Shown here piece by piece: positions 1 through 64,000 of a DNA stretch of 64,000 bases; position 1 is the first letter of the stretch; every line of letters begins with the position of its first letter. The stretch is from Methylococcus sp. Mc7 (GTDB taxonomy: Bacteria; Pseudomonadota; Gammaproteobacteria; Methylococcales; Methylococcaceae), in contig NZ_CP079095.1 of the NCBI RefSeq assembly GCF_019285515.1, positions 2,698,501 through 2,762,500 of the forward strand. Reading direction: 5' to 3'. Below the pieces are notes generated by a model. It did not search any database, was not told the origin of the DNA, and saw only the letters and a list, made by a program, of their open reading frames with translations. The translations under genes and the position numbers were made by a program.

Positions 1-497
1 AGGCCCAGCCCGGCGTTTATACCTACACCCTGGCTTGTGAAGGTCCGGGAGGTTCGGCGAGCAATTCGGCGACGCTGACGGTGGAATCCGCCGGCTCGAT
101 ACCGTTCTCGCGGTTCTCGGTCATCCTCAATGTCGGCCAAAAGGCTTTCGAACTGGGCGCCTGGTTTGTGCTGGGACCGGACAGCGATGGCATCAACCCC
201 GTGACCGAGGCGGTAAATCTGAGAGTCGGGGATTATTCGGCTACCTTGCCACCGGGCAGCTTCAAGCAACGACGGCCGGGCTTCTTCACCCTCAAAGGCA
301 AGGTCAACGGCGTGACGTTGAGGGTGATCATTATGCCTTCTGGCGGCGGCACCTATGAGCTAGGTGTCATAGGCATACCCGCCCAGGCCGTGGGCTCGGC
401 CAGAAAAGTCGATGTGGAACTCGCCATCGGCAATGATGGGGGCAGAACCCGAGTCGGAACCAGAATTATACCGGAATTTGGTGTACGGGCGGATTGA
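1..497 (+). CDS. C-terminal part of a secreted/surface Ig-like protein (partial)
   Basis: The reading frame is open from the left edge (codons from base 3) to a TGA at 495-497, so the true start lies outside the window; the GTG at 81 is internal. The first residues (YTYTLACEGPGGSASNSATLTV) look like the end of an Ig/PKD-like beta-sandwich repeat. They are followed by about 138 residues rich in Gly, Val and Thr with a beta-strand pattern. No catalytic motif is visible. The likely location is the cell surface or periplasm. The family of the C-terminal domain is not recognised. Confidence 0.6.
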   Translation, partial: AQPGVYTYTLACEGPGGSASNSATLTVESAGSIPFSRFSVILNVGQKAFELGAWFVLGPDSDGINPVTEAVNLRVGDYSATLPPGSFKQRRPGFFTLKGKVNGVTLRVIIMPSGGGTYELGVIGIPAQAVGSARKVDVELAIGNDGGRTRVGTRIIPEFGVRAD

Positions 498-599
498 GGG
501 AGGGCGGCGTACCCTGCTGAAATGAGATTGACGAGATTAGCATTCTGCACAGAAAGAAGAGGTACGTGAAGATAGTGCAAGCTGGTTGGGTGCTCCAGG

Positions 600-1340
600 G
601 GCGATCAGCGATTCGCTGACCGAGCTGTTGCGACAGGGGCGCGCGGTTTGCTTGAGAAGGCCGTGGAGGCGGAGTTGCAACCGCTGTTAGATCAGTACGA
701 GAAGGTGACCGCTTTGGGCGGGCGAAAGCTGATGGTTCGCAATGATTACCTCCCGAAGCGGGAGGGGCTGACGGTCCTGGGGCCGGTGCAGGTCCGGGTG
801 CCCAAGGTCCGCGATCGTTCCGGTTCGGACGGGTATCGGGAATCCAAGGCGTCCTGGCTCGGCGTCATCCAGGACTTGCAGGCGCGAGGCCTGAAGGCAC
901 CGCCTCACCTGGCAATCGGCGACGGTGCTTTGGGTTTCTGGGTGGCCTGGGAGGCAGCGTGGCCGCAAACCTGCCGCCAGCGCTGTCGGGTCCACAAGAC
1001 CGCCAATGTCCTCAACGAGCTAATCCATTCAGGGCAAGGCCCAAGCGGGCCTCCATAAGGCCCGAATGGCGCAGACCATGGCTCAGGCGGAAAAAGCGTT
1101 TGACCGGCTCGTGCGGGATTTCGGCGCGAAGTATCCCAAGGCGGTGGATTGCCTGATGCCAGCCGAGCACAGGATTCACCTTCGGACCACCAAAGCGATC
1201 GAGCTTTGCCACCATTCGGCATCGCACGAGTCGGACCAAGAATTACATGTCCCTCAATACCTTGCTGGGCGAGGTCAGTTGCAGCTTCGCGGTTTGCTTG
1301 ACTTCAAATCGGGGCATGATTCAGTTGGGTGAAAGAAAAG
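600..1340 (+). pseudogene. Decayed IS256-family (mutator-type) transposase
   Basis: Pieces of an IS256-type transposase lie in all three plus frames. Bases 610-640 encode the DSLTELLRQG motif. Bases 648-1058 carry KVRDRSGS and DGYRES, then LAIGDGALGFWVAWE and RCRVHKTANVLN. Bases 1066-1210 carry AEKAFDRLVRDFGAKYPKAVDCL and HRIHLRTT. From about 1200 the frame shifts again to SFATIRHRTSRTKNYMSL. At least three frameshifts and internal deletions (the stretch between KVRDRSG and DGYRES, and the residues before the PAEH motif) make it non-functional. Intact family members have about 400 codons. No clear terminal inverted repeats were found, so the element ends are approximate. Confidence 0.8.
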
Positions 1341-1535
1341 CATGCGTAATTCTACCATTGAATCAGCACCTGACGGCTCGTTCGCAGAGCGTGGACCACA
1401 GATTCAGGGGGCAGGCGTGGTAATCTGGAGAATTTGGAAGGGTTGCTGATGAGCTTGGCCGAATTGCTTGAAGAAATTCGAATCAACATAGCCAAGGGTG
1501 AATAGGTCAGCGTAATTTGGCCGCGCAGGCAATAA
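1341..1535. other. Non-coding spacer after the IS256 relic
   Basis: No gene is supported here. A short open stretch around 1449-1505 reads as an 18-codon peptide ending in TAG, with no ribosome site and no recognised product. It may be debris of the same mobile element. Confidence 0.4.
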
Positions 1536-1536
1536 A

Positions 1537-1568
1537 AAAGCGGCAGGTGAAATCACCTAAGCCGCTTT
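1537..1568 (-). terminator. Rho-independent terminator for the tRNA transcript
   Basis: A two-part hairpin: AAAGCGGC (1537-1544) pairs with GCCGCTTT (1561-1568), and the inner AGGTGA (1545-1550) pairs with TCACCT (1553-1558) across an AA loop. Read on the minus strand the stem runs straight into a T tract, as expected for a terminator just downstream of the two minus-strand tRNA genes. The plus-strand side is also T-rich (CTTTCTTG), so it may work in both directions. Confidence 0.8.
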
Positions 1569-1584
1569 CTTGATTTTGGGAATT

Positions 1585-1661
<77 letters not shown>

Positions 1662-1717
1662 AGATTTACCGCTTTTGCTGCGAATGTCCCTGGTTGGGCA
1701 TTCGTTCAGTCTTCAAA

Positions 1718-1794
<77 letters not shown>

Positions 1795-1820
1795 GCTGAG
1801 CGGCGTATTATACAAATTCA

Positions 1821-3824
1821 TCAGTCGCTTAACAAACTCCGCATTTGCGCGAGCGAAGCGCGGCCACGTTCGCGCTTCACTTCGGGGTCGAGCGGCTGGC
1901 GGTCGGGCCATTCCAGGTCTTCCTGCGGCAGTTCGGCGAGGAAGCGGCTGGGCTCGCAGCCGATCATTTCGCCGTAGCGTTTCCGGTGGCTGCAGTAGCT
2001 CAGGGTGAGGTCGCGGCGGGCGCGGGTGATGCCGACGTAGGCGAGGCGGCGCTCTTCGTCGATGTTGTCCTCGTCGATGCTGGTCTGGTGGGGGAGGAGG
2101 TTTTCCTCCATGCCGACCAGGTAGACGTGGGGAAATTCCAGGCCCTTGGCGGCGTGCAGGGTCATGAGGCTGACCCGGTCGCCGGCGTCGTCTTCCTGGT
2201 TGCGGTCCAGTACGTCGAGCAGCATGGCCTTGGCCACGGTTTCGGCCAGGCTGCGGTTTTCGCCGTCCTTCTCGGCGATGCGCTGGAGCCAGTCGAGCAG
2301 TTCCCGCACGTTGCCGAACTTGCGTTCGGCGGATTTGGCGTCGTTGCTGTTTTCCCGCACCCAGTTTTCGTAGCCTATCGCGCCCAGAAGATCGTCGACG
2401 ACCTTGAAGGTGTCGCCGCGTGCGGTGCGGTCGGCGGTATCGGCGATGTGCTCGCCGAAGCGGCGCAGGCGCTGGACGGCGTTGGCGGGCAGGGATTGCT
2501 CGAGGCCCAGTTCGAAGCAGGCGGCGTACAGGCTGATGTGGCGGCGGCTGGCGTACTGGCCGAGCTTTTCCAGCGTGGTGGGGCCGATTTCGCGGCGCGG
2601 GACGTTGACGATGCGCAGGAAGGCGGTATCGTCGTCTGGGTTGACCAGCAGCCGGAGGTAGGCCATGACGTCCTTGACCTCCGTGTAGCCGAAGAAGGAC
2701 ATGCCGCCGCTGATGTGATAGGGCACGCTGAATTCGCGCAAGGACCGCTCGAACAGCCGCGACTGGTGATTGCCCCGGTAGAGGATGGCGTAGTCGGCGA
2801 ACTGGGTGTTGTGGCGGAATTTGTGGTGGACGATGTCGGCGGCGATCTGGCGTGCCTCGGCGATTTCGTCGCGGTGCTTCAGCACCCGGATCGGGTCGCC
2901 GTGGCCCATGGCGCTCCACAGCCTCTTTTCGAAGATGTGGGGGTTGTTGCCGATGAGTTGGTTGGCGGCCTTGAGGATGCGGCCCATGGAGCGGTAGTTC
3001 TGTTCCAGCTTGATGACCTTGAGCCGAGGAAAGTCGTTGCGGAGCTGGGCCAGGTTTTCCGGCTGGGCGCCGCGCCAGGCGTAGATCGACTGGTCGTCGT
3101 CGCCGACCACGGTGAACTTGCCCAAGGCTCCGGTGAGCAGCTTGATGAGTTCGTACTGGGTCTGGTTGGTGTCCTGGTATTCGTCGACCAGCAGGTAGCG
3201 GATCTGGTTGCGCCATTTGTCCAGCACTTCGGCGTTCTGCTGGAACAGCATCACCGGCAGCAGGATCAGGTCGTCGAAATCGACTGCGTTATAGGCCTTC
3301 ATGTGGCGCATGTAGGCTTCGTACAGCTCGGCGGTCTCGGCCGCGCCGGGTTCGGCGAGCATGCCGGCGCGGTCGGGCGTGACGAAGCGGTTCTTCCAGC
3401 GCGAGATGCGCGCGGCATAGGCGTCGACTTCTTCCGGGTCGAAGCGGTGGTCGCCGTGGCGGACCAGTTCCCGCAGCAAAGCCTGCCGGTCCTGTTCGTC
3501 GAAGATCGAGATGGCCGCCTTGAGTTGCAGCGCCTTGTGTTCGCGCCGGACGATTTCCAGCCCGAGGGCGTGGAAGGTGGAGACCGTGAGCCCCCGCAGC
3601 GACTTGTCGTCGGCCAGCTTGCCGACCCGGCTTTTCATTTCACGGGCGGCCTTGTTGGTGAAGGTGACGGCGACGATGTGGCGCGCCGGCGTGCCCTGTC
3701 GGACCAGGTAGGCGATCTTCTCGGTGATGACGCGGGTCTTGCCGCTGCCGGCGCCGGCGATCACGAGCAGGGGGCAGTCCAGCGTGGTGACCGCCGCACG
3801 TTGCTGGGGGTTGAGACCGTTCAT
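1821..3824 (-). CDS. rep: ATP-dependent DNA helicase Rep (UvrD/Rep superfamily 1)
   Basis: The product (667 aa) is a superfamily 1A 3'-5' DNA helicase that in E. coli helps replication forks past protein roadblocks. The Walker A motif AGAGSGKT lies near residue 23. The other motifs are FTNKAAREM (Ia), VDEYQDTN (II), [13 protein letters not shown] (III), LEQNYRS (IV), [11 protein letters not shown] (V) and VGITRAR (VI). [15 protein letters not shown] and [17 protein letters not shown]-type segments match Rep better than UvrD. The length matches Rep (about 670 aa). The ATG at 3824 overlaps the comM stop by 4 bp (ATGA), so translation is probably coupled. Longer open frame upstream is antisense shadow of comM. 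Confidence 0.93.
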
Positions 3825-5341
3825 CGGGCGGTGGGTGCCCGGTCGAGACGCCGGTAGCCGATGGCTTCGCCGATGTGGGCGGATGTGATCGCATCGCTCC
3901 CGGCGAGATCGGCGATGGTGCGGGCCAGCTTCAAGATGCGGTGATAGGCGCGGTGCGACAGGTTCAGCCGCGCCATGGCCTGTTCCAGCAAGGCACGTCC
4001 CGCGCTGTCGGGCATGCAGTGGCGCTCGATCAGGCGCGGCGTGAGCAGGGCGTTGGGCTGGCCGCTGCGTTGGAGCGCCCGCTCGCGGGCGGCGATCACG
4101 CGGGACCGGACCTGGGCGCTGGTTTCTTCGTTCCGGGGTGCGCCGTCCAGGAGCGTGGCCGGGTCTTGGCGGGGTACGTCGACGTGCATGTCGATCCGGT
4201 CCAGGAGTGGTCCGGAGATGCGCGCGCGGTAGCGCGCAACCTGCTCGGCCGAGCAATGGCAGCGCCCGGAGGCGTCGCCCAGGTAGCCGCAGGGGCAGGG
4301 GTTCATCGCCGCGATGAGCTGGAAGCGGGCAGGAAAATCCAGCCGCTGGGCGGCGCGGGAAATGGTGATGCCGCCGCTTTCCAAGGGCTCGCGCAGGACT
4401 TCCAGGACGCGCCGGTCGAATTCCGGCAGCTCGTCCAGGAACAGCACGCCGTTGTGGGCCAGCGAAATCTCGCCGGGCTTGGGCGCGCTTCCTCCGCCGA
4501 CCAGCGCCGGGGCGGAGGCGGTGTGATGGGGCGCGCGGTACGGCGGGCGGCGCCAGGCCGCCGGGTCGAAGGGCATGCCGCTGACCGAGGCGACCGCCGC
4601 GGTTTCCAGCGCTTCGTCCTCGGTCAGGTCGGGCAGGATGCCGGGCATGCGCGAGGCCAGCATGGATTTGCCGGTGCCGGGCGGGCCCAGCATCAGCAGG
4701 TTATGGCGGCCGGCGGCGGCGATTTCCAGGGCGCGCTTGGCCTGGAACTGGCCGCGGACTTCGGCGAGATCGGGCGGCTCCTCGCTGGCCGGAGCCGTTT
4801 CGGTGCGTGATTCGACGGCGGCGAGGGGGCGGCTGCCGTCCAGATGGGCGCACACGTCCAGCAGATGGCGGGCCGGGAGCACGCAGGCGCCGGAGACCAG
4901 GGCCGCTTCGCCGGCGTTGTCCCAGGGTACGATCAGGTTCCGCTCGGCGCGGCGCGACTGGAGGGCGACCGGCAGGGCGCCGGGCACCGGGCGCAGTTCG
5001 CCGGTGAGCGCCAGCTCGCCGACGCATTCCAGGTCCGCCAGCCGATCGGCGCGGAGCTGCTTCGAAGCGGCCAGGATGCCGAGGGCGATCGGCAGGTCGA
5101 AACGGCCGCCTTCCTTGGGCAGATCGGCCGGAGCCAGGTTGACGGTGATGCGCTGGGCGGGAAATTCGAAACCGGTGGTAATGAGCGCGCCGCGCACCCG
5201 GTCCTTGCTCTCGCGCACGGCGGTTTCCGGCAGGCCGACGATGGTGAGGTTGGGGAGCCCCGGGGAAATATGGACTTCCACGGTGACTTCCGGCGCCTCG
5301 ATGCCCTGGCGGGCCCGGCTGTGGACGATGGCGAGCGCCAT
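3821..5341 (-). CDS. comM: ComM-type AAA+ ATPase (YifB, Mg-chelatase-like)
   Basis: The product (506 aa) is a ring-forming AAA+ helicase that supports branch migration during natural transformation in Vibrio and Acinetobacter. It begins MALAIVHSRA, like E. coli YifB. The N-terminal Lon-like domain carries VEVHISPGLPNLTIVGLPE. Walker A is MLGPPGTGKS and Walker B is VLFLDELPEF, and the ChlI-like segment AAMNPCPCGYLG carries conserved cysteines. A TTG at 5353 would add four residues (MNPA) but overlaps the ubiK stop; the family alignment favours the ATG at 5341. The gene lies in a ubiK-comM-rep array. Confidence 0.92.
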   Translation of the reverse strand: MALAIVHSRARQGIEAPEVTVEVHISPGLPNLTIVGLPETAVRESKDRVRGALITTGFEFPAQRITVNLAPADLPKEGGRFDLPIALGILAASKQLRADRLADLECVGELALTGELRPVPGALPVALQSRRAERNLIVPWDNAGEAALVSGACVLPARHLLDVCAHLDGSRPLAAVESRTETAPASEEPPDLAEVRGQFQAKRALEIAAAGRHNLLMLGPPGTGKSMLASRMPGILPDLTEDEALETAAVASVSGMPFDPAAWRRPPYRAPHHTASAPALVGGGSAPKPGEISLAHNGVLFLDELPEFDRRVLEVLREPLESGGITISRAAQRLDFPARFQLIAAMNPCPCGYLGDASGRCHCSAEQVARYRARISGPLLDRIDMHVDVPRQDPATLLDGAPRNEETSAQVRSRVIAARERALQRSGQPNALLTPRLIERHCMPDSAGRALLEQAMARLNLSHRAYHRILKLARTIADLAGSDAITSAHIGEAIGYRRLDRAPTAR

Positions 5342-5349
5342 GGCCGGGT

Positions 5350-5601
5350 TCAAGTGGGAGGCAGCAGCTTTTCCAGTTCGGCGATGCGGGCCTCGAGTTC
5401 TTCCAGGCGGGTGCGCGCGCGCTCCAGGACGGCGCGCTGCACGTCGAATTCTTCCCGGCTCACCAGATTGAGGCGGCTCAGCGCGCTTTGCAGCACCGCC
5501 TGGAAATTCTTTTCCAGCTCGTCGCGGACGCCGAGCAGTCCTGTGGGCACGGCGTCGGCGAGGCGTTTGGAAAGTTCGTCGAGGGTGGTCTTGTCGATCA
5601 T
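5350..5601 (-). CDS. ubiK: Ubiquinone biosynthesis accessory factor UbiK (YqiC/BMFP)
   Basis: This 83-residue protein starts MIDKTTLDELSKRLAD and ends in a leucine-zipper-like coiled coil (VLERARTRLEELEARIAELEKLLPP), the standard UbiK/BMFP layout. In E. coli UbiK helps the soluble Ubi complex make ubiquinone under aerobic conditions and forms trimers through its C-terminal coil. The ATG at 5601 gives the family length; an upstream open frame is non-homologous. It is immediately followed by comM on the same strand. Confidence 0.9.
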   Translation of the reverse strand: MIDKTTLDELSKRLADAVPTGLLGVRDELEKNFQAVLQSALSRLNLVSREEFDVQRAVLERARTRLEELEARIAELEKLLPPT

Positions 5602-5652
5602 GACGGGCCGCCTGGAGGTTCGGAATGGGTGATGGTCGGATGTGCGCAAGAG

Positions 5653-5701
5653 CGCCTTAATTTGGTGCGTAATGTTGCCGTTGTTTGACAACAAAGGTGC
5701 A
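5653..5701 (+). promoter_or_regulatory. Possible NtrC binding region upstream of glnK
   Basis: CGCCTTAATTTGGTGCG at 5653-5669 shares 11 of 17 positions with the E. coli glnA NtrC site TGCACTATATTGGTGCA, including an intact GGTGC half-site. A second half-site, GGTGCA, lies at 5696-5701. Both are 50-100 bp upstream of the sigma-54-like promoter, the usual enhancer distance. The matches were made by eye. Confidence 0.4.
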
Positions 5702-5753
5702 ATTTGTTTGGGGCCTTACGGTATATCGGCGCTCGAGTGCTCTCTATTCCCTG

Positions 5754-5769
5754 TGGCATGGCTCATGCT
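5754..5769 (+). promoter_or_regulatory. Sigma-54 (RpoN) promoter of glnK-amtB
   Basis: TGGCATGGCTCATGCT fits the -24/-12 consensus TGGCAC-N5-TTGC with GG and GC ten bases apart. The mismatches are T for C in the -24 block and A for T in the -12 block. The predicted start is near 5780, about 80 nt before glnK. The promoter class agrees with nitrogen control of glnK-amtB in other proteobacteria. Confidence 0.65.
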
Positions 5770-5825
5770 TTTCATCCAGTGGAGCCATCGGATCGCGCTC
5801 GGCCCGCCCGGCTAAGGGGGCGTAA

Positions 5826-6200
<375 letters not shown>

Positions 6201-6231
6201 CAACAATAACGGACGATAGGAGACCCCTCAA

Positions 6232-7674
6232 ATGAAAAAAATCCTGACTTCCCTGACGGGCGTGGCGTGTCTCGGTTTCGGAACCACGGCGATGGCCGAA
6301 GGCGTTGGCGAGATCGTCGAAACCGTCGTCGAGGCCGTCCAGCAAGCCGTTGCCCCTGCCGCCCCGACGCCGGACAAGGGTGATACGGCCTGGATGATCG
6401 TCGCCACGGTGCTGGTGACCCTGATGGTGATTCCGGGGCTGGCGCTGTTCTACGGCGGCATGGTCCGCGCCAAGAACATGCTCTCCGTGCTGATGCAGGT
6501 CTTCGTGATCTTCGCGCTGATGGCGGTCCTCTGGGCCGTCTATGGCTACAGCTTGGCCTTTACCGAAGGCAATGCGTTTTTCGGGAGTTTCGACAAGGCG
6601 TTCTTGGCCGGCGTCACCCCGGATTCGGTCGCGGCCACTTTCAGCAAGGGTGTGGTGATCCCCGAACTCATCTACGTCGCGTTCCAGTTGACCTTCGCCT
6701 GCATCACGCCGGCCCTGATCGTCGGCGCCTTCGCCGAGCGCATGAAGTTCAGCGCGGTGCTGTTGTTCATGGTGCTTTGGTTCACTTTCTCCTATCTGCC
6801 CTTCGCTCACATGGTGTGGTACTGGGCCGGGCCGGACGCCTACACCGATGCCGCCGCGGCGGATGCCGCCACGGCAACGGCCGGCTTCCTGTTCCAGAAG
6901 GGTGCGCTCGATTTCGCCGGCGGCACCGTGGTCCACATCAACGCGGGCATCGCCGGCCTGGTGGGCTGTCTGTTGATCGGCAAGCGCATCGGCTTCAAGA
7001 AGGAAGCGATGGCGCCGCACAGCGTTCCCATGACCATGATCGGCGCATCCCTCCTGTGGGTCGGCTGGTTCGGCTTCAACGCCGGTTCCAACCTCGAAGC
7101 CACCGGCACCGCCGCCTTGGCCTTCGTCAACACCATGCTGGCCACCGCCGCCGCCACGCTGGCCTGGTCGGCCGTGGAATGGATCGCACGCGGCAAGCCG
7201 AGCATGCTGGGCGGGGCTTCGGGCGCGGTCGCAGGCCTGGTCGCGATCACCCCAGCTTGCGGCTTCGTCGGCCCCATGGGATCGATCGTGCTGGGTCTGC
7301 TGGCCGGCGCGGTGTGCTTCTGGGCAGTAACCAGCCTCAAGAACGCGCTGGGCTATGACGACTCGCTGGACGTGTTCGGCGTCCACGGCGTCGGCGGCAT
7401 CATCGGCGCACTGGGCACCGGCATCTTCGCCTCGCCCGCCCTCGGCGGCGCCGGGGTCTACGACTACGTGGCCAACGCCGTTGCGGAATACGACATGGTG
7501 AGCCAAGTCATCAGCCAGGCCTGGGGCGTGGGTCTCACCATCGTGTGGAGCGGCGTGGTGTCCTTCGTCTCGTACAAGATCGTCGACCTGCTCGTCGGCC
7601 TCCGGGTTTCCGAGGAGACCGAGCGCGAGGGGCTGGACATCCGGGAACACGGCGAAACCGCGTATCACCTCTGA
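6232..7674 (+). CDS. amtB: Ammonium transporter AmtB
   Basis: This 480-residue Amt/MEP/Rh-family channel begins with a cleavable-signal-like segment (residues 1-22, ending TAMA), a short spacer, then eleven predicted membrane helices. Pore features are visible: VVHINAGIAGLVG with the first pore His, and VFGVHGVGGIIGALGTG with the second. FYGGMVRAKNMLS and GWFGFNAGS are family signatures. It has a good ribosome site (AGGAGA) and shares the glnK operon and sigma-54-like promoter. GlnK should gate it in response to nitrogen status. Confidence 0.94.
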   Translation: MKKILTSLTGVACLGFGTTAMAEGVGEIVETVVEAVQQAVAPAAPTPDKGDTAWMIVATVLVTLMVIPGLALFYGGMVRAKNMLSVLMQVFVIFALMAVLWAVYGYSLAFTEGNAFFGSFDKAFLAGVTPDSVAATFSKGVVIPELIYVAFQLTFACITPALIVGAFAERMKFSAVLLFMVLWFTFSYLPFAHMVWYWAGPDAYTDAAAADAATATAGFLFQKGALDFAGGTVVHINAGIAGLVGCLLIGKRIGFKKEAMAPHSVPMTMIGASLLWVGWFGFNAGSNLEATGTAALAFVNTMLATAAATLAWSAVEWIARGKPSMLGGASGAVAGLVAITPACGFVGPMGSIVLGLLAGAVCFWAVTSLKNALGYDDSLDVFGVHGVGGIIGALGTGIFASPALGGAGVYDYVANAVAEYDMVSQVISQAWGVGLTIVWSGVVSFVSYKIVDLLVGLRVSEETEREGLDIREHGETAYHL

Positions 7675-7696
7675 TCCTGGATTTTTTCCGGAACAA

Positions 7697-7733
7697 CCCC
7701 GGCAGGAGGGCATCGGAAGATGTCCTGCCGGGG
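7697..7733. terminator. Inverted repeat after amtB, possible terminator
   Basis: A perfect 11-bp stem, CCCCGGCAGGA (7697-7707) with TCCTGCCGGGG (7723-7733), and a 15-nt loop. It begins 23 bp after the amtB stop. There is no clean T tract after it, so it may act as a weak or Rho-assisted terminator or as an mRNA-end stabiliser. It separates amtB from the convergent DUF1810 gene. Confidence 0.55.
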
Positions 7734-7791
7734 GCATTTGCCGGAGCCTCGGCCTGGGCCATCAGCGCCCGCTACGGCCTCGCCACCAATC

Positions 7792-8244
7792 TCACTTTCT
7801 CGATGTCATCTTCGCGAGGATCGCCAGGCTTCTGTCGTCCCGCTTCCCGCCGAAGAACTTCTCCAGCGCCCGCGCGAAAGGTTTCTTTTCAGCCGCTACG
7901 GCCTCGAAGAGCGTCAGCGACGACCGCAGTTTCGCCGCATCGACGCGACCGAAGACCTCTTCCGCGGAATCGGTCTCCAGCTCATTGAGCACGGAAACGC
8001 ATTCCCCGAGCCGCATGCCCAGCACTTCGTGGCCAAGATATGCCCGGGCTTCCTCCGCGGAGCCGATGCCATAGAACTGGGAGATCGGGCTGATCCCGAG
8101 ACCTCGAAGCTGGGGGAAGACGTACCACATCCAATGCGTGCGCTTGCGACCCGCGCGAAGCTCAGCGATCGCAATCCCGTAGTCGTTGGCCTGGGCGGCC
8201 AGGAACCGATGGAGATCAAACGGATCGGGTGGTTTTGATGCCAT
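7792..8244 (-). CDS. DUF1810 family protein
   Basis: This 150-residue soluble protein matches the DUF1810 (COG5579) pattern: FDLHRFLAAQ near the start, then HWMWYVFPQLRGLG, SQFYGIGSAEEARAYL, HEVLGMRL and DAAKLRSSLTLF. The family fold is helical and its function is not established. It is followed on the minus strand by nothing related; trxC lies 45 bp upstream in the same orientation, so the two may be co-transcribed. Confidence 0.85.
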   Translation of the reverse strand: MASKPPDPFDLHRFLAAQANDYGIAIAELRAGRKRTHWMWYVFPQLRGLGISPISQFYGIGSAEEARAYLGHEVLGMRLGECVSVLNELETDSAEEVFGRVDAAKLRSSLTLFEAVAAEKKPFARALEKFFGGKRDDRSLAILAKMTSRK

Positions 8245-8289
8245 GGGGTGGAACTCTCGGCAGTTCGCCGAATCGCTTTTTCTCCAGTA

Positions 8290-8709
8290 TCAACCGCGCT
8301 TCAGCCAATCCATCAGCGGGCCGAAGCCGAGCGCTCCGCTGATTCTGCGCGTTTCCTGGCCGTTCCGGAGCAGCACCAGGGTCGGGACGCTGCGGATGTT
8401 GAAACGCTGGGCCGTGGCAGGGGCGCGGTCGACGTCCAGCTTGGCGACCAGTATCTGGCTTTTGAGGGCGTCCGCCGCCTGGGCCAGCACCGGAGCGAGG
8501 CTCCGGCAGGGGCCGCACCAGGCCGCCCAGAAGTCCACCAGCACCGGCAGATCGGAATGGCGGGTGTAAGTGTCGAACCGGCTATCGTCCAGTTCGAGCG
8601 GATGGCCGCTCAGCAACACCGTGGAGCAGCGGCCGCATTTGGGCTGCTCGCCGAGCCGATCGGCCGGCACGCGGTTGCGGGTCAGGCAGGCCGGGCAGAC
8701 CAACTGCAT
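8290..8709 (-). CDS. trxC: Thioredoxin 2 (TrxC)
   Basis: The 139-residue protein has the N-terminal zinc finger of TrxC (CPACLTRN and CGRC) followed by a thioredoxin fold with active site WCGPC (WAAWCGPCRS) and the cis-Pro segment RSVPTLVLL. It is a cytoplasmic protein disulfide reductase, linked in other bacteria to oxidative stress. A small membrane protein lies 3 bp upstream, and the two are probably one transcript. Confidence 0.93.
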   Translation of the reverse strand: MQLVCPACLTRNRVPADRLGEQPKCGRCSTVLLSGHPLELDDSRFDTYTRHSDLPVLVDFWAAWCGPCRSLAPVLAQAADALKSQILVAKLDVDRAPATAQRFNIRSVPTLVLLRNGQETRRISGALGFGPLMDWLKRG

Positions 8710-8712
8710 GGT

Positions 8713-8931
8713 TTATCCCGCGTCGCAGGCGCTTTTCACGCCCAGTCTCCGCAAGATGCTTTCCAGCGGACAGATCCGGGTAAAGCCGCTCTGGAACAGA
8801 TTGGCGCCCACGAAGGCTGTGAACCAAAGCCAGTTGGCGTTGATGAACAGGGGGCTGGCCTCAGCGCCCAGGGACAGGGAGAGCAGGACGAAGAATCCGG
8901 CGACGATGCGTACCCAGCGTTCAGTAGTCAT
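8713..8931 (-). CDS. Small membrane protein, DUF2892/YgaP transmembrane-like
   Basis: This is a 72-residue protein with two hydrophobic segments (VRIVAGFFVLLSLSLGA and NANWLWFTAFVGANLFQSGFT) followed by CPLESILRRLGV. This is the DUF2892 pattern also found as the C-terminal membrane part of rhodanese YgaP. The ATG at 8931 is preceded by GAGGTG, a good ribosome site; a GTG at 8940 would add three residues. The stop is 3 bp from trxC. A link to cysteine/thiol metabolism is plausible from the family and the neighbour but not shown. Confidence 0.75.
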   Translation of the reverse strand: MTTERWVRIVAGFFVLLSLSLGAEASPLFINANWLWFTAFVGANLFQSGFTRICPLESILRRLGVKSACDAG

Positions 8932-9081
8932 GGTGTTCACCTCGGAAATTTAGTAATCTCTAATATTGTCTCGGAACAGGGATTTGTAAAGAGGGTCCGG
9001 TGAACGCTCCGCGTCCGCATTCGCTCCCGGGCCGCGTGTTAAACTCAAAAGCTCTTACTGCCAGAGGCAGGCGCTACGATT

Positions 9082-9345
9082 ATGCCCCCAGTCCGAATGT
9101 ACAGCACTGCGATGTGCCCTTTCTGCTCGGCGGCCGAACGGCTGTTGAAGTCCAAAGGTGTGGCCGAGATCGAAAAGATCCGGGTCGACCTGGACGCGTC
9201 CAGGCTCCAGGAAATGATGGCGATCACCCGTCGGCGCACCGTGCCGCAGATATTCATCGGCGACACGCACGTCGGCGGGTTCGACGATCTGGCCGCGCTG
9301 GACCGCGCCGGCGAGCTGGACGAACTGCTGTCCGGAACGGCCTGA
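9082..9345 (+). CDS. grxC: Glutaredoxin 3 (GrxC)
   Basis: An 87-residue class I glutaredoxin with active site CPFC (MYSTAMCPFCSAAERLL), the substrate-binding TVPQIFIGDTHVGG segment, and GGFDDLAALDRAGELDELL. It uses glutathione to reduce disulfides. The start could also be the ATG at 9097 (MYSTAM); neither has a clear ribosome site. It is divergent from trxC and about 48 bp upstream of the RND adaptor gene. Confidence 0.92.
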   Translation: MPPVRMYSTAMCPFCSAAERLLKSKGVAEIEKIRVDLDASRLQEMMAITRRRTVPQIFIGDTHVGGFDDLAALDRAGELDELLSGTA

Positions 9346-9392
9346 CACCTCCACTTCGTTTCATTCCCCGCCGGTTCGAGGGGCATCCCCCC

Positions 9393-10475
9393 ATGTCGAG
9401 AAAAGGCTTCGCTATTCTGGTCCTGGCCGCCTCGCTGGCCGCCATCGCCGGATGGTGGCGATTCGTCGCGGGGCCGCCGGCTGCGGCGCCGCCCACCGAT
9501 GTCAGGGTGCCGCCTCCGGCCCCGGTGTTCGCGGCGCGGGTTTGGGCGGAGTCCGTCGACGATGCCATCGACGCCGTCGGTACCCTCCTCGCCGACGAGT
9601 CGGTCGTGATCCGCCCGGAAGTTCAGGGAAGGGTCAAAGCCATCCGTTTCACCGAGGGCAAGCCGGTCAGGGCCGGTGAGGTGCTGCTCGAGCTCGAGCA
9701 GGACGAATACCGGGCGGCTTTGGCCCAGAGCCTGGCCCAGCAGGAGCTGGACCAGGCCAATTTCGCGCGCATGAAGGCGATGCGCGAGCGTGCCCATGTC
9801 AGTGCCCAGCAGTACGACGAGGCCATGTCCAAGCTCAAGTATTCCAACGCGCTGGTGGAGCGGGACCGTGTGCTGCTGCAGAAGACCGTGCTGCGCGCGC
9901 CGTTCGATGGCATCGTCGGTATCCGGGAGGTCAGTGTCGGGGAGTACCTCGACAAGGGCAAGGCGCTGGTCAACCTGGAGGCGCTGGACCCGGTCAAGCT
10001 CGACTTCAAGGTGCCGGAGAAATACGCGGGGACCGTGGTGAAGGGCCTCGCCCTGACCGCCGAGGTGGCGGCCTATCCCGGCCGTGCCTTCCCCGGCGAA
10101 GTCTACGCCGTGGACCCGCGCCTCGAAGAGGAAAGCCGTACCTTGCGGGTGAGGGCGCGCCTGCCGAACCGGGACCAGGCGCTGCGTCCGGGTATGTTCG
10201 CCCGTATCCATCTGGCGCTGGGGGCGGCGCGCCGGGCGCTGTTCGTGCCGGAATCCGCCCTGGTGGTGAAGGGCAGCTCGGCTTCGGTGTTCCGGGTGGT
10301 TTCCGGCACAGCGGTCGCGACCCCGGTGGCGATCGGCGCGCGCTACAAGGGCAAGGTCGAGATCGTGCAGGGCCTCGCCGAGGGCGACAGCGTCGTGACC
10401 GAAGGCCAGGTCAAGCTCCGGGACGGCGCTCCGGTCGCGGTTCTGGAAGCGAAGAAAAATCCGCCCGCCCCATGA
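9393..10475 (+). CDS. RND efflux periplasmic adaptor subunit (HlyD/MFP family)
   Basis: This 360-residue adaptor has an N-terminal signal-anchor (residues 5-22), a lipoyl-like half-motif (VRAGEVLLELEQDEYRAALAQ) leading into an alpha-hairpin, a second half-motif (LRAPFDGIVGIREVSVGEYL), and beta-barrel and membrane-proximal domains (LRPGMFARIHLAL). It links an inner-membrane RND pump to an outer-membrane channel. The ATG at 9393 fits the signal segment; the open frame continues upstream but there it overlaps grxC. Its stop overlaps the permease start by 4 bp. No outer-membrane factor gene is nearby. Confidence 0.9.
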   Translation: MSRKGFAILVLAASLAAIAGWWRFVAGPPAAAPPTDVRVPPPAPVFAARVWAESVDDAIDAVGTLLADESVVIRPEVQGRVKAIRFTEGKPVRAGEVLLELEQDEYRAALAQSLAQQELDQANFARMKAMRERAHVSAQQYDEAMSKLKYSNALVERDRVLLQKTVLRAPFDGIVGIREVSVGEYLDKGKALVNLEALDPVKLDFKVPEKYAGTVVKGLALTAEVAAYPGRAFPGEVYAVDPRLEEESRTLRVRARLPNRDQALRPGMFARIHLALGAARRALFVPESALVVKGSSASVFRVVSGTAVATPVAIGARYKGKVEIVQGLAEGDSVVTEGQVKLRDGAPVAVLEAKKNPPAP

Positions 10476-13400
10476 TGCTGAGCGACGTTTCCATCCGGCG
10501 GCCGGTCCTGGCGACGGTGATGAGCCTCGCCTTGGTGCTGGTGGGGCTGATGTGCTTTCAGCGCCTGCCGGTGCGGGAATACCCCAACATCGACGCGCCC
10601 ATGGTCTCGGTCCGCAGCGTTTACAAGGGCGCCAGTTCGGAGGTGATCGAGAGCCAGGTGACGCGGCCGCTGGAGGATTCGCTGTCCGGCATCGAAGGCA
10701 TCCGGACCATGAAGTCGGTCAGCCGCGAAGAGGTCAGCCAGATCACCATCGAGTTCAACATCAGCCGCGACCAGGATTCGGCGGCGGCCGACGTGCGCGA
10801 CCGGGTGTCGCGGGTGAGGGCCCGGCTGCCGCGCGAGATCGACGAGCCCGTCATCAGCAAGATCGACGCCGACGCCCAGCCGATCCTGTGGCTCGCCTTC
10901 TCCAGCGACCGCCACGGTCCCCTGGAAATCACCGATTTCGCCGACCGTTACGTGCAGGACCGGCTGCAGACGCTGTCCGGCGTCGCCAGCGTGATCATCG
11001 GCGGCGAACGCCGCTATGCCATGCGGCTGTGGCTGAACCGGGAGCGGATGGCGGCCCACGGGGTGACGGTGCAGGACGTCGAGGCCGCGCTGCAGAAGCG
11101 CAACGTCGAACTGCCGGGCGGACGCATCGAGAGCGCCCAGCGCGAGTTCACCGTGTTCAGCGAGACCGACCTGAAGACGGTCGAAGAATTCAACGCCTTG
11201 ATCGTGCGCGAAGTGAACGGCTTTCCGGTGCGGTTGTCGGACATCGGCCGGGCCGATCTGGGGGCGGCGGACGAGCGGAACATCGTGCGGGTGAACGGCA
11301 ACCCGGCGGTGGCGCTGGGCGTGGTCAAGCAGGCCACGGCCAACACCCTGGAGGTGGCTCGGTCGGTTCGGGCGGAACTGCCGAAGATCCTGGAAACCCT
11401 GCCGGAAGGGATGGAGCTGGAGGTTTCCTTCGACACGTCCCAGTTCATCGACGAATCCATCCATTCCGTCTACGAGACGCTGGCCGAGTCCCTGGGGCTG
11501 GTGACGCTGGTCACCTGGCTGTTCCTGCGCTCGGTGCGCGCGACCCTGATCCCGTTCGTGACCATCCCGGTCTCCTTGATCGGCGCCTTCATCTTTATTT
11601 ATGCGCTGGGGTTTTCGGTCAACATCCTGACCCTGCTGGCGCTGGTGCTCGCCATCGGCCTGGTGGTGGACGACGCCATCGTGATGATGGAGAACATCTA
11701 CCGGCGCATCGAACGCGGCGCGCACCCCTTCCGGGCGGCGGTCGAGGGCAGCCGGGAAATCGCCTTCGCCGTGATCGCCATGACGCTGACGCTGGCGTCC
11801 GTATTCGCGCCGCTGGCGTTCATGAGCGGCAACACCGGCCGCCTGTTCTCCGAGTTCGCCCTGGCGGTGTCCTGCGCGGTGCTGGTTTCCGGTTTCGTGG
11901 CGCTGACGCTGACTCCGATGATGTGCTCACGCTTGCTGAAGCCACCCGCCGGCGGAGGGGCCGGGCATGTCGAATCGGGTGAGGCATCTGGATTCGCGGG
12001 GCTCTACCGGAAGCGGCTCGAAGCCGCCTTGCGGCGCCGCTGGGCCGTGATCGGGGTGATGCTGGGCATCGGCGCGGGCGCGGTTTTCCTGTTCGGCGCC
12101 CTCAACGCCGAGCTGTCGCCGCTGGAGGACCGCGGCAACATCATCATCGTGATCGCGGCCCCGGAGGGTGCGACCGTGGAGTACACCGACCGCTACGCCC
12201 GCGAAATCGAGGCGATGGTCCAGCCGATCCCGGAAGTCAGGAGCTATTTCATGGTGGTGGCGCCGGGTCTGGACCGGCCGAACCCGGTGAATTCCGCGAT
12301 CGGCTTCGTGCGCCTGAAGCCCTGGGACCAGCGCAAGCGCTCCCAGCAGGAGATTGCGGCGACCCTGTTGCCGAAGCTGATGGCCTTGCCGGGAGTGATG
12401 GCTTTCGCCATCAATCCTCCTTCCCTGGGGCAGAGCTTCCGCAGTCCGCCGGTGCAGTTCGTGATCCAGGGCCCGACCTACGAAAAGCTCGACGGCGTAG
12501 CGGCGCAGCTCGTCGACCGGGCCCGCCAGTACGCCGGCATGGTCAATGCCGATTCCGACCTCAAGCTCGACAAGCCGCAGATCAGCGTGCAGGTGAACCG
12601 GGAAAAGGCCGCCGACGTCGGGGTCGACGTCGACGAGATCGGCCGGACGCTGCAGACCCTGCTCGGCGGGCGCCAGGTGACGCGCTTCAAGAAGGGCGGC
12701 GAGCAGTACGACGTGATCGTCGAACTGGAGGACGCCGCGCGGACGACCGTGAACGACGTGGGCTCGATCTACCTGCGCAGCGCCGGCGGCGGGCTGGTTC
12801 AGCTCGCCAACCTGGTGGAAACCCGGGAAAAAGGGGCGGCGAAGGAACTCAACCATTTCAACCGACTGCGTTCGGCGGTCCTGTCCGCCAGCGTCGCGCC
12901 CGGCTTCACTTTGGGCGAGGCCCTGGCCTATCTCGGCGCGGCGGCGAAGGAGATTCTGCCGGCGGATTTCAAGACCGACCTCGACGGCCAGTCACGCGAG
13001 TTTGCCGAATCCAGCCGCACGCTCTACCTGACCTTCGTGTTCGCGCTGCTGTTCATTTATCTGGTGCTCGCGGCGCAGTTCGAGAGTTTCTCCGATCCCT
13101 TCATCATCATGCTCACCGTGCCACTGGCCGTCACCGGCGCGCTGCTTTCTTTGAAATGGACCGGCGGCACCCTGAACGTCTACAGCCAGATCGGCATGAT
13201 CATGCTGATCGGCCTGGTGACCAAGAACGGCATCCTGATCGTCGAATTCGCCAACCAGCTCAGGAGGGAAGGGCGCGGCGCCCTGCAGGCCGTGGTCGAA
13301 GCTTCGGTGCTGCGCTTCCGGCCGATCCTGATGACCTCCCTGACCATGATTCTGGGCGCCCTGCCGTTGGCCCTGTCGTCGGGCGCCGGGGCCGAGAGCC

Positions 13401-13546
13401 GGCGGCAGATCGGCTGGGTCATCGTCGGCGGACTGCTCATCGGCACGGTGTTCACGGTGTTCATCATCCCGGCCGTTTACACCCTGCTGTCCAGGCCGCC
13501 GAAGGCGCCGGACGAGGGGAACGAAAGGGCGGCCGGCGTGGTCTAG
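10472..13546 (+). CDS. RND multidrug efflux permease (AcrB/MexF-like)
   Basis: A 1024-residue inner-membrane pump of the hydrophobe/amphiphile efflux family. It starts with SIRRPVLATVMSLALVLVG (TM1) and YPNIDAPMVSV. The proton-relay helix is LALVLAIGLVVDDAIVMMENIYRRIE with the Asp pair. The second repeat has FESFSDPFIIMLTVPLAVTGALL and IGLVTKNGILIVEFANQL. The length is normal for AcrB-type pumps. It is translationally coupled to the adaptor gene (ATGATG start over TGA). Substrates cannot be read from sequence. Confidence 0.92.
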   Translation: MMLSDVSIRRPVLATVMSLALVLVGLMCFQRLPVREYPNIDAPMVSVRSVYKGASSEVIESQVTRPLEDSLSGIEGIRTMKSVSREEVSQITIEFNISRDQDSAAADVRDRVSRVRARLPREIDEPVISKIDADAQPILWLAFSSDRHGPLEITDFADRYVQDRLQTLSGVASVIIGGERRYAMRLWLNRERMAAHGVTVQDVEAALQKRNVELPGGRIESAQREFTVFSETDLKTVEEFNALIVREVNGFPVRLSDIGRADLGAADERNIVRVNGNPAVALGVVKQATANTLEVARSVRAELPKILETLPEGMELEVSFDTSQFIDESIHSVYETLAESLGLVTLVTWLFLRSVRATLIPFVTIPVSLIGAFIFIYALGFSVNILTLLALVLAIGLVVDDAIVMMENIYRRIERGAHPFRAAVEGSREIAFAVIAMTLTLASVFAPLAFMSGNTGRLFSEFALAVSCAVLVSGFVALTLTPMMCSRLLKPPAGGGAGHVESGEASGFAGLYRKRLEAALRRRWAVIGVMLGIGAGAVFLFGALNAELSPLEDRGNIIIVIAAPEGATVEYTDRYAREIEAMVQPIPEVRSYFMVVAPGLDRPNPVNSAIGFVRLKPWDQRKRSQQEIAATLLPKLMALPGVMAFAINPPSLGQSFRSPPVQFVIQGPTYEKLDGVAAQLVDRARQYAGMVNADSDLKLDKPQISVQVNREKAADVGVDVDEIGRTLQTLLGGRQVTRFKKGGEQYDVIVELEDAARTTVNDVGSIYLRSAGGGLVQLANLVETREKGAAKELNHFNRLRSAVLSASVAPGFTLGEALAYLGAAAKEILPADFKTDLDGQSREFAESSRTLYLTFVFALLFIYLVLAAQFESFSDPFIIMLTVPLAVTGALLSLKWTGGTLNVYSQIGMIMLIGLVTKNGILIVEFANQLRREGRGALQAVVEASVLRFRPILMTSLTMILGALPLALSSGAGAESRRQIGWVIVGGLLIGTVFTVFIIPAVYTLLSRPPKAPDEGNERAAGVV

Positions 13547-13594
13547 AGTGGTACTGCGCGCCCGGCTGGCGGCCAGTCCTTTCCAATCCAGAAA

Positions 13595-13610
13595 TGAGCC
13601 TGAAGGAGGG
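13595..13610 (+). repeat. Left terminal inverted repeat core of the IS
   Basis: TGAGCCTGAAGGAGGG; its exact reverse complement is at 14940-14955 at the other end of the element. Confidence 0.8.
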
Positions 13611-13626
13611 TTCTGAGTGAACCTGT

Positions 13627-14883
13627 TCAGGCGGCGGGTTGTTGGGCTGTGTTGATGTATTGGAACAGTTCGGTGCGCGCCTGGTTGAGGAGTCGCGCGG
13701 CCTCATTGTCGCTGATGGCGTAGGCGATTTCATCCAGTTGTTTGAAGGAGATGCCGGGCTTGAGGTACTGCTCGGCCTCGGGCAGGGATTTGAGTTTTTC
13801 GTAGGGGGTCATGAGATTGGCGTAGGGATAGCGCTTGCGCCGTTTGCCCTTGGCGTCGACGACCGCCTCGGGGAAGAGGCAGGGGCGGTGGAAGTTGAGA
13901 TAGGGGGTGAGGACGCCGCTGGAGAAGGCGTTGACCCGCGCGGCGAAGCGTCCGGGGATGTGGGCATAGCCGAGGTGCTTGCGCACGACGGAGCCGTTCT
14001 TGCTTTCGACGAGGGCGTTGTCGTTGGTCTGGCGGGCGCGGGACTTGGTGAAGTCGATGCGCAGTTTCTCCAGGAGTTGGGCGACCCGGTGGTTGATGTA
14101 CTCCGAACCGTTGTCGGAGTGGAAGCCGAGGATGACGAAGGGGAAGCTGTCGAGGAGCTGGTTGAGCGCCGGGATGAGGAAGCGCTCGCTGATCCGTTCG
14201 ACGCTGACGACGCACTGCATCTGGGTGGCCTCGTCGACGGCGTTGAGGTGGTAGAGGCCCTTGATGCCGTCGAGATCGCCCTGATGGACGGAATCGACGC
14301 GCAGGAAGCCGGGGCGTCCGTCCGGAAAGGGTTTGCGGCGCTCGCCGATGGCGACGGGCGTGGGGCGGGTCTTGTCGTAGTGAGTGCGCTGCCGCCGATA
14401 GGTCGTGGAGTGGCGGAGGTTGTAGAGGCCGCCGTTGGAGATGCGGGCGAGGCGGACGAAGCGCTGATCCGAGAAGACGTGGAAGGCGCGCTCGCAGAGC
14501 TTGCGGGTGGCGGGGCCGGAGAGGGTGCCGTGGAGGGCATCGAGTTCGGCCAGGAGCACGGCATCCTGGGGCAGATAGCGACGCTGAAAGGCGTTGGCCG
14601 GCCGACCGCGGTGGTCGCGTACCCGTCCCGTTCGGCGGTACTGCGCGATCAGGCGGGTGATCTGGGCGCGGGAGAAGCCGCTGACCTTGATCAGGTAATC
14701 CCGGACGATCCCCTTGTCGGCCTTGCCGAGGCGCAGGTAACCGAGCTGACAGAGCGAGGACTCGATCCAGCCATAGGCCTCCGGGCGGGAGGGTACGGTG
14801 AAGTCCAGCGGTGAGGCGCCATCCAGGAAGGCCCGGATCTCGTCGAGGGTTTGAAGGCGTTGGGTATGCAGTTTCACGATCAT
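13627..14883 (-). CDS. IS transposase, DDE/rve integrase domain
   Basis: The 418-residue protein has an N-terminal helix-turn-helix region (VSGFSRAQITRLIAQYRRTG, about residues 70-90) and a retroviral-integrase-like core. The first Asp is in FLRVDSVHQGD, the second in GFHSDNGSEYIN, and the Glu in NDNALVESKNG, so the DDE triad is complete. The C-terminal tail (YPYANLMTPYEKLKSL) is typical of this transposase group. The ATG at 14883 begins MIVKLHTQRLQTLDEI; an upstream in-frame extension would run into the IS end. The frame is uninterrupted, so the IS may still be active. The IS family (IS481-like) is a tentative assignment. Confidence 0.85.
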   Translation of the reverse strand: MIVKLHTQRLQTLDEIRAFLDGASPLDFTVPSRPEAYGWIESSLCQLGYLRLGKADKGIVRDYLIKVSGFSRAQITRLIAQYRRTGRVRDHRGRPANAFQRRYLPQDAVLLAELDALHGTLSGPATRKLCERAFHVFSDQRFVRLARISNGGLYNLRHSTTYRRQRTHYDKTRPTPVAIGERRKPFPDGRPGFLRVDSVHQGDLDGIKGLYHLNAVDEATQMQCVVSVERISERFLIPALNQLLDSFPFVILGFHSDNGSEYINHRVAQLLEKLRIDFTKSRARQTNDNALVESKNGSVVRKHLGYAHIPGRFAARVNAFSSGVLTPYLNFHRPCLFPEAVVDAKGKRRKRYPYANLMTPYEKLKSLPEAEQYLKPGISFKQLDEIAYAISDNEAARLLNQARTELFQYINTAQQPAA

Positions 14884-14939
14884 CCTCCGATGATCCCAAA
14901 ACCCACCCCCTTCAGGCTCACCTTCCGGTGGAATCACGC

Positions 14940-14955
14940 CCCTCCTTCAGGCTCA
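14940..14955 (-). repeat. Right terminal inverted repeat core of the IS
   Basis: Exact reverse complement of the left core at 13595-13610; a diverged second copy lies inward at 14909-14927. Confidence 0.8.
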
Positions 14956-15128
14956 TCTTCCGTTGGACAAGGCTCGGCCTTTAATTCAAGGGTTGTCTAT
15001 GTTAGTCTGCCCGCGCGCAATGCCATGCCGCCGCGCCGTTACGGACGTGGTGTGCTCGCGGGGCTTAATGAGTGCGGGCTCCGGCGATTATTAGAATAAA
15101 TCACTACATTCAGCGAGGGACGTCTCCA

Positions 15129-15719
15129 ATGATAAGAACGAAATTTCTTAAGTGCGGCCTGTTGGCTGCGGTTCTGGGCCTTGGCGCCCTGATTCCGGCG
15201 ACCCTGTGGGCGCATGGCGGCGGTTCCGGCGTCGACGTGGACTCCTGCCGTATCCCGGTAGGCGGCTTCTGGGTCCATTTCACCGCTTATCAGCCGCAGC
15301 TCACCGGCACCACCGAATACTGCGACAAGATCCCGGAAACCGGATCCACCACCCTGGTCTTCGACTATGAAGGCAAGGCGCTCCGCAACATGACCGTCGA
15401 GTTCGAAATCACCAAGGAGCCCGAAGGCAGCCGCGTGTTCTACCAGGCGCCGGCGGCGTATCCCACCGGCACCGTGAACGCCACCATCAATTTCACCGAG
15501 CCTTCCAACTATCTGGCGCACGTAACGCTGGTGAACGACAGCCAGAAGATCGACGCGCACATTCCCTTCAAGGTGGGCGTCAACCAGACCAGCCTTTCCG
15601 GGACCACCTGGATCATCATCCTGGTGATCGTCGTCGCGCTCGGCTACATCCTCTATCTCTCGAATGCGGGCTTCAAGAAAGTCGTGGATTCGCTGCTGCT
15701 GATCAAGAAGAAAACCTAA
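15129..15719 (+). CDS. pmoD: PmoD/AmoD-family periplasmic copper protein, membrane-anchored
   Basis: A 196-residue protein. The signal peptide (residues 1-28, ending LWA) would leave a mature N-terminus of HGGGSG. Next comes a cupredoxin-like beta domain with the AmoD/PmoD pattern: Cys40 in DVDSCRI, then GFWVHFTAYQPQLTG with His50, and Cys65 in TEYCDKIP. One C-terminal helix follows (about residues 160-178, WIIILVIVVALGYILYL) and then a Lys-rich cytoplasmic tail. PmoD/AmoD proteins accompany methane and ammonia monooxygenase operons, and a purified PmoD forms a CuA-like dimer site. Here the gene leads a three-gene copper cluster, not a pmo operon. The ATG is at 15129. Equivalence to operon PmoD is inferred from the motif, so the symbol is provisional. 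Confidence 0.75.
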   Translation: MIRTKFLKCGLLAAVLGLGALIPATLWAHGGGSGVDVDSCRIPVGGFWVHFTAYQPQLTGTTEYCDKIPETGSTTLVFDYEGKALRNMTVEFEITKEPEGSRVFYQAPAAYPTGTVNATINFTEPSNYLAHVTLVNDSQKIDAHIPFKVGVNQTSLSGTTWIIILVIVVALGYILYLSNAGFKKVVDSLLLIKKKT

Positions 15720-15727
15720 AGGTACCG

Positions 15728-15757
15728 GCCCATCGCCCGGCTGGCCGGGTGATGGGC
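15728..15757 (+). terminator. Hairpin between pmoD-like and multicopper oxidase genes
   Basis: GCCCATCGCCCGG (15728-15740) pairs with CCGGGTGATGGGC (15745-15757) over a CTGG loop, with one G-U pair. It begins 8 nt after the pmoD stop and is followed by a loosely T-rich stretch (TCTGCTTTTGCATTTT). It could be a partial terminator or a processing/stabilising hairpin that sets unequal amounts of the copper-cluster proteins. Confidence 0.65.
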
Positions 15758-15804
15758 GCTTCGAGTCTGCTTTTGCATTTTCCAGTCACCGTGCCTTGGT
15801 TAAC

Positions 15805-17538
15805 ATGATCATGATCAAACGCTCTTTGTCGGCAGCGCTGGGGTCTGCCTTTCTGGCCTGGTCCGCAAGTGCGCCGGCCGTGACCGCCATACCCGAAACC
15901 AAGAAAGTCGAGCTCGGCGAAGTCGAGCCGTTCTGCAACAGTGGAGCGCCGGCGGACTGGCGCAAGGCCCAGGTGCTGGAAGGGGTGGAAATCCGGGAGT
16001 CCAGGCTGTGCAATCCCGACAGCCCCGCCGAAATCGCGGCGTTCGTGAAGGGCACGAACAACATCTCCATGCAGACGCTGATGGACACCAACCTGGCCGC
16101 CGATGCCCTCATCCTGTCGAACGACATGGACAACGACGGCGACCCGGACCATTACATCATCAAGCTCGAAGTCATGGAGCTGAACGGCCACTCGCCGGAT
16201 TTCGCCGGCGTCGTGCCGACCTACGACATCGCGCCCGGCATCGAGCCGGCGTTCTGGGTGTTCGCGCCCAAGACCCGCGACATGTCCACCCGCAGCTTCG
16301 CCAGCGCCGAAGCCAACCCCATGTTGCGCATGCCGGCGCCGGTCATTCGCGTCGAGCAGGGCGACGTCATCTGGCTGGTCCTGGAGAACACCCATTATTT
16401 CCCGCACTCCATCCATCTCCACGGGGTGGACCATCCTTACATGGATTTCAGCGGCGAGGGCAACGACGGCGTCGGGCAGACCAGCGCGATGGACGTGATG
16501 CCGGGCCAGAGCAAGACCTACGTGATCAAGCCGCGCCAGGCCGGCACTCAGTACTACCACTGCCATGTCCAGCCGCATACCCATATTCCGCTGGGGCTGG
16601 CGGGCATGTTCATCGTCGAGGAAAACCGTCCGAACAACTGGGTGCAGGTCTTCAATGTCGGTGCAGGGCAGGTGCGGCATCCCTCCAAGGCGGTGGCGGA
16701 AAAGTACGATGCCGAGTACGACCTGCACTACCAGTCGGTCGACAAGGATTTGCACAAGCTGCCGCAGTCGTTCAACGATCCGCGGCTGATCGCCCGCGCC
16801 ATCAATCAGGAATACGACATCACCGACGCGACCGACGACTATTACCTCCTCAACGGCCGGGCCTTCCCGTATACCCTCCGGGAATCCCTGGTGGTAGTGG
16901 AGCCCAACCAGAAGATCAAGCTGCGGGTGCTCAACGGCCACACCGAGGTTCTCGCGCTGCACACGCATGGCCACAAGGCCGTGGAGACGCATTACGATGG
17001 TGTCGAACAGCGGCCGGAAGCTCGGGTGCGGCGCGATGTGTACACCCTCGCGCCGGCCCAGCGCCTGGACTTGGAGCTGGAAACCGTCGACGACGGCCTA
17101 CGCAGCTTCGGCCCCGGTCTTTGGATGATGCACGATCACGTCGAGCGGGCGTTCACGACCGATGGCATGGGCGAGGGCGGCAGTCTCAACTTAATCGCCT
17201 ATAAGCAGTATCTCGACGAAAACGGTACGCCCCATACCCACGGCATGAGTCTGGCCCAGTATTTCACCAAGAAATACTGGGAGCGGAAGATTTCGCCCTG
17301 GCAGGAAGTGTTCGACGCCAGCCTCGGCGATCCCGAGACTTTCGTCAAGGCGGAGGCCAAGCCAGCCGCTGCCGCCAAGCCGGCGGCTCCCGCGGCCGAG
17401 CCGGCGGCGCCGGGCAACACCGGCCGCAACCTGTTTCTGGGACTCCTGCTGGGTATCGCCGGCTATTTCGCCTATCTGAACCGGGCGAAGCTGCTGGAAA
17501 CCGCATCCGAGTGGATCGCCGCCGTACGGAATAAATAG
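15805..17538 (+). CDS. Membrane-anchored multicopper oxidase
   Basis: The 577-residue protein has a signal peptide (to about residue 25), an N-terminal extension to about residue 150, two cupredoxin domains, an Ala/Pro-rich linker (about residues 515-535) and a C-terminal membrane helix (FLGLLLGIAGYFAYL). Four His-x-His pairs for the trinuclear centre are present: H204/H206, H252/H254, H386/H388 and H443/H445. A type 1 site in the first domain is formed by Cys253, His258 and Met268 with an upstream His. The last pair is HDH, so the second domain has no type 1 Cys. This is the arrangement of type C two-domain oxidases, such as the Nitrosomonas europaea blue copper oxidase. The start is uncertain: ATG 15805, ATG 15811 or TTG 15796, none with a clear ribosome site. 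The substrate is unknown. Confidence 0.88.
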   Translation: MIMIKRSLSAALGSAFLAWSASAPAVTAIPETKKVELGEVEPFCNSGAPADWRKAQVLEGVEIRESRLCNPDSPAEIAAFVKGTNNISMQTLMDTNLAADALILSNDMDNDGDPDHYIIKLEVMELNGHSPDFAGVVPTYDIAPGIEPAFWVFAPKTRDMSTRSFASAEANPMLRMPAPVIRVEQGDVIWLVLENTHYFPHSIHLHGVDHPYMDFSGEGNDGVGQTSAMDVMPGQSKTYVIKPRQAGTQYYHCHVQPHTHIPLGLAGMFIVEENRPNNWVQVFNVGAGQVRHPSKAVAEKYDAEYDLHYQSVDKDLHKLPQSFNDPRLIARAINQEYDITDATDDYYLLNGRAFPYTLRESLVVVEPNQKIKLRVLNGHTEVLALHTHGHKAVETHYDGVEQRPEARVRRDVYTLAPAQRLDLELETVDDGLRSFGPGLWMMHDHVERAFTTDGMGEGGSLNLIAYKQYLDENGTPHTHGMSLAQYFTKKYWERKISPWQEVFDASLGDPETFVKAEAKPAAAAKPAAPAAEPAAPGNTGRNLFLGLLLGIAGYFAYLNRAKLLETASEWIAAVRNK

Positions 17539-17540
17539 AC

Positions 17541-18470
17541 ATGAATACCAAGTCGATCACGACCCGTTTGAGTTACCTTTGTTCGGCCGGGCTGTTCGCC
17601 GTCAGCGTTGGCGCCGCGGCCGCGGAGAAGACCGAAATCAAGGAACACACCCGGCTCATGGACCATGGCGACGGCCACCTGATGGACATGGACGGCGGCA
17701 TGATCATGGGGCAGAACAAGGACAAGCTGCCGGGCGGCTGCAGCAGGATCGCCGAAGACGCGGAAATCACCGTTCGGGCGGGGCACAAGTACGCGAAGGA
17801 CTTCCCGGGCACCATGTATGGATTCAGCGAGCACGAGTGGCGCTTCAAGCCTTGCACGCGGCTCACCGTCCATTTCATCAACGAGGACAACATCCGCCAC
17901 CAGTGGATGATGCACGGCCTGCCCAAGTACCTGTACGACAAGGGCATGTTCCATCTGGAGGTCACGGGCCCCGCGAAGATCAGCGGCACGCTGATCCTGC
18001 CCAAGGAGGACCGGACCTACCTGGTGCACTGCGACATCGCCCAGCACATGGAAAAGGGCATGAAGGGTGAACTGATCGTGGGCAAGGGCAGCGGCACCTT
18101 CCCGACCATTCCCGGCGTGACCGATGCCGCGATCCCGGACAATTACACGCCGGGTCCCGACGGCAAGGTGCAGCCGGCGGTGGCGCCGCCGACCGCCGGT
18201 GCGGAGAAACCCGGTGAGTCCACGGTGAAAAAGCCTGAACAGACCGCGGCGGCGCCGTCCGGTTCCTGGTTCTCCGGCAGCCTGGTGCTGGGGATCGTGC
18301 TCGGCGTGTTCGGAACTCCGATTGCCTTGCGGGTGGGCCGCGAGCGCCTGAGTGGCATGACGGGCGGCGACGTGCTGGCCATGGTCGGCGGTTTCCTCGG
18401 CCACATGATCGACATCACGCTCGGCCTCATCAGCCGGCTGATGCACTCGGCTCGCGGCAAGAAGAAATAG
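17541..18470 (+). CDS. Membrane-anchored type 1 cupredoxin with Met/His-rich N-terminus
   Basis: The 309-residue protein has a signal peptide (about residues 1-28), then a Met/His-rich patch at residues 36-56 (HTRLMDHGDGHLMDMD). A cupredoxin domain follows with a full type 1 ligand set: His120 (RHQWMMHG), Cys164, His169 and Met174 (HCDIAQHMEKGM). A Pro/Ala-rich linker (about 195-232) leads to a membrane helix (about 238-258) and a second hydrophobic amphipathic stretch before a basic tail. It starts 2 bp after the oxidase stop, so the two are co-expressed. A role in electron transfer to or from the oxidase, or in copper storage, is inferred. Confidence 0.8.
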   Translation: MNTKSITTRLSYLCSAGLFAVSVGAAAAEKTEIKEHTRLMDHGDGHLMDMDGGMIMGQNKDKLPGGCSRIAEDAEITVRAGHKYAKDFPGTMYGFSEHEWRFKPCTRLTVHFINEDNIRHQWMMHGLPKYLYDKGMFHLEVTGPAKISGTLILPKEDRTYLVHCDIAQHMEKGMKGELIVGKGSGTFPTIPGVTDAAIPDNYTPGPDGKVQPAVAPPTAGAEKPGESTVKKPEQTAAAPSGSWFSGSLVLGIVLGVFGTPIALRVGRERLSGMTGGDVLAMVGGFLGHMIDITLGLISRLMHSARGKKK

Positions 18471-18503
18471 CGGGCCGGACGGGGGATCTCGTACCCCGAG
18501 GGG

Positions 18504-18532
18504 AAGGCGTCTTCGAGGAAGGCGCCTTTTTT
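18504..18532 (+). terminator. Terminator after the copper cluster
   Basis: AAGGCG (18504-18509) pairs with CGCCTT (18523-18528), with extra inner pairing, followed by a run of six T (18527-18532). It ends the pmoD/oxidase/cupredoxin transcript before the amidotransferase gene. Confidence 0.65.
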
Positions 18533-18561
18533 CTTGCGAACCGTTTCGTCGACCACAGAAC

Positions 18562-20379
18562 ATGTGCGGAATTGCGGGGCTCGTCCTGAAAGGGCGGAGC
18601 GTCCAGGCAGACATGCTCCAGCCCATGATCGAGCGCCTGGCCCATCGCGGGCCGGACGGTCACGGGGTGTTCGCCGAAGGCGGATTCGGTCTGGCCCATA
18701 CCCGTCTGTCAATCATCGATCTCAGCGGCGGACGTCAGCCCATTCTGGCCGACGATGGCAGGCTCGCCGTGGTCGCCAACGGCGAAATCTACAACTACGT
18801 CGAGCTCCGCGAGGCGCTGGAGCGGGAAGGGCGCCGCTTCGCCACCCATTCCGACAGCGAAACCATCCCGCACGCTTACTCGCTCGACCCGGAGGGATTC
18901 GCCGAGCGCCTCAACGGCATGTTCGCATTCGCGCTGTACGACGGCTTCCGCCGGCGGCTGGTGCTGGGGCGCGACCGTTTGGGGATCAAGCCCTTGTTCT
19001 ACGCCGCGCTGCCCGACCGCCTGGTGTTCGCTTCCGAGCTGAAGGCGATTCTGCCGCTGCTGCCGAACGCGCCCACGATCGACGCCGGCGCCTTTTCCCA
19101 GTTCCTGCACGCGCATTGCTCGACCGGAGAGCACACCCTGTTTGCCGGCATCCGGCGCCTCGGGCCGGGCGAGATCCTCGAAGTCGACGCGGAGCTGAAC
19201 CTGCGCAAGCGGCGCTACTGGACGCCGCTCGATGTGACGACCCGGCCGCTGGATTTCGCCGAGGCCGAGGCCGAATTCGAGGGGCTGTTCGAACAGGTGA
19301 TGAAGGAGCACGTCCGCTCCGACGTGCCCTACGGCTTGTTCCTGTCCGGCGGCAACGATTCGGCGATCCTGCTGGCGATGCTCAGCCGCCTGCAGGCGCA
19401 GCCGGTGCGGACGTTCTCGATCGGCTACGTCGATGCGGCGATGAAGGACGAGCTGGGGGATGCCGAGCGGATCGCGCAGGTGTTCGGCAGCCGGCACACG
19501 TCGATCCGGTTGCGCCGCGAAGACCTGTTCCGGCGGATTCCCCACACGGTGTGGGCCGCCGACGACCTGATGCGGGACTACGCCAGTTTTCCGACCTCGG
19601 CGCTGTCCGAGGCCGCGGCGAAGGAGCTCAAGGTGGTGTTCGCCGGCGAAGGCGGCGACGAGGCCTTCGGCGGCTACCGGCGCTACCGGCAGCCCCGGCT
19701 GGTCTGGCTCGCCAAGAACCTCCTGGCGCCGGGGACGGGCGGCTTCCGCACCCGCAGCGAATGGTGGCGCAAGCGCTCGCAGCGCCTGTTCGGGCCGGCG
19801 CTGGCGGCCGAGCGGCGGAACTTCCGTGCGCCTTACCTCAAAGCCTGGGGCGAGGCGCCCGCGGCCTGGAGCCATCTGCAGCATTGCCAGTACACCGATC
19901 TGGTCACGGACCTGCCGGACAGTCTGCTGGTCAAGGTGGACCGGATGATGATGGGTTTCGGCCTGGAAGGGCGGGTGCCCTTCCTCGATCACCGGGTCGT
20001 CGAATTCGGCCTGGGGTTGCCCGATGCGCTCAAGACCGACGGTGAGCGGCCCAAGATATTCCTGCGCCGCTGGGCCGAGCGCCATGTCCCTAAGGACCAT
20101 CTCTACACCAAGAAACGCGGCTTCACCGTGCCGGTGCGGGAATGGCTGGGCGGGGAGGTGCTGGACCGGCTGGAAGGCAAGCTCTCGGCCAACCCGGCGA
20201 TTGCCGAGTGGTTCGACACCCGGCATTTTCCAGCCCTGTTCCAGGCGCAGCGCAAGAAGGGCAATGCCAGCCGGGAAATCTTCTGCCTGATGCAGTTTGC
20301 GATCTGGCACCGGCTATTTCTCGAGCGGCCGGGGCTCAAGCCGTCGCCCGACGAGGACCCGCTCGACTGGATCAGCTGA
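18562..20379 (+). CDS. asnB: Glutamine-hydrolysing asparagine synthetase-like amidotransferase
   Basis: A 605-residue class II amidotransferase. Cys2 is the N-terminal nucleophile (MCGIAGLV), and the glutaminase domain has RLAHRGPDG, RLSIIDLSGG and NGEIYNY. The synthetase domain has the PP-loop as SGGNDS (the family norm is SGGVDS), then VFAGEGGDEAFGGY and EGRVPFLDHR. It would make asparagine from aspartate, glutamine and ATP. Paralogues in glycan clusters modify sugars or carry the exosortase-linked role, and the neighbours here are glycosyltransferases. Either role is possible. Its stop overlaps the convergent glycosyltransferase by 8 bp. Confidence 0.85.
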   Translation: MCGIAGLVLKGRSVQADMLQPMIERLAHRGPDGHGVFAEGGFGLAHTRLSIIDLSGGRQPILADDGRLAVVANGEIYNYVELREALEREGRRFATHSDSETIPHAYSLDPEGFAERLNGMFAFALYDGFRRRLVLGRDRLGIKPLFYAALPDRLVFASELKAILPLLPNAPTIDAGAFSQFLHAHCSTGEHTLFAGIRRLGPGEILEVDAELNLRKRRYWTPLDVTTRPLDFAEAEAEFEGLFEQVMKEHVRSDVPYGLFLSGGNDSAILLAMLSRLQAQPVRTFSIGYVDAAMKDELGDAERIAQVFGSRHTSIRLRREDLFRRIPHTVWAADDLMRDYASFPTSALSEAAAKELKVVFAGEGGDEAFGGYRRYRQPRLVWLAKNLLAPGTGGFRTRSEWWRKRSQRLFGPALAAERRNFRAPYLKAWGEAPAAWSHLQHCQYTDLVTDLPDSLLVKVDRMMMGFGLEGRVPFLDHRVVEFGLGLPDALKTDGERPKIFLRRWAERHVPKDHLYTKKRGFTVPVREWLGGEVLDRLEGKLSANPAIAEWFDTRHFPALFQAQRKKGNASREIFCLMQFAIWHRLFLERPGLKPSPDEDPLDWIS

Positions 20380-21472
20380 GCGGAGCGCCTCTTTCGGCCA
20401 GCAGTTCCCGGTAGACCGCCAGGTTGCCTTCCACCATGCCTTCGACCGAGAATTCGCGGTCGATCAACGCCTGTCCGCGCTTGCCCATTTCCCGCGCCAG
20501 TTCCGGGTCATCGAGCAGGCGGCGGATGGCGGCAGCCAGGGCCGCGGCATCGCCCGGCGGGACCAGCAGTCCGTTTTCGCCGTCGCGCACGGCTTCGGGA
20601 ATTCCGCCGGCGCGCGACGCCACGATGGGGACGCCGGCCGCGGCGGCCTGCAGCAGCGAGATGCCCAGCCCTTCGCGCGAGGCCGGATGTACCACCAGGT
20701 CCAGGCAGGGCAGGATGCGCGGCAGATCGTCCCGGAAGCCGGCGAAATGGACGCGATCGGTAAGATCCAGCCTGCGGGCGGTTTCGATCAGGGAGGATTC
20801 CAGCGGCCCCTTGCCGAAAATGAGGACATGCAGCCCCGGATAGCGCCCGGCCAATTCGGGGAGGGCTTCGAGCAGGAAGCGGTGGCCCTTGCGCTCGATG
20901 AGCTGGGCGATCACGCCGATCGCCGTGCAGTTCTCGGGCAGTCCGAATTCGGTGCGGAACCAGGCCCGGTCGCCGGCGCGGCGGAAGGGGGCCGGGTCGA
21001 TGGCGCTGCGCACGCAGCGCAGCTTGGACGCGGGCATGCCTTCCGACGCCAGTACCTGCCCGATGCCTTCGGAGATCGCCACCACCCGGTCGTGCAAACG
21101 GTATTTCACGGCGACGGCCCAGCGCATCTCGGGATTGTCCTGGCGCCGGGAATGCACCACCGGCACGCCGGCCAGACGGGTGGCGATGCCGCCCATGACA
21201 TCCGCCCCGATCCGGCTGTGCAGGTGCACGAGGTCCGGCCGGACCCGCCCGATGATACGGTACAGCCGGCCGATCAGGCGGAAATCGAGGTCACCCGCCA
21301 TCGGGATGGCGCACACCTCGGCATGGGCCGCGGCTTCCCGGGCGAGATCGCTGCCCGCCGGGCAGACCAGCACGTTGTCGATGCCGCGCCGCTCGAGCCC
21401 CTCCAGCAGGTACAGCACCTGGCGGGCGCCGCCGTAGAGGTTTCTGCCGCCCTCGACGTGCAGCACCTTCAT
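20372..21472 (-). CDS. Glycosyltransferase family 4 (GT-B)
   Basis: The 366-residue protein starts MKVLHVEGGRNLYGGARQVL, with the GG motif of GT4 acceptor domains. The C-terminal donor domain shows EGLGISLLQAAAAGVPIVAS and GIPEAVRDGENGLLVPPGD, the EX7E signature region. It is cytoplasmic or membrane-peripheral and adds a sugar from a nucleotide-sugar donor. It is divergent from the aminotransferase gene and convergent with asnB. The acceptor is not predictable. It is probably part of exopolysaccharide or lipopolysaccharide assembly. Confidence 0.88.
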   Translation of the reverse strand: MKVLHVEGGRNLYGGARQVLYLLEGLERRGIDNVLVCPAGSDLAREAAAHAEVCAIPMAGDLDFRLIGRLYRIIGRVRPDLVHLHSRIGADVMGGIATRLAGVPVVHSRRQDNPEMRWAVAVKYRLHDRVVAISEGIGQVLASEGMPASKLRCVRSAIDPAPFRRAGDRAWFRTEFGLPENCTAIGVIAQLIERKGHRFLLEALPELAGRYPGLHVLIFGKGPLESSLIETARRLDLTDRVHFAGFRDDLPRILPCLDLVVHPASREGLGISLLQAAAAGVPIVASRAGGIPEAVRDGENGLLVPPGDAAALAAAIRRLLDDPELAREMGKRGQALIDREFSVEGMVEGNLAVYRELLAERGAPLS

Positions 21473-21693
21473 CGGCGGTCCTCCTGTAGGGGCAGGACGA
21501 AGGTCTTGGCGGCGGCTATAATCCCGCTGTTTCGGGCCAGGGAACGAAGCGGGGGGATGCGATACGCACAGGGCATGATCGGGAGGCTCTCCGAGAGGCC
21601 GTCAAAAGAACCTCGAAGTTTACACCAAGGCATGGGGGACCGGGCCTCGCGGCGCCGGGCCACGGCTCCAATCCGCAGCAGATACCACATCAC

Positions 21694-22875
21694 ATGAACA
21701 AGCAGACCAGCCCGGCGCTCAGGGACGATTTCCTGGTTTTCGGCGCGCCCGCCATTTCCCGCGCGGAGATCGACGAAGTCGTCGCCTGCCTCGAATCCGG
21801 ATGGATAGGGACGGGGCCGCGGGTGGCCCGGTTCGAGTCGGATTTCGCCCGCTACAAGGGCGTGCCGGAACAGCGCGTCGCCGCCGTGAATTCCTGTACC
21901 GCGGCCCTGCACCTGAGCCTCCTGGCGCTGGGGCTGGAGCCGGGCGATGAGGTCATCACCACGCCGCTGACCTTCTGTGCCACCGTCAACGCCATTCTTC
22001 ACGCCGGGCTCGAGCCGGTGCTGGTGGACGTCGATCCGGCGACGATGAATCTCGATCCGCGGGCGGTGGAAGCCGCCGTCGGCGAGCGGACCCGGGCCAT
22101 CCTGCCAATGCATTTCGCCGGCCATCCCTGCGACATGGCCGCCCTGGGCGCCATCGCTTCCCGCCACGGCCTGCGCATGGTCGAGGACTGCGCCCACGCC
22201 ATCGAAACCGAATTCCGCGGGCTGCCCGCCGGCAGCTTCGGCGATTTCGCCTGCTTCAGCTTCTACGTGACCAAGAACGTCGTCACGGGCGAAGGCGGCA
22301 TGGTGATCGGCAAGGATGCCGACAGCGTCGACCGGGTCAAGACCCTGGCGCTGCACGGCATGAGCCGGGATGCCTGGAAGCGCTTCGGCGACGAGGGTTT
22401 CAAGCATTACCAGGTCGTCGAATGCGGATTCAAGTACAACATGATGGATTTGCAGGCGGCGCTCGGCATCCATCAACTCGCCAGGGTGGAGGAGAGCTGG
22501 CGCCGCCGCCGCGAGATCTGGGCGCGCTACCAGGAGGCCTTCGCCGACCTGCCGGTGACCCGGCCGGCCGAGGCGGCGCCGGATTCCCGCCATGCCTATC
22601 ACCTCTACACGCTGCTGATCGACGAAAAGGAGACCGGCGTGAGCCGCGACCGGTTCCTGGATGCGATGACGGCGCGCAGGGTCGGGGTCGGCGTCCATTA
22701 TCTCAGCCTGCCCGAGCACCCGTACTACCGCGAGGCGCTGGGCTGGCGGCCGGAGGATTTTCCCCACGGCCAGCGTATCGGCCGCCAGACCGTGAGCCTG
22801 CCACTGTCGCCCGGCTTGAGCGACGGCGACGTCGCCTACGTCATCGACGCCGTCCGCGCCATCGTACTGCGCTGA
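21694..22875 (+). CDS. DegT/DnrJ/EryC1/StrS-family aminotransferase
   Basis: A 393-residue PLP-dependent sugar aminotransferase. The PLP lysine is in SFYVTKNVVTGEGGM. VNSCTAALHLSLLALGL, EVITTPLTFCATVNAIL, VEDCAHAIETEFRG and HPYYREALGW are family hallmarks. It would transfer an amino group to a keto-sugar nucleotide, as in UDP-4-amino-4,6-dideoxy sugar synthesis. A GT4 gene follows 25 bp downstream on the same strand. The exact sugar is unknown. Confidence 0.88.
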   Translation: MNKQTSPALRDDFLVFGAPAISRAEIDEVVACLESGWIGTGPRVARFESDFARYKGVPEQRVAAVNSCTAALHLSLLALGLEPGDEVITTPLTFCATVNAILHAGLEPVLVDVDPATMNLDPRAVEAAVGERTRAILPMHFAGHPCDMAALGAIASRHGLRMVEDCAHAIETEFRGLPAGSFGDFACFSFYVTKNVVTGEGGMVIGKDADSVDRVKTLALHGMSRDAWKRFGDEGFKHYQVVECGFKYNMMDLQAALGIHQLARVEESWRRRREIWARYQEAFADLPVTRPAEAAPDSRHAYHLYTLLIDEKETGVSRDRFLDAMTARRVGVGVHYLSLPEHPYYREALGWRPEDFPHGQRIGRQTVSLPLSPGLSDGDVAYVIDAVRAIVLR

Positions 22876-22900
22876 TCGCCCACTTCTTTCGCTCGGAACC

Positions 22901-24076
22901 GTGACAGATAAGCTGCTCAAGGTCCTTCATTACTCGCCGGTCTGGCTGCCGCTGACCGAAACCTGGCTGTACAGCCAGGTCCGCCACCTGCCCGCCACGA
23001 TCGAAAACCACGTCGTCTGCCGCAGCGTCAAGAACCTGCACCAGTTCGAGGTGCCCAACATCCATTGCCTCAAACGGGAAAGCCCGGCCGGCTATCTGCT
23101 GCACCGTGCCCTGTTCCTGGCGGGATTCCGGGAAGGATTCGGCTTTTTCGACAAGGTCGCCGCCCGAATCTGGCCCGACCTCGTCCATTCCCATTTCGGC
23201 AACAACGGTTGGACCGTGCACAAGGCCGTGCGGCGCTTAGGCGTACCCCATGTCGTGACCTTCTACGGCCAGGACGTGTCGCGGATGCCGGCGGTCCACC
23301 CCATCTGGCGGGATCGCTACCGGGAGATGTTCGCCGACGAGGGCACGCTCTATCTGTGCGAGGGCGACGCCATGGCCAAGGCCCTGGCCGGCCTTGGCTG
23401 CCCCGCAGAACGCATCCGGGTCCAGCATCTCGGCGTGCCGGTGGAGACGATCCGCTACCAGCCCAGGGCCTGGAGTCCGGGTACGCCGTTGAAAGTGCTG
23501 ATCGCCGCGAGCTTCCACGAGCGCAAGGGCATTCCCTATGCCCTGGAAGCGCTGGCCCGGCTGAATCGCGAGGTGCCGGTGGAAATCACCGTGATCGGCG
23601 ATGCCGGCGCCTCGGAGGAAAGCCGGGAGGAAAAGCGTAAGATCCTGGATGTCATCGAGCGGACGAATCTCGGACCGGCGACACGGATGCTGGGGTTCCA
23701 GCCGCACGAGGTGTTCTGGCGCGAAGCCTACGCCAACCACGTCTTCCTCTCGCCCAGCATCACCGGGCACGACGGCGATACCGAAGGCGGCGCCCCGGTC
23801 GCCATCATCGAGCTGGCGGCCAGCGGCATGCCCATCGTCAGCAGCCGGCATTGCGACATCCCCGAGATCGTGCTGGACGGCCGGACCGGCTGGCTGGCCG
23901 GGGAGCGCGATGTGGACGGCCTGTTGGACTGCCTGCGCCTGTGCCTCGCCGCGGCGCCCGGATGGGATGGCATCCTCGCCGCGGGAAGGCGGCGCATCGA
24001 GACGGAATACGACGCGGCGATACAAGGGCGGCGTCTGGCGGAGATTTATCGGCAGCTTGTTGGCGCGGGACACTGA
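22901..24076 (+). CDS. Glycosyltransferase family 4
   Basis: The 391-residue protein (GTG start, 25 bp after the aminotransferase) has a GT-B fold. HSHFGNNGWTVHKAVRRLGVPHVVTFYGQDV lies in the acceptor half. The donor half has LKVLIAASFHERKGIPYALEAL and EGGAPVAIIELAASGMPIVSS (EX7E). DGDTEGGAP is typical of colanic-acid-type GT4 enzymes. It is likely to transfer a sugar in the pathway that uses the aminosugar made by its neighbour. Confidence 0.88.
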   Translation: MTDKLLKVLHYSPVWLPLTETWLYSQVRHLPATIENHVVCRSVKNLHQFEVPNIHCLKRESPAGYLLHRALFLAGFREGFGFFDKVAARIWPDLVHSHFGNNGWTVHKAVRRLGVPHVVTFYGQDVSRMPAVHPIWRDRYREMFADEGTLYLCEGDAMAKALAGLGCPAERIRVQHLGVPVETIRYQPRAWSPGTPLKVLIAASFHERKGIPYALEALARLNREVPVEITVIGDAGASEESREEKRKILDVIERTNLGPATRMLGFQPHEVFWREAYANHVFLSPSITGHDGDTEGGAPVAIIELAASGMPIVSSRHCDIPEIVLDGRTGWLAGERDVDGLLDCLRLCLAAAPGWDGILAAGRRRIETEYDAAIQGRRLAEIYRQLVGAGH

Positions 24077-24154
24077 ATAATCGTCGGGGATGTGACACAC
24101 CCATCCGACCAGCCGGTCTTTGTCGAAGGCAGGGATGAACGGATCACTGAGAAG

Positions 24155-24160
24155 TATAAT
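24155..24160 (+). promoter_or_regulatory. Candidate -10 box for mntA-hepT
   Basis: A perfect TATAAT lies 34 nt before the mntA start codon; no good -35 was found at 16-18 bp spacing. Confidence 0.4.
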
Positions 24161-24194
24161 CGCGCCAATGTTGCCATGATCAATCGGGACAAGA

Positions 24195-24485
24195 ATGTTA
24201 CTGGACGAATTGCGGCTGAATAAAAACCGGATCGAGGCACTGGCGCGGCGGTATGGCGCACGGCATATCCGGGTGTTTGGCTCTGTGGCGCGGCGCGAGG
24301 AGCGGCCCGACAGCGACGTGGATTTTCTGGTTGATCTTCCGCGCGGTTACGACCTGTTCAGCCAGCGCTTGCCGCTGACCGCCGGACTGGAAAACCTGCT
24401 GCACCGCAAGGTGGAACTGGTACCGGAGCATGAGCTCAACCGGCATATCCGCGAGCGGGTGATGAACGAGGCCGTGGAGTTATGA
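24195..24485 (+). CDS. mntA: MntA-type minimal nucleotidyltransferase antitoxin
   Basis: The 96-residue protein has the polymerase-beta-like motif GSVARREERPDSDVDFLV (GSx(9-10)DxD) and ends LVPEHELNRHIRERVMNEAVEL. In studied MntA-HepT pairs this enzyme AMPylates a tyrosine of the HEPN toxin and neutralises it. The stop overlaps the start of the hepT reading frame by 4 bp, as usual for the pair. The antitoxin appears complete although its partner is damaged. Confidence 0.88.
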   Translation: MLLDELRLNKNRIEALARRYGARHIRVFGSVARREERPDSDVDFLVDLPRGYDLFSQRLPLTAGLENLLHRKVELVPEHELNRHIRERVMNEAVEL

Positions 24486-24751
24486 GCAAGTCGTGGCAGC
24501 CGTATGCGCGGCATATCCTGGACGCCATCGCAAAAATCCGGCGCATCCAGATGTGCGGCGACATTGCCAGCGATGAAGTGCTGTACGACGCTGCGCTGCG
24601 GAATTTGCAGACGCTTTCCGAAGCCACGCAATTATTGCCGGACGACAGGAAATTGGCCTTCCCCAATATTCCCTGGCGGGAGATCAGCGGCTTTCGCAAT
24701 ATCCTCGTAACGTTGCGGGGTCAGGTCTTGCGAAGCAAGACAACCCCATAG
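24482..24751 (+). pseudogene. hepT: HepT (HEPN/DUF86) toxin, C-terminus lost
   Basis: The first 75 or so residues match HepT (WQPYARHILDAIAKIRRIQ, YDAALRNLQTLSEATQLL, NIPWREISGFRNILV). The catalytic HEPN motif is R-x4-6-H, normally RNILVH followed by the Tyr that is AMPylated. Here the Arg is kept, but the sequence runs into TLRGQVLRSKTTP and stops, because a REP hairpin starts at 24717. The catalytic His and the regulatory Tyr are missing, so the product (89 aa) should not be an active RNase. Confidence 0.8.
24717..24747 (+). repeat. REP-like palindrome, left edge of the RAYT remnant
   Basis: GTCTTGC-GAA-GCAAGAC hairpin flanked by GGGGT and ACCCC. The segment GGGGTCAGGTCTTGC recurs inverted at 25008-25022. 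Confidence 0.75.
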
Positions 24752-24762
24752 ACTCTGTCCCC

Positions 24763-24998
24763 GTGGCAAGACCATTACGCATAGAACTGTGCGGCGGCCT
24801 GTATCACGTCACGTTGTGGCGACCGGCGCGAGGATGTCTATCTGTCCGAATCGCGAAGAATTTGCTGATGATCCTCGCACGGGCATGACCTTAGCTTATC
24901 TTTCCGTTGATTACTCAACGAAAACTATCGCATATATATTTTGCGTGCATTACACTACAGTAAGTCGAGCGGTAGTGGCATCCGCAACAAAGGGGTAG
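24763..24998 (+). pseudogene. Remnant of a REP-associated tyrosine transposase (RAYT)
   Basis: The GTG at 24763 opens ARPLRIELCGGLYHVT, the usual RAYT N-terminus. A one-base shift then gives GDRREDVYLSE. After a large internal deletion the C-terminal end appears: FADDPRTGMTLAYLSVDYSTKTIAYIF, then VHYTTVSRAV up to a TAG at 24996. The HUH histidines and the catalytic Tyr fall in the deleted part. Intact RAYTs have 200-300 or more residues; about 80 codons remain. It is flanked by inverted REP palindromes. Confidence 0.75.
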
Positions 24999-25023
24999 TA
25001 TTTCTTTGCAAGACCTGACCCCT
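24990..25023 (-). repeat. REP-like palindrome, right edge of the RAYT remnant
   Basis: AGGGGT at 24990-24995 pairs with ACCCCT at 25018-25023. GCAAGACCTGACCCC (25008-25022) is the inverse of the left-edge sequence at 24718-24732. Confidence 0.7.
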
Positions 25024-25052
25024 GATTACCTGATTACCTGATTACCTGATTA
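25022..25052 (+). repeat. Tandem 8-bp repeat (CTGATTAC), nearly four copies
   Basis: CTGATTAC occurs three times in a row from 25022, followed by a fourth copy ending in A. It directly abuts the right REP palindrome. Confidence 0.85.
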
Positions 25053-25108
25053 ACATTGAATGCGAAATCGGCATAACACCGTTATAAATGATTCTGTTTA
25101 ATCAACTG

Positions 25109-25719
25109 TTCGGTGATAATAAAAAATGAATCACGGCTACGTTCTTTGGATAGCAACCTTCGCCTATGCTCTGCACATCGTAGAGGAATACACGTTTGAC
25201 TGGAAAGGCTGGGCCACAAATGTCCTAAAATTACCCGTTAACTGGGCTCACTTCGCAGTCGTAAATGGCGTAGTGATCGTTTTAGGCGTTTCTTGTTCGT
25301 CGGTGGCTTGGTCGTTGCCAGCCTATGCTCTCAGCCTCCCCGCCTTGATGCTGATTAATGCGACACTTTTTCATGTCTTACCTTTTGTGACTACCAATGG
25401 CAGGTTCTCGCCGGGACTTGGAACTGCCGTTCTTTTGTTCTACCCTATCTCGATCTGGGCATATTACGGAGCATATCTTGATGGAGTTTTATCTGCATTT
25501 ACACTGATCCTTTCCTTCATCGTTGGATCCGTACTGATGGCTTCTCCAATCATAATGCTGAAATTGAGGCTCCACCCCTATTTCAAGCAGGACCAATAGC
25601 ACCGAACAAGACGCTGCAGTTAACCCCTAGCCGCCTCGCGCGACTTTCTCACGACCGCTTTTCTTTCCGTTGACCTTCACCGGAAAGAGAACGCGCGCTC
25701 GGGGTAGCTGAGCTTGGCG
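25109..25719 (+). mobile_element. Solitary integron-type gene cassette
   Basis: One gene followed immediately by an attC-like site, about 611 bp. The left boundary is the T after G25108 in GTTCGGT (25108-25114) and the right boundary is G25719 of GTTAGCG. Circularising the cassette would rebuild GTTCGGT, the perfect complement of the R'' box ACCGAAC at 25601-25607, as the cassette model predicts. The start codon is 17 bp from the left boundary. The cassette is visibly more AT-rich than its surroundings. No integrase gene is in the window. Confidence 0.75.
25126..25599 (+). CDS. HXXEE domain membrane protein (cassette gene)
   Basis: A 157-residue integral membrane protein with about five hydrophobic segments. 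The name-giving motif is ALHIVEEY (H-x-x-E-E) near residue 17, with a conserved second motif ATLFHVLPF. The family function is not established. The base composition is lower in GC than in the neighbouring genes, and the stop codon is 1 bp from the attC-like site. It was most likely brought in by integron-mediated capture. Confidence 0.8.
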   Translation: MNHGYVLWIATFAYALHIVEEYTFDWKGWATNVLKLPVNWAHFAVVNGVVIVLGVSCSSVAWSLPAYALSLPALMLINATLFHVLPFVTTNGRFSPGLGTAVLLFYPISIWAYYGAYLDGVLSAFTLILSFIVGSVLMASPIIMLKLRLHPYFKQDQ

Positions 25720-25725
25720 TTAGCG
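25601..25725 (+). other. attC-like recombination site
   Basis: The R'' box is ACCGAAC (25601-25607) and the R' box position is GTTAGCG (25719-25725). The L'' segment CTGCAG pairs with the L' segment CTGAG, leaving one unpaired G, the extrahelical base typical of attC bottom strands. Inner pairing continues with ACCCC/GGGGT and a terminal hairpin CTTTCCG/CGGAAAG around 25666-25688. The total length of 125 bp is within the known range of about 60-140 bp. Confidence 0.75.
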
Positions 25726-26031
25726 ATTCAACCTCGCGGAAAACGGCCCGGCCGGTGGAGTGAAGAAACAGGGGTTCTGGGTTAAGGTCATGGAGAGCGC
25801 CGGACATGGCCGGTAGAGCAATGGTGCTTCGAGCCCGTGCGTTAGAGGTGCCGTTGAGTCCGTCTCCTGGCGATCCTGCTTTGGGGGCGGGGTTTCCGCC
25901 GTCCGTCGCTTCTGCTGTCGCCGGTTCCTTGGGCCTCTCGGTCTCGATGGCGCTGGCTCCATGCCCAGGCGCCTTCGTTACGGTACTTCGGGTCGTGTTT
26001 GCCTGGGATTTTCCCGCCTGAGGACACGAAT
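25726..26031. other. Non-coding spacer between the cassette and ppx
   Basis: I see no supported gene, RNA or repeat in these 306 bases. Short open frames on both strands lack homology and ribosome sites. Confidence 0.5.
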
Positions 26032-27585
26032 TCAGGCGAAATTCAGCACCAGGTCCGCTCCCCGCAGGTATTCGGCTTCCTGTTCCAGGTCGGCGCTGGT
26101 GAGGGGGTGGTCGTTGAGCCAGCCTTCGGGAAAGCGCAAGGCGATGGCATTGCCTCGGCGCTCCAGCGTCGTGTGCGGCGGGACGTTGTGGCGGCTGCGG
26201 TTGAGGACGACGGCGAGCCGCAGTATCACCGCGAGGGTTTTTCCCGTCTCATTCCAAGGCGCGGGCAGTTCGCGGAACAGCTTGGCCTGGAACTTTCGCC
26301 GGTGGGCGCGGATCAGCGCGGCGAGGATGTTCTGCTCGTGGCGTGAGAATCCCGCCAGATCGGCGTTGGCGGCGATGTAGGCGCCGTGTTTCTGATACTG
26401 GCTGTGGGCGATGTCCAGGCCGATTTCGTGCAGTTCCGCCGCCCAGTCCAGCCAGAGCCGGGCGACGTCGCGGTCGATGGTGCCGGTCCAGGGCCATTGT
26501 TCCAACAGATGGCGGGCGGTGTCGCGTACCCGGCCGGCATGGGTGGCGTCGACGTGGTAGCGCGCCGCCAGGGCCGACACGCTGCGGCCGCGGACGTCGT
26601 CGTCGAACAGGCGGCCCAGCAGATCGTACAGCAGTCCCTCGCGCAGGGCGCCGTCCGCGACCTTCATGAGGGGGACGCGCAGCACGTTGAAGGCGGCATG
26701 GACGATCGCTGCCCCGCCAACGATGATGGGCCGGCGCTCGGGACTGAGTTCGGGAAGCGTCAAGCGGTCGACGTGGCCAGCCGCAAGGATCGCGTCCGCC
26801 AGGCGGTTCAGTCCTTCCGGGGTGATGCCGTCCCGGCTCCAGCCCGCGGCCTGGATGATGCGCTGGATTACGCGCAAGGTGCCGGATGAGCCGACCGCTT
26901 CGTCCCAGCGGTCGCGGTTGAAGACATGCTCGATCGGTTCGAGTTCCTGTTCGGCGTGGAGGACCGCGCGCCGGAAGCGCTTGGGCGTGATCTTGCCGTC
27001 TCCGAAATGGGCGAGGCTCATGGAGACGCAGCCCAGGCGCAGGCTTTCCTTGTCGCGTGGGGCGTTGTCCACGCCGATGATGAATTCGGTGCTGCCGCCG
27101 CCGATGTCCATGACCATCCGGCGCCGGCCGTTGGCGGCCAGGCTTTGCGCGACGCCCAGATAGGTGAGGCGGGCTTCCTCGATGCCGGAAATGATCTCGA
27201 TGGGATGACCCAGCGCCTGTTCCGCCATGATCAGGAAAGCCTGGGCGTTGCGGGCGGCCCGGAGTGTATTGGTGCCCACGGCGCGGACGGTGCCGGGCGG
27301 CATGTCGCGTACCCGCTGGCCGAAGCGTTCCAGGCATTCCAGCGCGCGCAGCTGGACCTCCGGACTCAGATTGCGCGCCGGCGTGAGGCCTGCGGCCAGG
27401 CGGACCATTTCGCGCAGGCGGTCGACCACGACCAGTTCGCTGCCGCGAAGGCTGGCGACGATCATGTGGAAGCTGTTGGAACCGAGGTCGACGGCGGCGA
27501 CGAGTTCCGGCGGGGGGCGGCGGCCTTGCGGCCCGCGGTTTGCGCTGGAAACCGGGGACGAGGCGGCGGGAGGGTTCTGATACAA
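26032..27585 (-). CDS. ppx: Exopolyphosphatase / guanosine pentaphosphate phosphatase (Ppx/GppA)
   Basis: A 517-residue ASKHA-fold phosphatase. The phosphate-1 motif is VAAVDLGSNSFHMIVA, GTNTLRAARNAQAFL and ISGIEEARLTYLGV follow, and the phosphate-2 motif is VMDIGGGSTEFIIG. A C-terminal HD-like domain follows (LHEIGLDIAHSQYQKHGAYIA). It removes terminal phosphate from polyphosphate or converts pppGpp to ppGpp. The start is taken as TTG at 27585, with AAGG 8 nt upstream; no ATG or GTG gives the first motif a normal leader. It is divergent from the ABC exporter. Confidence 0.9.
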   Translation of the reverse strand: MYQNPPAASSPVSSANRGPQGRRPPPELVAAVDLGSNSFHMIVASLRGSELVVVDRLREMVRLAAGLTPARNLSPEVQLRALECLERFGQRVRDMPPGTVRAVGTNTLRAARNAQAFLIMAEQALGHPIEIISGIEEARLTYLGVAQSLAANGRRRMVMDIGGGSTEFIIGVDNAPRDKESLRLGCVSMSLAHFGDGKITPKRFRRAVLHAEQELEPIEHVFNRDRWDEAVGSSGTLRVIQRIIQAAGWSRDGITPEGLNRLADAILAAGHVDRLTLPELSPERRPIIVGGAAIVHAAFNVLRVPLMKVADGALREGLLYDLLGRLFDDDVRGRSVSALAARYHVDATHAGRVRDTARHLLEQWPWTGTIDRDVARLWLDWAAELHEIGLDIAHSQYQKHGAYIAANADLAGFSRHEQNILAALIRAHRRKFQAKLFRELPAPWNETGKTLAVILRLAVVLNRSRHNVPPHTTLERRGNAIALRFPEGWLNDHPLTSADLEQEAEYLRGADLVLNFA

Positions 27586-27649
27586 TGGTTGGCCTTGAAT
27601 GCGGGGGAACGGATGCCTCCATTGTAATCAATCGAGCCGTTAAATTTCC

Positions 27650-28576
27650 GTGACGCCGGCCCTCTCCATCCGCAATCTCCGCAAGACCTACCGCAACGGA
27701 CACGAGGCGCTCAAGGGCATCGACCTGGATGTGGCGGCGGGGGACTTCTTCGCCCTGCTGGGGCCGAACGGCGCCGGCAAGTCCACCACCATCGGCATCC
27801 TGAGTTCCCTGGTGACCAAGACCGCGGGAACCGTGCGCATCTTCGGCCACGATCTCGACCGCGAGCGGGAAGCCGCCAAGCGCTGCCTGGGGCTGGTCCC
27901 GCAGGAAGTCAATTTCAACCAGTTCGAGAAAGTCATCGACGTCGTGGTCAACCAGGCGGGCTATTACGGCATCCCCCGCCGCGAGGCCCGTCGCCGCGCC
28001 GAGGAGTGCATCACCCAGTTGGGGCTCTGGGACAAGCGCAATTCCGTCTCCCGCCAGTTGTCCGGCGGCATGAAGCGGCGCCTGATGATCGCCCGTGCGC
28101 TGGTGCACCGGCCGCGGCTGCTGATCCTCGATGAGCCGACAGCGGGGGTCGACATCGAGATCCGCCGTTCGATGTGGGCACTGCTGCGCCGCATCAACCG
28201 GGAAGGCACGACCATCATCCTGACCACCCATTACCTGGAAGAAGCCGAAAACCTCTGCCGCCACATCGCCATCATCAATCACGGGCGGATCGTGGAGCAC
28301 AGCGACATGGCCAGTCTGCTGGCCAAGCTGGAGGCGAACGCCTTCATCCTGGAACTGCGCCACCCCGTATCGGCGCTGCCCGAGGTTCCCGGCTACCGGC
28401 TGGAGCTGCGGGGCGAGCGCAGCGTCCTGGCCACGGTGCCGACGGAACTGGGCGTCCACGGCCTGTTCGACGCGCTCGGCCAAGCCGGCATCGAGGTGGC
28501 GAGCTTGCGCAATGCGGCGAACCGGCTGGAACAGCTTTTCGTGGACATGCTCGAGACTTCCGAAGACGACATCTGA
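27650..28576 (+). CDS. ABC transporter ATP-binding protein (YadG-like)
   Basis: The 308-residue ATPase has Walker A LLGPNGAGKST, a Q-loop in LGLVPQEVNFN, signature LSGGMKRRL, Walker B LLILDEPTAGVD and an H-loop TTHYLEEAENL. The extra C-terminal domain (about 220-308) is typical of ABC-2 exporters. GTG start at 27650. It pairs with the permease gene 6 bp downstream. The substrate of the YadGH family is not established; export is expected. Confidence 0.9.
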   Translation: MTPALSIRNLRKTYRNGHEALKGIDLDVAAGDFFALLGPNGAGKSTTIGILSSLVTKTAGTVRIFGHDLDREREAAKRCLGLVPQEVNFNQFEKVIDVVVNQAGYYGIPRREARRRAEECITQLGLWDKRNSVSRQLSGGMKRRLMIARALVHRPRLLILDEPTAGVDIEIRRSMWALLRRINREGTTIILTTHYLEEAENLCRHIAIINHGRIVEHSDMASLLAKLEANAFILELRHPVSALPEVPGYRLELRGERSVLATVPTELGVHGLFDALGQAGIEVASLRNAANRLEQLFVDMLETSEDDI

Positions 28577-28582
28577 GCCGAT

Positions 28583-29347
28583 ATGACATACCGCGTCGCC
28601 CTCCAGACCATCCTGTTCAAGGAAATCTACCGGTTCCTGCGGATCTGGCCGCAGACCGTGCTGCCGCCCGCGGTGACCACGGGGCTGTATTTCCTGATCT
28701 TCGGCACGGTGGTCGGCGCCCGGATCGGCGAAATGGGCGGTTTCAGCTATATCGACTACATCGTCCCCGGCGTGGTCCTGATGTCGGTCATCACCAACTC
28801 GTACATGAACGTCGTGTCCTCGTTCTATTCCACCAAGTTCCAGCACAACATCGAGGAACTGCTGGTCGCGCCGGTGCCCGATGGTGTGATTCTGGCGGGC
28901 TACGTCGGCGGCGGGGTGGTGCGGGGGCTGGTGGTCGGCGGGGTGGTGCTCGCGATCTCGGCGCTGTTCGCCGATTTCCACCCGGCGCATCCCTGGGCGG
29001 TGGCGGCCATGTTCGTGCTGACGGCGACCCTGTTTTCCCTGGCGGGTTTCCTGAACGCGATATTCGCCAACAGCTTCGACGACATTTCCATCGTCCCGAA
29101 TTTCGTGCTCACGCCGCTGGTCTACCTGGGCGGGGTGTTCTACTCGATCGAACTGCTGCCGGATTTCTGGCGGGAGGCTTCGCGCTTCAACCCCATCCTG
29201 TACATGATCAACGCCTTCCGCTACGGCTTCCTGGGGATTTCCGACGTGCCGGTCACACTGGCCTTCGCCATGGTGGGGATATTGATCCTGGGTCTGGCGC
29301 TGGCGGCGCTGATCCTGCTGCGGCGGGGAACGGGCCTCAAGGCTTGA
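28583..29347 (+). CDS. ABC-2 type permease (YadH-like)
   Basis: A 254-residue inner-membrane protein with six predicted helices. Family segments are LFKEIYRFLRIWPQTVLPP, YIDYIVPGVVLMSVITNSY, FSTKFQHNIEEL-like text at FYSTKFQHNIEELLVAPV, and TPLVYLGGVFYSIELLPDFW. It forms the channel of the exporter with the preceding ATPase. Its 3' end overlaps the convergent fnr gene by 11 bp. Confidence 0.9.
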   Translation: MTYRVALQTILFKEIYRFLRIWPQTVLPPAVTTGLYFLIFGTVVGARIGEMGGFSYIDYIVPGVVLMSVITNSYMNVVSSFYSTKFQHNIEELLVAPVPDGVILAGYVGGGVVRGLVVGGVVLAISALFADFHPAHPWAVAAMFVLTATLFSLAGFLNAIFANSFDDISIVPNFVLTPLVYLGGVFYSIELLPDFWREASRFNPILYMINAFRYGFLGISDVPVTLAFAMVGILILGLALAALILLRRGTGLKA

Positions 29348-30074
29348 GCAACTGGTCGCCCCTGGCGATCCGTTTCAAGGCGGCGGTGTCGAGGATCTGG
29401 ACGTTGCGGCTGTTGATGGTGATCACGCCCTCCTTGGCGAACTGGCTGAGAATGCGGCTCACGGTTTCCAGCGCCATCCCCAAGTATTCGCCGATCTCCT
29501 GCCGGGTCAGGCTCAGGCGGAACTCGGCGCCGGAAAATCCGCGCTGCTGCAGGCGTTCGGACAGATCGGCGAGAAAGGCGGCGACACGCGCCTCGGCAGG
29601 CCGCTTGGCAAGCAGGGCCAGATCGGTGGCGCTGTCGATGCTCTTGCCCGCATGCCGGAACAGCTCGCGCAGGAGTTTGGGCACTTCCCGGCACAGGGAG
29701 TCCAGCTGGGCGGCGGGCAGCTCGCAATAGCTGAAGGTTTCCAACGCGATGGCGGAGCACTGGTGGATGTCCGTGGACAGGCCGTCGAACCCGAGCAGTT
29801 CGCCCGGCAGCAGGAATGCGGAGACGAATTCCTCGCCGCGCCGGTCCTGGGCGATCAGCTTGGCGGTGCCGGCCTTGATCGCGATGATGCCGCGGAAGGA
29901 ATCGCCGCGCCGGTACAGGTATTCCCCGCGTGCCAGGGTCTTCCTGCGTCCGACGATGTCGGCGATCCGGTCGACGTCTTCCTGGGCGAGGCCGCGCGGT
30001 ATGCAGAGCGAATTGAGGCTGCAGTTGGTACAGGTGACGCGGAGTTTTTGGGAGACGTTGGGCTGGTGTTCCAT
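29337..30074 (-). CDS. fnr: FNR-type oxygen-sensing transcription regulator
   Basis: A 245-residue Crp/Fnr protein. Cys15, Cys18 and Cys24 (CTNCSLNSLC) plus Cys117 (SYCELP) match the four [4Fe-4S] ligands of E. coli FNR. The cyclic-nucleotide-like barrel covers residues 35-130, and the HTH is TRQEIGEYLGMALETVSRILSQF with the E--SR recognition residues. It should control oxygen-limited gene expression, which matters for a methanotroph at low O2. The Cys set argues against a CRP or DNR role. Confidence 0.9.
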   Translation of the reverse strand: MEHQPNVSQKLRVTCTNCSLNSLCIPRGLAQEDVDRIADIVGRRKTLARGEYLYRRGDSFRGIIAIKAGTAKLIAQDRRGEEFVSAFLLPGELLGFDGLSTDIHQCSAIALETFSYCELPAAQLDSLCREVPKLLRELFRHAGKSIDSATDLALLAKRPAEARVAAFLADLSERLQQRGFSGAEFRLSLTRQEIGEYLGMALETVSRILSQFAKEGVITINSRNVQILDTAALKRIARGDQLLKP

Positions 30075-30169
30075 GTCAGGTCTGGCTGGTCCCGGCCGTT
30101 TCCTTATCCTTGACGAAGCGATGGACCCGCTTTGCAGGACGCCGGCGGCGAAAAGCGCAAGGATAACAT

Positions 30170-30197
30170 CCGGAAGGCGCCTCAGCGCGCCTTCCGG
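30170..30197. terminator. Inverted repeat between fnr and the GH57 pair
   Basis: CCGGAAGGCGC (30170-30180) pairs with GCGCCTTCCGG (30187-30197), an 11-bp stem with a 6-nt loop, 22 bp past the end of the minus-strand GH57 gene. There is no clean T tract on the minus side. Confidence 0.55.
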
Positions 30198-30218
30198 TCG
30201 GGATATTTTGCGGTTTTC

Positions 30219-31679
30219 TCAGAAATCGTGCTGGAGGATGGACAGGGTGCGGCGGCAAAGCTCCCGGCCGTAGTCGGTCCACAGCCCCTGTCCCCAGTAA
30301 CGGTAGCAGCTCGTCTGCGCGGTCAGCAGGTGGAACAGGGCCTTGCGGTAGCGCGCTTCGGCGGGGCTCACGCCGGTTGCGATGGCCTTGGCGTTGAACG
30401 CCACGCTGGCTTCCTCCATCGGCCCCAGCACGTTCTCGTAGCCGCGCACCCAGGAGATGTCGTTGGTCCAGCTCCCGCCCTCCATGTGGAAGCGGTGGTC
30501 TTCCTTCTTCAATTTCTCGATGGTGTGGGCCAGCTTGTCCGGGCCGTCGCCCGGCTGGAAGCGTTCCCAGATCTTTTTCTGGTGGATCGGCTGGAGCTCG
30601 GGCAGGTCGGATTCCCGGATGCCCAGGCCGAACAGGAATTCCAGGTATTCGGTGGCGTTCATCAGCGGGGTGTCGCTGCCGCTGGCTTCGTGCACCACTT
30701 CCATGAACTTGGGCGGGAATTCGTTCATCATCACCCCGCCGTTCTCGCCGTCGGCGATCTGGGTGACCAGGGGCGGCACGCTCTTGCCGGCAAGTTCACA
30801 GCGCGACAGGCTTTTCGCTTCGTAATAGGGCTGCATCTGCGCAACCAGCTTGGTGTCGCTGCCCTGGGTCTTGACGATGGCGATGATGCTGACGCTCTCG
30901 CCGGCGGAATTGCGGCACACCAGCCGGTGGGGCAGGTGCTTCAGCTCCGGCCCCCAGCCGTTCTCGGGACGCTCCACCGTGTGCTCCTGCACCAGCACCC
31001 ACAGGTAGCCGCAGTCCTTGAGGGTCTTGATGTATTCGTAGGCGACGTCGGGATGATTGGGCAGCGCCATCTCGGAAGGTGAGAAGCCGCGCACCCGCTC
31101 CAGGGCCTCCAGGCCGAAGATGCCGGCGAAATGCTGCTGCCAGGCCTTGACGTGCAGCCGGAAGTCCTGGCTCGGGGTGGACGGCGCGACCGCGTGCCCC
31201 CAGGGGCAGCCCAGCCACTCCACGGCGCGGCGGTATTCCGGATGGCAGGTGATGGTCTTCAGGCTGTCGAAGACGTCGTCCAGGCCCATCTTGCGCAGGC
31301 CGTGGAACAGCGTGCCCGAGTATTCCAGCATCACCCGCGGTTCCTTGCCTTCCTGCATGAGCTGGGGGATGAATTCGCCCATGCGCTTGTAGCACCAGTG
31401 GAACACGGGCGCATTGTGGTTGTCGCCGATGTGCTGGTTCTCCATCATGTACTGGAGGTTGCTGATGATCTCGGCGCTGGCGAGGTCGCCGCCGCCGGCC
31501 GGTATGAGCGGCTGGTGCATGTGCAGGGCGATGGCGCAGGCGCCGCGGACGCGATCGAAAGCGATCGGGCTCGAGGGCCTGAAGACCTCTGCCGGGCGAT
31601 GCTTCAGCGCCTCTTCGATCCGGTTTTCGCTGCCGCAGATGTTGGGCAGGCCGTCCACGTATTCCGCTATCTCAGTCAT
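30219..31679 (-). CDS. Glycoside hydrolase family 57 (amylase/branching-type), copy 1
   Basis: A 486-residue GH57 enzyme. HMHQP (near residue 55) is family region 1. The nucleophile-type Glu is E203 in GFSPSEMALPN, and the acid/base-type Asp is D310 in IADGENGG. The C-terminal helical domain has LLTAQTSCYRYWGQGLWTDYG. GH57 members act on alpha-glucans (amylase, 4-alpha-glucanotransferase or branching enzyme), and no signal peptide suggests glycogen in the cytoplasm. ATG 31679 has GAGGAG 8 nt upstream; a TTG 6 bp further up is less likely. A second GH57 gene lies 90 bp upstream on the same strand. Confidence 0.85.
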   Translation of the reverse strand: MTEIAEYVDGLPNICGSENRIEEALKHRPAEVFRPSSPIAFDRVRGACAIALHMHQPLIPAGGGDLASAEIISNLQYMMENQHIGDNHNAPVFHWCYKRMGEFIPQLMQEGKEPRVMLEYSGTLFHGLRKMGLDDVFDSLKTITCHPEYRRAVEWLGCPWGHAVAPSTPSQDFRLHVKAWQQHFAGIFGLEALERVRGFSPSEMALPNHPDVAYEYIKTLKDCGYLWVLVQEHTVERPENGWGPELKHLPHRLVCRNSAGESVSIIAIVKTQGSDTKLVAQMQPYYEAKSLSRCELAGKSVPPLVTQIADGENGGVMMNEFPPKFMEVVHEASGSDTPLMNATEYLEFLFGLGIRESDLPELQPIHQKKIWERFQPGDGPDKLAHTIEKLKKEDHRFHMEGGSWTNDISWVRGYENVLGPMEEASVAFNAKAIATGVSPAEARYRKALFHLLTAQTSCYRYWGQGLWTDYGRELCRRTLSILQHDF

Positions 31680-31769
31680 GAACAACTCCTCGAATTGGGG
31701 CGGGGGAATGCAAGTAACGTCCGGTAATGATACACAAGCGGTTGCGCCGGATTGGTGTCCGCCCGCGGG

Positions 31770-32996
31770 CTATTTGGGCGTTTCCGGTTGACGCCGAGTT
31801 TCCAGCGCCACGATGCCCGTTTCAGAATCCGCTGACGGGCGGGCGGCGAGGTGACGTGCCAGGGCGGCTTGGGCTTCCTCCAGATCGGCGCGGGCGCGTC
31901 CGACCCAATCCTCTCCCCAATAGAAGTTGCAGCTCGTTTCCGCCCGCAGCAACCGCCAGAGCGCCGTGTCCAGTTCGTGTCCGGCCCGCTGTGCACCGGC
32001 CTTGTCGAATTCGGCGTGCAGGGCGTCGCTCAAGGCTTGGAGTTCGGCCAGTCCGCGCTTTTGCGCTTCCGATCCCGTCCACTGGGTGAAGTCGCGGCCG
32101 TGGTGCCAGCCGGTGTTCCAGGCGCCGGTCTTGACCTTGACCTCGCCGAACACCCCGTAGCGGTCCAGGTAGTCGTGGATGAAGGCCGGCTGGATATCGC
32201 CGCCCTTGCGCGCCGCCGCCAGCAGCGGCTGGTAGAACGCCCCCCAGAAATTGGCCTCGTGGGTGGTGTTGCGGAACCAGCCGCCGTTCTCGCCGTCGGT
32301 GCAGGTGGTGACCAGCGGCTCGAAATTGCACCACTTGGTGCGCTCCTTCAGCTCGTTCTCGAACCAGCCCGGCTCCATCCCCGCTTCCTGGGCATCCGAC
32401 AGGTCGCGGTCGCGCACGATGACGATGATCTCCATGCTGCCGTGGCGGGCGATGTGGGGACGGTAGCGGATTTCCTGCCAAGCCATGGGGGTGACCGGCT
32501 CCACGTGTTCGCTGTCGACGATCACGTAACGGTAGCCGCATTTGCGCAGGAGGGGGATCAGCTCCATGGAGAAACCCATTTCCGGCGGCCAGAAGCCGTT
32601 GAAGCGCTGGCGCCAGAACACATGGCCGGCGATGCCCTGCCAGCGTTTGAGGTGTTCGAGCCGGTCGCGCTCGGGAATCAGCGGCAGCACCGGGTGGTAG
32701 TAGCCGGTGCCGAGGATGTCGATGACGGACTGGTTCTGCCAGTGCCAGAGCAGCGAGCCGCAGTCGACGATGCCGTAAACCCGTTCCTGGAAGCCCGGGC
32801 TGGAGAGGGTTTCCAGCAGGGTGCCGGAGACCGACAGATGCACCCGGCCGACGTCGGAAAAGTCCCACAGCGAGCGGGCGATGCGGTCGTAGGCGAACAG
32901 GATTTCCTTGGCTTCCCAGTCCTGATGGTCGAGCAGGTGTTCCAGGTTGCCGGGAGGCTGGTGCAGGTTCAGCACCAGGGCATGGTGGATGGTCAT
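31770..32996 (-). CDS. Glycoside hydrolase family 57, copy 2
   Basis: A 408-residue GH57 enzyme starting MTIHHALVLNLHQPPGNL (region 1 is LHQP). The Glu region is FNGFWPPEMGFS (E139) and the Asp region is CTDGENGGW (D234). The C-terminal domain ends with ETSCNFYWGEDWVGRARADLEEA, parallel to copy 1. The two are clearly diverged paralogues placed in tandem. The shorter spacing before the Glu suggests a different chain-length or linkage preference. The exact activity cannot be assigned. Confidence 0.85.
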   Translation of the reverse strand: MTIHHALVLNLHQPPGNLEHLLDHQDWEAKEILFAYDRIARSLWDFSDVGRVHLSVSGTLLETLSSPGFQERVYGIVDCGSLLWHWQNQSVIDILGTGYYHPVLPLIPERDRLEHLKRWQGIAGHVFWRQRFNGFWPPEMGFSMELIPLLRKCGYRYVIVDSEHVEPVTPMAWQEIRYRPHIARHGSMEIIVIVRDRDLSDAQEAGMEPGWFENELKERTKWCNFEPLVTTCTDGENGGWFRNTTHEANFWGAFYQPLLAAARKGGDIQPAFIHDYLDRYGVFGEVKVKTGAWNTGWHHGRDFTQWTGSEAQKRGLAELQALSDALHAEFDKAGAQRAGHELDTALWRLLRAETSCNFYWGEDWVGRARADLEEAQAALARHLAARPSADSETGIVALETRRQPETPK

Positions 32997-33189
32997 CGTC
33001 GCTGGACTCCGGATAACGTCGTTTTCGTCGTGGATGGGCGGTTTGGCAGACTATTTGCTCGATAGTGGTTGAGACATTGGCGCCGCCGGAACGATCAAGG
33101 CCGCAGGTCCCGGCTCCCGCCGGGCGGGGCGCGGCCTTGGGCCGCCGCGGCCGTTGTCCCGAACCCTACAACCGATCCGACACTGTACG

Positions 33190-33945
33190 ATGTTCCGACG
33201 CATATCGACACGTGAAGCGCGCGAAGTGATCGCGACGAAAGAGCCGCTGCTGCTCGACGTCCGCGATGCCGCCGCCTACCGCGGCGGCCACATACCCGGC
33301 GCGCTGCTGTTCTCCGATCTCAATCCGCTGGAACTGCGCAGGAGCCTGCCGCGCGACAAGCCTTTGCTCGTGTACTGCTATCACGGCATCGCCAGCCAGG
33401 ACGTCGCCCAGATGTTCGCCGATTTCGGTTTCGGCGAAGTATACAGCCTGGACGGCGGTTTCGAGGCCTGGTACGCCGATACCGCCCAGGCGCCGGCCGA
33501 TTCATTGGCCGGCTGGCTGCGCGAGCACGGCTTCGAGCCGGGCGAGCCGAACCGGCAGGCCGGCGGGACATGGCCCCTCATCAAGGCCTGCCAGTTGGGA
33601 AGGGCCGATGTCGTCGAGGCGCTTGCCGCCGCCGGGGCGGACCTCACGGTGACCGACGCCTACGGCAACGACGCCCTGTGGGCTGCGTGCTACAGCGGGG
33701 ATCTTCCGACCATTGCGGCCCTGCTCGACGCCGGCGTCGATCCGGACCGCCGCAACCCTTCAGGCGCGACCGCCCTCATTTTCGCCGCCTCGTCCGGCAG
33801 GACCGAAGCCGTTTCGCTCCTGCTCGACCGCGGCGCCGATCCCGGCATCCGGACGGAGGACGATTTCACGGCCCTGGATCTTGCGGCTAACATCGAGACC
33901 CTCCGTCTGCTGCGGCGCGCGGAACGGCGCGAAAGCCATGCCTGA
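33190..33945 (+). CDS. Rhodanese-ankyrin fusion protein
   Basis: A 251-residue cytoplasmic protein. Residues 1-105 form a GlpE-like rhodanese domain: LLLDVRDAAAYRGGHIPGAL, then the active-site Cys63 in VYCYHGIAS and SLDGGFEAW. Residues 125-245 form three to four ankyrin repeats (TWPLIKACQLGRADVVEALAAAGADLT, DALWAACYSGDLPTIAALLDAGVD, TALIFAASSGRTEAVSLLLDRGADP). It would carry persulfide sulfur and bind a protein partner. The stop overlaps the start of the Fe-S LRV gene by 8 bp. The ATG at 33190 is chosen over a TTG at 33154 because it places the rhodanese domain at the N-terminus. Confidence 0.85.
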   Translation: MFRRISTREAREVIATKEPLLLDVRDAAAYRGGHIPGALLFSDLNPLELRRSLPRDKPLLVYCYHGIASQDVAQMFADFGFGEVYSLDGGFEAWYADTAQAPADSLAGWLREHGFEPGEPNRQAGGTWPLIKACQLGRADVVEALAAAGADLTVTDAYGNDALWAACYSGDLPTIAALLDAGVDPDRRNPSGATALIFAASSGRTEAVSLLLDRGADPGIRTEDDFTALDLAANIETLRLLRRAERRESHA

Positions 33946-34696
33946 GCCCGTCCCCGACCATGCCGCGACGGGCGCCGGTCCCGCCTCGGCGCCGGACTGC
34001 GGCGGCTGCGAATTCGAAAAGGATCTGCTGGCGGCGGGCCGCTGCGATCCGGCCGAGGCCTGCATCCAGGTTCTGAACAGCCGGCGGATCGACGGCTTCC
34101 TGAAGCGCAATCCGGCACTCGCCGAGCGCTATCTCTTCGACTCCCAATGGGAGCGCCGGGCCGTCGCCGCCCGTTATGCCGCCCAGAGCGCGCTCAAGCC
34201 GCTCTTGTTCGACGACGACGAGGCGGTCAGGCGCACCGTGGCCTATCGCGTGCCGGTGGACTGGCTGGAGGCCCTGATGCACGACGTCGACCGGGAGGTC
34301 CGGATCACCGTGGCCGACCGCCTGCCCGCGGAGCGGCTGGAGGCGATGGTGGGGGATACGGATTACCTGGTGCGGGTCTACGTGGCGCGGCGGATGCCGG
34401 CGGGCCGGCTGTTCCGCATGATCGCCGACCCGGACGAGCAGGTGCGCAAGGAAGTGGCGCGGCGGCTGCCGCCGCAGAGCCTCGCCCTGATGGCTTACGA
34501 CGAGAACCTGCAGGTCCGCCAGATCGTCGCCGAGCGGATGGATCCGGACAGCGCGACGCTGCTGCTGCGCGACCGCGAATGGCTGATCCGCTACCTCGCC
34601 GCCGTCAAGGCGCCGACGGAAGCCCTGCGGGAGCTGCTCGACGACCCGGTGGAAGAGGTGCGCGAGGTGGTCCGGGCGCGGCTGGCAGGGGGGTGA
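33938..34696 (+). CDS. LRV (leucine-rich repeat variant) iron-sulfur protein
   Basis: A 252-residue protein. The N-terminal Cys cluster is C21-x2-C24-x11-C36-x5-C42 (CGGCEFEKDLL, GRCDPAEAC), like the [4Fe-4S] site of the Azotobacter vinelandii LRV protein from its nif region. About eight 24-residue helical repeats follow, of the type DREVRITVADRLPAERLEAMVGD. Such superhelices bind other proteins. Overlap with the rhodanese-ankyrin gene suggests a shared job in sulfur or Fe-S handling. No nif genes are in the window, so a nitrogenase link is inference from family precedent. Confidence 0.82.
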   Translation: MPEPVPDHAATGAGPASAPDCGGCEFEKDLLAAGRCDPAEACIQVLNSRRIDGFLKRNPALAERYLFDSQWERRAVAARYAAQSALKPLLFDDDEAVRRTVAYRVPVDWLEALMHDVDREVRITVADRLPAERLEAMVGDTDYLVRVYVARRMPAGRLFRMIADPDEQVRKEVARRLPPQSLALMAYDENLQVRQIVAERMDPDSATLLLRDREWLIRYLAAVKAPTEALRELLDDPVEEVREVVRARLAGG

Positions 34697-34700
34697 CCGT

Positions 34701-35855
34701 TCAGCGCAGCAGCGCGGCGCTCAGCGGTGATCCGGCCGGCCTGCCGGGTTCCAGGCCGGGAATGCCGACGTTCTGGATGTGCATGGCGTTGCCGCCTTCC
34801 TCGTAGCGCGGCAGCTTGCCGTCCAGCCGCCAGAGCCGGAAGGCGAGGGCTGAACTCAATACCCGGATCGGATAATCGCGCGGCAGGTTTTGCAGGTAGG
34901 GCTGGATGGTGACGAAGTCGCGGGCGCCGTACTGGCTCATGATCGACTGGAGGCCGCCGTTCTTGGGGCCGATGTTGTAGGCCAGCAGCGCGAGGAACAG
35001 GTCGCCGCGCATTTCGGCCAGGTAGTGCCGGAAAGTGGCCGCCCCGACGTAGGCGTTGTGGCGCGGATTCGCCAAGTCCAGCCTGGCGGCGTCCAGCCTT
35101 TTCCGGGCGGCTTCCACGGCCGGTGCCGGAGCCGCGGTGATCTGGAACAGGCCGCGGCCGCCGTCCTTGCTGTCGCGAGGGAGAAACGAGGATTCCGTGG
35201 AAGCGACGCCGAGCAGGAGCTCCGTGTCGACGTCGAAGCTCGCGGCGGCCTCCTGGATCGCGGGCCGGAAGAGCTGGCTCCGCTCGATCAGCCGCTGCAG
35301 GTCGGCCAGATTGGAGCGCCGGTAGGCCGCGAAGACCTGGTGGGAGAGGGTGATGCGTTCGGCCTCCTCCTTGCCGCCGACCAGGGTCCGCAGGCTGCCG
35401 AGTTCGTGCCGGAATTGCTCGCGGGAAGCGTGGGTGCCGGCGCCGGCGGCGACGAGAACGGCCAGGATGGCCGGCAGGATTTCGGCCTTCCCGGCGAGCC
35501 AGGGCCGGATGAGGAACCAGAGGCGGAGCACCAGGGCGTGAGCGAGGGCCAGGGCGAGCACCGTCGCCGCGAAGGGCAGCAGATGCGCCCAGAAACCGGT
35601 TCCGGAAAACCAGTCCGCCGAATGGCCCAGGACGGCGATGATCGCCACCAGCGACGCGGCCGTCAGAGCCCCCGCCTCGGTGCCGATCATGGCCGTGCGC
35701 TTCCAGGCCGGAACGCTCTTTTTCTTCTTCTTGCGGCGCCGCGGCTTGGATTGCCGTTTCGGCCGGGGCTTGGGGGCGGGCGGGTCCGGCGGTGTCGGCG
35801 CGGAATCGGGTTCCATCGGCGGAGGCTGCATCTGATCCGGGGCTGGCGGCTGCAT
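34701..35855 (-). CDS. Lytic transglycosylase (SLT domain) with membrane N-terminus
   Basis: A 384-residue protein. Residues 1-50 are Pro-rich then strongly basic (RRRKKKKK). Three hydrophobic helices follow (about 58-78, 90-115 and 122-142). The periplasmic SLT domain contains the catalytic Glu in GVASTESSF, then GRGLFQIT, NAYVGAATFRHYLA and LALLAYNIGPKNGG. It cleaves peptidoglycan to 1,6-anhydro ends. Membrane tethering and the basic cytoplasmic tail are unusual for this class. It converges on the LRV gene and diverges from mltB. Confidence 0.85.
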   Translation of the reverse strand: MQPPAPDQMQPPPMEPDSAPTPPDPPAPKPRPKRQSKPRRRKKKKKSVPAWKRTAMIGTEAGALTAASLVAIIAVLGHSADWFSGTGFWAHLLPFAATVLALALAHALVLRLWFLIRPWLAGKAEILPAILAVLVAAGAGTHASREQFRHELGSLRTLVGGKEEAERITLSHQVFAAYRRSNLADLQRLIERSQLFRPAIQEAAASFDVDTELLLGVASTESSFLPRDSKDGGRGLFQITAAPAPAVEAARKRLDAARLDLANPRHNAYVGAATFRHYLAEMRGDLFLALLAYNIGPKNGGLQSIMSQYGARDFVTIQPYLQNLPRDYPIRVLSSALAFRLWRLDGKLPRYEEGGNAMHIQNVGIPGLEPGRPAGSPLSAALLR

Positions 35856-35977
35856 GGATTATCCGGACGAAGGATACCGCTCGGACAGGGCGGCGCGCCA
35901 GCCATCGGCCGGCCGATGGATTAGAATGCCGGCCTGGCCCCGGCCGGCGGGGCGTGATCACGGACACCCCTTTCGCC

Positions 35978-37105
35978 ATGCATCCTCGATTTACTGTTTC
36001 CCCTGCGATATTCATCGGGCTCGCCCTGCTGTCGGGCTGCGCTTCCGATCCGCCCGCCCGGCGCGGCGCCGTTGCGGTCGGTGCCGCCGTGTCTCAGCCC
36101 GCGGCCGCGGAGACGTCCCGCGCCACCGTGGCCGAATCAGGCGCGCCGCTGAAAGGAGGGTATTCGGCGCGAACGGTGTCGGGCGATTATGCCGGCTATC
36201 CGGCGCTCGACCGGTTCATCGCCAGGATGGCACAGCAGCACGGGTTTCCCCGCGACTACCTGAACGGTCTGTTTTCCCAGGCGCAGCGCAAAACCTGGAC
36301 GATCAACTACATGCGCAAGGAATCCAAGCCGGGGCCGCCCAGTCCGGGCGGGTGGTCCAGGTATCGCGCCCAGTTCCTGGACAATCTGCACGTCTCCCGC
36401 GGGGTCGATTTCTGGCGCCGGCATGCCGGTACCTTGCGGCAGGCCAGCGAGCGCTACGGCGTGCCTCCGGAATACATCCTCGGCATCATGGGGGTGGAGA
36501 CCGTTTACGGGGCCAACCTCGGCAGCCACCGGGTATTGGACGCTTTGACGACCCTGGCGTTCGATTCGCCGCGGCGTGCCGATTATTTCGCGGAGGAACT
36601 GGAGAAGTTTCTGCTGATGGCGAGGCAGGAGCGGATCGACCCCGCGCAGCCGAAAGGGTCTTTCGCCGGCGCCATGGGGCTGGGGCAGTTCATGCCGAGC
36701 AGTTTCCTGAACTGGGCGGTGGATTTCGACGGCGACGGAAGGAAAGACCTCTGGCGGCCGGCGGACGCCATCGGCAGCATCGCCAACTATTTCGCCGCGC
36801 ACGGCTGGCGGAACGGGGAGAGCGTCGTGATGCCGGCGGCCTTGAAGCCGGGAGCGGCTTGCGAGCTGGAGACCGGATACAACACCCGCTACTCGGTGGC
36901 TGAGCTCGTCCGCAACGGGATCGCGCCCCGACGAAACCTGGGCGCGGAGACGGCCGTCAGCCTGCTGCGCCTGCGCGCGCAGGCGGGAGACGAATATTGG
37001 CTGGGCCTGCCGAATTTCTACGTGATTACCCGTTACAACAACAGCACCTACTACGCCATGGCCGTGCACGAGCTGGCGCAGGCGATCAAGGCGCAGTATC
37101 ACTAG
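35978..37105 (+). CDS. mltB: Membrane-bound lytic murein transglycosylase B
   Basis: A 375-residue lipoprotein. The signal ends in LLSGC with Cys21 as lipidation site. The MltB domain has FIARMAQQHGFPRDYL, the catalytic Glu in YILGIMGVETVYGANLG, AMGLGQFMPSSF, and DGRKDLWRPADAIGSIANYF. The C-terminal segment LPNFYVITRYNNSTYYAMAVHELAQAI is characteristic. It cuts murein glycan strands at the outer membrane. ATG 35978 gives a proper lipoprotein signal. The 3' end overlaps the convergent lipoprotein gene by 20 bp. Confidence 0.93.
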   Translation: MHPRFTVSPAIFIGLALLSGCASDPPARRGAVAVGAAVSQPAAAETSRATVAESGAPLKGGYSARTVSGDYAGYPALDRFIARMAQQHGFPRDYLNGLFSQAQRKTWTINYMRKESKPGPPSPGGWSRYRAQFLDNLHVSRGVDFWRRHAGTLRQASERYGVPPEYILGIMGVETVYGANLGSHRVLDALTTLAFDSPRRADYFAEELEKFLLMARQERIDPAQPKGSFAGAMGLGQFMPSSFLNWAVDFDGDGRKDLWRPADAIGSIANYFAAHGWRNGESVVMPAALKPGAACELETGYNTRYSVAELVRNGIAPRRNLGAETAVSLLRLRAQAGDEYWLGLPNFYVITRYNNSTYYAMAVHELAQAIKAQYH

Positions 37106-37574
37106 CCGGACCGCCGGCGGCACCGGAGGTTTCGCCGCCGCTCTTGTCGACGTTCGTGTCGGTGAGGCCGGCGGGCGTGGGGTGCAACAGGGCTTCCAGC
37201 TCACGGGTCAGGGACTCACACTCCGGCACCACGTCCGCGAGCTTCATCAGAGTGGAAAAGCTTGCATGGCGCTGTTCGGCTTCCGCGGCGACGACTTCGT
37301 TCAGGGGATCGCAGGTCCGGATCATGTCCAGTTCGGCGTCCTCCAGATCGTCCGCGTCGACGTCTCCATTCCCTATGGTGGTTTCCTCCGAGGTGATCAG
37401 CTCGTTCAATACCTGGTTGTGATGGCGGAAAACATATTCGACGTAGGTTGCGAATTCCTTTTCGTTCATGGTGACGTCGCCGCCTTCCGGGGTGCGGGTT
37501 CTGATGGCCGTGCAGCCGGCGAGGACGGTCCCTGTAAGCAGCGCGATGCTGACGATAGCCGTAGGATGCCGCAT
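37086..37574 (-). CDS. Putative lipoprotein of unknown function
   Basis: A 162-residue protein with a lipoprotein signal (IVSIALLTGTVLAGC, lipobox LAGC). The mature part is acidic and helical (NGDVDADDLEDAELDMI) and ends with a Gly/Ala-rich tail. I do not recognise a family. The ATG at 37574 fits the signal; an open frame continues upstream but lacks support. It may be a chance tail-to-tail neighbour of mltB. Confidence 0.6.
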   Translation of the reverse strand: MRHPTAIVSIALLTGTVLAGCTAIRTRTPEGGDVTMNEKEFATYVEYVFRHHNQVLNELITSEETTIGNGDVDADDLEDAELDMIRTCDPLNEVVAAEAEQRHASFSTLMKLADVVPECESLTRELEALLHPTPAGLTDTNVDKSGGETSGAAGGPASDTAP

Positions 37575-37765
37575 AGATCGTAAATCGGTCGTCTGAAAGT
37601 GCCTTATCCGGAAGATTCCGCAGGGTGTGCTTTGGGGGCGGGGTCGCTTTTCGGCTGGCCGGTGAGGCGGGACACAGGGGCACACTTTAGCGCAATGCCG
37701 AACGTTGCGGTATGGGCTGGCTGGATGCGCGCCGGAAAACAGTGTTGGCGATATGCCGGTTTCTG

Positions 37766-37810
37766 TTGCAACTGTGCAAACATGGAGCGCGAGCGCATCA
37801 TAATGGTGCA
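37766..37810 (+). promoter_or_regulatory. NtrC-like enhancer sites upstream of the porin gene
   Basis: CGCATCATAATGGTGCA (37794-37810) matches 13 of 17 positions of the E. coli glnA NtrC site TGCACTATATTGGTGCA. An inverted repeat TTGCA-ACTG-TGCAA lies at 37766-37779. Both sit 65-110 bp upstream of the sigma-54-like promoter. Confidence 0.5.
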
Positions 37811-37873
37811 ATCATTAGCGGCTCATGATGCTGTCATCCGCTCCAACCTATTGTTTGCTTGACGTTTTTGAGA

Positions 37874-37888
37874 TGGCATACCCTGTGC
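37874..37888 (+). promoter_or_regulatory. Sigma-54 promoter of the porin gene
   Basis: TGGCATACCCTGTGC fits TGGCAC-N5-TTGC with correct GG-N10-GC spacing and is followed by TT. Start of transcription is expected near 37900, about 46 nt before the ATG; an AGGAG ribosome site lies just before the start codon. Confidence 0.6.
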
Positions 37889-37945
37889 TTCGGCTCATGG
37901 TGAGAGTGGCGATCCAAGACAACGCTGCATAACCAACAGGAGACG

Positions 37946-39262
37946 ATGATGATTCAAACAGCCAAGCTGAGACCGCTGGTGTTCGGGATCCTGGCGACAC
38001 TTTCCGCCGGTGGGGAAGCGAAGGACTTCGCAGAAACGACGGGGCTGCTGGACTGGGCGACCGACGGCGCCAATGTGCAGCCTTTCGAGGAATGGGGCGT
38101 CAAGTGGGGTGGCTGGATCGATACCGGGATATCGACGAATTTCAACAACAGCAAGTGGAACGGGCCCGTGACCTTCGGCGACCGCTCGGCCGAATTGCAG
38201 ATGAACCAGCTCTACGTCTATCTGGAGCGGGCCGTGGCGACCTCGGGAGACGACTGGGACTTCGGCGGCCGTTTCGACTTCATGTACGGTACCGACGCGG
38301 GATTCACCCAGGCCTACGGCGCCCCGCAAGGCAACTGGGACCTGCACCTGAACGCCAGCAACATCAAGTACTACCGTACCGCGCTGCCCCAGGCCTACGC
38401 CTCGGTCTATGCGCCCATCGGCAACGGCCTCACCCTCAAGCTCGGCCACTTCTACACCATCATCGGCTATGAAGTCGTCACCGCGCCGGACAATTTCTTC
38501 TATTCGCACGCCTACACCATGCAGTACGGCGAGCCCTTTACCCATACCGGCCTCTTGGGCAGCTATCCGATCGACTCCAATTGGACCCTGACCGGCGGTG
38601 TCGTGACCGGCAGCGTGGTCGGCGGCTGGGACGGCGGTTTCAACCAGGGACTGGGCGCCTGGTCCGGCATCGGCGGCATCGGCTGGGCCAGCGACGACCA
38701 GGGCACCAAGGTCAACATTTCCGGCACTACCGGCCCCACCTCCGAGACCAACTCCAACCAATGGAGCATCTATAGCCTGGTGATCCAGCACGATTTCACG
38801 GAAGACCTGCACTATGTCTTCCAGCATGATCATGGTTTTGCCGACGGGGCCTCCGTGGGGGCCAACGGCAAGCCGCAGGACGCCACCTGGTACGGCATCA
38901 ACAACTACGTCTTCTACGACCTGACGGACGATCTGTCGGTCGGCCTGCGCGGCGAGTGGTTCCGCGACGACGACGCGGTCGTGTCGTCCGACCCGACCGG
39001 CGCCAACTTCGGCCGCGTGTTCTCGATCGGCCGTCAGGTCGGTGGTGTCGGTCTGGGTTCCGGACTGCCGGCATCGAGCTTCTACGCGTTCACCCTGGGC
39101 CTGAACTGGAAGCCGTCGCAGTGGCTGATGGTGCGTCCCAATCTGCGTTACGATTGGGCGGACGGTTCGAGGCCGTTCAACAACGGCGGCGCATCGGTGG
39201 GCTATGCCGGCGACAGGGGCGACCAGATCCTGTTTTCGACGGACGTGGTCATCAGCTTCTGA
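37946..39262 (+). CDS. Outer-membrane beta-barrel porin (BBP2/OmpL-like)
   Basis: A 438-residue protein with a signal peptide (to about residue 25) and a barrel rich in alternating strands ending in Phe (DVVISF), the outer-membrane insertion signal. WGGWIDTGISTNFNN, LKLGHFYTIIGYEVVTAPDNFFYSHAY and TGLLGSYPID are typical of the beta-barrel porin-2 group. It should let small solutes cross the outer membrane. The promoter signals place it under nitrogen control, so a nitrogen source such as nitrate, urea or an amine is a reasonable but unproven substrate. Confidence 0.85.
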   Translation: MMIQTAKLRPLVFGILATLSAGGEAKDFAETTGLLDWATDGANVQPFEEWGVKWGGWIDTGISTNFNNSKWNGPVTFGDRSAELQMNQLYVYLERAVATSGDDWDFGGRFDFMYGTDAGFTQAYGAPQGNWDLHLNASNIKYYRTALPQAYASVYAPIGNGLTLKLGHFYTIIGYEVVTAPDNFFYSHAYTMQYGEPFTHTGLLGSYPIDSNWTLTGGVVTGSVVGGWDGGFNQGLGAWSGIGGIGWASDDQGTKVNISGTTGPTSETNSNQWSIYSLVIQHDFTEDLHYVFQHDHGFADGASVGANGKPQDATWYGINNYVFYDLTDDLSVGLRGEWFRDDDAVVSSDPTGANFGRVFSIGRQVGGVGLGSGLPASSFYAFTLGLNWKPSQWLMVRPNLRYDWADGSRPFNNGGASVGYAGDRGDQILFSTDVVISF

Positions 39263-39303
39263 CCTGGTCTGACCGGGGTCGGTTCTTCGAGGAGATTGTT
39301 GAA

Positions 39304-39693
39304 ATGAAAAATGATATGAGCATTATTGGTGCGTCCCTCGCAATGCTCGTTTCGTGCGCGGCGCCATCGATGGTCTTCGCGGACGAGCAGGGAAAGGAAG
39401 CCATCGAGGATCTGGAGAAGGCGGCGCGGGACAGCGCGAAAGGTGCCACTTCGAAAGCGGCGAAAGAGCTCGACGAGGCCGAGAAGCATCTGATCAAGGA
39501 AAACGAGGCGCATCCCTACGCCGAACCCATGAAACAGATCAGCGGCGACGCCCCGAAGGCGGAAGCCGACCGCAAGGCCTTCCGGGAGCTGAAGAAAGCC
39601 GAGAAGGATGCGAAAAAGAAAGTCGCGGGCGATGCCGCCGACGAAGCCAAAAAGGCCCTGTCGGACGTCAAGGAAAAAGAAAAGGCCCCCTGA
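39304..39693 (+). CDS. Secreted Lys/Ala/Glu-rich helical protein
   Basis: A 129-residue protein with a signal peptide (residues 1-26, ending VFA). The mature part is highly charged and helical, with repeats such as KAAKELDEAEKHLIKENEA and KAFRELKKAEKDAKKKVAG, like a long coiled coil. There is no recognised domain. A strong ribosome site (GAGGAG) precedes the ATG. It lies 41 bp after the porin gene on the same strand and is probably in its operon. Confidence 0.7.
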   Translation: MKNDMSIIGASLAMLVSCAAPSMVFADEQGKEAIEDLEKAARDSAKGATSKAAKELDEAEKHLIKENEAHPYAEPMKQISGDAPKAEADRKAFRELKKAEKDAKKKVAGDAADEAKKALSDVKEKEKAP

Positions 39694-40145
39694 GGCTGGG
39701 ATCACTGAGGTGCCGGGCAAGGGAACGTCCGGCACTCTTCACGGGAGGGTTTTCCCCCATCCAGCCGTTCCGGCTCTTTCCGATCGACGGATTTCCCTCT
39801 CCGTAAGCAGGGCTTCTTGATTGTTCGGCGAACGCGTCGCGCCCGTTCTCTCGGGCGACGCCGCTCTTCGCCGGGCGCTCCCCGTTTCCCGTGCCCCATC
39901 CTCCCCGACTCGCAGCCCGTTGATTGCAATGGACCGAGGCAGTCCACAAACGCTATGATCCTGCCGACCGGCAGCTCCCGGCTGCCCTGGGCGCCGCGTC
40001 GTGGGAAGGTTTCCGCAACGCGCGTTGCCGCGCGAGCGACGGTTATAATCCCACAGTCTTCCCGGTGTTTTTGGTCCGGGAGGACATTAGTGTCAATCGC
40101 GGCCTTCCGGGTCCACAACAATAGCGATAATTTGGAGGAGGTTCT
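39694..40145 (+). other. Intergenic region and leader of the 62-aa gene
   Basis: No protein gene is supported in these 452 bases. A perfect TATAAT is at 40044-40049 with a weak -35 region. A hairpin CTTCCCGG/CCGGGAGG (40058-40065 with 40076-40083) would lie at the very 5' end of the transcript. The region before 40000 shows only scattered GC-rich repeats. Confidence 0.45.
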
Positions 40146-40334
40146 ATGCCGTTCAAGTTCGATCTCAATACGTTCGTCGGTCATCCGCTCCTGACCAGCC
40201 TGCTGGTCGCCGACATCGGCATCCTGATGTTCATGCCGCTGGTTCGTCCCCCCGTCGTACTCAACATGCTCTTCGTCGGCGGGCTGATTTATCTGTCGAT
40301 GTATTTCGGTGCAAAGCTGGTGGCTCGGGAGTGA
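40146..40334 (+). CDS. Small membrane protein of unknown function (62 aa)
   Basis: The protein starts MPFKFDLNTFVGHPLLTSLL and has two predicted helices (about 17-33 and 38-55) joined by VRPPVVL. The ribosome site GGAGGAGG is very strong, 6-8 nt before the ATG. No family is recognised. The strong start signal, its own promoter-like TATAAT and the leader hairpin point to a highly expressed gene. The RDD gene begins 10 bp after its stop. Confidence 0.7.
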   Translation: MPFKFDLNTFVGHPLLTSLLVADIGILMFMPLVRPPVVLNMLFVGGLIYLSMYFGAKLVARE

Positions 40335-40344
40335 TTCTTCCCAG

Positions 40345-40797
40345 GTGAAACCTGTGACATCCGCTGCGGGTTCCGCGGACCGCAGCGCGCCAGGGCGCGG
40401 CGAGGTGGCGGGGGTCTTCCGTCGCTTCGCCGCGTTTCTTTACGACGCAGTCATGCTGGCGGGCTTGCTGTTCGCGGTCACGGCGCTGGCACTGCCTTGG
40501 AATGCGGGTCAGGCTTTCCGTCCCGGGCAGCCGGTTTATTCGGGACTCCTGGCGGCGTTCGTTTTCCTTTACTTCGGCTGGTTTTGGGTGCATGGCGGGC
40601 AGACGCCGGGCATGCGTGCCTGGCGCATCAGGCTGCGTCCGGTGGACCCCGGGCCGCTCCGCTGGTCCCAAGTCGCGCTCCGGTTGCTGACCGCTATGCT
40701 GACGCTGGGCTTGGGTACCCTCTGGGCCTGGTTCGACGCGAAGCGCCGGACGTTGCAGGATATCGTGTCCCGTACGAGGGTGCTGCGGACGGGTTGA
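40345..40797 (+). CDS. RDD family membrane protein
   Basis: A 150-residue inner-membrane protein. GVFRRFAAFLYDAVMLAGLLFAVTALAL carries the Arg and first Asp of the RDD signature, and GQTPGMRAWRIRL and DAKRRTLQDIVSRTRV carry the later conserved Arg and Asp residues. Four hydrophobic segments are visible. The start is GTG 40345 or GTG 40354; the second has AGGTGA 5 nt upstream. The family function is unsettled (some members affect ion exchange). Confidence 0.82.
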   Translation: MKPVTSAAGSADRSAPGRGEVAGVFRRFAAFLYDAVMLAGLLFAVTALALPWNAGQAFRPGQPVYSGLLAAFVFLYFGWFWVHGGQTPGMRAWRIRLRPVDPGPLRWSQVALRLLTAMLTLGLGTLWAWFDAKRRTLQDIVSRTRVLRTG

Positions 40798-40803
40798 AGC
40801 GGG

Positions 40804-41874
40804 CTAGGGTCTGCGCCTGAAGGCGGCCAGGGCGGCGAGGAGGACGACGAGGGGAGGCGTGACCATCGTCAGCGGGGCATTCAGTTCGTAGACCAGTCCC
40901 AGATGGGACACCATCCTGTTGGCCAGATAAAAGCCGAGGCCGATCGTGACGCCGACCACGATCCGCTGCCCGCTGCTGACGTCGCGGCGGACGTTGAGTA
41001 CGAAGGGGATGGCCAGCAGCAGCATGGCCAGCGTGATGAACGGGTTGACCATACGTCCCCAGAAGGCCTGCTCCACGGCCAGCGATCTCTGCGCATTTTC
41101 GGTCTGATAGGCCATGTATTTGGCGAGATCCTGCGCCGACAGGTTTTCCGGACGGACGATGAACACGTCGAGCATGTCCGGAGACAGCACGGAGGACCAG
41201 TCCTCCTGCTCCTTGTGTTCCGCGACGGCGGCGTTCCCCGCGGCATCGAAGCGGGTGACGCCGATGTCCTTGAGTTTCCAGATGCCGCGGTCGAAACTGG
41301 CGCGCGCCGCATGCATCGCCACGGCAGGTCGGCCATCGGGCGAGATTTCGAAGATGTGGATGTCGCCCAATTGTTCCTGGTTCTCGATTTCCCGGATATT
41401 GACGTAAACGTTGCCGTCGCGGATCCAGACCCCGTACTTGGTCTGGGACGCGACCTGCTGGCGGGTCTCGGTGGCCTTGAGCATCTGGGCGGCCCGTTCC
41501 GCCGGCGGGATGACGTATTCGCTGATGACCACCGATACCAAGGAAATCACGATGCCGGCCCGCAGGACCGCCCAGACGATGCGGCCCCGGGAAACTCCGG
41601 CGGTTTGCATCGCCACCAGTTCATGGTTGTTCGCCATGTTGCCGAGCACCACCAGCCCGCCGATCAGCGCGCCGGAGGGAATGAGTTCGTACAGGCTATG
41701 GGGGGAGGTCAGCGTCAGATAGAGGAAGATGCTGCCGAGCCCGTAATTTCCTTCGCCCAGATCGCGCAGTTCGTCGGCGAAGGTGAAGAAGTTGAGGAGG
41801 GCGAGGAGGACCAGGGCGGCGAATGCCGCCCCCTTGACGACTTCCCCTCCGATGTAGCGGTTCAGCGTATTCAT
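40804..41874 (-). CDS. lptG: LPS export permease LptG
   Basis: A 356-residue inner-membrane subunit of the LptB2FG lipopolysaccharide transporter. Six helices flank a periplasmic beta-jellyroll domain (about residues 130-260). [19 protein letters not shown] is the LptG-type N-terminus. SGALIGGLVVLGNMANNHELVAMQTAGVS is the coupling-helix region that contacts LptB. The start overlaps the lptF stop by 4 bp (ATGA). Confidence 0.92.
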   Translation of the reverse strand: MNTLNRYIGGEVVKGAAFAALVLLALLNFFTFADELRDLGEGNYGLGSIFLYLTLTSPHSLYELIPSGALIGGLVVLGNMANNHELVAMQTAGVSRGRIVWAVLRAGIVISLVSVVISEYVIPPAERAAQMLKATETRQQVASQTKYGVWIRDGNVYVNIREIENQEQLGDIHIFEISPDGRPAVAMHAARASFDRGIWKLKDIGVTRFDAAGNAAVAEHKEQEDWSSVLSPDMLDVFIVRPENLSAQDLAKYMAYQTENAQRSLAVEQAFWGRMVNPFITLAMLLLAIPFVLNVRRDVSSGQRIVVGVTIGLGFYLANRMVSHLGLVYELNAPLTMVTPPLVVLLAALAAFRRRP

Positions 41875-43007
41875 CGGCGCCCAAGAGCCGTGTCGCGAAC
41901 CCAGCGCCAGCCGGTGTTGCGGGCCAGGAGCAGGGCGGTGGCGAGTAGCATCACGGCATAGATGCCGCCGTAGCTCGTTCCCAGTGACAACTTGCCGGTG
42001 GCGAGCAGGCCCTGGGAGATTTTCTGCAGGTTCTCGTAAATGATGTAGATCAGAAAGGCGCTGATCAGATTGCCCCATACGCCGCCGCGCGGCGAGGTCC
42101 GCGCGATCGGCACCGCCAGGAGGGTGAGGGTGAGGGTGCCCAGCGGCACCGCCAGGCGGCGCTGGAGTTCGGCGAGTTCGCGGGGCCGGCCCGAAATCCA
42201 CAGATGCAGGCTGTCCGCGGCTTCGCGTTTGAGCGCCGCCTGGCTGCCTTCGGGCGGGTTGATCCGCACGCCATAAGCCTGGAATTCGTTGAGGACGAAA
42301 TCGGGGCGTCCGGGCACGCCCTGGTAACGGCGGCCGTTGTTCAGGACCACGAAATGATCGCCCGCGTCATTGATTTCCATATGGCCGCTCTCGGCGACGA
42401 CGATGCCGGTTTCCTCGCCCCGGCGGCTTTGCGCGAAAACCTTGCTCATGGTCTTGTCGGTGTTCAGCTCCTCGGCGTACAGCACCACGTCGCCCTGGCT
42501 GAATTCGTTGAACCGGCCGGCCTTGATGCCGCGCACGTCGGCGCCTCTCTCGTCCTTGCTGATGAGTTCCTGGCTCAAGCGTTCGGACCATGGCATGGCC
42601 TGCAAGGAAAGGAACGCGCCCAGAACGCAGACCGGCCCGGCGAATAGGAGGATGGAGCGGTAAATCCGCACGGGGCCGACGCCCGCGCAGGCGAACACCG
42701 TCATCTCGTTGTCGCGGTACATGCGTCCGAGCACCATCAGCACGCTGAGGAACATGGATGCCGGCAACAGCGCGGCGAGGGTGACGACGACCTTCAGGCC
42801 CAGCAGAGTGAAGATCGTGTCGGTGGCGACTTCGCCTTCGATGGCGCGTGCCAGGATGGCCAGGAACTTGCGGCTGACCACGATGGCCACCAGAACGAAC
42901 AGCACCGCGAACAGCGTCTTGGCCAATTCGCCTGCAATCAGGCGGTCGATCGTCGGGAGTCCGAAGGGGCGGCGTGCTTTTCTGGGTTCAAAAGGCTGCG
43001 GATTCAT
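41871..43007 (-). CDS. lptF: LPS export permease LptF
   Basis: The 378-residue partner of LptG. The order is: helix pair, [32 protein letters not shown] (coupling helix), a periplasmic jellyroll ([22 protein letters not shown]) and C-terminal helices ([30 protein letters not shown]). It moves LPS from the inner membrane towards the Lpt bridge. It is divergent from pepA with an 81-bp spacer, the same arrangement as in many Gammaproteobacteria. Confidence 0.92.
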
Positions 43008-43088
43008 ACTAACCTAGCGGCTTTTCCGGCGGCTGGGCAGCGTGTGGACGCGGCGGTGCCGGGCGACTCAAAGCAGGCGGATGATAGC

Positions 43089-44582
43089 ATGGAGTATTCG
43101 ACAAGAACTGATGCGCTGGAACGGCTTTCGACCGATTGTCTGATCGTGGGCGTGTTCCAGAAGCGCAAGCTCGCGCCCACGGCGGAAGCGCTGGACGCGA
43201 TGCTCGACGGGCTGCTGGCCAAGCTGCTCAAGCGCGACGATGTGGAGGGCAAGGCCGGCGATACCTTGCTGGTCAACCACGTGCCGGGCGGCCGGATCGA
43301 CCGCGTGCTGCTGGTGGGGCTGGGGAAACGCGAGGAGCTGAACGTCGCCGTCTATCGGAAGAGCCTGGCGGCGGCGTTCAAGGTGCTGAAGGAATGCGGC
43401 GCCAAGCACGCGGCGTCGGCTTTGCTCGAGGTGGAGTTCGGCCAGCGCGGGGCGGACTGGAAGGTTCGCCAGGCCGTCGAGCTCCTGGAAAGCGGGCTCT
43501 ACCGGTTCCAGGAAATGAAGGGGGATTCCGCCGAAGACCATCCGCCGCGCCTTTCCAGGCTGCAATTCCTCGTGGCGTCCGACGCGGATCAGTCCCTGGC
43601 CGAAACGGGAATCCGGGAGGGGCAGGCGATCGCCCACGGCATGACCCTGGCCCGCAACCTGGGCAATCTTCCGGGGAACGTCTGCACGCCCGCCTACCTG
43701 GCCGAGCAGGCGCTGAAGATCGGCAAGGAGCACAAGAAGCTGAAGGTCTCGGTGCTGGAGGAGAGCGATATGGAGGAGCTTGGGATGGGCGCCCTGCTGT
43801 CGGTGGCGCGCGGCAGCCGCCAGCCGGCCAAGCTGATCGTCATGGAATACCGGGGCGCCGGCGGCAAGGCCAAGCCCTATGTCCTGGTCGGCAAGGGGCT
43901 GACTTTCGACGCCGGCGGCATTTCCCTGAAGCCCGCCGCCAACATGGATGAGATGAAGTACGACATGTGCGGCGGCGCCGGCGTGATCGGCGCGATCCAG
44001 GCGGTGGCGGAGCTCGGCCTGCCGCTGAACGTGGTCGGTCTCGTGCCGGCTTCGGAGAACCTGCCGGACGGCAACGCCAACAAGCCGGGCGACATCGTCA
44101 AGAGCATGGCCGGCATCACTATCGAGATCCTCAACACCGATGCGGAAGGGCGCCTCATCCTGTGCGATGCGCTGACCTACGCCAAGCGCTTCGACCCCGT
44201 GGCGGTGATCGACGTGGCGACCCTGACCGGAGCCTGCATCGTGGCGCTGGGGCGTCATCCCAGCGGCTTGATGGGCAACGACGACGCGCTGTGCGAACAG
44301 CTGACCCGTGCCGGCGACGCCACCTGGGACCGGGTCTGGCGCATGCCGATCTGGGACGATTACCAGGAGCAGCTCAAGTCCAATTTCGCCGACGTCGCCA
44401 ACATCGGCGGCCCGGACGGCGGCAGCATCACCGCCGCCTGCTTCCTGTCGCGGTTCGCCAAGGACTTCAAATGGGCGCATCTCGACATCGCGGGGACCGC
44501 CTGGAAGACCGGGGCGGACAAGGGTGCCACCGGCCGTCCCGTGCCGCTCCTGGTGCAATACCTCATCGACCGGGCGGCATGA
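43089..44582 (+). CDS. pepA: Leucyl aminopeptidase (PepA)
   Basis: A 497-residue M17 aminopeptidase. The C-terminal catalytic domain has [16 protein letters not shown] with metal-binding Lys and Asp, CGGAGVIGA, and the family signature [14 protein letters not shown]. The N-terminal macro-like domain spans residues 1-160. It removes N-terminal residues from peptides, and in E. coli also binds DNA. The ATG at 43089 gives the expected length. The stop overlaps holC. Confidence 0.94.
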
Positions 44583-45010
44583 CCCGCGTCGATTTCTATC
44601 TGCTGCCGGCCAACGAAAGCGTCTTTCCCTATGCCTGCCGGTTGACCGAGAAGGCTTACCGGCAAGGGCATAAGGTATTCCTCTTGACGGACACGGACGA
44701 GGAGGCGGCACGGCTGGACGAGCTGCTGTGGACCTTCCGCCAGGGCAGTTTCGTCCCGCACCGCGCGGTCACCGGAAACACGGATGCCGGCCCCTGTCCG
44801 GTGGCAGTGGGCCGGGTGCCGCCCGCCGGCTTCGACGACGTGATGATCAATCTGGGTTCCGCTGTGCCGGAGGCGTTCCGCCGGTTCCGGCGCGTGATCG
44901 AGCTGGTCGAGCCGGACGATGCGGCGCGGGCACTCCGACGCGAGCATTTCCGTTATTACCGCAGCCAGGGGCTGAGTCCCGAAATGGTCGACCTCGAATC
45001 CGCCGCATGA
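44579..45010 (+). CDS. holC: DNA polymerase III chi subunit (HolC)
   Basis: A 143-residue protein: [39 protein letters not shown], then [16 protein letters not shown] and [25 protein letters not shown]. Chi binds single-strand DNA-binding protein and psi in the clamp loader. It overlaps the pepA stop by 4 bp, and valS follows: the pepA-holC-valS order conserved in gammaproteobacteria. Confidence 0.92.
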
Positions 45011-45104
45011 CCGCCCCTGCGGGTCCGCTATCGTTGGCATATTATAATTGCCGGAAAACGCCGGCTTCGGAGCCGGCCGGTTTCGCTCATCTTTCTTGAA
45101 ATCC

Positions 45105-47867
45105 ATGGACAAAGTCTACGAACCCCACGCCATCGAGCAGCGCTGGTATCAGCTCTGGGAGGAATCCGGCTTCTTCGCCCCGGCGGGCGAGGGCGCGCCT
45201 TACTGCATCATGATCCCGCCGCCCAACGTCACCGGCAGCCTGCACATGGGGCACGCCTTCCAGGACACGGTGATGGACGTCCTGATCCGCTATCACCGCA
45301 TGAAGGGCAACCGTACCCTGTGGCAGGCCGGCACCGACCATGCCGGCATCGCCACCCAGATGGTGGTGGAGCGCCAACTCGCCGCCGGTGGCCAGACCCG
45401 CCACGATCTGGGCCGCGAGGCGTTCATCGACCGGGTTTGGCAATGGAAGGAGACCTCCGGCGGCACCATCACCCGCCAGCTCCGCCGCATGGGAGCCTCG
45501 CTGGACTGGTCGCGAGAGCGCTTCACCATGGACGAGGGACTGTCGCAGGCCGTACGCGAGGTATTCGTCCGGCTGTACGAGGAAGGATTGATCTACCGCG
45601 GCAAGCGCCTGGTGAACTGGGACCCGGTGCTGCACACCGCCGTGTCCGACCTGGAGGTGGTCTCCGAGGAAGAGCAGGGCCATCTCTGGCACATGCGTTA
45701 CCCGCTGGCCGAGGGCAGCGGCCATCTGGTGGTGGCGACCACCCGTCCGGAAACCATGCTCGGCGACACCGCCGTCGCGGTGCATCCGGAGGACGAGCGC
45801 TACCGCCACCTGATCGGCCAGTCGATCCGGCTGCCGCTGACCGGGCGTGAGATTCCGGTGATCGGCGACGACTACGTCGATCCCGAATTCGGTTCCGGCT
45901 GCGTCAAGATCACCCCGGCCCACGATTTCAACGACTACGCCATCGGCGTGCGCCACGCGCTGCCGATGATCAGCGTGTTCGACAAGAGCGCGGCGATCCT
46001 GCCGCTGGCGGACGTCCCCGCCAAGTACCACGGCCTCGACCGCTACGAGGCCCGTGACCTGATCGTCCACGATCTCAACGAACTCGGTTTGATCGAGAAG
46101 ATCGACGAGCACCGCCTGATGGTGCCGCGCGGGGACCGCACCGGCGTGGTGGTCGAACCGTTCCTGACCGACCAGTGGTTCGTCAAGGCAGGCCCCCTGG
46201 CCAAGCCGGCGATCAAGGCGGTGGAGGAAGGGCGCATCCGCTTCGTGCCGGAGAACTGGAGCAACACCTATTACCAGTGGATGTACAACATCCAGGACTG
46301 GTGCATCAGCCGGCAGATATGGTGGGGACACCGCATCCCGGCCTGGTACGACGGCGAGGGCCGAGTCTACGTCGGCCGCTCCGAGGACGAAGTCCGGGCG
46401 AGGCACGGCCTCGGTGCGTCCGTCGCGCTGCGCCAGGACGAAGACGTGCTGGACACCTGGTTCTCCTCCGCCTTGTGGCCGTTCTCCACCCTGGGCTGGC
46501 CCGAGCGCACCCCGGAGCTCGACACCTTCTATCCCACCAGCGTCCTGGTCACCGGCTTCGACATCATCTTCTTCTGGGTGGCCCGGATGATCATGATGGG
46601 CTTGAAGTTCATGGGCGACGTGCCGTTCCGTGAGGTCTACATCCACGGCCTGGTGCGCGACGCCGAAGGCCAGAAAATGTCCAAATCGAAGGGCAACGTG
46701 CTGGACCCGATCGATCTGATCGACGGCATCGCCCTGGAGGATCTGGTCGCGAAAAGGACCCAGGGGCTGATGCAGCCGCAGATGGCGGCGCGGATCGAGA
46801 AGCGCACCCGCCAGGATTTCCCCGAGGGCATCCCGTCCTACGGGACCGACGCCCTGCGTTTCACCTTCGCCTCGCTGGCGTCCACCGGCCGCGACATCCG
46901 CTTCGACCTGAAGCGGGTCGAGGGTTACCGCAACTTCTGCAACAAGCTGTGGAACGCGGCGCGCTACGTGCTGATGAACACCGAAGGCCAGGATTGCGGC
47001 CTGGGCGGCGTCTGCCACTACAGCCTGCCGGACCGCTGGATCAGGAGCCGCTTCCAGGCGACCGTCGGCGCCGTGACGGAAGCGGTGGGCCAGTACCGCT
47101 TCGACCTGGCGGCGCAGGCCATCTACGAGTTCGTCTGGAACGAGTACTGCGACTGGTACCTGGAGCTGGCGAAGGTCGTGCTCCAGTCCGGCGACGAGGC
47201 CGCCGCCCGCGGCACCCGCCGCACCCTGGTGGGCGTGCTGGAGGCCCTGCTGCGGCTGGCACATCCGTTCATGCCGTTCATCACCGAGGAAATCTGGGCC
47301 AGGGTGGCGCCGCTGACGGGGGCATCCGCGCCCACCGTCATGCGGCGGGACTATCCGGAAATCGACCCGGCGCAGGCCGATCCCGAGGCCGAACGCGAAA
47401 TGGCCTGGGTGATGGAGGTGATCCTGGGGGTGCGGCGCATCCGGGCGGAAATGAACCTCGCCCCGGCCAAGCCGCTGCCGGTGCTGCTGAGCAACGGGAC
47501 CGATCTGGACCGCGCCTGGTCGGAGCGTTCGGCCCCCCTGCTGGAGAAACTGGCACGGCTGGAAAGCCTGAGCTGGCTGGCGCCGGGCCAGGCCGAGCCG
47601 GAATCGGCGATCGCCCTGGTGGGGGACCTGCGCGTCCTCATCCCGATGCGCGGCCTGATCGACAAGGAGGCCGAGCTGGCACGGCTGGACAAGGAAATCC
47701 AGCGCCTGAGCAAGGAACTGCCGCGGCTGGAAGGCAAGCTCGGCGATGCCGGCTTCCTGGGCAAAGCACCGCCGCCGGTGGTGGAAAAGGAGAAGGCCCG
47801 CCTCGCCGACTTGCAGGCCGGCCTTGCATCGCTCATCGCCCAGAAAGAACGCATTCAGGCCCTGTGA
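45105..47867 (+). CDS. valS: Valine-tRNA ligase
   Basis: A 920-residue class I synthetase. The HIGH motif is [14 protein letters not shown], the editing domain (about residues 190-400) has [19 protein letters not shown], and the KMSKS motif is [12 protein letters not shown]. The C-terminal coiled coil ([26 protein letters not shown]) binds tRNA. It charges tRNA-Val and clears mischarged threonine. The ATG at 45105 begins [26 protein letters not shown] at 45043-45048 may be its own promoter. Confidence 0.95.
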
Positions 47868-47916
47868 CGCTCCCGCCTACTTCACAGCGGGGCGGGTTCG
47901 GGGGAGCGGCCTGAAC

Positions 47917-49632
47917 ATGGCCGCGGTTTCCGGCGTCCAGCAACTGAGCGGCCTGGCGAAAAGCCTGGTCAAGGCCGGGATGCTTTCCGAGGCGGATGCC
48001 CAGGCACATTTCGAGGATGCGCGCCGGAAGAAGACCCCTTTCGTCAGCTATCTCGTCTCCAACAAGATCCTCGACGGTCTCCAGATCGCCCAGGTCGCCC
48101 ACCAGGAGTTCGGGCTGCCGCTGCTCGATCTGGACGCGGTCGTCTTCGATATTCCCCCGACCCAGTGGGTCAGCGAGAAGCTGATACGGCGCCATCACAT
48201 CCTGCCCTTGCTGCGGCGTGGCAACCATCTGTTCGTCGCGGTCTCGGATCCGACCAATTTTCTGGGGCTGGACGAAATCACCTTCCAGACCCGTCTCGTC
48301 ACCGATTGCATCCTGGTCGAGGAGAACAAACTCTCCCGCTGCATCGAAGCGGTCCTGGACGCGGCCGACACCAGCCTCAAGCAACTGCTCGAGGAGGACC
48401 TGGACAGTCTCCAGATCACCGCCGGGGACGACGAAGGCTCGCATGCCGAACCGGAAATTTCCGGCATCGACGATGCGCCGATCGTGCGTTTCGTCAACCG
48501 GCTCCTGCTGGACGCGGTGCGAAAAGGGGCGTCGGACATCCATATCGAGCCCTACGAAAAATTCCTGCGCATCCGGTTCCGGCACGACGGCATCCTGCAC
48601 GAGGTGGCGAACCCGCCGGCGGCGCTGGGAATCAAGATCTGCGCCCGCATCAAGGTGATGTCGCGCATGGACATCGCGGAACACCGGATACCCCAGGACG
48701 GCCGCATCAAGATGACGTTGTCGCGTTCCCGCGCCATCGATTTCCGTGTCAATACCTGCCCGACGCTGTTCGGGGAAAAGATCGTTCTGCGTATCCTCGA
48801 TCCGGGTTCGGCCCAGATCGGCGTCGAAATGCTGGGATTCGAACCGGAGCAGCGGGACAATTTCCTGCGTGCCCTGGAAAAACCCTACGGCATGATTCTG
48901 GTCACCGGGCCCACCGGCAGCGGCAAGACCGTCACTCTCTACACCGGCCTGAACCTGCTCAATCGCGTCGAAGCCAACATCTCCACGGTGGAGGACCCGG
49001 TCGAAATCACGGTTCCGGGGATCAATCAGGTCAACGTCAACTACAAGACCGGCCTCACGTTCGCCGAGGCGCTGCGCGCATTTCTGCGCCAGGACCCCGA
49101 CATCATCATGGTGGGCGAGATCCGCGACCTGGAGACCGCCGAGATCGCCGTCAAGGCGGCCCAGACCGGCCATCTGGTGCTTTCGACCCTGCATACCAAC
49201 GATGCCCCTCAGACCTTGAACCGTCTGATGCAGATGGGCATCCCGGCGTTCAACATCGCCTCCTCCGTCCTCCTGATCATGGCGCAGCGGCTGGCCCGCA
49301 GGCTTTGTCCGCACTGCAAGCGGGAGGAGAAGCTGCCGCCCGAGGTTCTGCTCGCGTCCGGATTCCGGGAGGAAGATATCGGCAATTTCACGCTTTACGG
49401 ACCGGGGGGTTGCGAGCAGTGCGTGAAAGGCTACAAGGGGCGGGTCGGCATCTACCAGGTCATGCCGATTTCGGAGGAAATCAACCGCATCATCCTGGAA
49501 GGCGGGCACGTGATGGCCCTGACCGAGCAGGCGCATGCAGAAGGCATCGCCGATCTGAGGGAGTCCGGCTTGAAGAAAGTGAGGGCGGGCATCACCAGCC
49601 TCGAGGAAATCGACCGCGTGACGAGGGACTGA
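47917..49632 (+). CDS. pilB: Type IV pilus assembly ATPase PilB
   Basis: A 571-residue GspE/PilB hexameric ATPase. It has an N-terminal MshEN-type domain (AKSLVKAGMLSEADAQAHF), and N2 with RKGASDIHIEPYEKFLRIRFRHDG. Walker A is VTGPTGSGKTVTLY, the Asp box is STVEDPVEI, Walker B is FLRQDPDIIMVGEIRD, and the His box is HLVLSTLHTND. A zinc ribbon CPHC...CEQC lies near residue 467. It powers pilus extension. It leads pilB-pilC-pilD; no major pilin gene is in the window. Confidence 0.94.
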   Translation: MAAVSGVQQLSGLAKSLVKAGMLSEADAQAHFEDARRKKTPFVSYLVSNKILDGLQIAQVAHQEFGLPLLDLDAVVFDIPPTQWVSEKLIRRHHILPLLRRGNHLFVAVSDPTNFLGLDEITFQTRLVTDCILVEENKLSRCIEAVLDAADTSLKQLLEEDLDSLQITAGDDEGSHAEPEISGIDDAPIVRFVNRLLLDAVRKGASDIHIEPYEKFLRIRFRHDGILHEVANPPAALGIKICARIKVMSRMDIAEHRIPQDGRIKMTLSRSRAIDFRVNTCPTLFGEKIVLRILDPGSAQIGVEMLGFEPEQRDNFLRALEKPYGMILVTGPTGSGKTVTLYTGLNLLNRVEANISTVEDPVEITVPGINQVNVNYKTGLTFAEALRAFLRQDPDIIMVGEIRDLETAEIAVKAAQTGHLVLSTLHTNDAPQTLNRLMQMGIPAFNIASSVLLIMAQRLARRLCPHCKREEKLPPEVLLASGFREEDIGNFTLYGPGGCEQCVKGYKGRVGIYQVMPISEEINRIILEGGHVMALTEQAHAEGIADLRESGLKKVRAGITSLEEIDRVTRD

Positions 49633-49636
49633 GAGG

Positions 49637-50851
49637 GTGGCGAACCAGGAAACCGCATCGTTCGTCTGGGAGGGCTTGGACAGGAACGGCAGCCGGACCA
49701 AGGGCGAAGTCAGCGCCCGCTCGGAGATCACCGCGCGCGCGGAGCTGAGGCGGCAGGGCATCCGCGTCGTCAAGATCAAGAAGAAGCCCAAGCCGCTGTT
49801 CGGCGGTCCGCGCAAGAAGATCACGCCGAAGCACATCGCGGTGTTCAGCCGCCAGCTCGCGACCATGCTGTCGGCCGGGGTCCCGCTGGTGCAGGCATTC
49901 GACATCGTGGGCCGCGGCCACGATAATCCGGCCATGCAGGATCTCCTCCTGGGCATCAAGGCCGACGTCGAGAGCGGCACGACCCTGGCGGATGCGCTAT
50001 CGAAGCGCCCGGTCCATTTCGACGAGCTGTTCTGCAATTTGGTCCGGGCCGGCGAACAGGCCGGTGTGCTGGAAACCCTGTTGCACAAGGTGGCCGATTA
50101 CAAGGAAAAAACCGAGTCCCTCAAGGGCAAGATCAAGAAGGCTTTGACCTATCCGATCGCGGTCGTCGTCGTCGCGGTGATCGTGACTTCGATTCTGTTG
50201 ATTTTCGTGGTGCCGACCTTCGAGGACCTGTTCAAGAGCTTCGGCGCCGATCTGCCCGCCTTCACCCAGCTGGTGATCGATCTTTCGCGCTGGCTGCGGG
50301 ACTGGTGGTACGTGGCGTTCGGCTCGCTGGGCGTCGCGGCGACGGCGTTCGTGAAGGCTCGGCAGCGTTCGCCGGCGTTCAATCATCTGCTGGACCGGCT
50401 GGTCTTGGGAGTCCCGGTCGTCGGCGCCATTCTGCACAAGGCCGCCGTCGCCCGCTTCGCCAGGACCTTGTCCACCATGTCCGCGGCAGGCGTACCCCTG
50501 GTCGAGGCATTGCAGTCGGTGGCGGGCGCGACCGGAAACATCATTTACGGCGAGGCGGTCATGAGGATGCGCGACGATGTATCCACCGGCCAGCAGCTCC
50601 AGATGTCGATGCGCCAGGCCAACCTGTTCCCCAATATGGTGATGCAGATGGTGGCGATCGGAGAGGAATCGGGCGCGCTCGACAGCATGCTGTCCAAAGT
50701 CGCCGATTTCTACGAAGAGGAAGTGGACAATGCGGTGGACTCGTTGAGCAGCCTCCTCGAGCCTTTGATCATGGTGGTTCTGGGCGTGTTGGTCGGAGGG
50801 CTCGTGATCGCCATGTATCTGCCGATTTTCAAGCTGGGTTCCGTCGTCTGA
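49637..50851 (+). CDS. pilC: Type IV pilus inner-membrane platform protein PilC
   Basis: The 404-residue protein has two GspF/PilC repeats (FSRQLATMLSAGVPLVQAFDIV and FARTLSTMSAAGVPLVEALQSV). Each leads to membrane helices (VVVVAVIVTSILLIFVVPTF; LLEPLIMVVLGVLVGGLVIAMYLPIF). GTG start at 49637, 4 bp after the pilB stop. It anchors PilB and transmits ATPase motion to the growing pilus. Confidence 0.94.
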   Translation: MANQETASFVWEGLDRNGSRTKGEVSARSEITARAELRRQGIRVVKIKKKPKPLFGGPRKKITPKHIAVFSRQLATMLSAGVPLVQAFDIVGRGHDNPAMQDLLLGIKADVESGTTLADALSKRPVHFDELFCNLVRAGEQAGVLETLLHKVADYKEKTESLKGKIKKALTYPIAVVVVAVIVTSILLIFVVPTFEDLFKSFGADLPAFTQLVIDLSRWLRDWWYVAFGSLGVAATAFVKARQRSPAFNHLLDRLVLGVPVVGAILHKAAVARFARTLSTMSAAGVPLVEALQSVAGATGNIIYGEAVMRMRDDVSTGQQLQMSMRQANLFPNMVMQMVAIGEESGALDSMLSKVADFYEEEVDNAVDSLSSLLEPLIMVVLGVLVGGLVIAMYLPIFKLGSVV

Positions 50852-50861
50852 AGGGGTGGTC

Positions 50862-51740
50862 TTGAACGACTTTATTTTGTTTCCGGAGGGTCCAGCGCTG
50901 ATCGCCATCTGCGGCCTGTTCGGACTGATCATCGGCAGTTTTCTCAACGTGGTCATCCATCGCCTGCCGCTCATGATGGAGCGGGCATGGCGCAGGGAAT
51001 GCCGGGAATTTCTCGAGCCCGGCAGCGAGCCGCCTTCCGGGGAGCCCGAATACAACCTGTGGAGGCCGGGATCGCAGTGTCCGCATTGCCGGGCGCCGGT
51101 CCGGTTCTGGCAGAATGTCCCGCTGCTCAGCTACCTGTGGCTTCGCGGCCGTTGCGCCGCCTGCGGCGCCGCGATCTCCCGGCGTTATCCTCTGGTCGAG
51201 ATGCTCACGGGCGTGCTGTTCGCAACGGTGGCCTGGCATTTCGGCGCGTCCTGGCAAACCCTGGCCGCGTCCGGCCTGACGGCGGGCCTGATCGCCCTGG
51301 CTTTCATCGACCTCGACCATCTTGTGCTCCCGGACGACATCACCCTCCCCCTGCTTTGGCTGGGCCTGCTGCTGAACGCCCAGGGCTTCTTCTGCAGCCT
51401 GGAGACGGCGCTGTACGGCGCCGTAACCGGCTATCTCCTCCTGTGGACGGTGCATCGCGGTTTTCTGCTGCTGACCGGACGCGAGGGGATGGGGTTCGGC
51501 GACTTCAAGCTGCTCGCGATGCTGGGTGCCTGGATGGGCTGGCCGATGCTGCCGGTGATCATCCTGTTCTCATCGATCTCCGGGGCGGTGATCGGTTCGA
51601 TTGCGCTGGCGGTGGGCGGAAAGGAGAGGGATACCCCGATTCCGTTCGGGCCGTTTCTGGCGGCTGGCGGCTGGATCGCCCTGCTGTGGGGAAACGTGCT
51701 CAACGACGCCTACTGGCGCTGGGCCAGTGTCGGAGGTTAG
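50862..51740 (+). CDS. pilD: Prepilin peptidase / N-methyltransferase PilD
   Basis: A 292-residue polytopic membrane protease. The cytoplasmic loop holds four zinc cysteines (CPHC and CAAC). Aspartyl protease sites are in LAFIDLDHLVLPDD and GFGDFKLLAMLGAW. It cleaves and N-methylates prepilins. The TTG at 50862 has AAGGGG upstream; GTG 50856 would add two residues. It ends the pil cluster, with coaE 7 bp downstream, the pilBCD-coaE order of Pseudomonas. Confidence 0.92.
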   Translation: MNDFILFPEGPALIAICGLFGLIIGSFLNVVIHRLPLMMERAWRRECREFLEPGSEPPSGEPEYNLWRPGSQCPHCRAPVRFWQNVPLLSYLWLRGRCAACGAAISRRYPLVEMLTGVLFATVAWHFGASWQTLAASGLTAGLIALAFIDLDHLVLPDDITLPLLWLGLLLNAQGFFCSLETALYGAVTGYLLLWTVHRGFLLLTGREGMGFGDFKLLAMLGAWMGWPMLPVIILFSSISGAVIGSIALAVGGKERDTPIPFGPFLAAGGWIALLWGNVLNDAYWRWASVGG

Positions 51741-51747
51741 CCTAAGG

Positions 51748-52344
51748 ATGCTTGTGGTCGGTTTGACGGGCGGCATCGGTGCCGGCAAGTCCACGGTCGC
51801 CCGCATGTTCGCCGCGCGCGGCATCGAGGTGTTCGACGCGGACGCAGTGGCGCACCGGCTGCTGGAGCCGGGGCAGCCGGCGTTCAAGGCCGTCGTCCGG
51901 GCATTCGGCAGCGGAATCCTCGATGCGGACGGCGGACTGGACCGGGCGGCGCTGAGGCGCCGCGTCTTCGCCGAACCGAAGTCCCGCAGGCGCCTGGAAG
52001 GGATCGTGCATCCCCTGGTCTATGCCGAACTCGCGCGTCTGGTGCTGGGGGCGGCGGGCAGCTACTGCCTGCTGTGCGTTCCGCTGCTGTTGGAGACCGG
52101 CCGGCGCCGGTTCGTGGACCGCCTTCTGGTCGTGGATTGCCCGGAGACCGTGCAGATCGAGCGGGTGGTTCGGCGGAGCGGTCTGCAGCCCGAGGAGGTG
52201 CGTGCCATCATAGCCGCCCAGGTATCCCGTAGCGAGCGGCTGGCGGCGGCGGACGACGTCATCGTCAACGCCGCCGACCCGGCCAGCCTGGAGGCGGAAG
52301 TGGATGCCTTGCACCGGCGCTACAGCGTTCTCGCCGCGGCTTGA
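51748..52344 (+). CDS. coaE: Dephospho-CoA kinase
   Basis: A 198-residue kinase for the last step of coenzyme A synthesis. The P-loop is GLTGGIGAGKST, FDADAVAHRLLEPG is the CoA-site Asp region, and VPLLLETG and LLVVDCPETVQIERVVRRSG follow, as in the family. AAGG lies directly before the ATG. It is co-transcribed with pilD and probably zapD. Confidence 0.93.
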   Translation: MLVVGLTGGIGAGKSTVARMFAARGIEVFDADAVAHRLLEPGQPAFKAVVRAFGSGILDADGGLDRAALRRRVFAEPKSRRRLEGIVHPLVYAELARLVLGAAGSYCLLCVPLLLETGRRRFVDRLLVVDCPETVQIERVVRRSGLQPEEVRAIIAAQVSRSERLAAADDVIVNAADPASLEAEVDALHRRYSVLAAA

Positions 52345-52445
52345 CTAATGGGGGCCAAAGTTGACAATGACGCCGTCGACCGATCGTCCGGCCCGACGAT
52401 CTCGCGGGCTTACCCCGTATCCCCAATCCGACCGGTTTCCCGAAC

Positions 52446-53213
52446 TTGAAGAATCAAATCGTTTATGAGTTTCCGTTGAACGAACGGATGCGCTTGTTTC
52501 TGCGCCTGGAGCAATTGTTCCGTCAGGCGAGACATTTCGCCCAGGGCGGTTCGGTCTGGGATTGCCGCGCGGTCGTGGCGACCTTGAACGAGATCGTCGC
52601 GCTGCTCAGCCGGAACGACATCAAGTCGGAGATGCTCAAGGAGCTCGACCGGCTCGGCGGGGCATTGGGCAAGATGCAGGGCAACCAGCACATCGACCAG
52701 GCGGCGTTGGCTTCGGTTCTCGGCCAGCTCGATTCCGCCGGCCAGCGCATCTACGGCCATAGCGGACGGATCGGCTTTCAGGTGATGGAGAACGAGCTGT
52801 TCAAATCGGTCGCGCAGCGGACGGCGATTCCGGGCGGCACCTGTTCGTTCGATTTGCCAGGCTACCATTTCTGGCTGGAGCGGGATGCCGAACGGCGGCG
52901 GAACGAGGCTGCCGAATGGCTGGACAGCTTCCGTCCCGTACAGGAGGGGATCGGGCTCATCCTCGGCCTGCTTCGTGACAGTGCCGCAGGCATCTGGGAA
53001 ACCGCCCATGGCGGATTCTTCCAGAAGAATCTGGATCATGCCGCGGCAGTACAATTGCTTCGCGTTGCGGTGCCCATCGAGCTGCCCTATTTCGCGGAAA
53101 TCAGTGGCGGCAAGCACCGCTTCACCGTCCGCTTCCTCACCGGCCTTCCGAACGAGCGTCCCGTGCAGTGCAGCGAGGACGTGCCTTTCCAGTTGACCGC
53201 CTGCCTGCTCTGA
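52446..53213 (+). CDS. zapD: Cell division protein ZapD
   Basis: A 255-residue FtsZ-associated protein. It begins [25 protein letters not shown] (E. coli ZapD has QVLFEHPLNEKMRTWLR). [20 protein letters not shown] and [19 protein letters not shown] also match. ZapD crosslinks FtsZ filaments at the Z-ring. The start is taken as the TTG at 52446. The coaE-zapD-yacG order is conserved in gammaproteobacteria. Confidence 0.9.
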
Positions 53214-53223
53214 AGCTCCCCCG

Positions 53224-53439
53224 ATGTCGCGCGTTTACACCGTCGTGCGTTGCCCCCGATGCGGCAAGCCGGTGCCCTGGACCGAGGGGCAGAAGTTCAA
53301 GCCGTTTTGCAGCGAACGCTGCCGGCTGATCGATCTGGGCGGCTGGGCCAACGAGGACTACGCCATTCCCGGAGAACCGGCCGACACCGGGGAGCCGTCC
53401 GAAGATCGGAACGGCGGGGAAGAGCCTCCCGCCGGCTGA
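53224..53439 (+). CDS. yacG: DNA gyrase inhibitor YacG
   Basis: A 71-residue zinc protein. Four cysteines in RCPRCGKPV and [24 protein letters not shown] form the binding site. YacG binds the GyrB C-terminal region and blocks DNA binding. It is last in the coaE-zapD-yacG set and converges on cysG. Confidence 0.92.
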
Positions 53440-53449
53440 GACTCGGCGC

Positions 53450-54877
53450 CTATCGGCCGTTTCCGGCCGCTCCTTCCTCTCCGTGCCGGCTGCGGTACCA
53501 ACTGAGTTTTTCCCGCAACTTCACTACCTCTCCGATGATGACGAGGGTGGGCGCCTTGACCTCCGCGTCCGCGACCCGGGCGGGGAGTGTTTCCAGCGTG
53601 GCGGTCACCACCTTCTGGTCGCGGGTGGTGCCTTGCTGGACCAGCGCCGCCGGCCGGGACGGCGGCGCGCCGTGGCGGATCAGTTCGGCACAGATCTGGG
53701 GCAGTCCCTGCAAGCCCATGTAAACCACTACGGTCTGACGGGGCCGGGCGAGCTGGGGCCAGTCGAGGCCCTGCAGGGTTCCATCCTTCAGGTGGCCGGC
53801 GACGAACACGCAGGCGTGAGCATGGTCGCGGTGGGTAAGGGGAATGCCGGCATAGGCGGCGCATCCTGCCGCCGCCGTGATCCCTGGGACTACCTGGAAT
53901 GGAATGCCGCGCGCCATCAGGGTTTCGATCTCTTCGCCGCCCCGGCCGAAAATGAACGGATCGCCGCCTTTGAGGCGGACCACGCGGTTGCCTTCCGCGG
54001 CCAGATTTGCCAGCAGCTCGTTGAGGCTGTCCTGGGGAATGCTATGGCGGCTGCGTTCCTTGCCCGCATAGACGCGCCGTGCGTCCCGGCGCACCAGCTC
54101 CAGTATCTCGGGCGAGACCAGACGGTCGTAGACGACGACGTCGGCCTCCTGGACCAGGCGCAAGGCGCGCAGGGTCAAAAGGTCCGGATCGCCGGGGCCC
54201 GCGCCGACCAGCGCGACCGATCCCCGCTCCGGCACGTCTTGCCGGGTGGCGGCGTCCGCTTCTCCCAGTAGCAGGCTCTCGGCTTCCTCCTCGCGCCCCT
54301 GCAGCGCCAGCTCACCGGCCGGTCCTTGCAGTGTCCGCTCCCAGAAATGCCGGCGGGCGCGCGGTTCGGGAATCGCCTGCCTGACCCGTTCCCGCAAGCC
54401 GGCAGCGATCCGGGCCAGAGTACCGAAACGGGACGGAATACAAGCCTCGATGCGGGTCCGAAGTTGCCGGGCCAGGACGGGTGAGGCGCCTCCTGTGGAT
54501 ACCGCGATCACCACCGGGGAGCGGTCGATGATGGCCGGGAAGATGAAGTCGCACAGATCGGGGCAATCGACCACGTTGACCGGGATGCCACGCCGGTTGG
54601 CGGCGGCTGCGACGCTCGCGTTGACCTCGCGATCGTCGGTTGCCGCGATGACCAGCCGAAAACCTTCGCTGTCGGCCGCCTCGAAGGCTTTCGCGCGCAG
54701 CCGGACGAGGCCGCGGCCGGCAAGTTCGACGATGGCCTCGTCGGCGGCGGAGGCGATCACGGTGACCTCCGCACCCGCATCGAGTAGCAGGCCGAGCTTG
54801 CGGACGGCGACTTCGCCGCCTCCCACGATCAGGCAGGGGGTGTCGCGAAGCTTCAGGAAAATCGGGAGGTAATCCAT
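53450..54877 (-). CDS. cysG: Siroheme synthase CysG
   Basis: A 475-residue trifunctional enzyme. The N-terminal dehydrogenase/ferrochelatase has the NAD site [14 protein letters not shown] and [20 protein letters not shown]. The C-terminal methyltransferase has [43 protein letters not shown] and [20 protein letters not shown]. It makes siroheme for sulfite and nitrite reductases. It is divergent from the TusA-like gene. Confidence 0.94.
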
Positions 54878-54924
54878 GGAGGGGGCTTTTGTTAGAATGC
54901 GGCCACGTACAACGGAGTCAAAGC

Positions 54925-55155
54925 ATGATGTTCATAGACCAGGAGCTGGATACCAGCGGACTGATGTGTCCGCTGCCGCTGCTGCGCCTGAAAAAAGCCC
55001 TGCAGCTCATGGGCAGCGGCCAGACCGTGCGTGTGCGGGCGACCGATCCCGCGTCCGTCCTCGATTTCGGAGTCTATCTCGAACAGGCGGGCCATGATCT
55101 CGTCGAATATGCCGAAGAGGCCGGGGCGCACCTCTTCCTGATCCGGAAAGGCTGA
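54925..55155 (+). CDS. TusA-family sulfurtransferase
   Basis: A 76-residue SirA/TusA protein: [22 protein letters not shown], with the sulfur-carrying Cys in the CPxP motif, then [23 protein letters not shown]. It passes persulfide sulfur in tRNA thiolation or general sulfur trafficking. It may be TusA itself or a paralogue. It is divergent from cysG, which also serves sulfur metabolism. Confidence 0.88.
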
Positions 55156-55163
55156 AGGGGCCT

Positions 55164-55826
55164 TCAGGCCGCTCGCAGGCTGATGACCGGCCAGCCCCGC
55201 TCCTCGGCCGTGCGGCGCAGCGCAGGGTCGGGATCCACCGCCACCGGATGGGCGACGCGCGAGAGCAAGGGAATGTCGTTGTGGGAATCGCTGTAGAACC
55301 AGGTGTCTTCCAGATCGTAGCCATCGTTGTCCGCCAGCCAGGCCGACAGCCGGTGGACCTTGCCCTCGTGGAAGGAGGGGATGCCTTCGACCCCGCCCGT
55401 ATAGCGGCCTTCGCGGAACTCGGGCTCGGTGGCGATGAGGTTGTCGATGCCGTACAGCCGCACGATGGGTTCGGTCACGAAACGGTTGGTGGCAGTGATG
55501 ACCAGCAGCGTGTGGCCGGCGGCACGGTGCCGTTCGACCAGTTCCCGGGCCGCGGTCTGCACGATCGGCAGGATTTTTTCTTCGACGAACGACTCGCGCC
55601 AGCGAAACAACTGCTCGGGTTCGTTTTCCGCCAGCGGCCGCAAGGCGAACGCCAGGAATTCGCCGATATCCAGCGTGCCGTTCTTGTATGCTTCGTAGAA
55701 TCGGGTATTGGCCGCTTCATAGGCCTCCGGATCGACGATGCCCCTGTCCACCAGGAAGCGGCCCCAAAGGTAGTCGCTGTCGCCGGCGAGCAACGTGTTG
55801 TCGAGGTCGAATATTGCCAGAGTCAC
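55164..55826 (-). CDS. HAD-IB family phosphatase (SerB-like)
   Basis: A 220-residue haloacid dehalogenase. The nucleophile motif is LAIFDLDNTLLAGDSD, motif II is LLVITATNRF, motif III is the Lys in HEGKVHRL, and motif IV is FYSDSHNDIPLL. Helical cap residues lie between. Relatives act on phosphoserine or histidinol-phosphate-type substrates. GTG start. The substrate is uncertain. Confidence 0.85.
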   Translation of the reverse strand: MTLAIFDLDNTLLAGDSDYLWGRFLVDRGIVDPEAYEAANTRFYEAYKNGTLDIGEFLAFALRPLAENEPEQLFRWRESFVEEKILPIVQTAARELVERHRAAGHTLLVITATNRFVTEPIVRLYGIDNLIATEPEFREGRYTGGVEGIPSFHEGKVHRLSAWLADNDGYDLEDTWFYSDSHNDIPLLSRVAHPVAVDPDPALRRTAEERGWPVISLRAA

Positions 55827-56016
55827 GGGTTTCCTTTACATTCCAGATACATTAACGGAATTTCGCATCGGTGTACTGCTCGCAGCCTTCGAGGCTTTCC
55901 CACTGGGCTCGTAGGGCCGGTGCGGGGTGGGGTCGATGGCGGGCGAAACGACGCTAAGTCACTTGCGACCGGGAGCAGTATACCAGTTGGAGACAATGGG
56001 CGGATTAGCGGGAGAT

Positions 56017-56592
56017 ATGATCGATGCCGAGGGCTATCGCCTGAATGTCGGCATCATCCTCAGCAACGACGAGGGCCGGGTGTTCTGGGCGCGCCGGGCG
56101 GGCATGCGTTCATGGCAGTTCCCCCAGGGGGGCATCAAGGTCGATGAAGACCCGGATGCCGCGATGTTCCGCGAGCTCTACGAGGAGGTCGGGCTGGAGC
56201 GCCAGTACGTCGAGATCATCGCCCGTACCAAGGGCTGGTTGCGCTACCAGCTTCCGGAGCGCTTCATCCGCCGCCGCTCCTATCCTCTTTGCATCGGCCA
56301 GAAGCAGATCTGGTACATCCTGCGTCTTACCGGTGCCGAAGCCAATATCCGATTGGACTGCTCCGAGCGCCCGGAGTTCGACCGCTGGTGCTGGGTCGAT
56401 TATTGGCATCCCTTGAGCGACGTCGTCTACTTCAAACGGGAAGTCTACCGCCAGGCCTTGAGCGAACTGCAGCGGGCGTTGCAGGCAGGTCGGCCGGCGA
56501 GTGCTCAGGCGTCGTCCGACGCCGGCGGCACCGCGACCCGGCAGATCCCAGTTTCCAGCGAGCCCTCCGGCCCCAGCTCGAGCCAGCGGTAG
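56017..56592 (+). CDS. rppH: RNA pyrophosphohydrolase RppH
   Basis: A 191-residue Nudix enzyme starting [18 protein letters not shown]. The Nudix box is [33 protein letters not shown] and [13 protein letters not shown] match E. coli RppH, which starts 5'-end-dependent mRNA decay. It carries about 25 extra C-terminal residues rich in Ser/Gly/Ala that lie over the convergent cpdA gene (88 bp overlap). ATG 56017 follows the E. coli start; the longer frame upstream is not homologous. Confidence 0.92.
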
Positions 56593-57284
56593 CCCGGCCG
56601 TTCCTCGTCCAGTGCGAAGCTCCGGCTGGCGGGCCGGAACTGGATGCAGGTCGAGGGCGTGCCGAGCATGCGCTTTCCCTCGATTTCCATGTCCGAAACC
56701 TGGTGCGTGTGGCCGTGCAGGACGGCCCTCACCTGAGGGTGCCGGCCCAGCACGGCGAAAAACTCGCCGGCATTGTCCAGGATCATCGTGTCCATCCAGG
56801 CGCTCCCTGAGGGGACGGGATGATGGTGCAGGGCGATGAGGGTGTGGAGCGACGGATGGCCGCTCAGCGCCCGTTCCAGCAGGTCGAGCCGTTCTTCCGA
56901 CAAGGAGCCGCCGGCGGAGCCGGGCACGGTGCTGTCCAGGCAGACGATGAGCCAGCGGCCCTTCCGGATCACGGGTTCGTGCAGCAGCGGCGTTTGGCTC
57001 AGGATGCGGCGGGCGAGCGCGGGTTCGTCGTGATTCCCCGGCAGCCAGTAGCAGGGGGCCGGCAGGCCGGCACAAAGTTCGGCCAGACGCCGGTAGCTTT
57101 CCGTCGACGGCTCCTGCGCCAGATCGCCGGTGAACAGGACCAGGTCGAAGCGGTCGCGGTTCGCATGGTCGATGACGGCTCGCAGGCTGGCTGCGCTGTC
57201 GATGCCGTAAAACCTGGCTTCCGGATCGGGCAGGATGTGCGAATCGGTGATCTGGAGGAGGCGCAGCGTTCCTGAGTCCGGCAT
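56505..57284 (-). CDS. cpdA: 3',5'-cyclic-AMP phosphodiesterase CpdA
   Basis: A 259-residue calcineurin-like phosphoesterase. The metal motifs are [33 protein letters not shown] and [37 protein letters not shown] matches CpdA-type C-termini. It hydrolyses cAMP and so lowers CRP activity. It lies 4 bp downstream of argA on the same strand and overlaps rppH at its 3' end. Confidence 0.9.
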
Positions 57285-57288
57285 GGTG

Positions 57289-58635
57289 TCAGCTTTTCCT
57301 GGGAATTTCGGCCGGTCTGATCGTCTTGATCAGCACCTGGGAATTGCGTTCGGGGCTGTAGCTCGCACGCCGCTGCGCGGGCAGGTCCGCGGCCGAGGCG
57401 GGTTCGAAGCCACGTTCGCGGAACCACTGCATGGCCTGGGTGGTCAGCGCGAAGAGCCGTGTCAGGCCGAGCTTGCGCGCCCGCTGCTCGACGAATTCCA
57501 GCAGCCTTTCGCCCCGGCTTTCGCCGCGGTAATCGGGGTGCAGGGCGAGGCAGGCGAATTCGCCCAGGGCCTCGGCCGGAAATTCGTGCAGGGCGGCGCA
57601 GCCTACGATCAGTCCGTCGCGCTCGATGACGACATAATCTTCGATTTCGGTCTCCAGGCGTTCGCGGGAGCGGTTCACCAGGGCGCCGGTTTGTTCGAGC
57701 GGCCGGATCAGGTCCAGGATGCCGACCACGTCGTTGATGCGGGCCGGGCGCAATTCTTCGAACGGATTGGCGCTGACGAGGGTGCCGACGCCGTCGCGGG
57801 TGAACAGCTCCAGCAGCAGGGCGCCGTCGATGTGGCGATCGAGTAGATGGGCGCGGGCCACGCCGGACCGGCAGGCCTTGATGGCGGCGGCCAGGTGCGC
57901 GGCCACGCCTGATTCCAGCGAACCGGCCCGTTCCAGCAGGCGCTCGGCCTCCTGCACCGTGATCTGGTGGATCATCCGGCCGTCGGGGCCGGCGCAGGGC
58001 TGTTCCATCAGCAACAGGAGCTTGTCGGCGCCAAGGGCGCCGGCCACGGCGGTTGCCACCTCCTCGGCGCTGAGATTGAAGATATCCCCGGTGGGCGAAT
58101 AGCCGAGCGGAGACACCAGAACGATGCTGCCTTCATCCAGCAGCCGGCGCATCGCGCCGGCGTCGACGCGGCGCACGTCGCCGGTATAGCCGAAATCCAC
58201 GCCGTCGCGTACGCCCAAGGGCTTGGCGACCACGAAGTTGCCCGAAGCGACCCGGATCCGCGCTCCGGCCATGGGTGAATTGGCGGCGCCCATCGACAGC
58301 AAGGCCTCGATCTCCACCCGCACGGCGCCGGCGGCCTCCTGCACGCATTCCAGCGCGGCCGCGTCCGTGATCCGCAGGCCCCGGTGGTAGCGCAGTTCCG
58401 CGCCGCGGCCACGCAGGCGCCGCTCCACCTGAGGGCGGGTGCCGTGCACCAGCACCAGCTTGATCCCTAAGCTGTGGAGCAGGGCGAAGTCGTGGACCAG
58501 TTCGGCGAAGCGCCCCTCGGTAAGGGCTTCGCCGCCGAAACTGACGACGAAGGTGCGGTTCCGGTGCGCATGGATGTAAGGGGCGGCGCCGCGGAACCAG
58601 CGTACGAAGGTCTGGGGGGCGATGCCTGAATTCAT
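57289..58635 (-). CDS. argA: N-acetylglutamate synthase ArgA
   Basis: A 448-residue two-domain enzyme. The N-terminal amino-acid-kinase-like domain has FVVSFGGEALTEGRFAELVHDFALLHSLGIKLVLVHG and is the arginine-binding part. The C-terminal GNAT domain has VGCAALHEFPAEALGEFACLALHPDYRGESRGERLLEFVE with the acetyl-CoA loop. It makes N-acetylglutamate, the first step of arginine synthesis. It is 16 bp from argE on the same strand. Confidence 0.94.
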   Translation of the reverse strand: MNSGIAPQTFVRWFRGAAPYIHAHRNRTFVVSFGGEALTEGRFAELVHDFALLHSLGIKLVLVHGTRPQVERRLRGRGAELRYHRGLRITDAAALECVQEAAGAVRVEIEALLSMGAANSPMAGARIRVASGNFVVAKPLGVRDGVDFGYTGDVRRVDAGAMRRLLDEGSIVLVSPLGYSPTGDIFNLSAEEVATAVAGALGADKLLLLMEQPCAGPDGRMIHQITVQEAERLLERAGSLESGVAAHLAAAIKACRSGVARAHLLDRHIDGALLLELFTRDGVGTLVSANPFEELRPARINDVVGILDLIRPLEQTGALVNRSRERLETEIEDYVVIERDGLIVGCAALHEFPAEALGEFACLALHPDYRGESRGERLLEFVEQRARKLGLTRLFALTTQAMQWFRERGFEPASAADLPAQRRASYSPERNSQVLIKTIRPAEIPRKS

Positions 58636-58651
58636 CCCGAGGCGTCCTCCG

Positions 58652-59824
58652 TCAGGGCGCAGGAACCGGCGCGATGCAGTAGCGCTCGATGAGGCCGCGG
58701 AGAATCGCCGTCGCCGGCTCGACGTGTTCCAGCGGCAGGTATTCGTCGGGCTGATGGGCCTGCTCGATGTGGCCGGCGCCCAGGACCACGGTTTCCACGC
58801 CGAGCCGGGAAAGGAAGGGGGCCTCGGTACCGAAGGAAACCGCGCCGGCCCGGGCGTGGCTCAGATGCTCGCAGCAGCGCACCAGCCCGGCGTCCGCCCG
58901 GGTTTCGAAAGCCGGCACGCCGCCGAACAGGGATTCGACGGAAAGCTCGAGCCGGGGCGAAGCAAGCAGGGCCTGTCCCAGCCGCCGCTTCAGCAGGCTG
59001 CGGAGATCCTCGATGTCCATGCCGGGCAAAGGCCGCAGGTCGATGCTCAGCTCGCAATGGCCGCAGATGCGGTTGGGGTTGTCGCCGCCGTGGATGGCGC
59101 CGAGGTTCAGGGTCGGCACCGGCACGGCGAAGGCCGGATTGCGGTAGCGCTCTTGCAGCTCCTCGCGGATGGCCAGCAGTTCGGAAATCACCCGGTGCAT
59201 GCCCTCGATGGCGTTCGCACCCAGGGAGGGATCGCTGGAGTGCCCGGCCTGGCCGCGGACGCGGATCGATTCCATCATGACGCCCTTGTGCATGCGGATG
59301 GGCTTGAGGCCGGTAGGCTCCCCGATCACGCAGCAGCGGGCCGGCGCGAGCTGTTCCGGCAGGAGCGCCTTGGCGCCGGCCATGGAACTCTCCTCGTCCG
59401 CCGTGGCGACCAGCAGCAGGGGCCTTCGCAGTGCGGTTGGATCGATTTCACTCGCGGCGGCCAGCGCCAGGGCGAAGAAGGACTTCATGTCGGCGCTGCC
59501 GAGCCCGTAGATACGCCCTTCCTTCTCGATCGCCGTGAACGGGTCGCTGTGCCAGCGGTCGGGATCGCAGGGCACCGTGTCGGTATGGCCGGACAGCGCC
59601 AGACCTTCGCCGCCTTCCTCCGGCCCGAGGCTGGCGATCAGGTTGGCCTTGCCGTGCTCCAGAGGCTGGATTGCGACGCGGAAGCCCAGCGCTTCGGCCC
59701 ATTCGGCCAGCAGGTCGACCACGGCCCGGTTGGACTGGTCGAAGCGTGGGTCGGTGCAACTGACCGAGGGCCGGGCGATCAGCGCCCGGACCATCTCGCA
59801 CAGGGGCGGTAGGCGCCGGGCCAT
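58652..59824 (-). CDS. argE: Acetylornithine deacetylase ArgE
   Basis: A 390-residue M20 metallohydrolase. Metal ligands are in LALSGHTDTVP, YGLGSADMKSF and ATADEESSMAGA, the dimerisation domain contains VRGQAGHSSDPSLGANAI, and the last ligand region is LGAGHIEQAHQPDEYL. It releases ornithine from N-acetylornithine. The presence of argE with argA indicates the linear, non-recycling arginine pathway. Confidence 0.92.
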   Translation of the reverse strand: MARRLPPLCEMVRALIARPSVSCTDPRFDQSNRAVVDLLAEWAEALGFRVAIQPLEHGKANLIASLGPEEGGEGLALSGHTDTVPCDPDRWHSDPFTAIEKEGRIYGLGSADMKSFFALALAAASEIDPTALRRPLLLVATADEESSMAGAKALLPEQLAPARCCVIGEPTGLKPIRMHKGVMMESIRVRGQAGHSSDPSLGANAIEGMHRVISELLAIREELQERYRNPAFAVPVPTLNLGAIHGGDNPNRICGHCELSIDLRPLPGMDIEDLRSLLKRRLGQALLASPRLELSVESLFGGVPAFETRADAGLVRCCEHLSHARAGAVSFGTEAPFLSRLGVETVVLGAGHIEQAHQPDEYLPLEHVEPATAILRGLIERYCIAPVPAP

Positions 59825-59839
59825 GGTTGCCGTGCGAGG

Positions 59840-61528
59840 CTAGAGATCGTTGTCGGTGACGGCGCCTTCCGAGGCCGAGCTCACCAGCTTGGCGTACTTG
59901 GCCAGCACGCCTTTGGTATAGCGCGGCGCCGGCTGGCTCCACTGCGCCAGGCGCCGTCCGATTTCGTCGTCGGCGACGTGCAGGGTCAGTTCGCGGGTCT
60001 CGGCGTCGATGGTGATGGTGTCGCCGTCCAGGACGACCGCCAGCGGCCCGCCGGTGTAGGCTTCCGGCGTGATGTGGCCGACCACGAAGCCGTGGGTGCC
60101 GCCGGAGAAGCGGCCGTCGGTGATGAGCGCGACCTCTTTGCCCAGGCCCTTGCCCATGACCGCCGAGGTGGGCGAGAGCATCTCGCGCATGCCGGGTCCG
60201 CCCTTGGGACCTTCGTAGCGGATGACGATGACGTCGCCCTTAACCACCGTGCCGTCGAGGATGGCCTTGAGCGCCTGTTCCTCGCAGTCGAACACGCGGG
60301 CGGTGCCGGTGAAGCTCAGTCCTTCCTTCCCGGTGATCTTGGCGACCGCGCCTGCCGGCGCCAGGTTGCCCCTGAGGATCACCAGATGGCTGTCCTTCTT
60401 GATGGGGTTGTCCAGCGGCCGGATCATGTCCTGTCCGGGCGGGTAGTCGGGCGCTTCGGCCAGGTTCTCCGCCAGGGTCTTGCCGGTCACGGTGATGCAG
60501 TCGCCATGCAGCAGGCCGGCTTTGAGCAATTCCTTCATCAACGGCTGAATGCCGCCGATTTCCACCAGTTCGGCCATGGAGTATCTGCCGCTGGGTTTCA
60601 GGTCGGCCAGCATCGGCACCTTCCGGCCGATGCGGGTGAAATCGTCGAGCTTCAGGTCGACGCCGCAGGCGTTGGCCATGGCCAGCAGATGCAGCACCGC
60701 GTTGGTGGAGCCGCCCAGGGCGATCACCACGGTGATGGCGTTCTCGAACGCCGGCTTGGTCATGATGTCGCGGGGTTTGAGCCCCAGGTCCAAGAGCTTG
60801 AGCACCTGCGCGCCGGCGTGTTCGCAGTCCAGCTCCTTGTCTCGGGAAATGGCCACCTGCGCCGAGCTGCCCGGCAGGCTCATTCCCAGCGCCTCGATGG
60901 CGGAAGCCATGGTGTTGGCGGTGTACATGCCGCCGCAGGAGCCGGGGCCGGGGATGGCCTTGGATTCGATGGCGTGCAGTTCGGCGTCGTCGATGCGGTC
61001 GTTGGCGCGGGCGCCGACCGCCTCGAACACCGACACCACGTCCAGCTTCTTGCCGCCGTGGCAACCCGGCAGGATGGTGCCGCCGTAGACGAACACCGCC
61101 GGACGATTCAGGCGGGCCAGGGCGATCATGCAGCCGGGCATGTTCTTGTCGCAGCCGCCGATGGCGACCACCCCGTCATAACCCTGGCAGCCGACCACCG
61201 TTTCGATCGAGTCGGCGATGACTTCACGCGACACCAGGGAGTACTTCATGCCCTCCGTGCCCATGGAGATGCCGTCCGAGATGGTGATGGTGTTGAAGAT
61301 CACCGCTTTGCCGCCGCTGCCGTCGACGCCGCGCGCCGCATCCTCGGCCAGCTTGTTGATGTGCATGTTGCACGGCGTCACCATCGCCCAGGTGGAGGCG
61401 ATGCCGATCTGCGGCTTGGCGAAATCGGCATCGCCGAAGCCGACGGCGTGCAGCATGGCGCGGCTCGGCGCGCGCTCCATGCCGTCGACGACCTGGGACG
61501 AAAAGGGACGGGGGTGCTTGTCGGTCAT
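59840..61528 (-). CDS. ilvD: Dihydroxy-acid dehydratase IlvD
   Basis: A 562-residue Fe-S enzyme of valine and isoleucine synthesis. Cluster cysteines are in [31 protein letters not shown] and [22 protein letters not shown]. The C-terminal half has [26 protein letters not shown]. It is a full-length IlvD/Edd-family member of the IlvD subtype. It lies between argE and a coiled-coil protein gene. Confidence 0.94.
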
Positions 61529-61583
61529 GTTGCGTTTCCTTCGGGAATGTCCGGTTCGCCCTGGATGGCGAGGATGAGAGACG

Positions 61584-62147
61584 TCAGAACGAGTCCCAGC
61601 TGCTGCGTTTGCGCCAGCCGAGCTGTGGAACGATCAGGCCCAGCACGAAGCCGCCGGCCAGCACGCCGGCGCCGATCAGGAACCAGCGTTGCCGGGCGTC
61701 CTCCGCCAGCGCCTGGTTTTCCAGGCGCTTGGCTTCGAGATCGCGCTCGACTGTCGCCAGCGTTTCGCGTAGATGGTTGCGTTCCGCTTCGATCTGAAGG
61801 GCGTTGGCCGCGGTCTGTCGGATCGAGGCCAGTTCCGCCGTCAGACGCTCGTTTTCCGAGCCGAGATTGCGGGAGTTCGATTCCGCCGCCTCCCGGCCGG
61901 ACCGCAGGTCGGCGAGCTCGGCTTCGAGCGATTTGCGCTGGTTTTCGAGTTCGGCGAGTTTCTGCTTGAGCTCGAGGTTTTTCTGCTTTACCTCGTTGAA
62001 GTCCTTCAGGAGAACGACCTGGGCGCCGCGCGGTTTCGGGGCCTGGGCCGGCGGCGGGGCGGACTCGGCCGGCACACGGCCGCGTTCCGGTGCGGCGCTC
62101 GCTCCCGAAGCCGCGGCAAGCAGAAGGCAGGCTAGGGTTCTTTTCAT
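61584..62147 (-). CDS. Coiled-coil membrane protein, TIGR04211-like without SH3 domain
   Basis: A 187-residue protein with a signal peptide (ending ASA), a short Pro-rich linker, and a coiled coil (about residues 50-150; [42 protein letters not shown]). A C-terminal helix [30 protein letters not shown] follows. The last part closely resembles the TIGR04211 SH3 domain protein family (YgiM-like), but the bacterial SH3 domain that normally follows the signal is absent. ATG 62147. The function is not established. Confidence 0.72.
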
Positions 62148-62274
62148 CTCGGGCCGAAATACCAATGAAAAAAACGGACGAATGCGGTTAGGGATGGCGG
62201 GACACGCCGTATCCCGGCAATGGATACCGATTATAACGCCGACTGCGGATTCACCAACGCGGCCTGGACCCGCT

Positions 62275-63171
62275 TCAAGCCGCCAGCAGAAATTCCAGCA
62301 AAGCTTTCTGGGCGTGCAGCCGATTTTCGGCTTCGTCCCAGACCACGCTCTGCGGACCTTCCAGCACCTCGGCGGAAACTTCCTCGCCGCGATGGGCGGG
62401 GAGGCAGTGCATGAACAGCGCGTCGGGGCGCGCCAGGGCCATGATGGAGGAATCCACCTGGTAGCTCTGGAACGCGCCGGTGCGCTCGGCCTGCTCGCTC
62501 TCCTGTCCCATGCTGGCCCAGACGTCGGTCACGACCAGATCGACGCCGGCCACCGCGGTTCTGACGTCCTGGCCGACCTCGACGCGCTTTCCCGCCGCTT
62601 CGACCAGCTCGGTCTCGGGTTCGTAGCCCGGGGGGCAGGCGATGCGCAATTCGAAATCCAGCAGTTCGGCGGCGTGGACGTAGGTTTGGCACATATTGTT
62701 GCCGTCGCCGATCCAAGCGACGGTTTTGCCGGCGATGTCCCCGCGGTGTTCGAAATAAGTCTGCATGTCCGCCAGAAGCTGGCAGGGATGGAAACGGTCG
62801 GTGAGCCCGTTGATGACGGGTACCCTGGAGTACTCGGCAAAGATTTCCACCGTGCGGTGCGAATGGGTGCGGAGCATGACGCAGTCCACCATGCGGGACA
62901 GCACCCGTGCCGAATCCTCGATCGGCTCGCCGCGTCCGAGCTGCGTGTCACGCGGGGACAGGAAGATGGAACTGCCGCCGAACTGGGCCATGCCGACTTC
63001 GAACGACACCCGGGTACGGGTCGAGGACTTTTCGAACACCATCCCCAGGACCTTGTTTTTCAGGGGTTCGTAGGTTTCTTTCCGTGCCTTGAGTTCGATC
63101 GCGCGGGCGATCAGCTCCCGGAATTCGGCGGAACTGAGGTCGCGCAAGGTGACGAGATGACGCGGTTTCAT
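62275..63171 (-). CDS. argF: Ornithine carbamoyltransferase
   Basis: A 298-residue transcarbamylase. The carbamoyl-phosphate motif is [29 protein letters not shown] is the second site, and ornithine binding is near DVWASMGQE and [16 protein letters not shown]. It makes citrulline. It follows argD by 24 bp on the same strand. Confidence 0.95.
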
Positions 63172-63195
63172 GGCGAATCTGCTGGATCGGTGATA

Positions 63196-64000
63196 TCAAC
63201 CAACGGTGCCGAGATGGCTTTCCACGATGGAACTCAATCGCTCCACCAGGTCGTCGGCCTGGGCGTCCGTCAGTATCAGGGGCGGGAGCAGACGCACGGT
63301 CCGCTCCGCGGTGACGTTGATGAGCAAGCCCTGCTCCAGGGCGATCCCGACGAGCTCGGTACAGGGCCGCTCGAATTCGATACCGATCATGAGGCCCAGG
63401 CCCCGGATTTCGGTTACGCCGGGATGTTCGCCAAGGCGGGCCAGGAGGCCGCCCAGCAACCGCTGGCCAAGGCTCTCCGCCCGCGTCACCAAGGCCTGCT
63501 GTTCCAGGGTGTCCATCACCGCCAGGGCCGCGGCGCAGGCCAGCGGATTGCCGCCGAAGGTGGAGCCGTGCTTGCCGGGCGTGAGCATTTCCGCGGCGAC
63601 GCCGCGCGCAAGACACGCGCCGATCGGCACGCCATTGCCGAGCGCCTTCGCCAGCGCCATCACGTCCGGGACGATTGCGGCATGCTGGTGGCCGAACATC
63701 CGGCCGGTCCGGCCCATGCCCGTTTGAACTTCATCGAGCATCAGCAGCCAGCCGCGGCGCTCGCACAGCGACTTGAGACGCGCCAGGTAACCGTGAGGTG
63801 GAATGCGGACCCCGCCTTCGCCCTGCACCGGTTCGACCAGAACGGCGACGACGTCGGGATCGTCGACGGCGGCGACGGCCTCCGCGTCGCCGTAGGGCAG
63901 GCGCACGAAGCCGCCGACCAGGGGCGCAAATCCTTCCTGGACCTTCGGGTTGCCGGTGGCGCTCAGCGTTGCCAGCGTGCGGCCGTGGAAACTTCCATCC
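63196..64000 (-). CDS. argD: Acetylornithine aminotransferase (partial)
   Basis: The frame stays open to the right edge, so the N-terminal part of the gene is outside the window; the GTG at 63906 is internal. Visible parts are SFHGRTLATLSATGNPKVQEGF, VLVEPVQGEGGVRIP, LLMLDEVQTGMGRTG (PLP Asp), and MALAKALGNGVPIGACLA with the PLP lysine, followed by KHGSTFGGNPLACAAALAV. It is a class III aminotransferase for step 4 of arginine synthesis. Confidence 0.94.
   Translation of the reverse strand, partial: DGSFHGRTLATLSATGNPKVQEGFAPLVGGFVRLPYGDAEAVAAVDDPDVVAVLVEPVQGEGGVRIPPHGYLARLKSLCERRGWLLMLDEVQTGMGRTGRMFGHQHAAIVPDVMALAKALGNGVPIGACLARGVAAEMLTPGKHGSTFGGNPLACAAALAVMDTLEQQALVTRAESLGQRLLGGLLARLGEHPGVTEIRGLGLMIGIEFERPCTELVGIALEQGLLINVTAERTVRLLPPLILTDAQADDLVERLSSIVESHLGTVG

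Follow-up and report, generated by a model that had tools for sequence, protein, structure and literature searches.

A conserved PmoD, multicopper oxidase and cupredoxin gene set of Methylococcus and its relatives that probably manages copper for CuMMO and cytochrome oxidase

Results

Organization of the locus

The window, a stretch of 64,000 nucleotides from Methylococcus sp. Mc7, includes three collinear genes encoding a PmoD-family protein (PmoD), a two-domain multicopper oxidase (MCO) and a type 1 cupredoxin (CUP) (Table 1). Their common direction, proposed in an earlier sequence-only reading, is confirmed by the coordinates of the open reading frames. The genes are separated by 85 nt and then by 2 nt, and a TTG at 15796 is a possible alternative start for the MCO gene. 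The approximately 150 nt located 5′ to the PmoD gene are nearly identical in an alignment of five Methylococcus-type genomes and probably represent the promoter region of the unit; a promoter scan returned nothing useful. The terminator which the same reading had placed after the third gene can be recognized as a hairpin with a stem of about 12 bp and a 3-nt loop followed by a T run. It is absent from the list produced by a terminator pattern scan, and RNA folding of the 80-nt region was no better than that of shuffled sequences (z -0.9). A transposase gene lies immediately 5′ to the conserved upstream region. We also considered the RND pump beside the trio and rejected it: the best matches of this pump are to multidrug-type families, although it does not reach their cut-offs either.

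Table 1. Features of the PmoD-MCO-CUP locus (positions in the window)
Feature	Position	Strand	Basis
PmoD-family protein, 196 aa	15129..15719	+	phmmer to 6cpd, alignments, hydropathy
Two-domain multicopper oxidase (MCO), 577 aa	15805..17538	+	Pfam, PDB sequence search, ligand alignment, model, Foldseek
Type 1 cupredoxin (CUP), 309 aa	17541..18470	+	alignment, AlphaFold2 model, Foldseek
Probable promoter region upstream of PmoD	14975..15128	+	alignment of five Methylococcus-type genomes
Rho-independent terminator-like hairpin and T run, 3′ of CUP	about 18504..18535	+	sequence, RNA fold
IS481/IS3-like transposase gene, immediately 5′ to the conserved promoter region	13627-14937

The genome, a single contig of 4.0 Mb, carries three pmoC genes, two pmoB genes and a second PmoD gene far from the trio. 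Its pmoCAB genes are located elsewhere, and the trio is therefore not part of a CuMMO operon here. Judged by gene content, the unit probably corresponds to the locus of MCA2130 in M. capsulatus Bath.

The three proteins

PmoD matches the solved PmoD 6cpd (phmmer, E 5e-12). It shares with the PmoD/AmoD family (Fisher et al. 2018, PMC6189053; 6cpd) a clear signal peptide, a cupredoxin-like periplasmic domain with two invariant cysteines (C40 and C65, conserved in all 35 aligned sequences) and a C-terminal membrane helix (about residues 159-177 by hydropathy). Its copper motif is C40-x9-H50-x14-C65. In contrast to 6cpd, it carries Cx9H and not the CuA-forming Cx7MxH, and the motif of the CuA subclass, Cx7MxHxnC, is not present: a Trp occupies the Met position. 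When the trio PmoDs of related loci were classified by motif, Cx9H was found in 54 of 70 and Cx7MxH in none. According to PMC6189053, CuA forms only with the Cx7MxH motif, as in the solved PmoD, and a Met-to-Ala variant abolished it. CuA electron transfer by the window PmoD is therefore unlikely, since the required Met is missing, and this counts against an electron-supply role based on CuA.

The MCO includes the Pfam domains Cu-oxidase_3 and Cu-oxidase_2, and its closest solved sequences, 3g5w and 2zwn, are also the best Foldseek matches of its single-chain AlphaFold2 model. The type 1 copper ligands are located in domain 1 (H201, C253 and H260, with L263 in the axial position) and eight histidines form the trinuclear site (204, 206, 252, 254, 386, 388, 443 and 445). 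All His and Cys ligands are invariant in an alignment of 47 relatives. Having its type 1 site confined to domain 1 and trinuclear histidines from both domains, the protein is a type C two-domain MCO as defined in PMC13151041. Enzymes of type C are, in addition, homotrimers whose trinuclear site lies at the subunit interface. At position 263, the five Methylococcus-type sequences (the window and loci L007-L010) all have Leu, and nearly all other sequences have Met; the axial Leu is expected to raise the reduction potential of the type 1 site. The N-terminal region carries C44 and C69, together with an invariant DxDxDGDPD (residues 107-115) that resembles a calcium-binding loop.

The window MCO thus resembles type C enzymes such as the N. 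europaea blue copper oxidase (3g5w) and a metagenomic laccase (2zwn) in the order and spacing of its ligands (C-x6-H-x2-M), its eight trinuclear histidines and its fold. It differs from them in the N-terminal region of about 150 residues with its Cys pair and DxDxDGDPD, an interdomain insert, a C-terminal membrane helix and a cupredoxin partner gene, and shares only about 20% identity with them. CueO and PcoA-CopA, which are also periplasmic copper-handling MCOs, are three-domain enzymes, whereas the two-domain window MCO stays far below the cut-offs of these cuprous-oxidase families (copper_res_A, 42 bits against 479; CueO, 26 against 525). A further comparable system is the MCO of the ammonia oxidizer Nitrosopumilus maritimus (PDB 9cck), likewise a two-domain MCO accompanied by a cupredoxin. 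Unlike in the trio, this cupredoxin is part of the same chain as the MCO, and identity is 15-16%. We know of no PmoD partner for it.

CUP reaches no Pfam family cut-off. Nevertheless, its AlphaFold2 model (pLDDT 83.8, core above 95) has auracyanins and laccase domains as best Foldseek matches, and the His, Cys, His and Met ligands of a type 1 cupredoxin are present on this cupredoxin fold: H120, C164 and H169 are invariant and M174 is found in 40 of 44 relatives. C67 and C105 are also conserved. A signal peptide and a Met/His-rich N-terminus are followed, at the other end of the protein, by a Pro/Ala linker and two C-terminal helices (243-270 and 275-304). CUPs of the Nitrosomonas type (locus L239, other loci among L238-L253, and L117) carry a long His/Asp-rich N-terminal tail with about 21 His in 90 residues.

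The sequence-only reading had attributed a signal peptide, copper ligands and a C-terminal membrane segment to all three proteins. This holds for PmoD and CUP and for the ligands of the MCO; the signal and C-terminal hydrophobic helix of the MCO (539-558 in the model) are both short and weak by hydropathy. The Pro/Ala-rich linker which it had described for two of the proteins is indeed found in MCO and CUP.

Distribution in Methylococcales

A search for the trio in other genomes had been suggested as a check of the sequence-only reading, with its absence from all of them as the refuting outcome; the trio proved to be widely conserved. In the order, MCO is present in 193 of 201 sampled genomes, covering all 48 genera. 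PmoB occurs in 176 of the 201, every one of which also carries MCO, and the eight genomes lacking MCO are all among the 25 lacking PmoB. Many of these PmoB-negative genomes are fragmented. The co-occurrence gives a one-sided Fisher value of 2e-8 (7e-5 on high-quality genomes), uncorrected for kinship. The whole trio is found in 29 of 30 loci read from the window's family, the remaining locus being cut by a contig end, while in another family of the order (f8) some MCO copies occur alone or with CUP only.

Two further arrangements were observed in the order. Many loci (L066-L070, L072, L073, L084, L086, L098, L104, L150, L158, L193, L194 and L206) carry a gene for a small VTT-domain (DedA/YqaA-like) membrane protein 3′ to CUP, which the window does not. 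Inspection of the sequence of L071 (family f5) revealed a second MCO-CUP pair directly upstream of ccmC, ccmF and ccmG-like genes (1048-5802).

Linkage to CuMMO operons

In other lineages the trio is an accessory part of CuMMO operons. Two families of Methylococcales, as well as Binatota and many Gammaproteobacteria, show the gene order pmoC-pmoA-pmoB-pmoD-MCO-CUP, and in loci L066 and L067 all six genes lie on one strand. In a genome-wide search, 20 of the 80 loci retained had CuMMO genes arranged in this way; they come from Binatota, Gammaproteobacteria and Alphaproteobacteria, and contig ends cut some of them. These 80 are the best of at least 565 confirmed matches and do not give population frequencies. 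A gene order maintained across such long evolutionary distances cannot be a chance grouping, and the window unit is most simply viewed as the tail of a CuMMO operon standing apart.

We built a quick tree of 94 MCOs and rooted it at its midpoint; the starred branches force at least nine changes of the pmo-adjacent label and at least six of the oxidase-adjacent label. Since pmo-adjacent MCOs diverge close to the base of several clades, the tree suggests, with a root that is not firm, that linkage to pmo is old and has been repeatedly lost. The sequences from AOB fall within the trio clade of Methylococcales, which suggests horizontal transfer.

Copper genes of other types are also found after CuMMO operons with PmoD/AmoD: CopC, CopD and PCuAC genes in alphaproteobacterial pmo and betaproteobacterial amo operons. 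These belong to protein families different from those of the trio, which may constitute an alternative set.

Occurrence beyond methane oxidation

Twelve sampled loci carry the trio beside genes for cytochrome c oxidase or heme O synthase (recognized in L143 through NCBIfam and in the other loci by similarity). Of 16 chosen genomes whose trio or pair is not next to pmo, 15 lack PmoB, most of the PmoB-negative genomes with a trio being MAGs. One isolate with a stand-alone trio but no PmoB is Halieaceae IMCC14734. A strict dependence of PmoD on CuMMO can be rejected on the basis of these genomes, mostly MAGs as they are. In this respect our data differ from the 2018 survey (PMC6189053), which places PmoD in CuMMO genomes only.

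Conversely, no MCO match was obtained in 119 genomes of an alphaproteobacterial family which includes a Methylocystis-like genome carrying pmoCAB; this genome was again negative in a second search in which other genomes were positive. In the AOB family, 65 genomes of one genus carry MCO and none was found in the three other genera sampled. These absences imply that MCO is not needed for CuMMO as such. AOB loci also have their own organization, MCO-CUP being found without an adjacent PmoD in 16 of 16 further loci. In one AOB genome (L117, 3347-11024) the pair precedes norC-norB-norQ-norD-like genes. A general nor link in AOB was rejected: the arrangement was seen in this genome and not at 16 other AOB loci.

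A sister branch (SAR324, Rhodospirillaceae, Salipiger and others) carries CusF_Ec together with MCO and CUP, which are either joined in a single protein or encoded in overlapping frames. This domain (PF11604) scored above the Pfam cut-off in all seven members tested (E 1e-10 to 1e-35). In L135 (240-2840), a single protein consists of three CusF stretches, a cupredoxin and an MCO.

MCO-CUP was also observed in MAGs of Halobacteriales and Thermoplasmatales (L147, L156, L190 and L205), as a single open frame in L190. Genes for PQQ-dependent dehydrogenases occur near the trio both with and without pmoCAB (L141, L153, L154, L157, L160, L162, L180, L192 and L202). A recurrent neighbour initially considered as Sco is instead an alpha/beta-hydrolase-like protein.

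Discussion

PmoD genes beside MCO genes, MCA2130 included, were already known (PMC6688271, and PMC6189053, which records some PmoD genes near multicopper oxidase genes). Compared with the family described there, the window PmoD belongs to a PmoD-MCO-CUP trio. In the main texts of the literature searched, we found no account of a third gene belonging to the unit, of the CuMMO operon tail across lineages, of the oxidase linkage or of the CusF fusions.

We have described the ligands and folds of these proteins, their gene order, their co-occurrence with PmoB and the CusF fusion of their relatives. Because the shared neighbours are copper-requiring membrane enzymes and a Cu(I) chaperone domain is present in the fused relatives, we favour copper handling over the other readings, and the conserved set probably manages copper for CuMMO or cytochrome oxidase. 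More specifically, the trio could form a conserved periplasmic module, anchored in the inner membrane, which oxidizes Cu(I) and metallates membrane copper enzymes; we judge the case for this fuller proposal to be evenly balanced. Periplasmic copper would be bound by the Met/His-rich N-terminus of CUP and by the Cx9H...C site of PmoD. In a manner analogous to that of CueO and PcoA-CopA, MCO would use O2 as the acceptor to oxidize Cu(I), either directly or via the type 1 site of CUP. The copper would then be handed to nearby membrane copper enzymes, CuMMO here and cytochrome c oxidase in the oxidase-linked lineages. We infer all three of the central steps: Cu(I) as the MCO substrate, electron transfer from CUP to MCO and the hand-over of copper to clients. 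We count in favour of the copper module the CuMMO operon order, the PmoB co-occurrence, the oxidase-adjacent loci, the CusF_Ec branch and the His-rich CUP tails, as well as the reported decrease, without copper, of the M. capsulatus PmoD located beside an MCO (MCA2130; PMC6688271).

The sequence-only reading had proposed a copper or electron-transfer module serving methane oxidation. Operon linkage and PmoB co-occurrence support the association, but its scope is too narrow: the trio is present in PmoB-less bacteria, often by cytochrome c oxidase, and MCO is missing from the alphaproteobacterial family sampled, including its pmoCAB-bearing genome. Together with the MCO-less alphaproteobacterial methanotroph, the PmoB-less trio genomes lead us to reject a strictly methane-only role.

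Electron supply to the monooxygenase had also been suggested. CUP, and perhaps PmoD, could act between PQQ alcohol dehydrogenase or cytochrome c and CuMMO or cytochrome oxidase, with MCO as an auxiliary O2-reducing sink. The ligands and fold of CUP are indeed those of a type 1 cupredoxin, and neighbours such as the cytochrome c oxidase and PQQ dehydrogenase genes, the cytochrome c maturation (ccm) genes and, in one AOB genome, the nor genes fit this scheme too. However, an oxidase would waste electrons, the CuA motif is missing from every classified trio PmoD, in a family where loss of its Met abolished CuA (PMC6189053), and the fusion of MCO and CUP to CusF in the sister branch points to copper. 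Copper handling therefore fits better, and we regard electron transfer as unlikely. Slightly less likely still is a general copper-tolerance module of the CueO/PcoA type, in which MCO oxidizes excess Cu(I) while CUP and PmoD buffer copper for no specific client. The domain make-up, the CusF fusion, the presence without CuMMO and the copper-dependent expression reported for MCA2130 (PMC6688271) would all agree with it, but it leaves unexplained the PmoB co-occurrence and why the trio recurs within CuMMO and cytochrome oxidase operons, and an unsystematic look recognized no copper-efflux genes beside the trio. We consider it improbable that MCO oxidizes a non-copper substrate (a nitrogen oxide, hydroxylamine, Fe(II)/Mn(II) or phenolics) and thereby protects or feeds the monooxygenase. 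The N. europaea blue copper oxidase, the metagenomic laccase and nitrite reductases are among the closest structures and MCO-CUP precedes norCBQD in one AOB genome, yet that neighbourhood did not recur at the other AOB loci and the trio is present in non-nitrifiers and beside cytochrome oxidase.

Returning to copper handling, a broader proposal, which we put forward only tentatively, is that PmoD-MCO-CUP is a general metallation module: an old part of the CuMMO operon which also serves cytochrome c oxidase in other bacteria and is an alternative to CopCD/PCuAC. If so, it would be a main copper route to gammaproteobacterial pMMO.

It has long been asked how pMMO and AMO receive their copper and their electrons, and the activity of purified pMMO falls far below that of whole cells. 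The trio, found behind pmoCAB in several lineages, and its MCO, present in all sampled genomes of the order that have PmoB, provide concrete candidates for this question. The linkage to cytochrome oxidase and the CusF fusions narrow the hypotheses, and bacteria which carry the trio without CuMMO offer tractable hosts.
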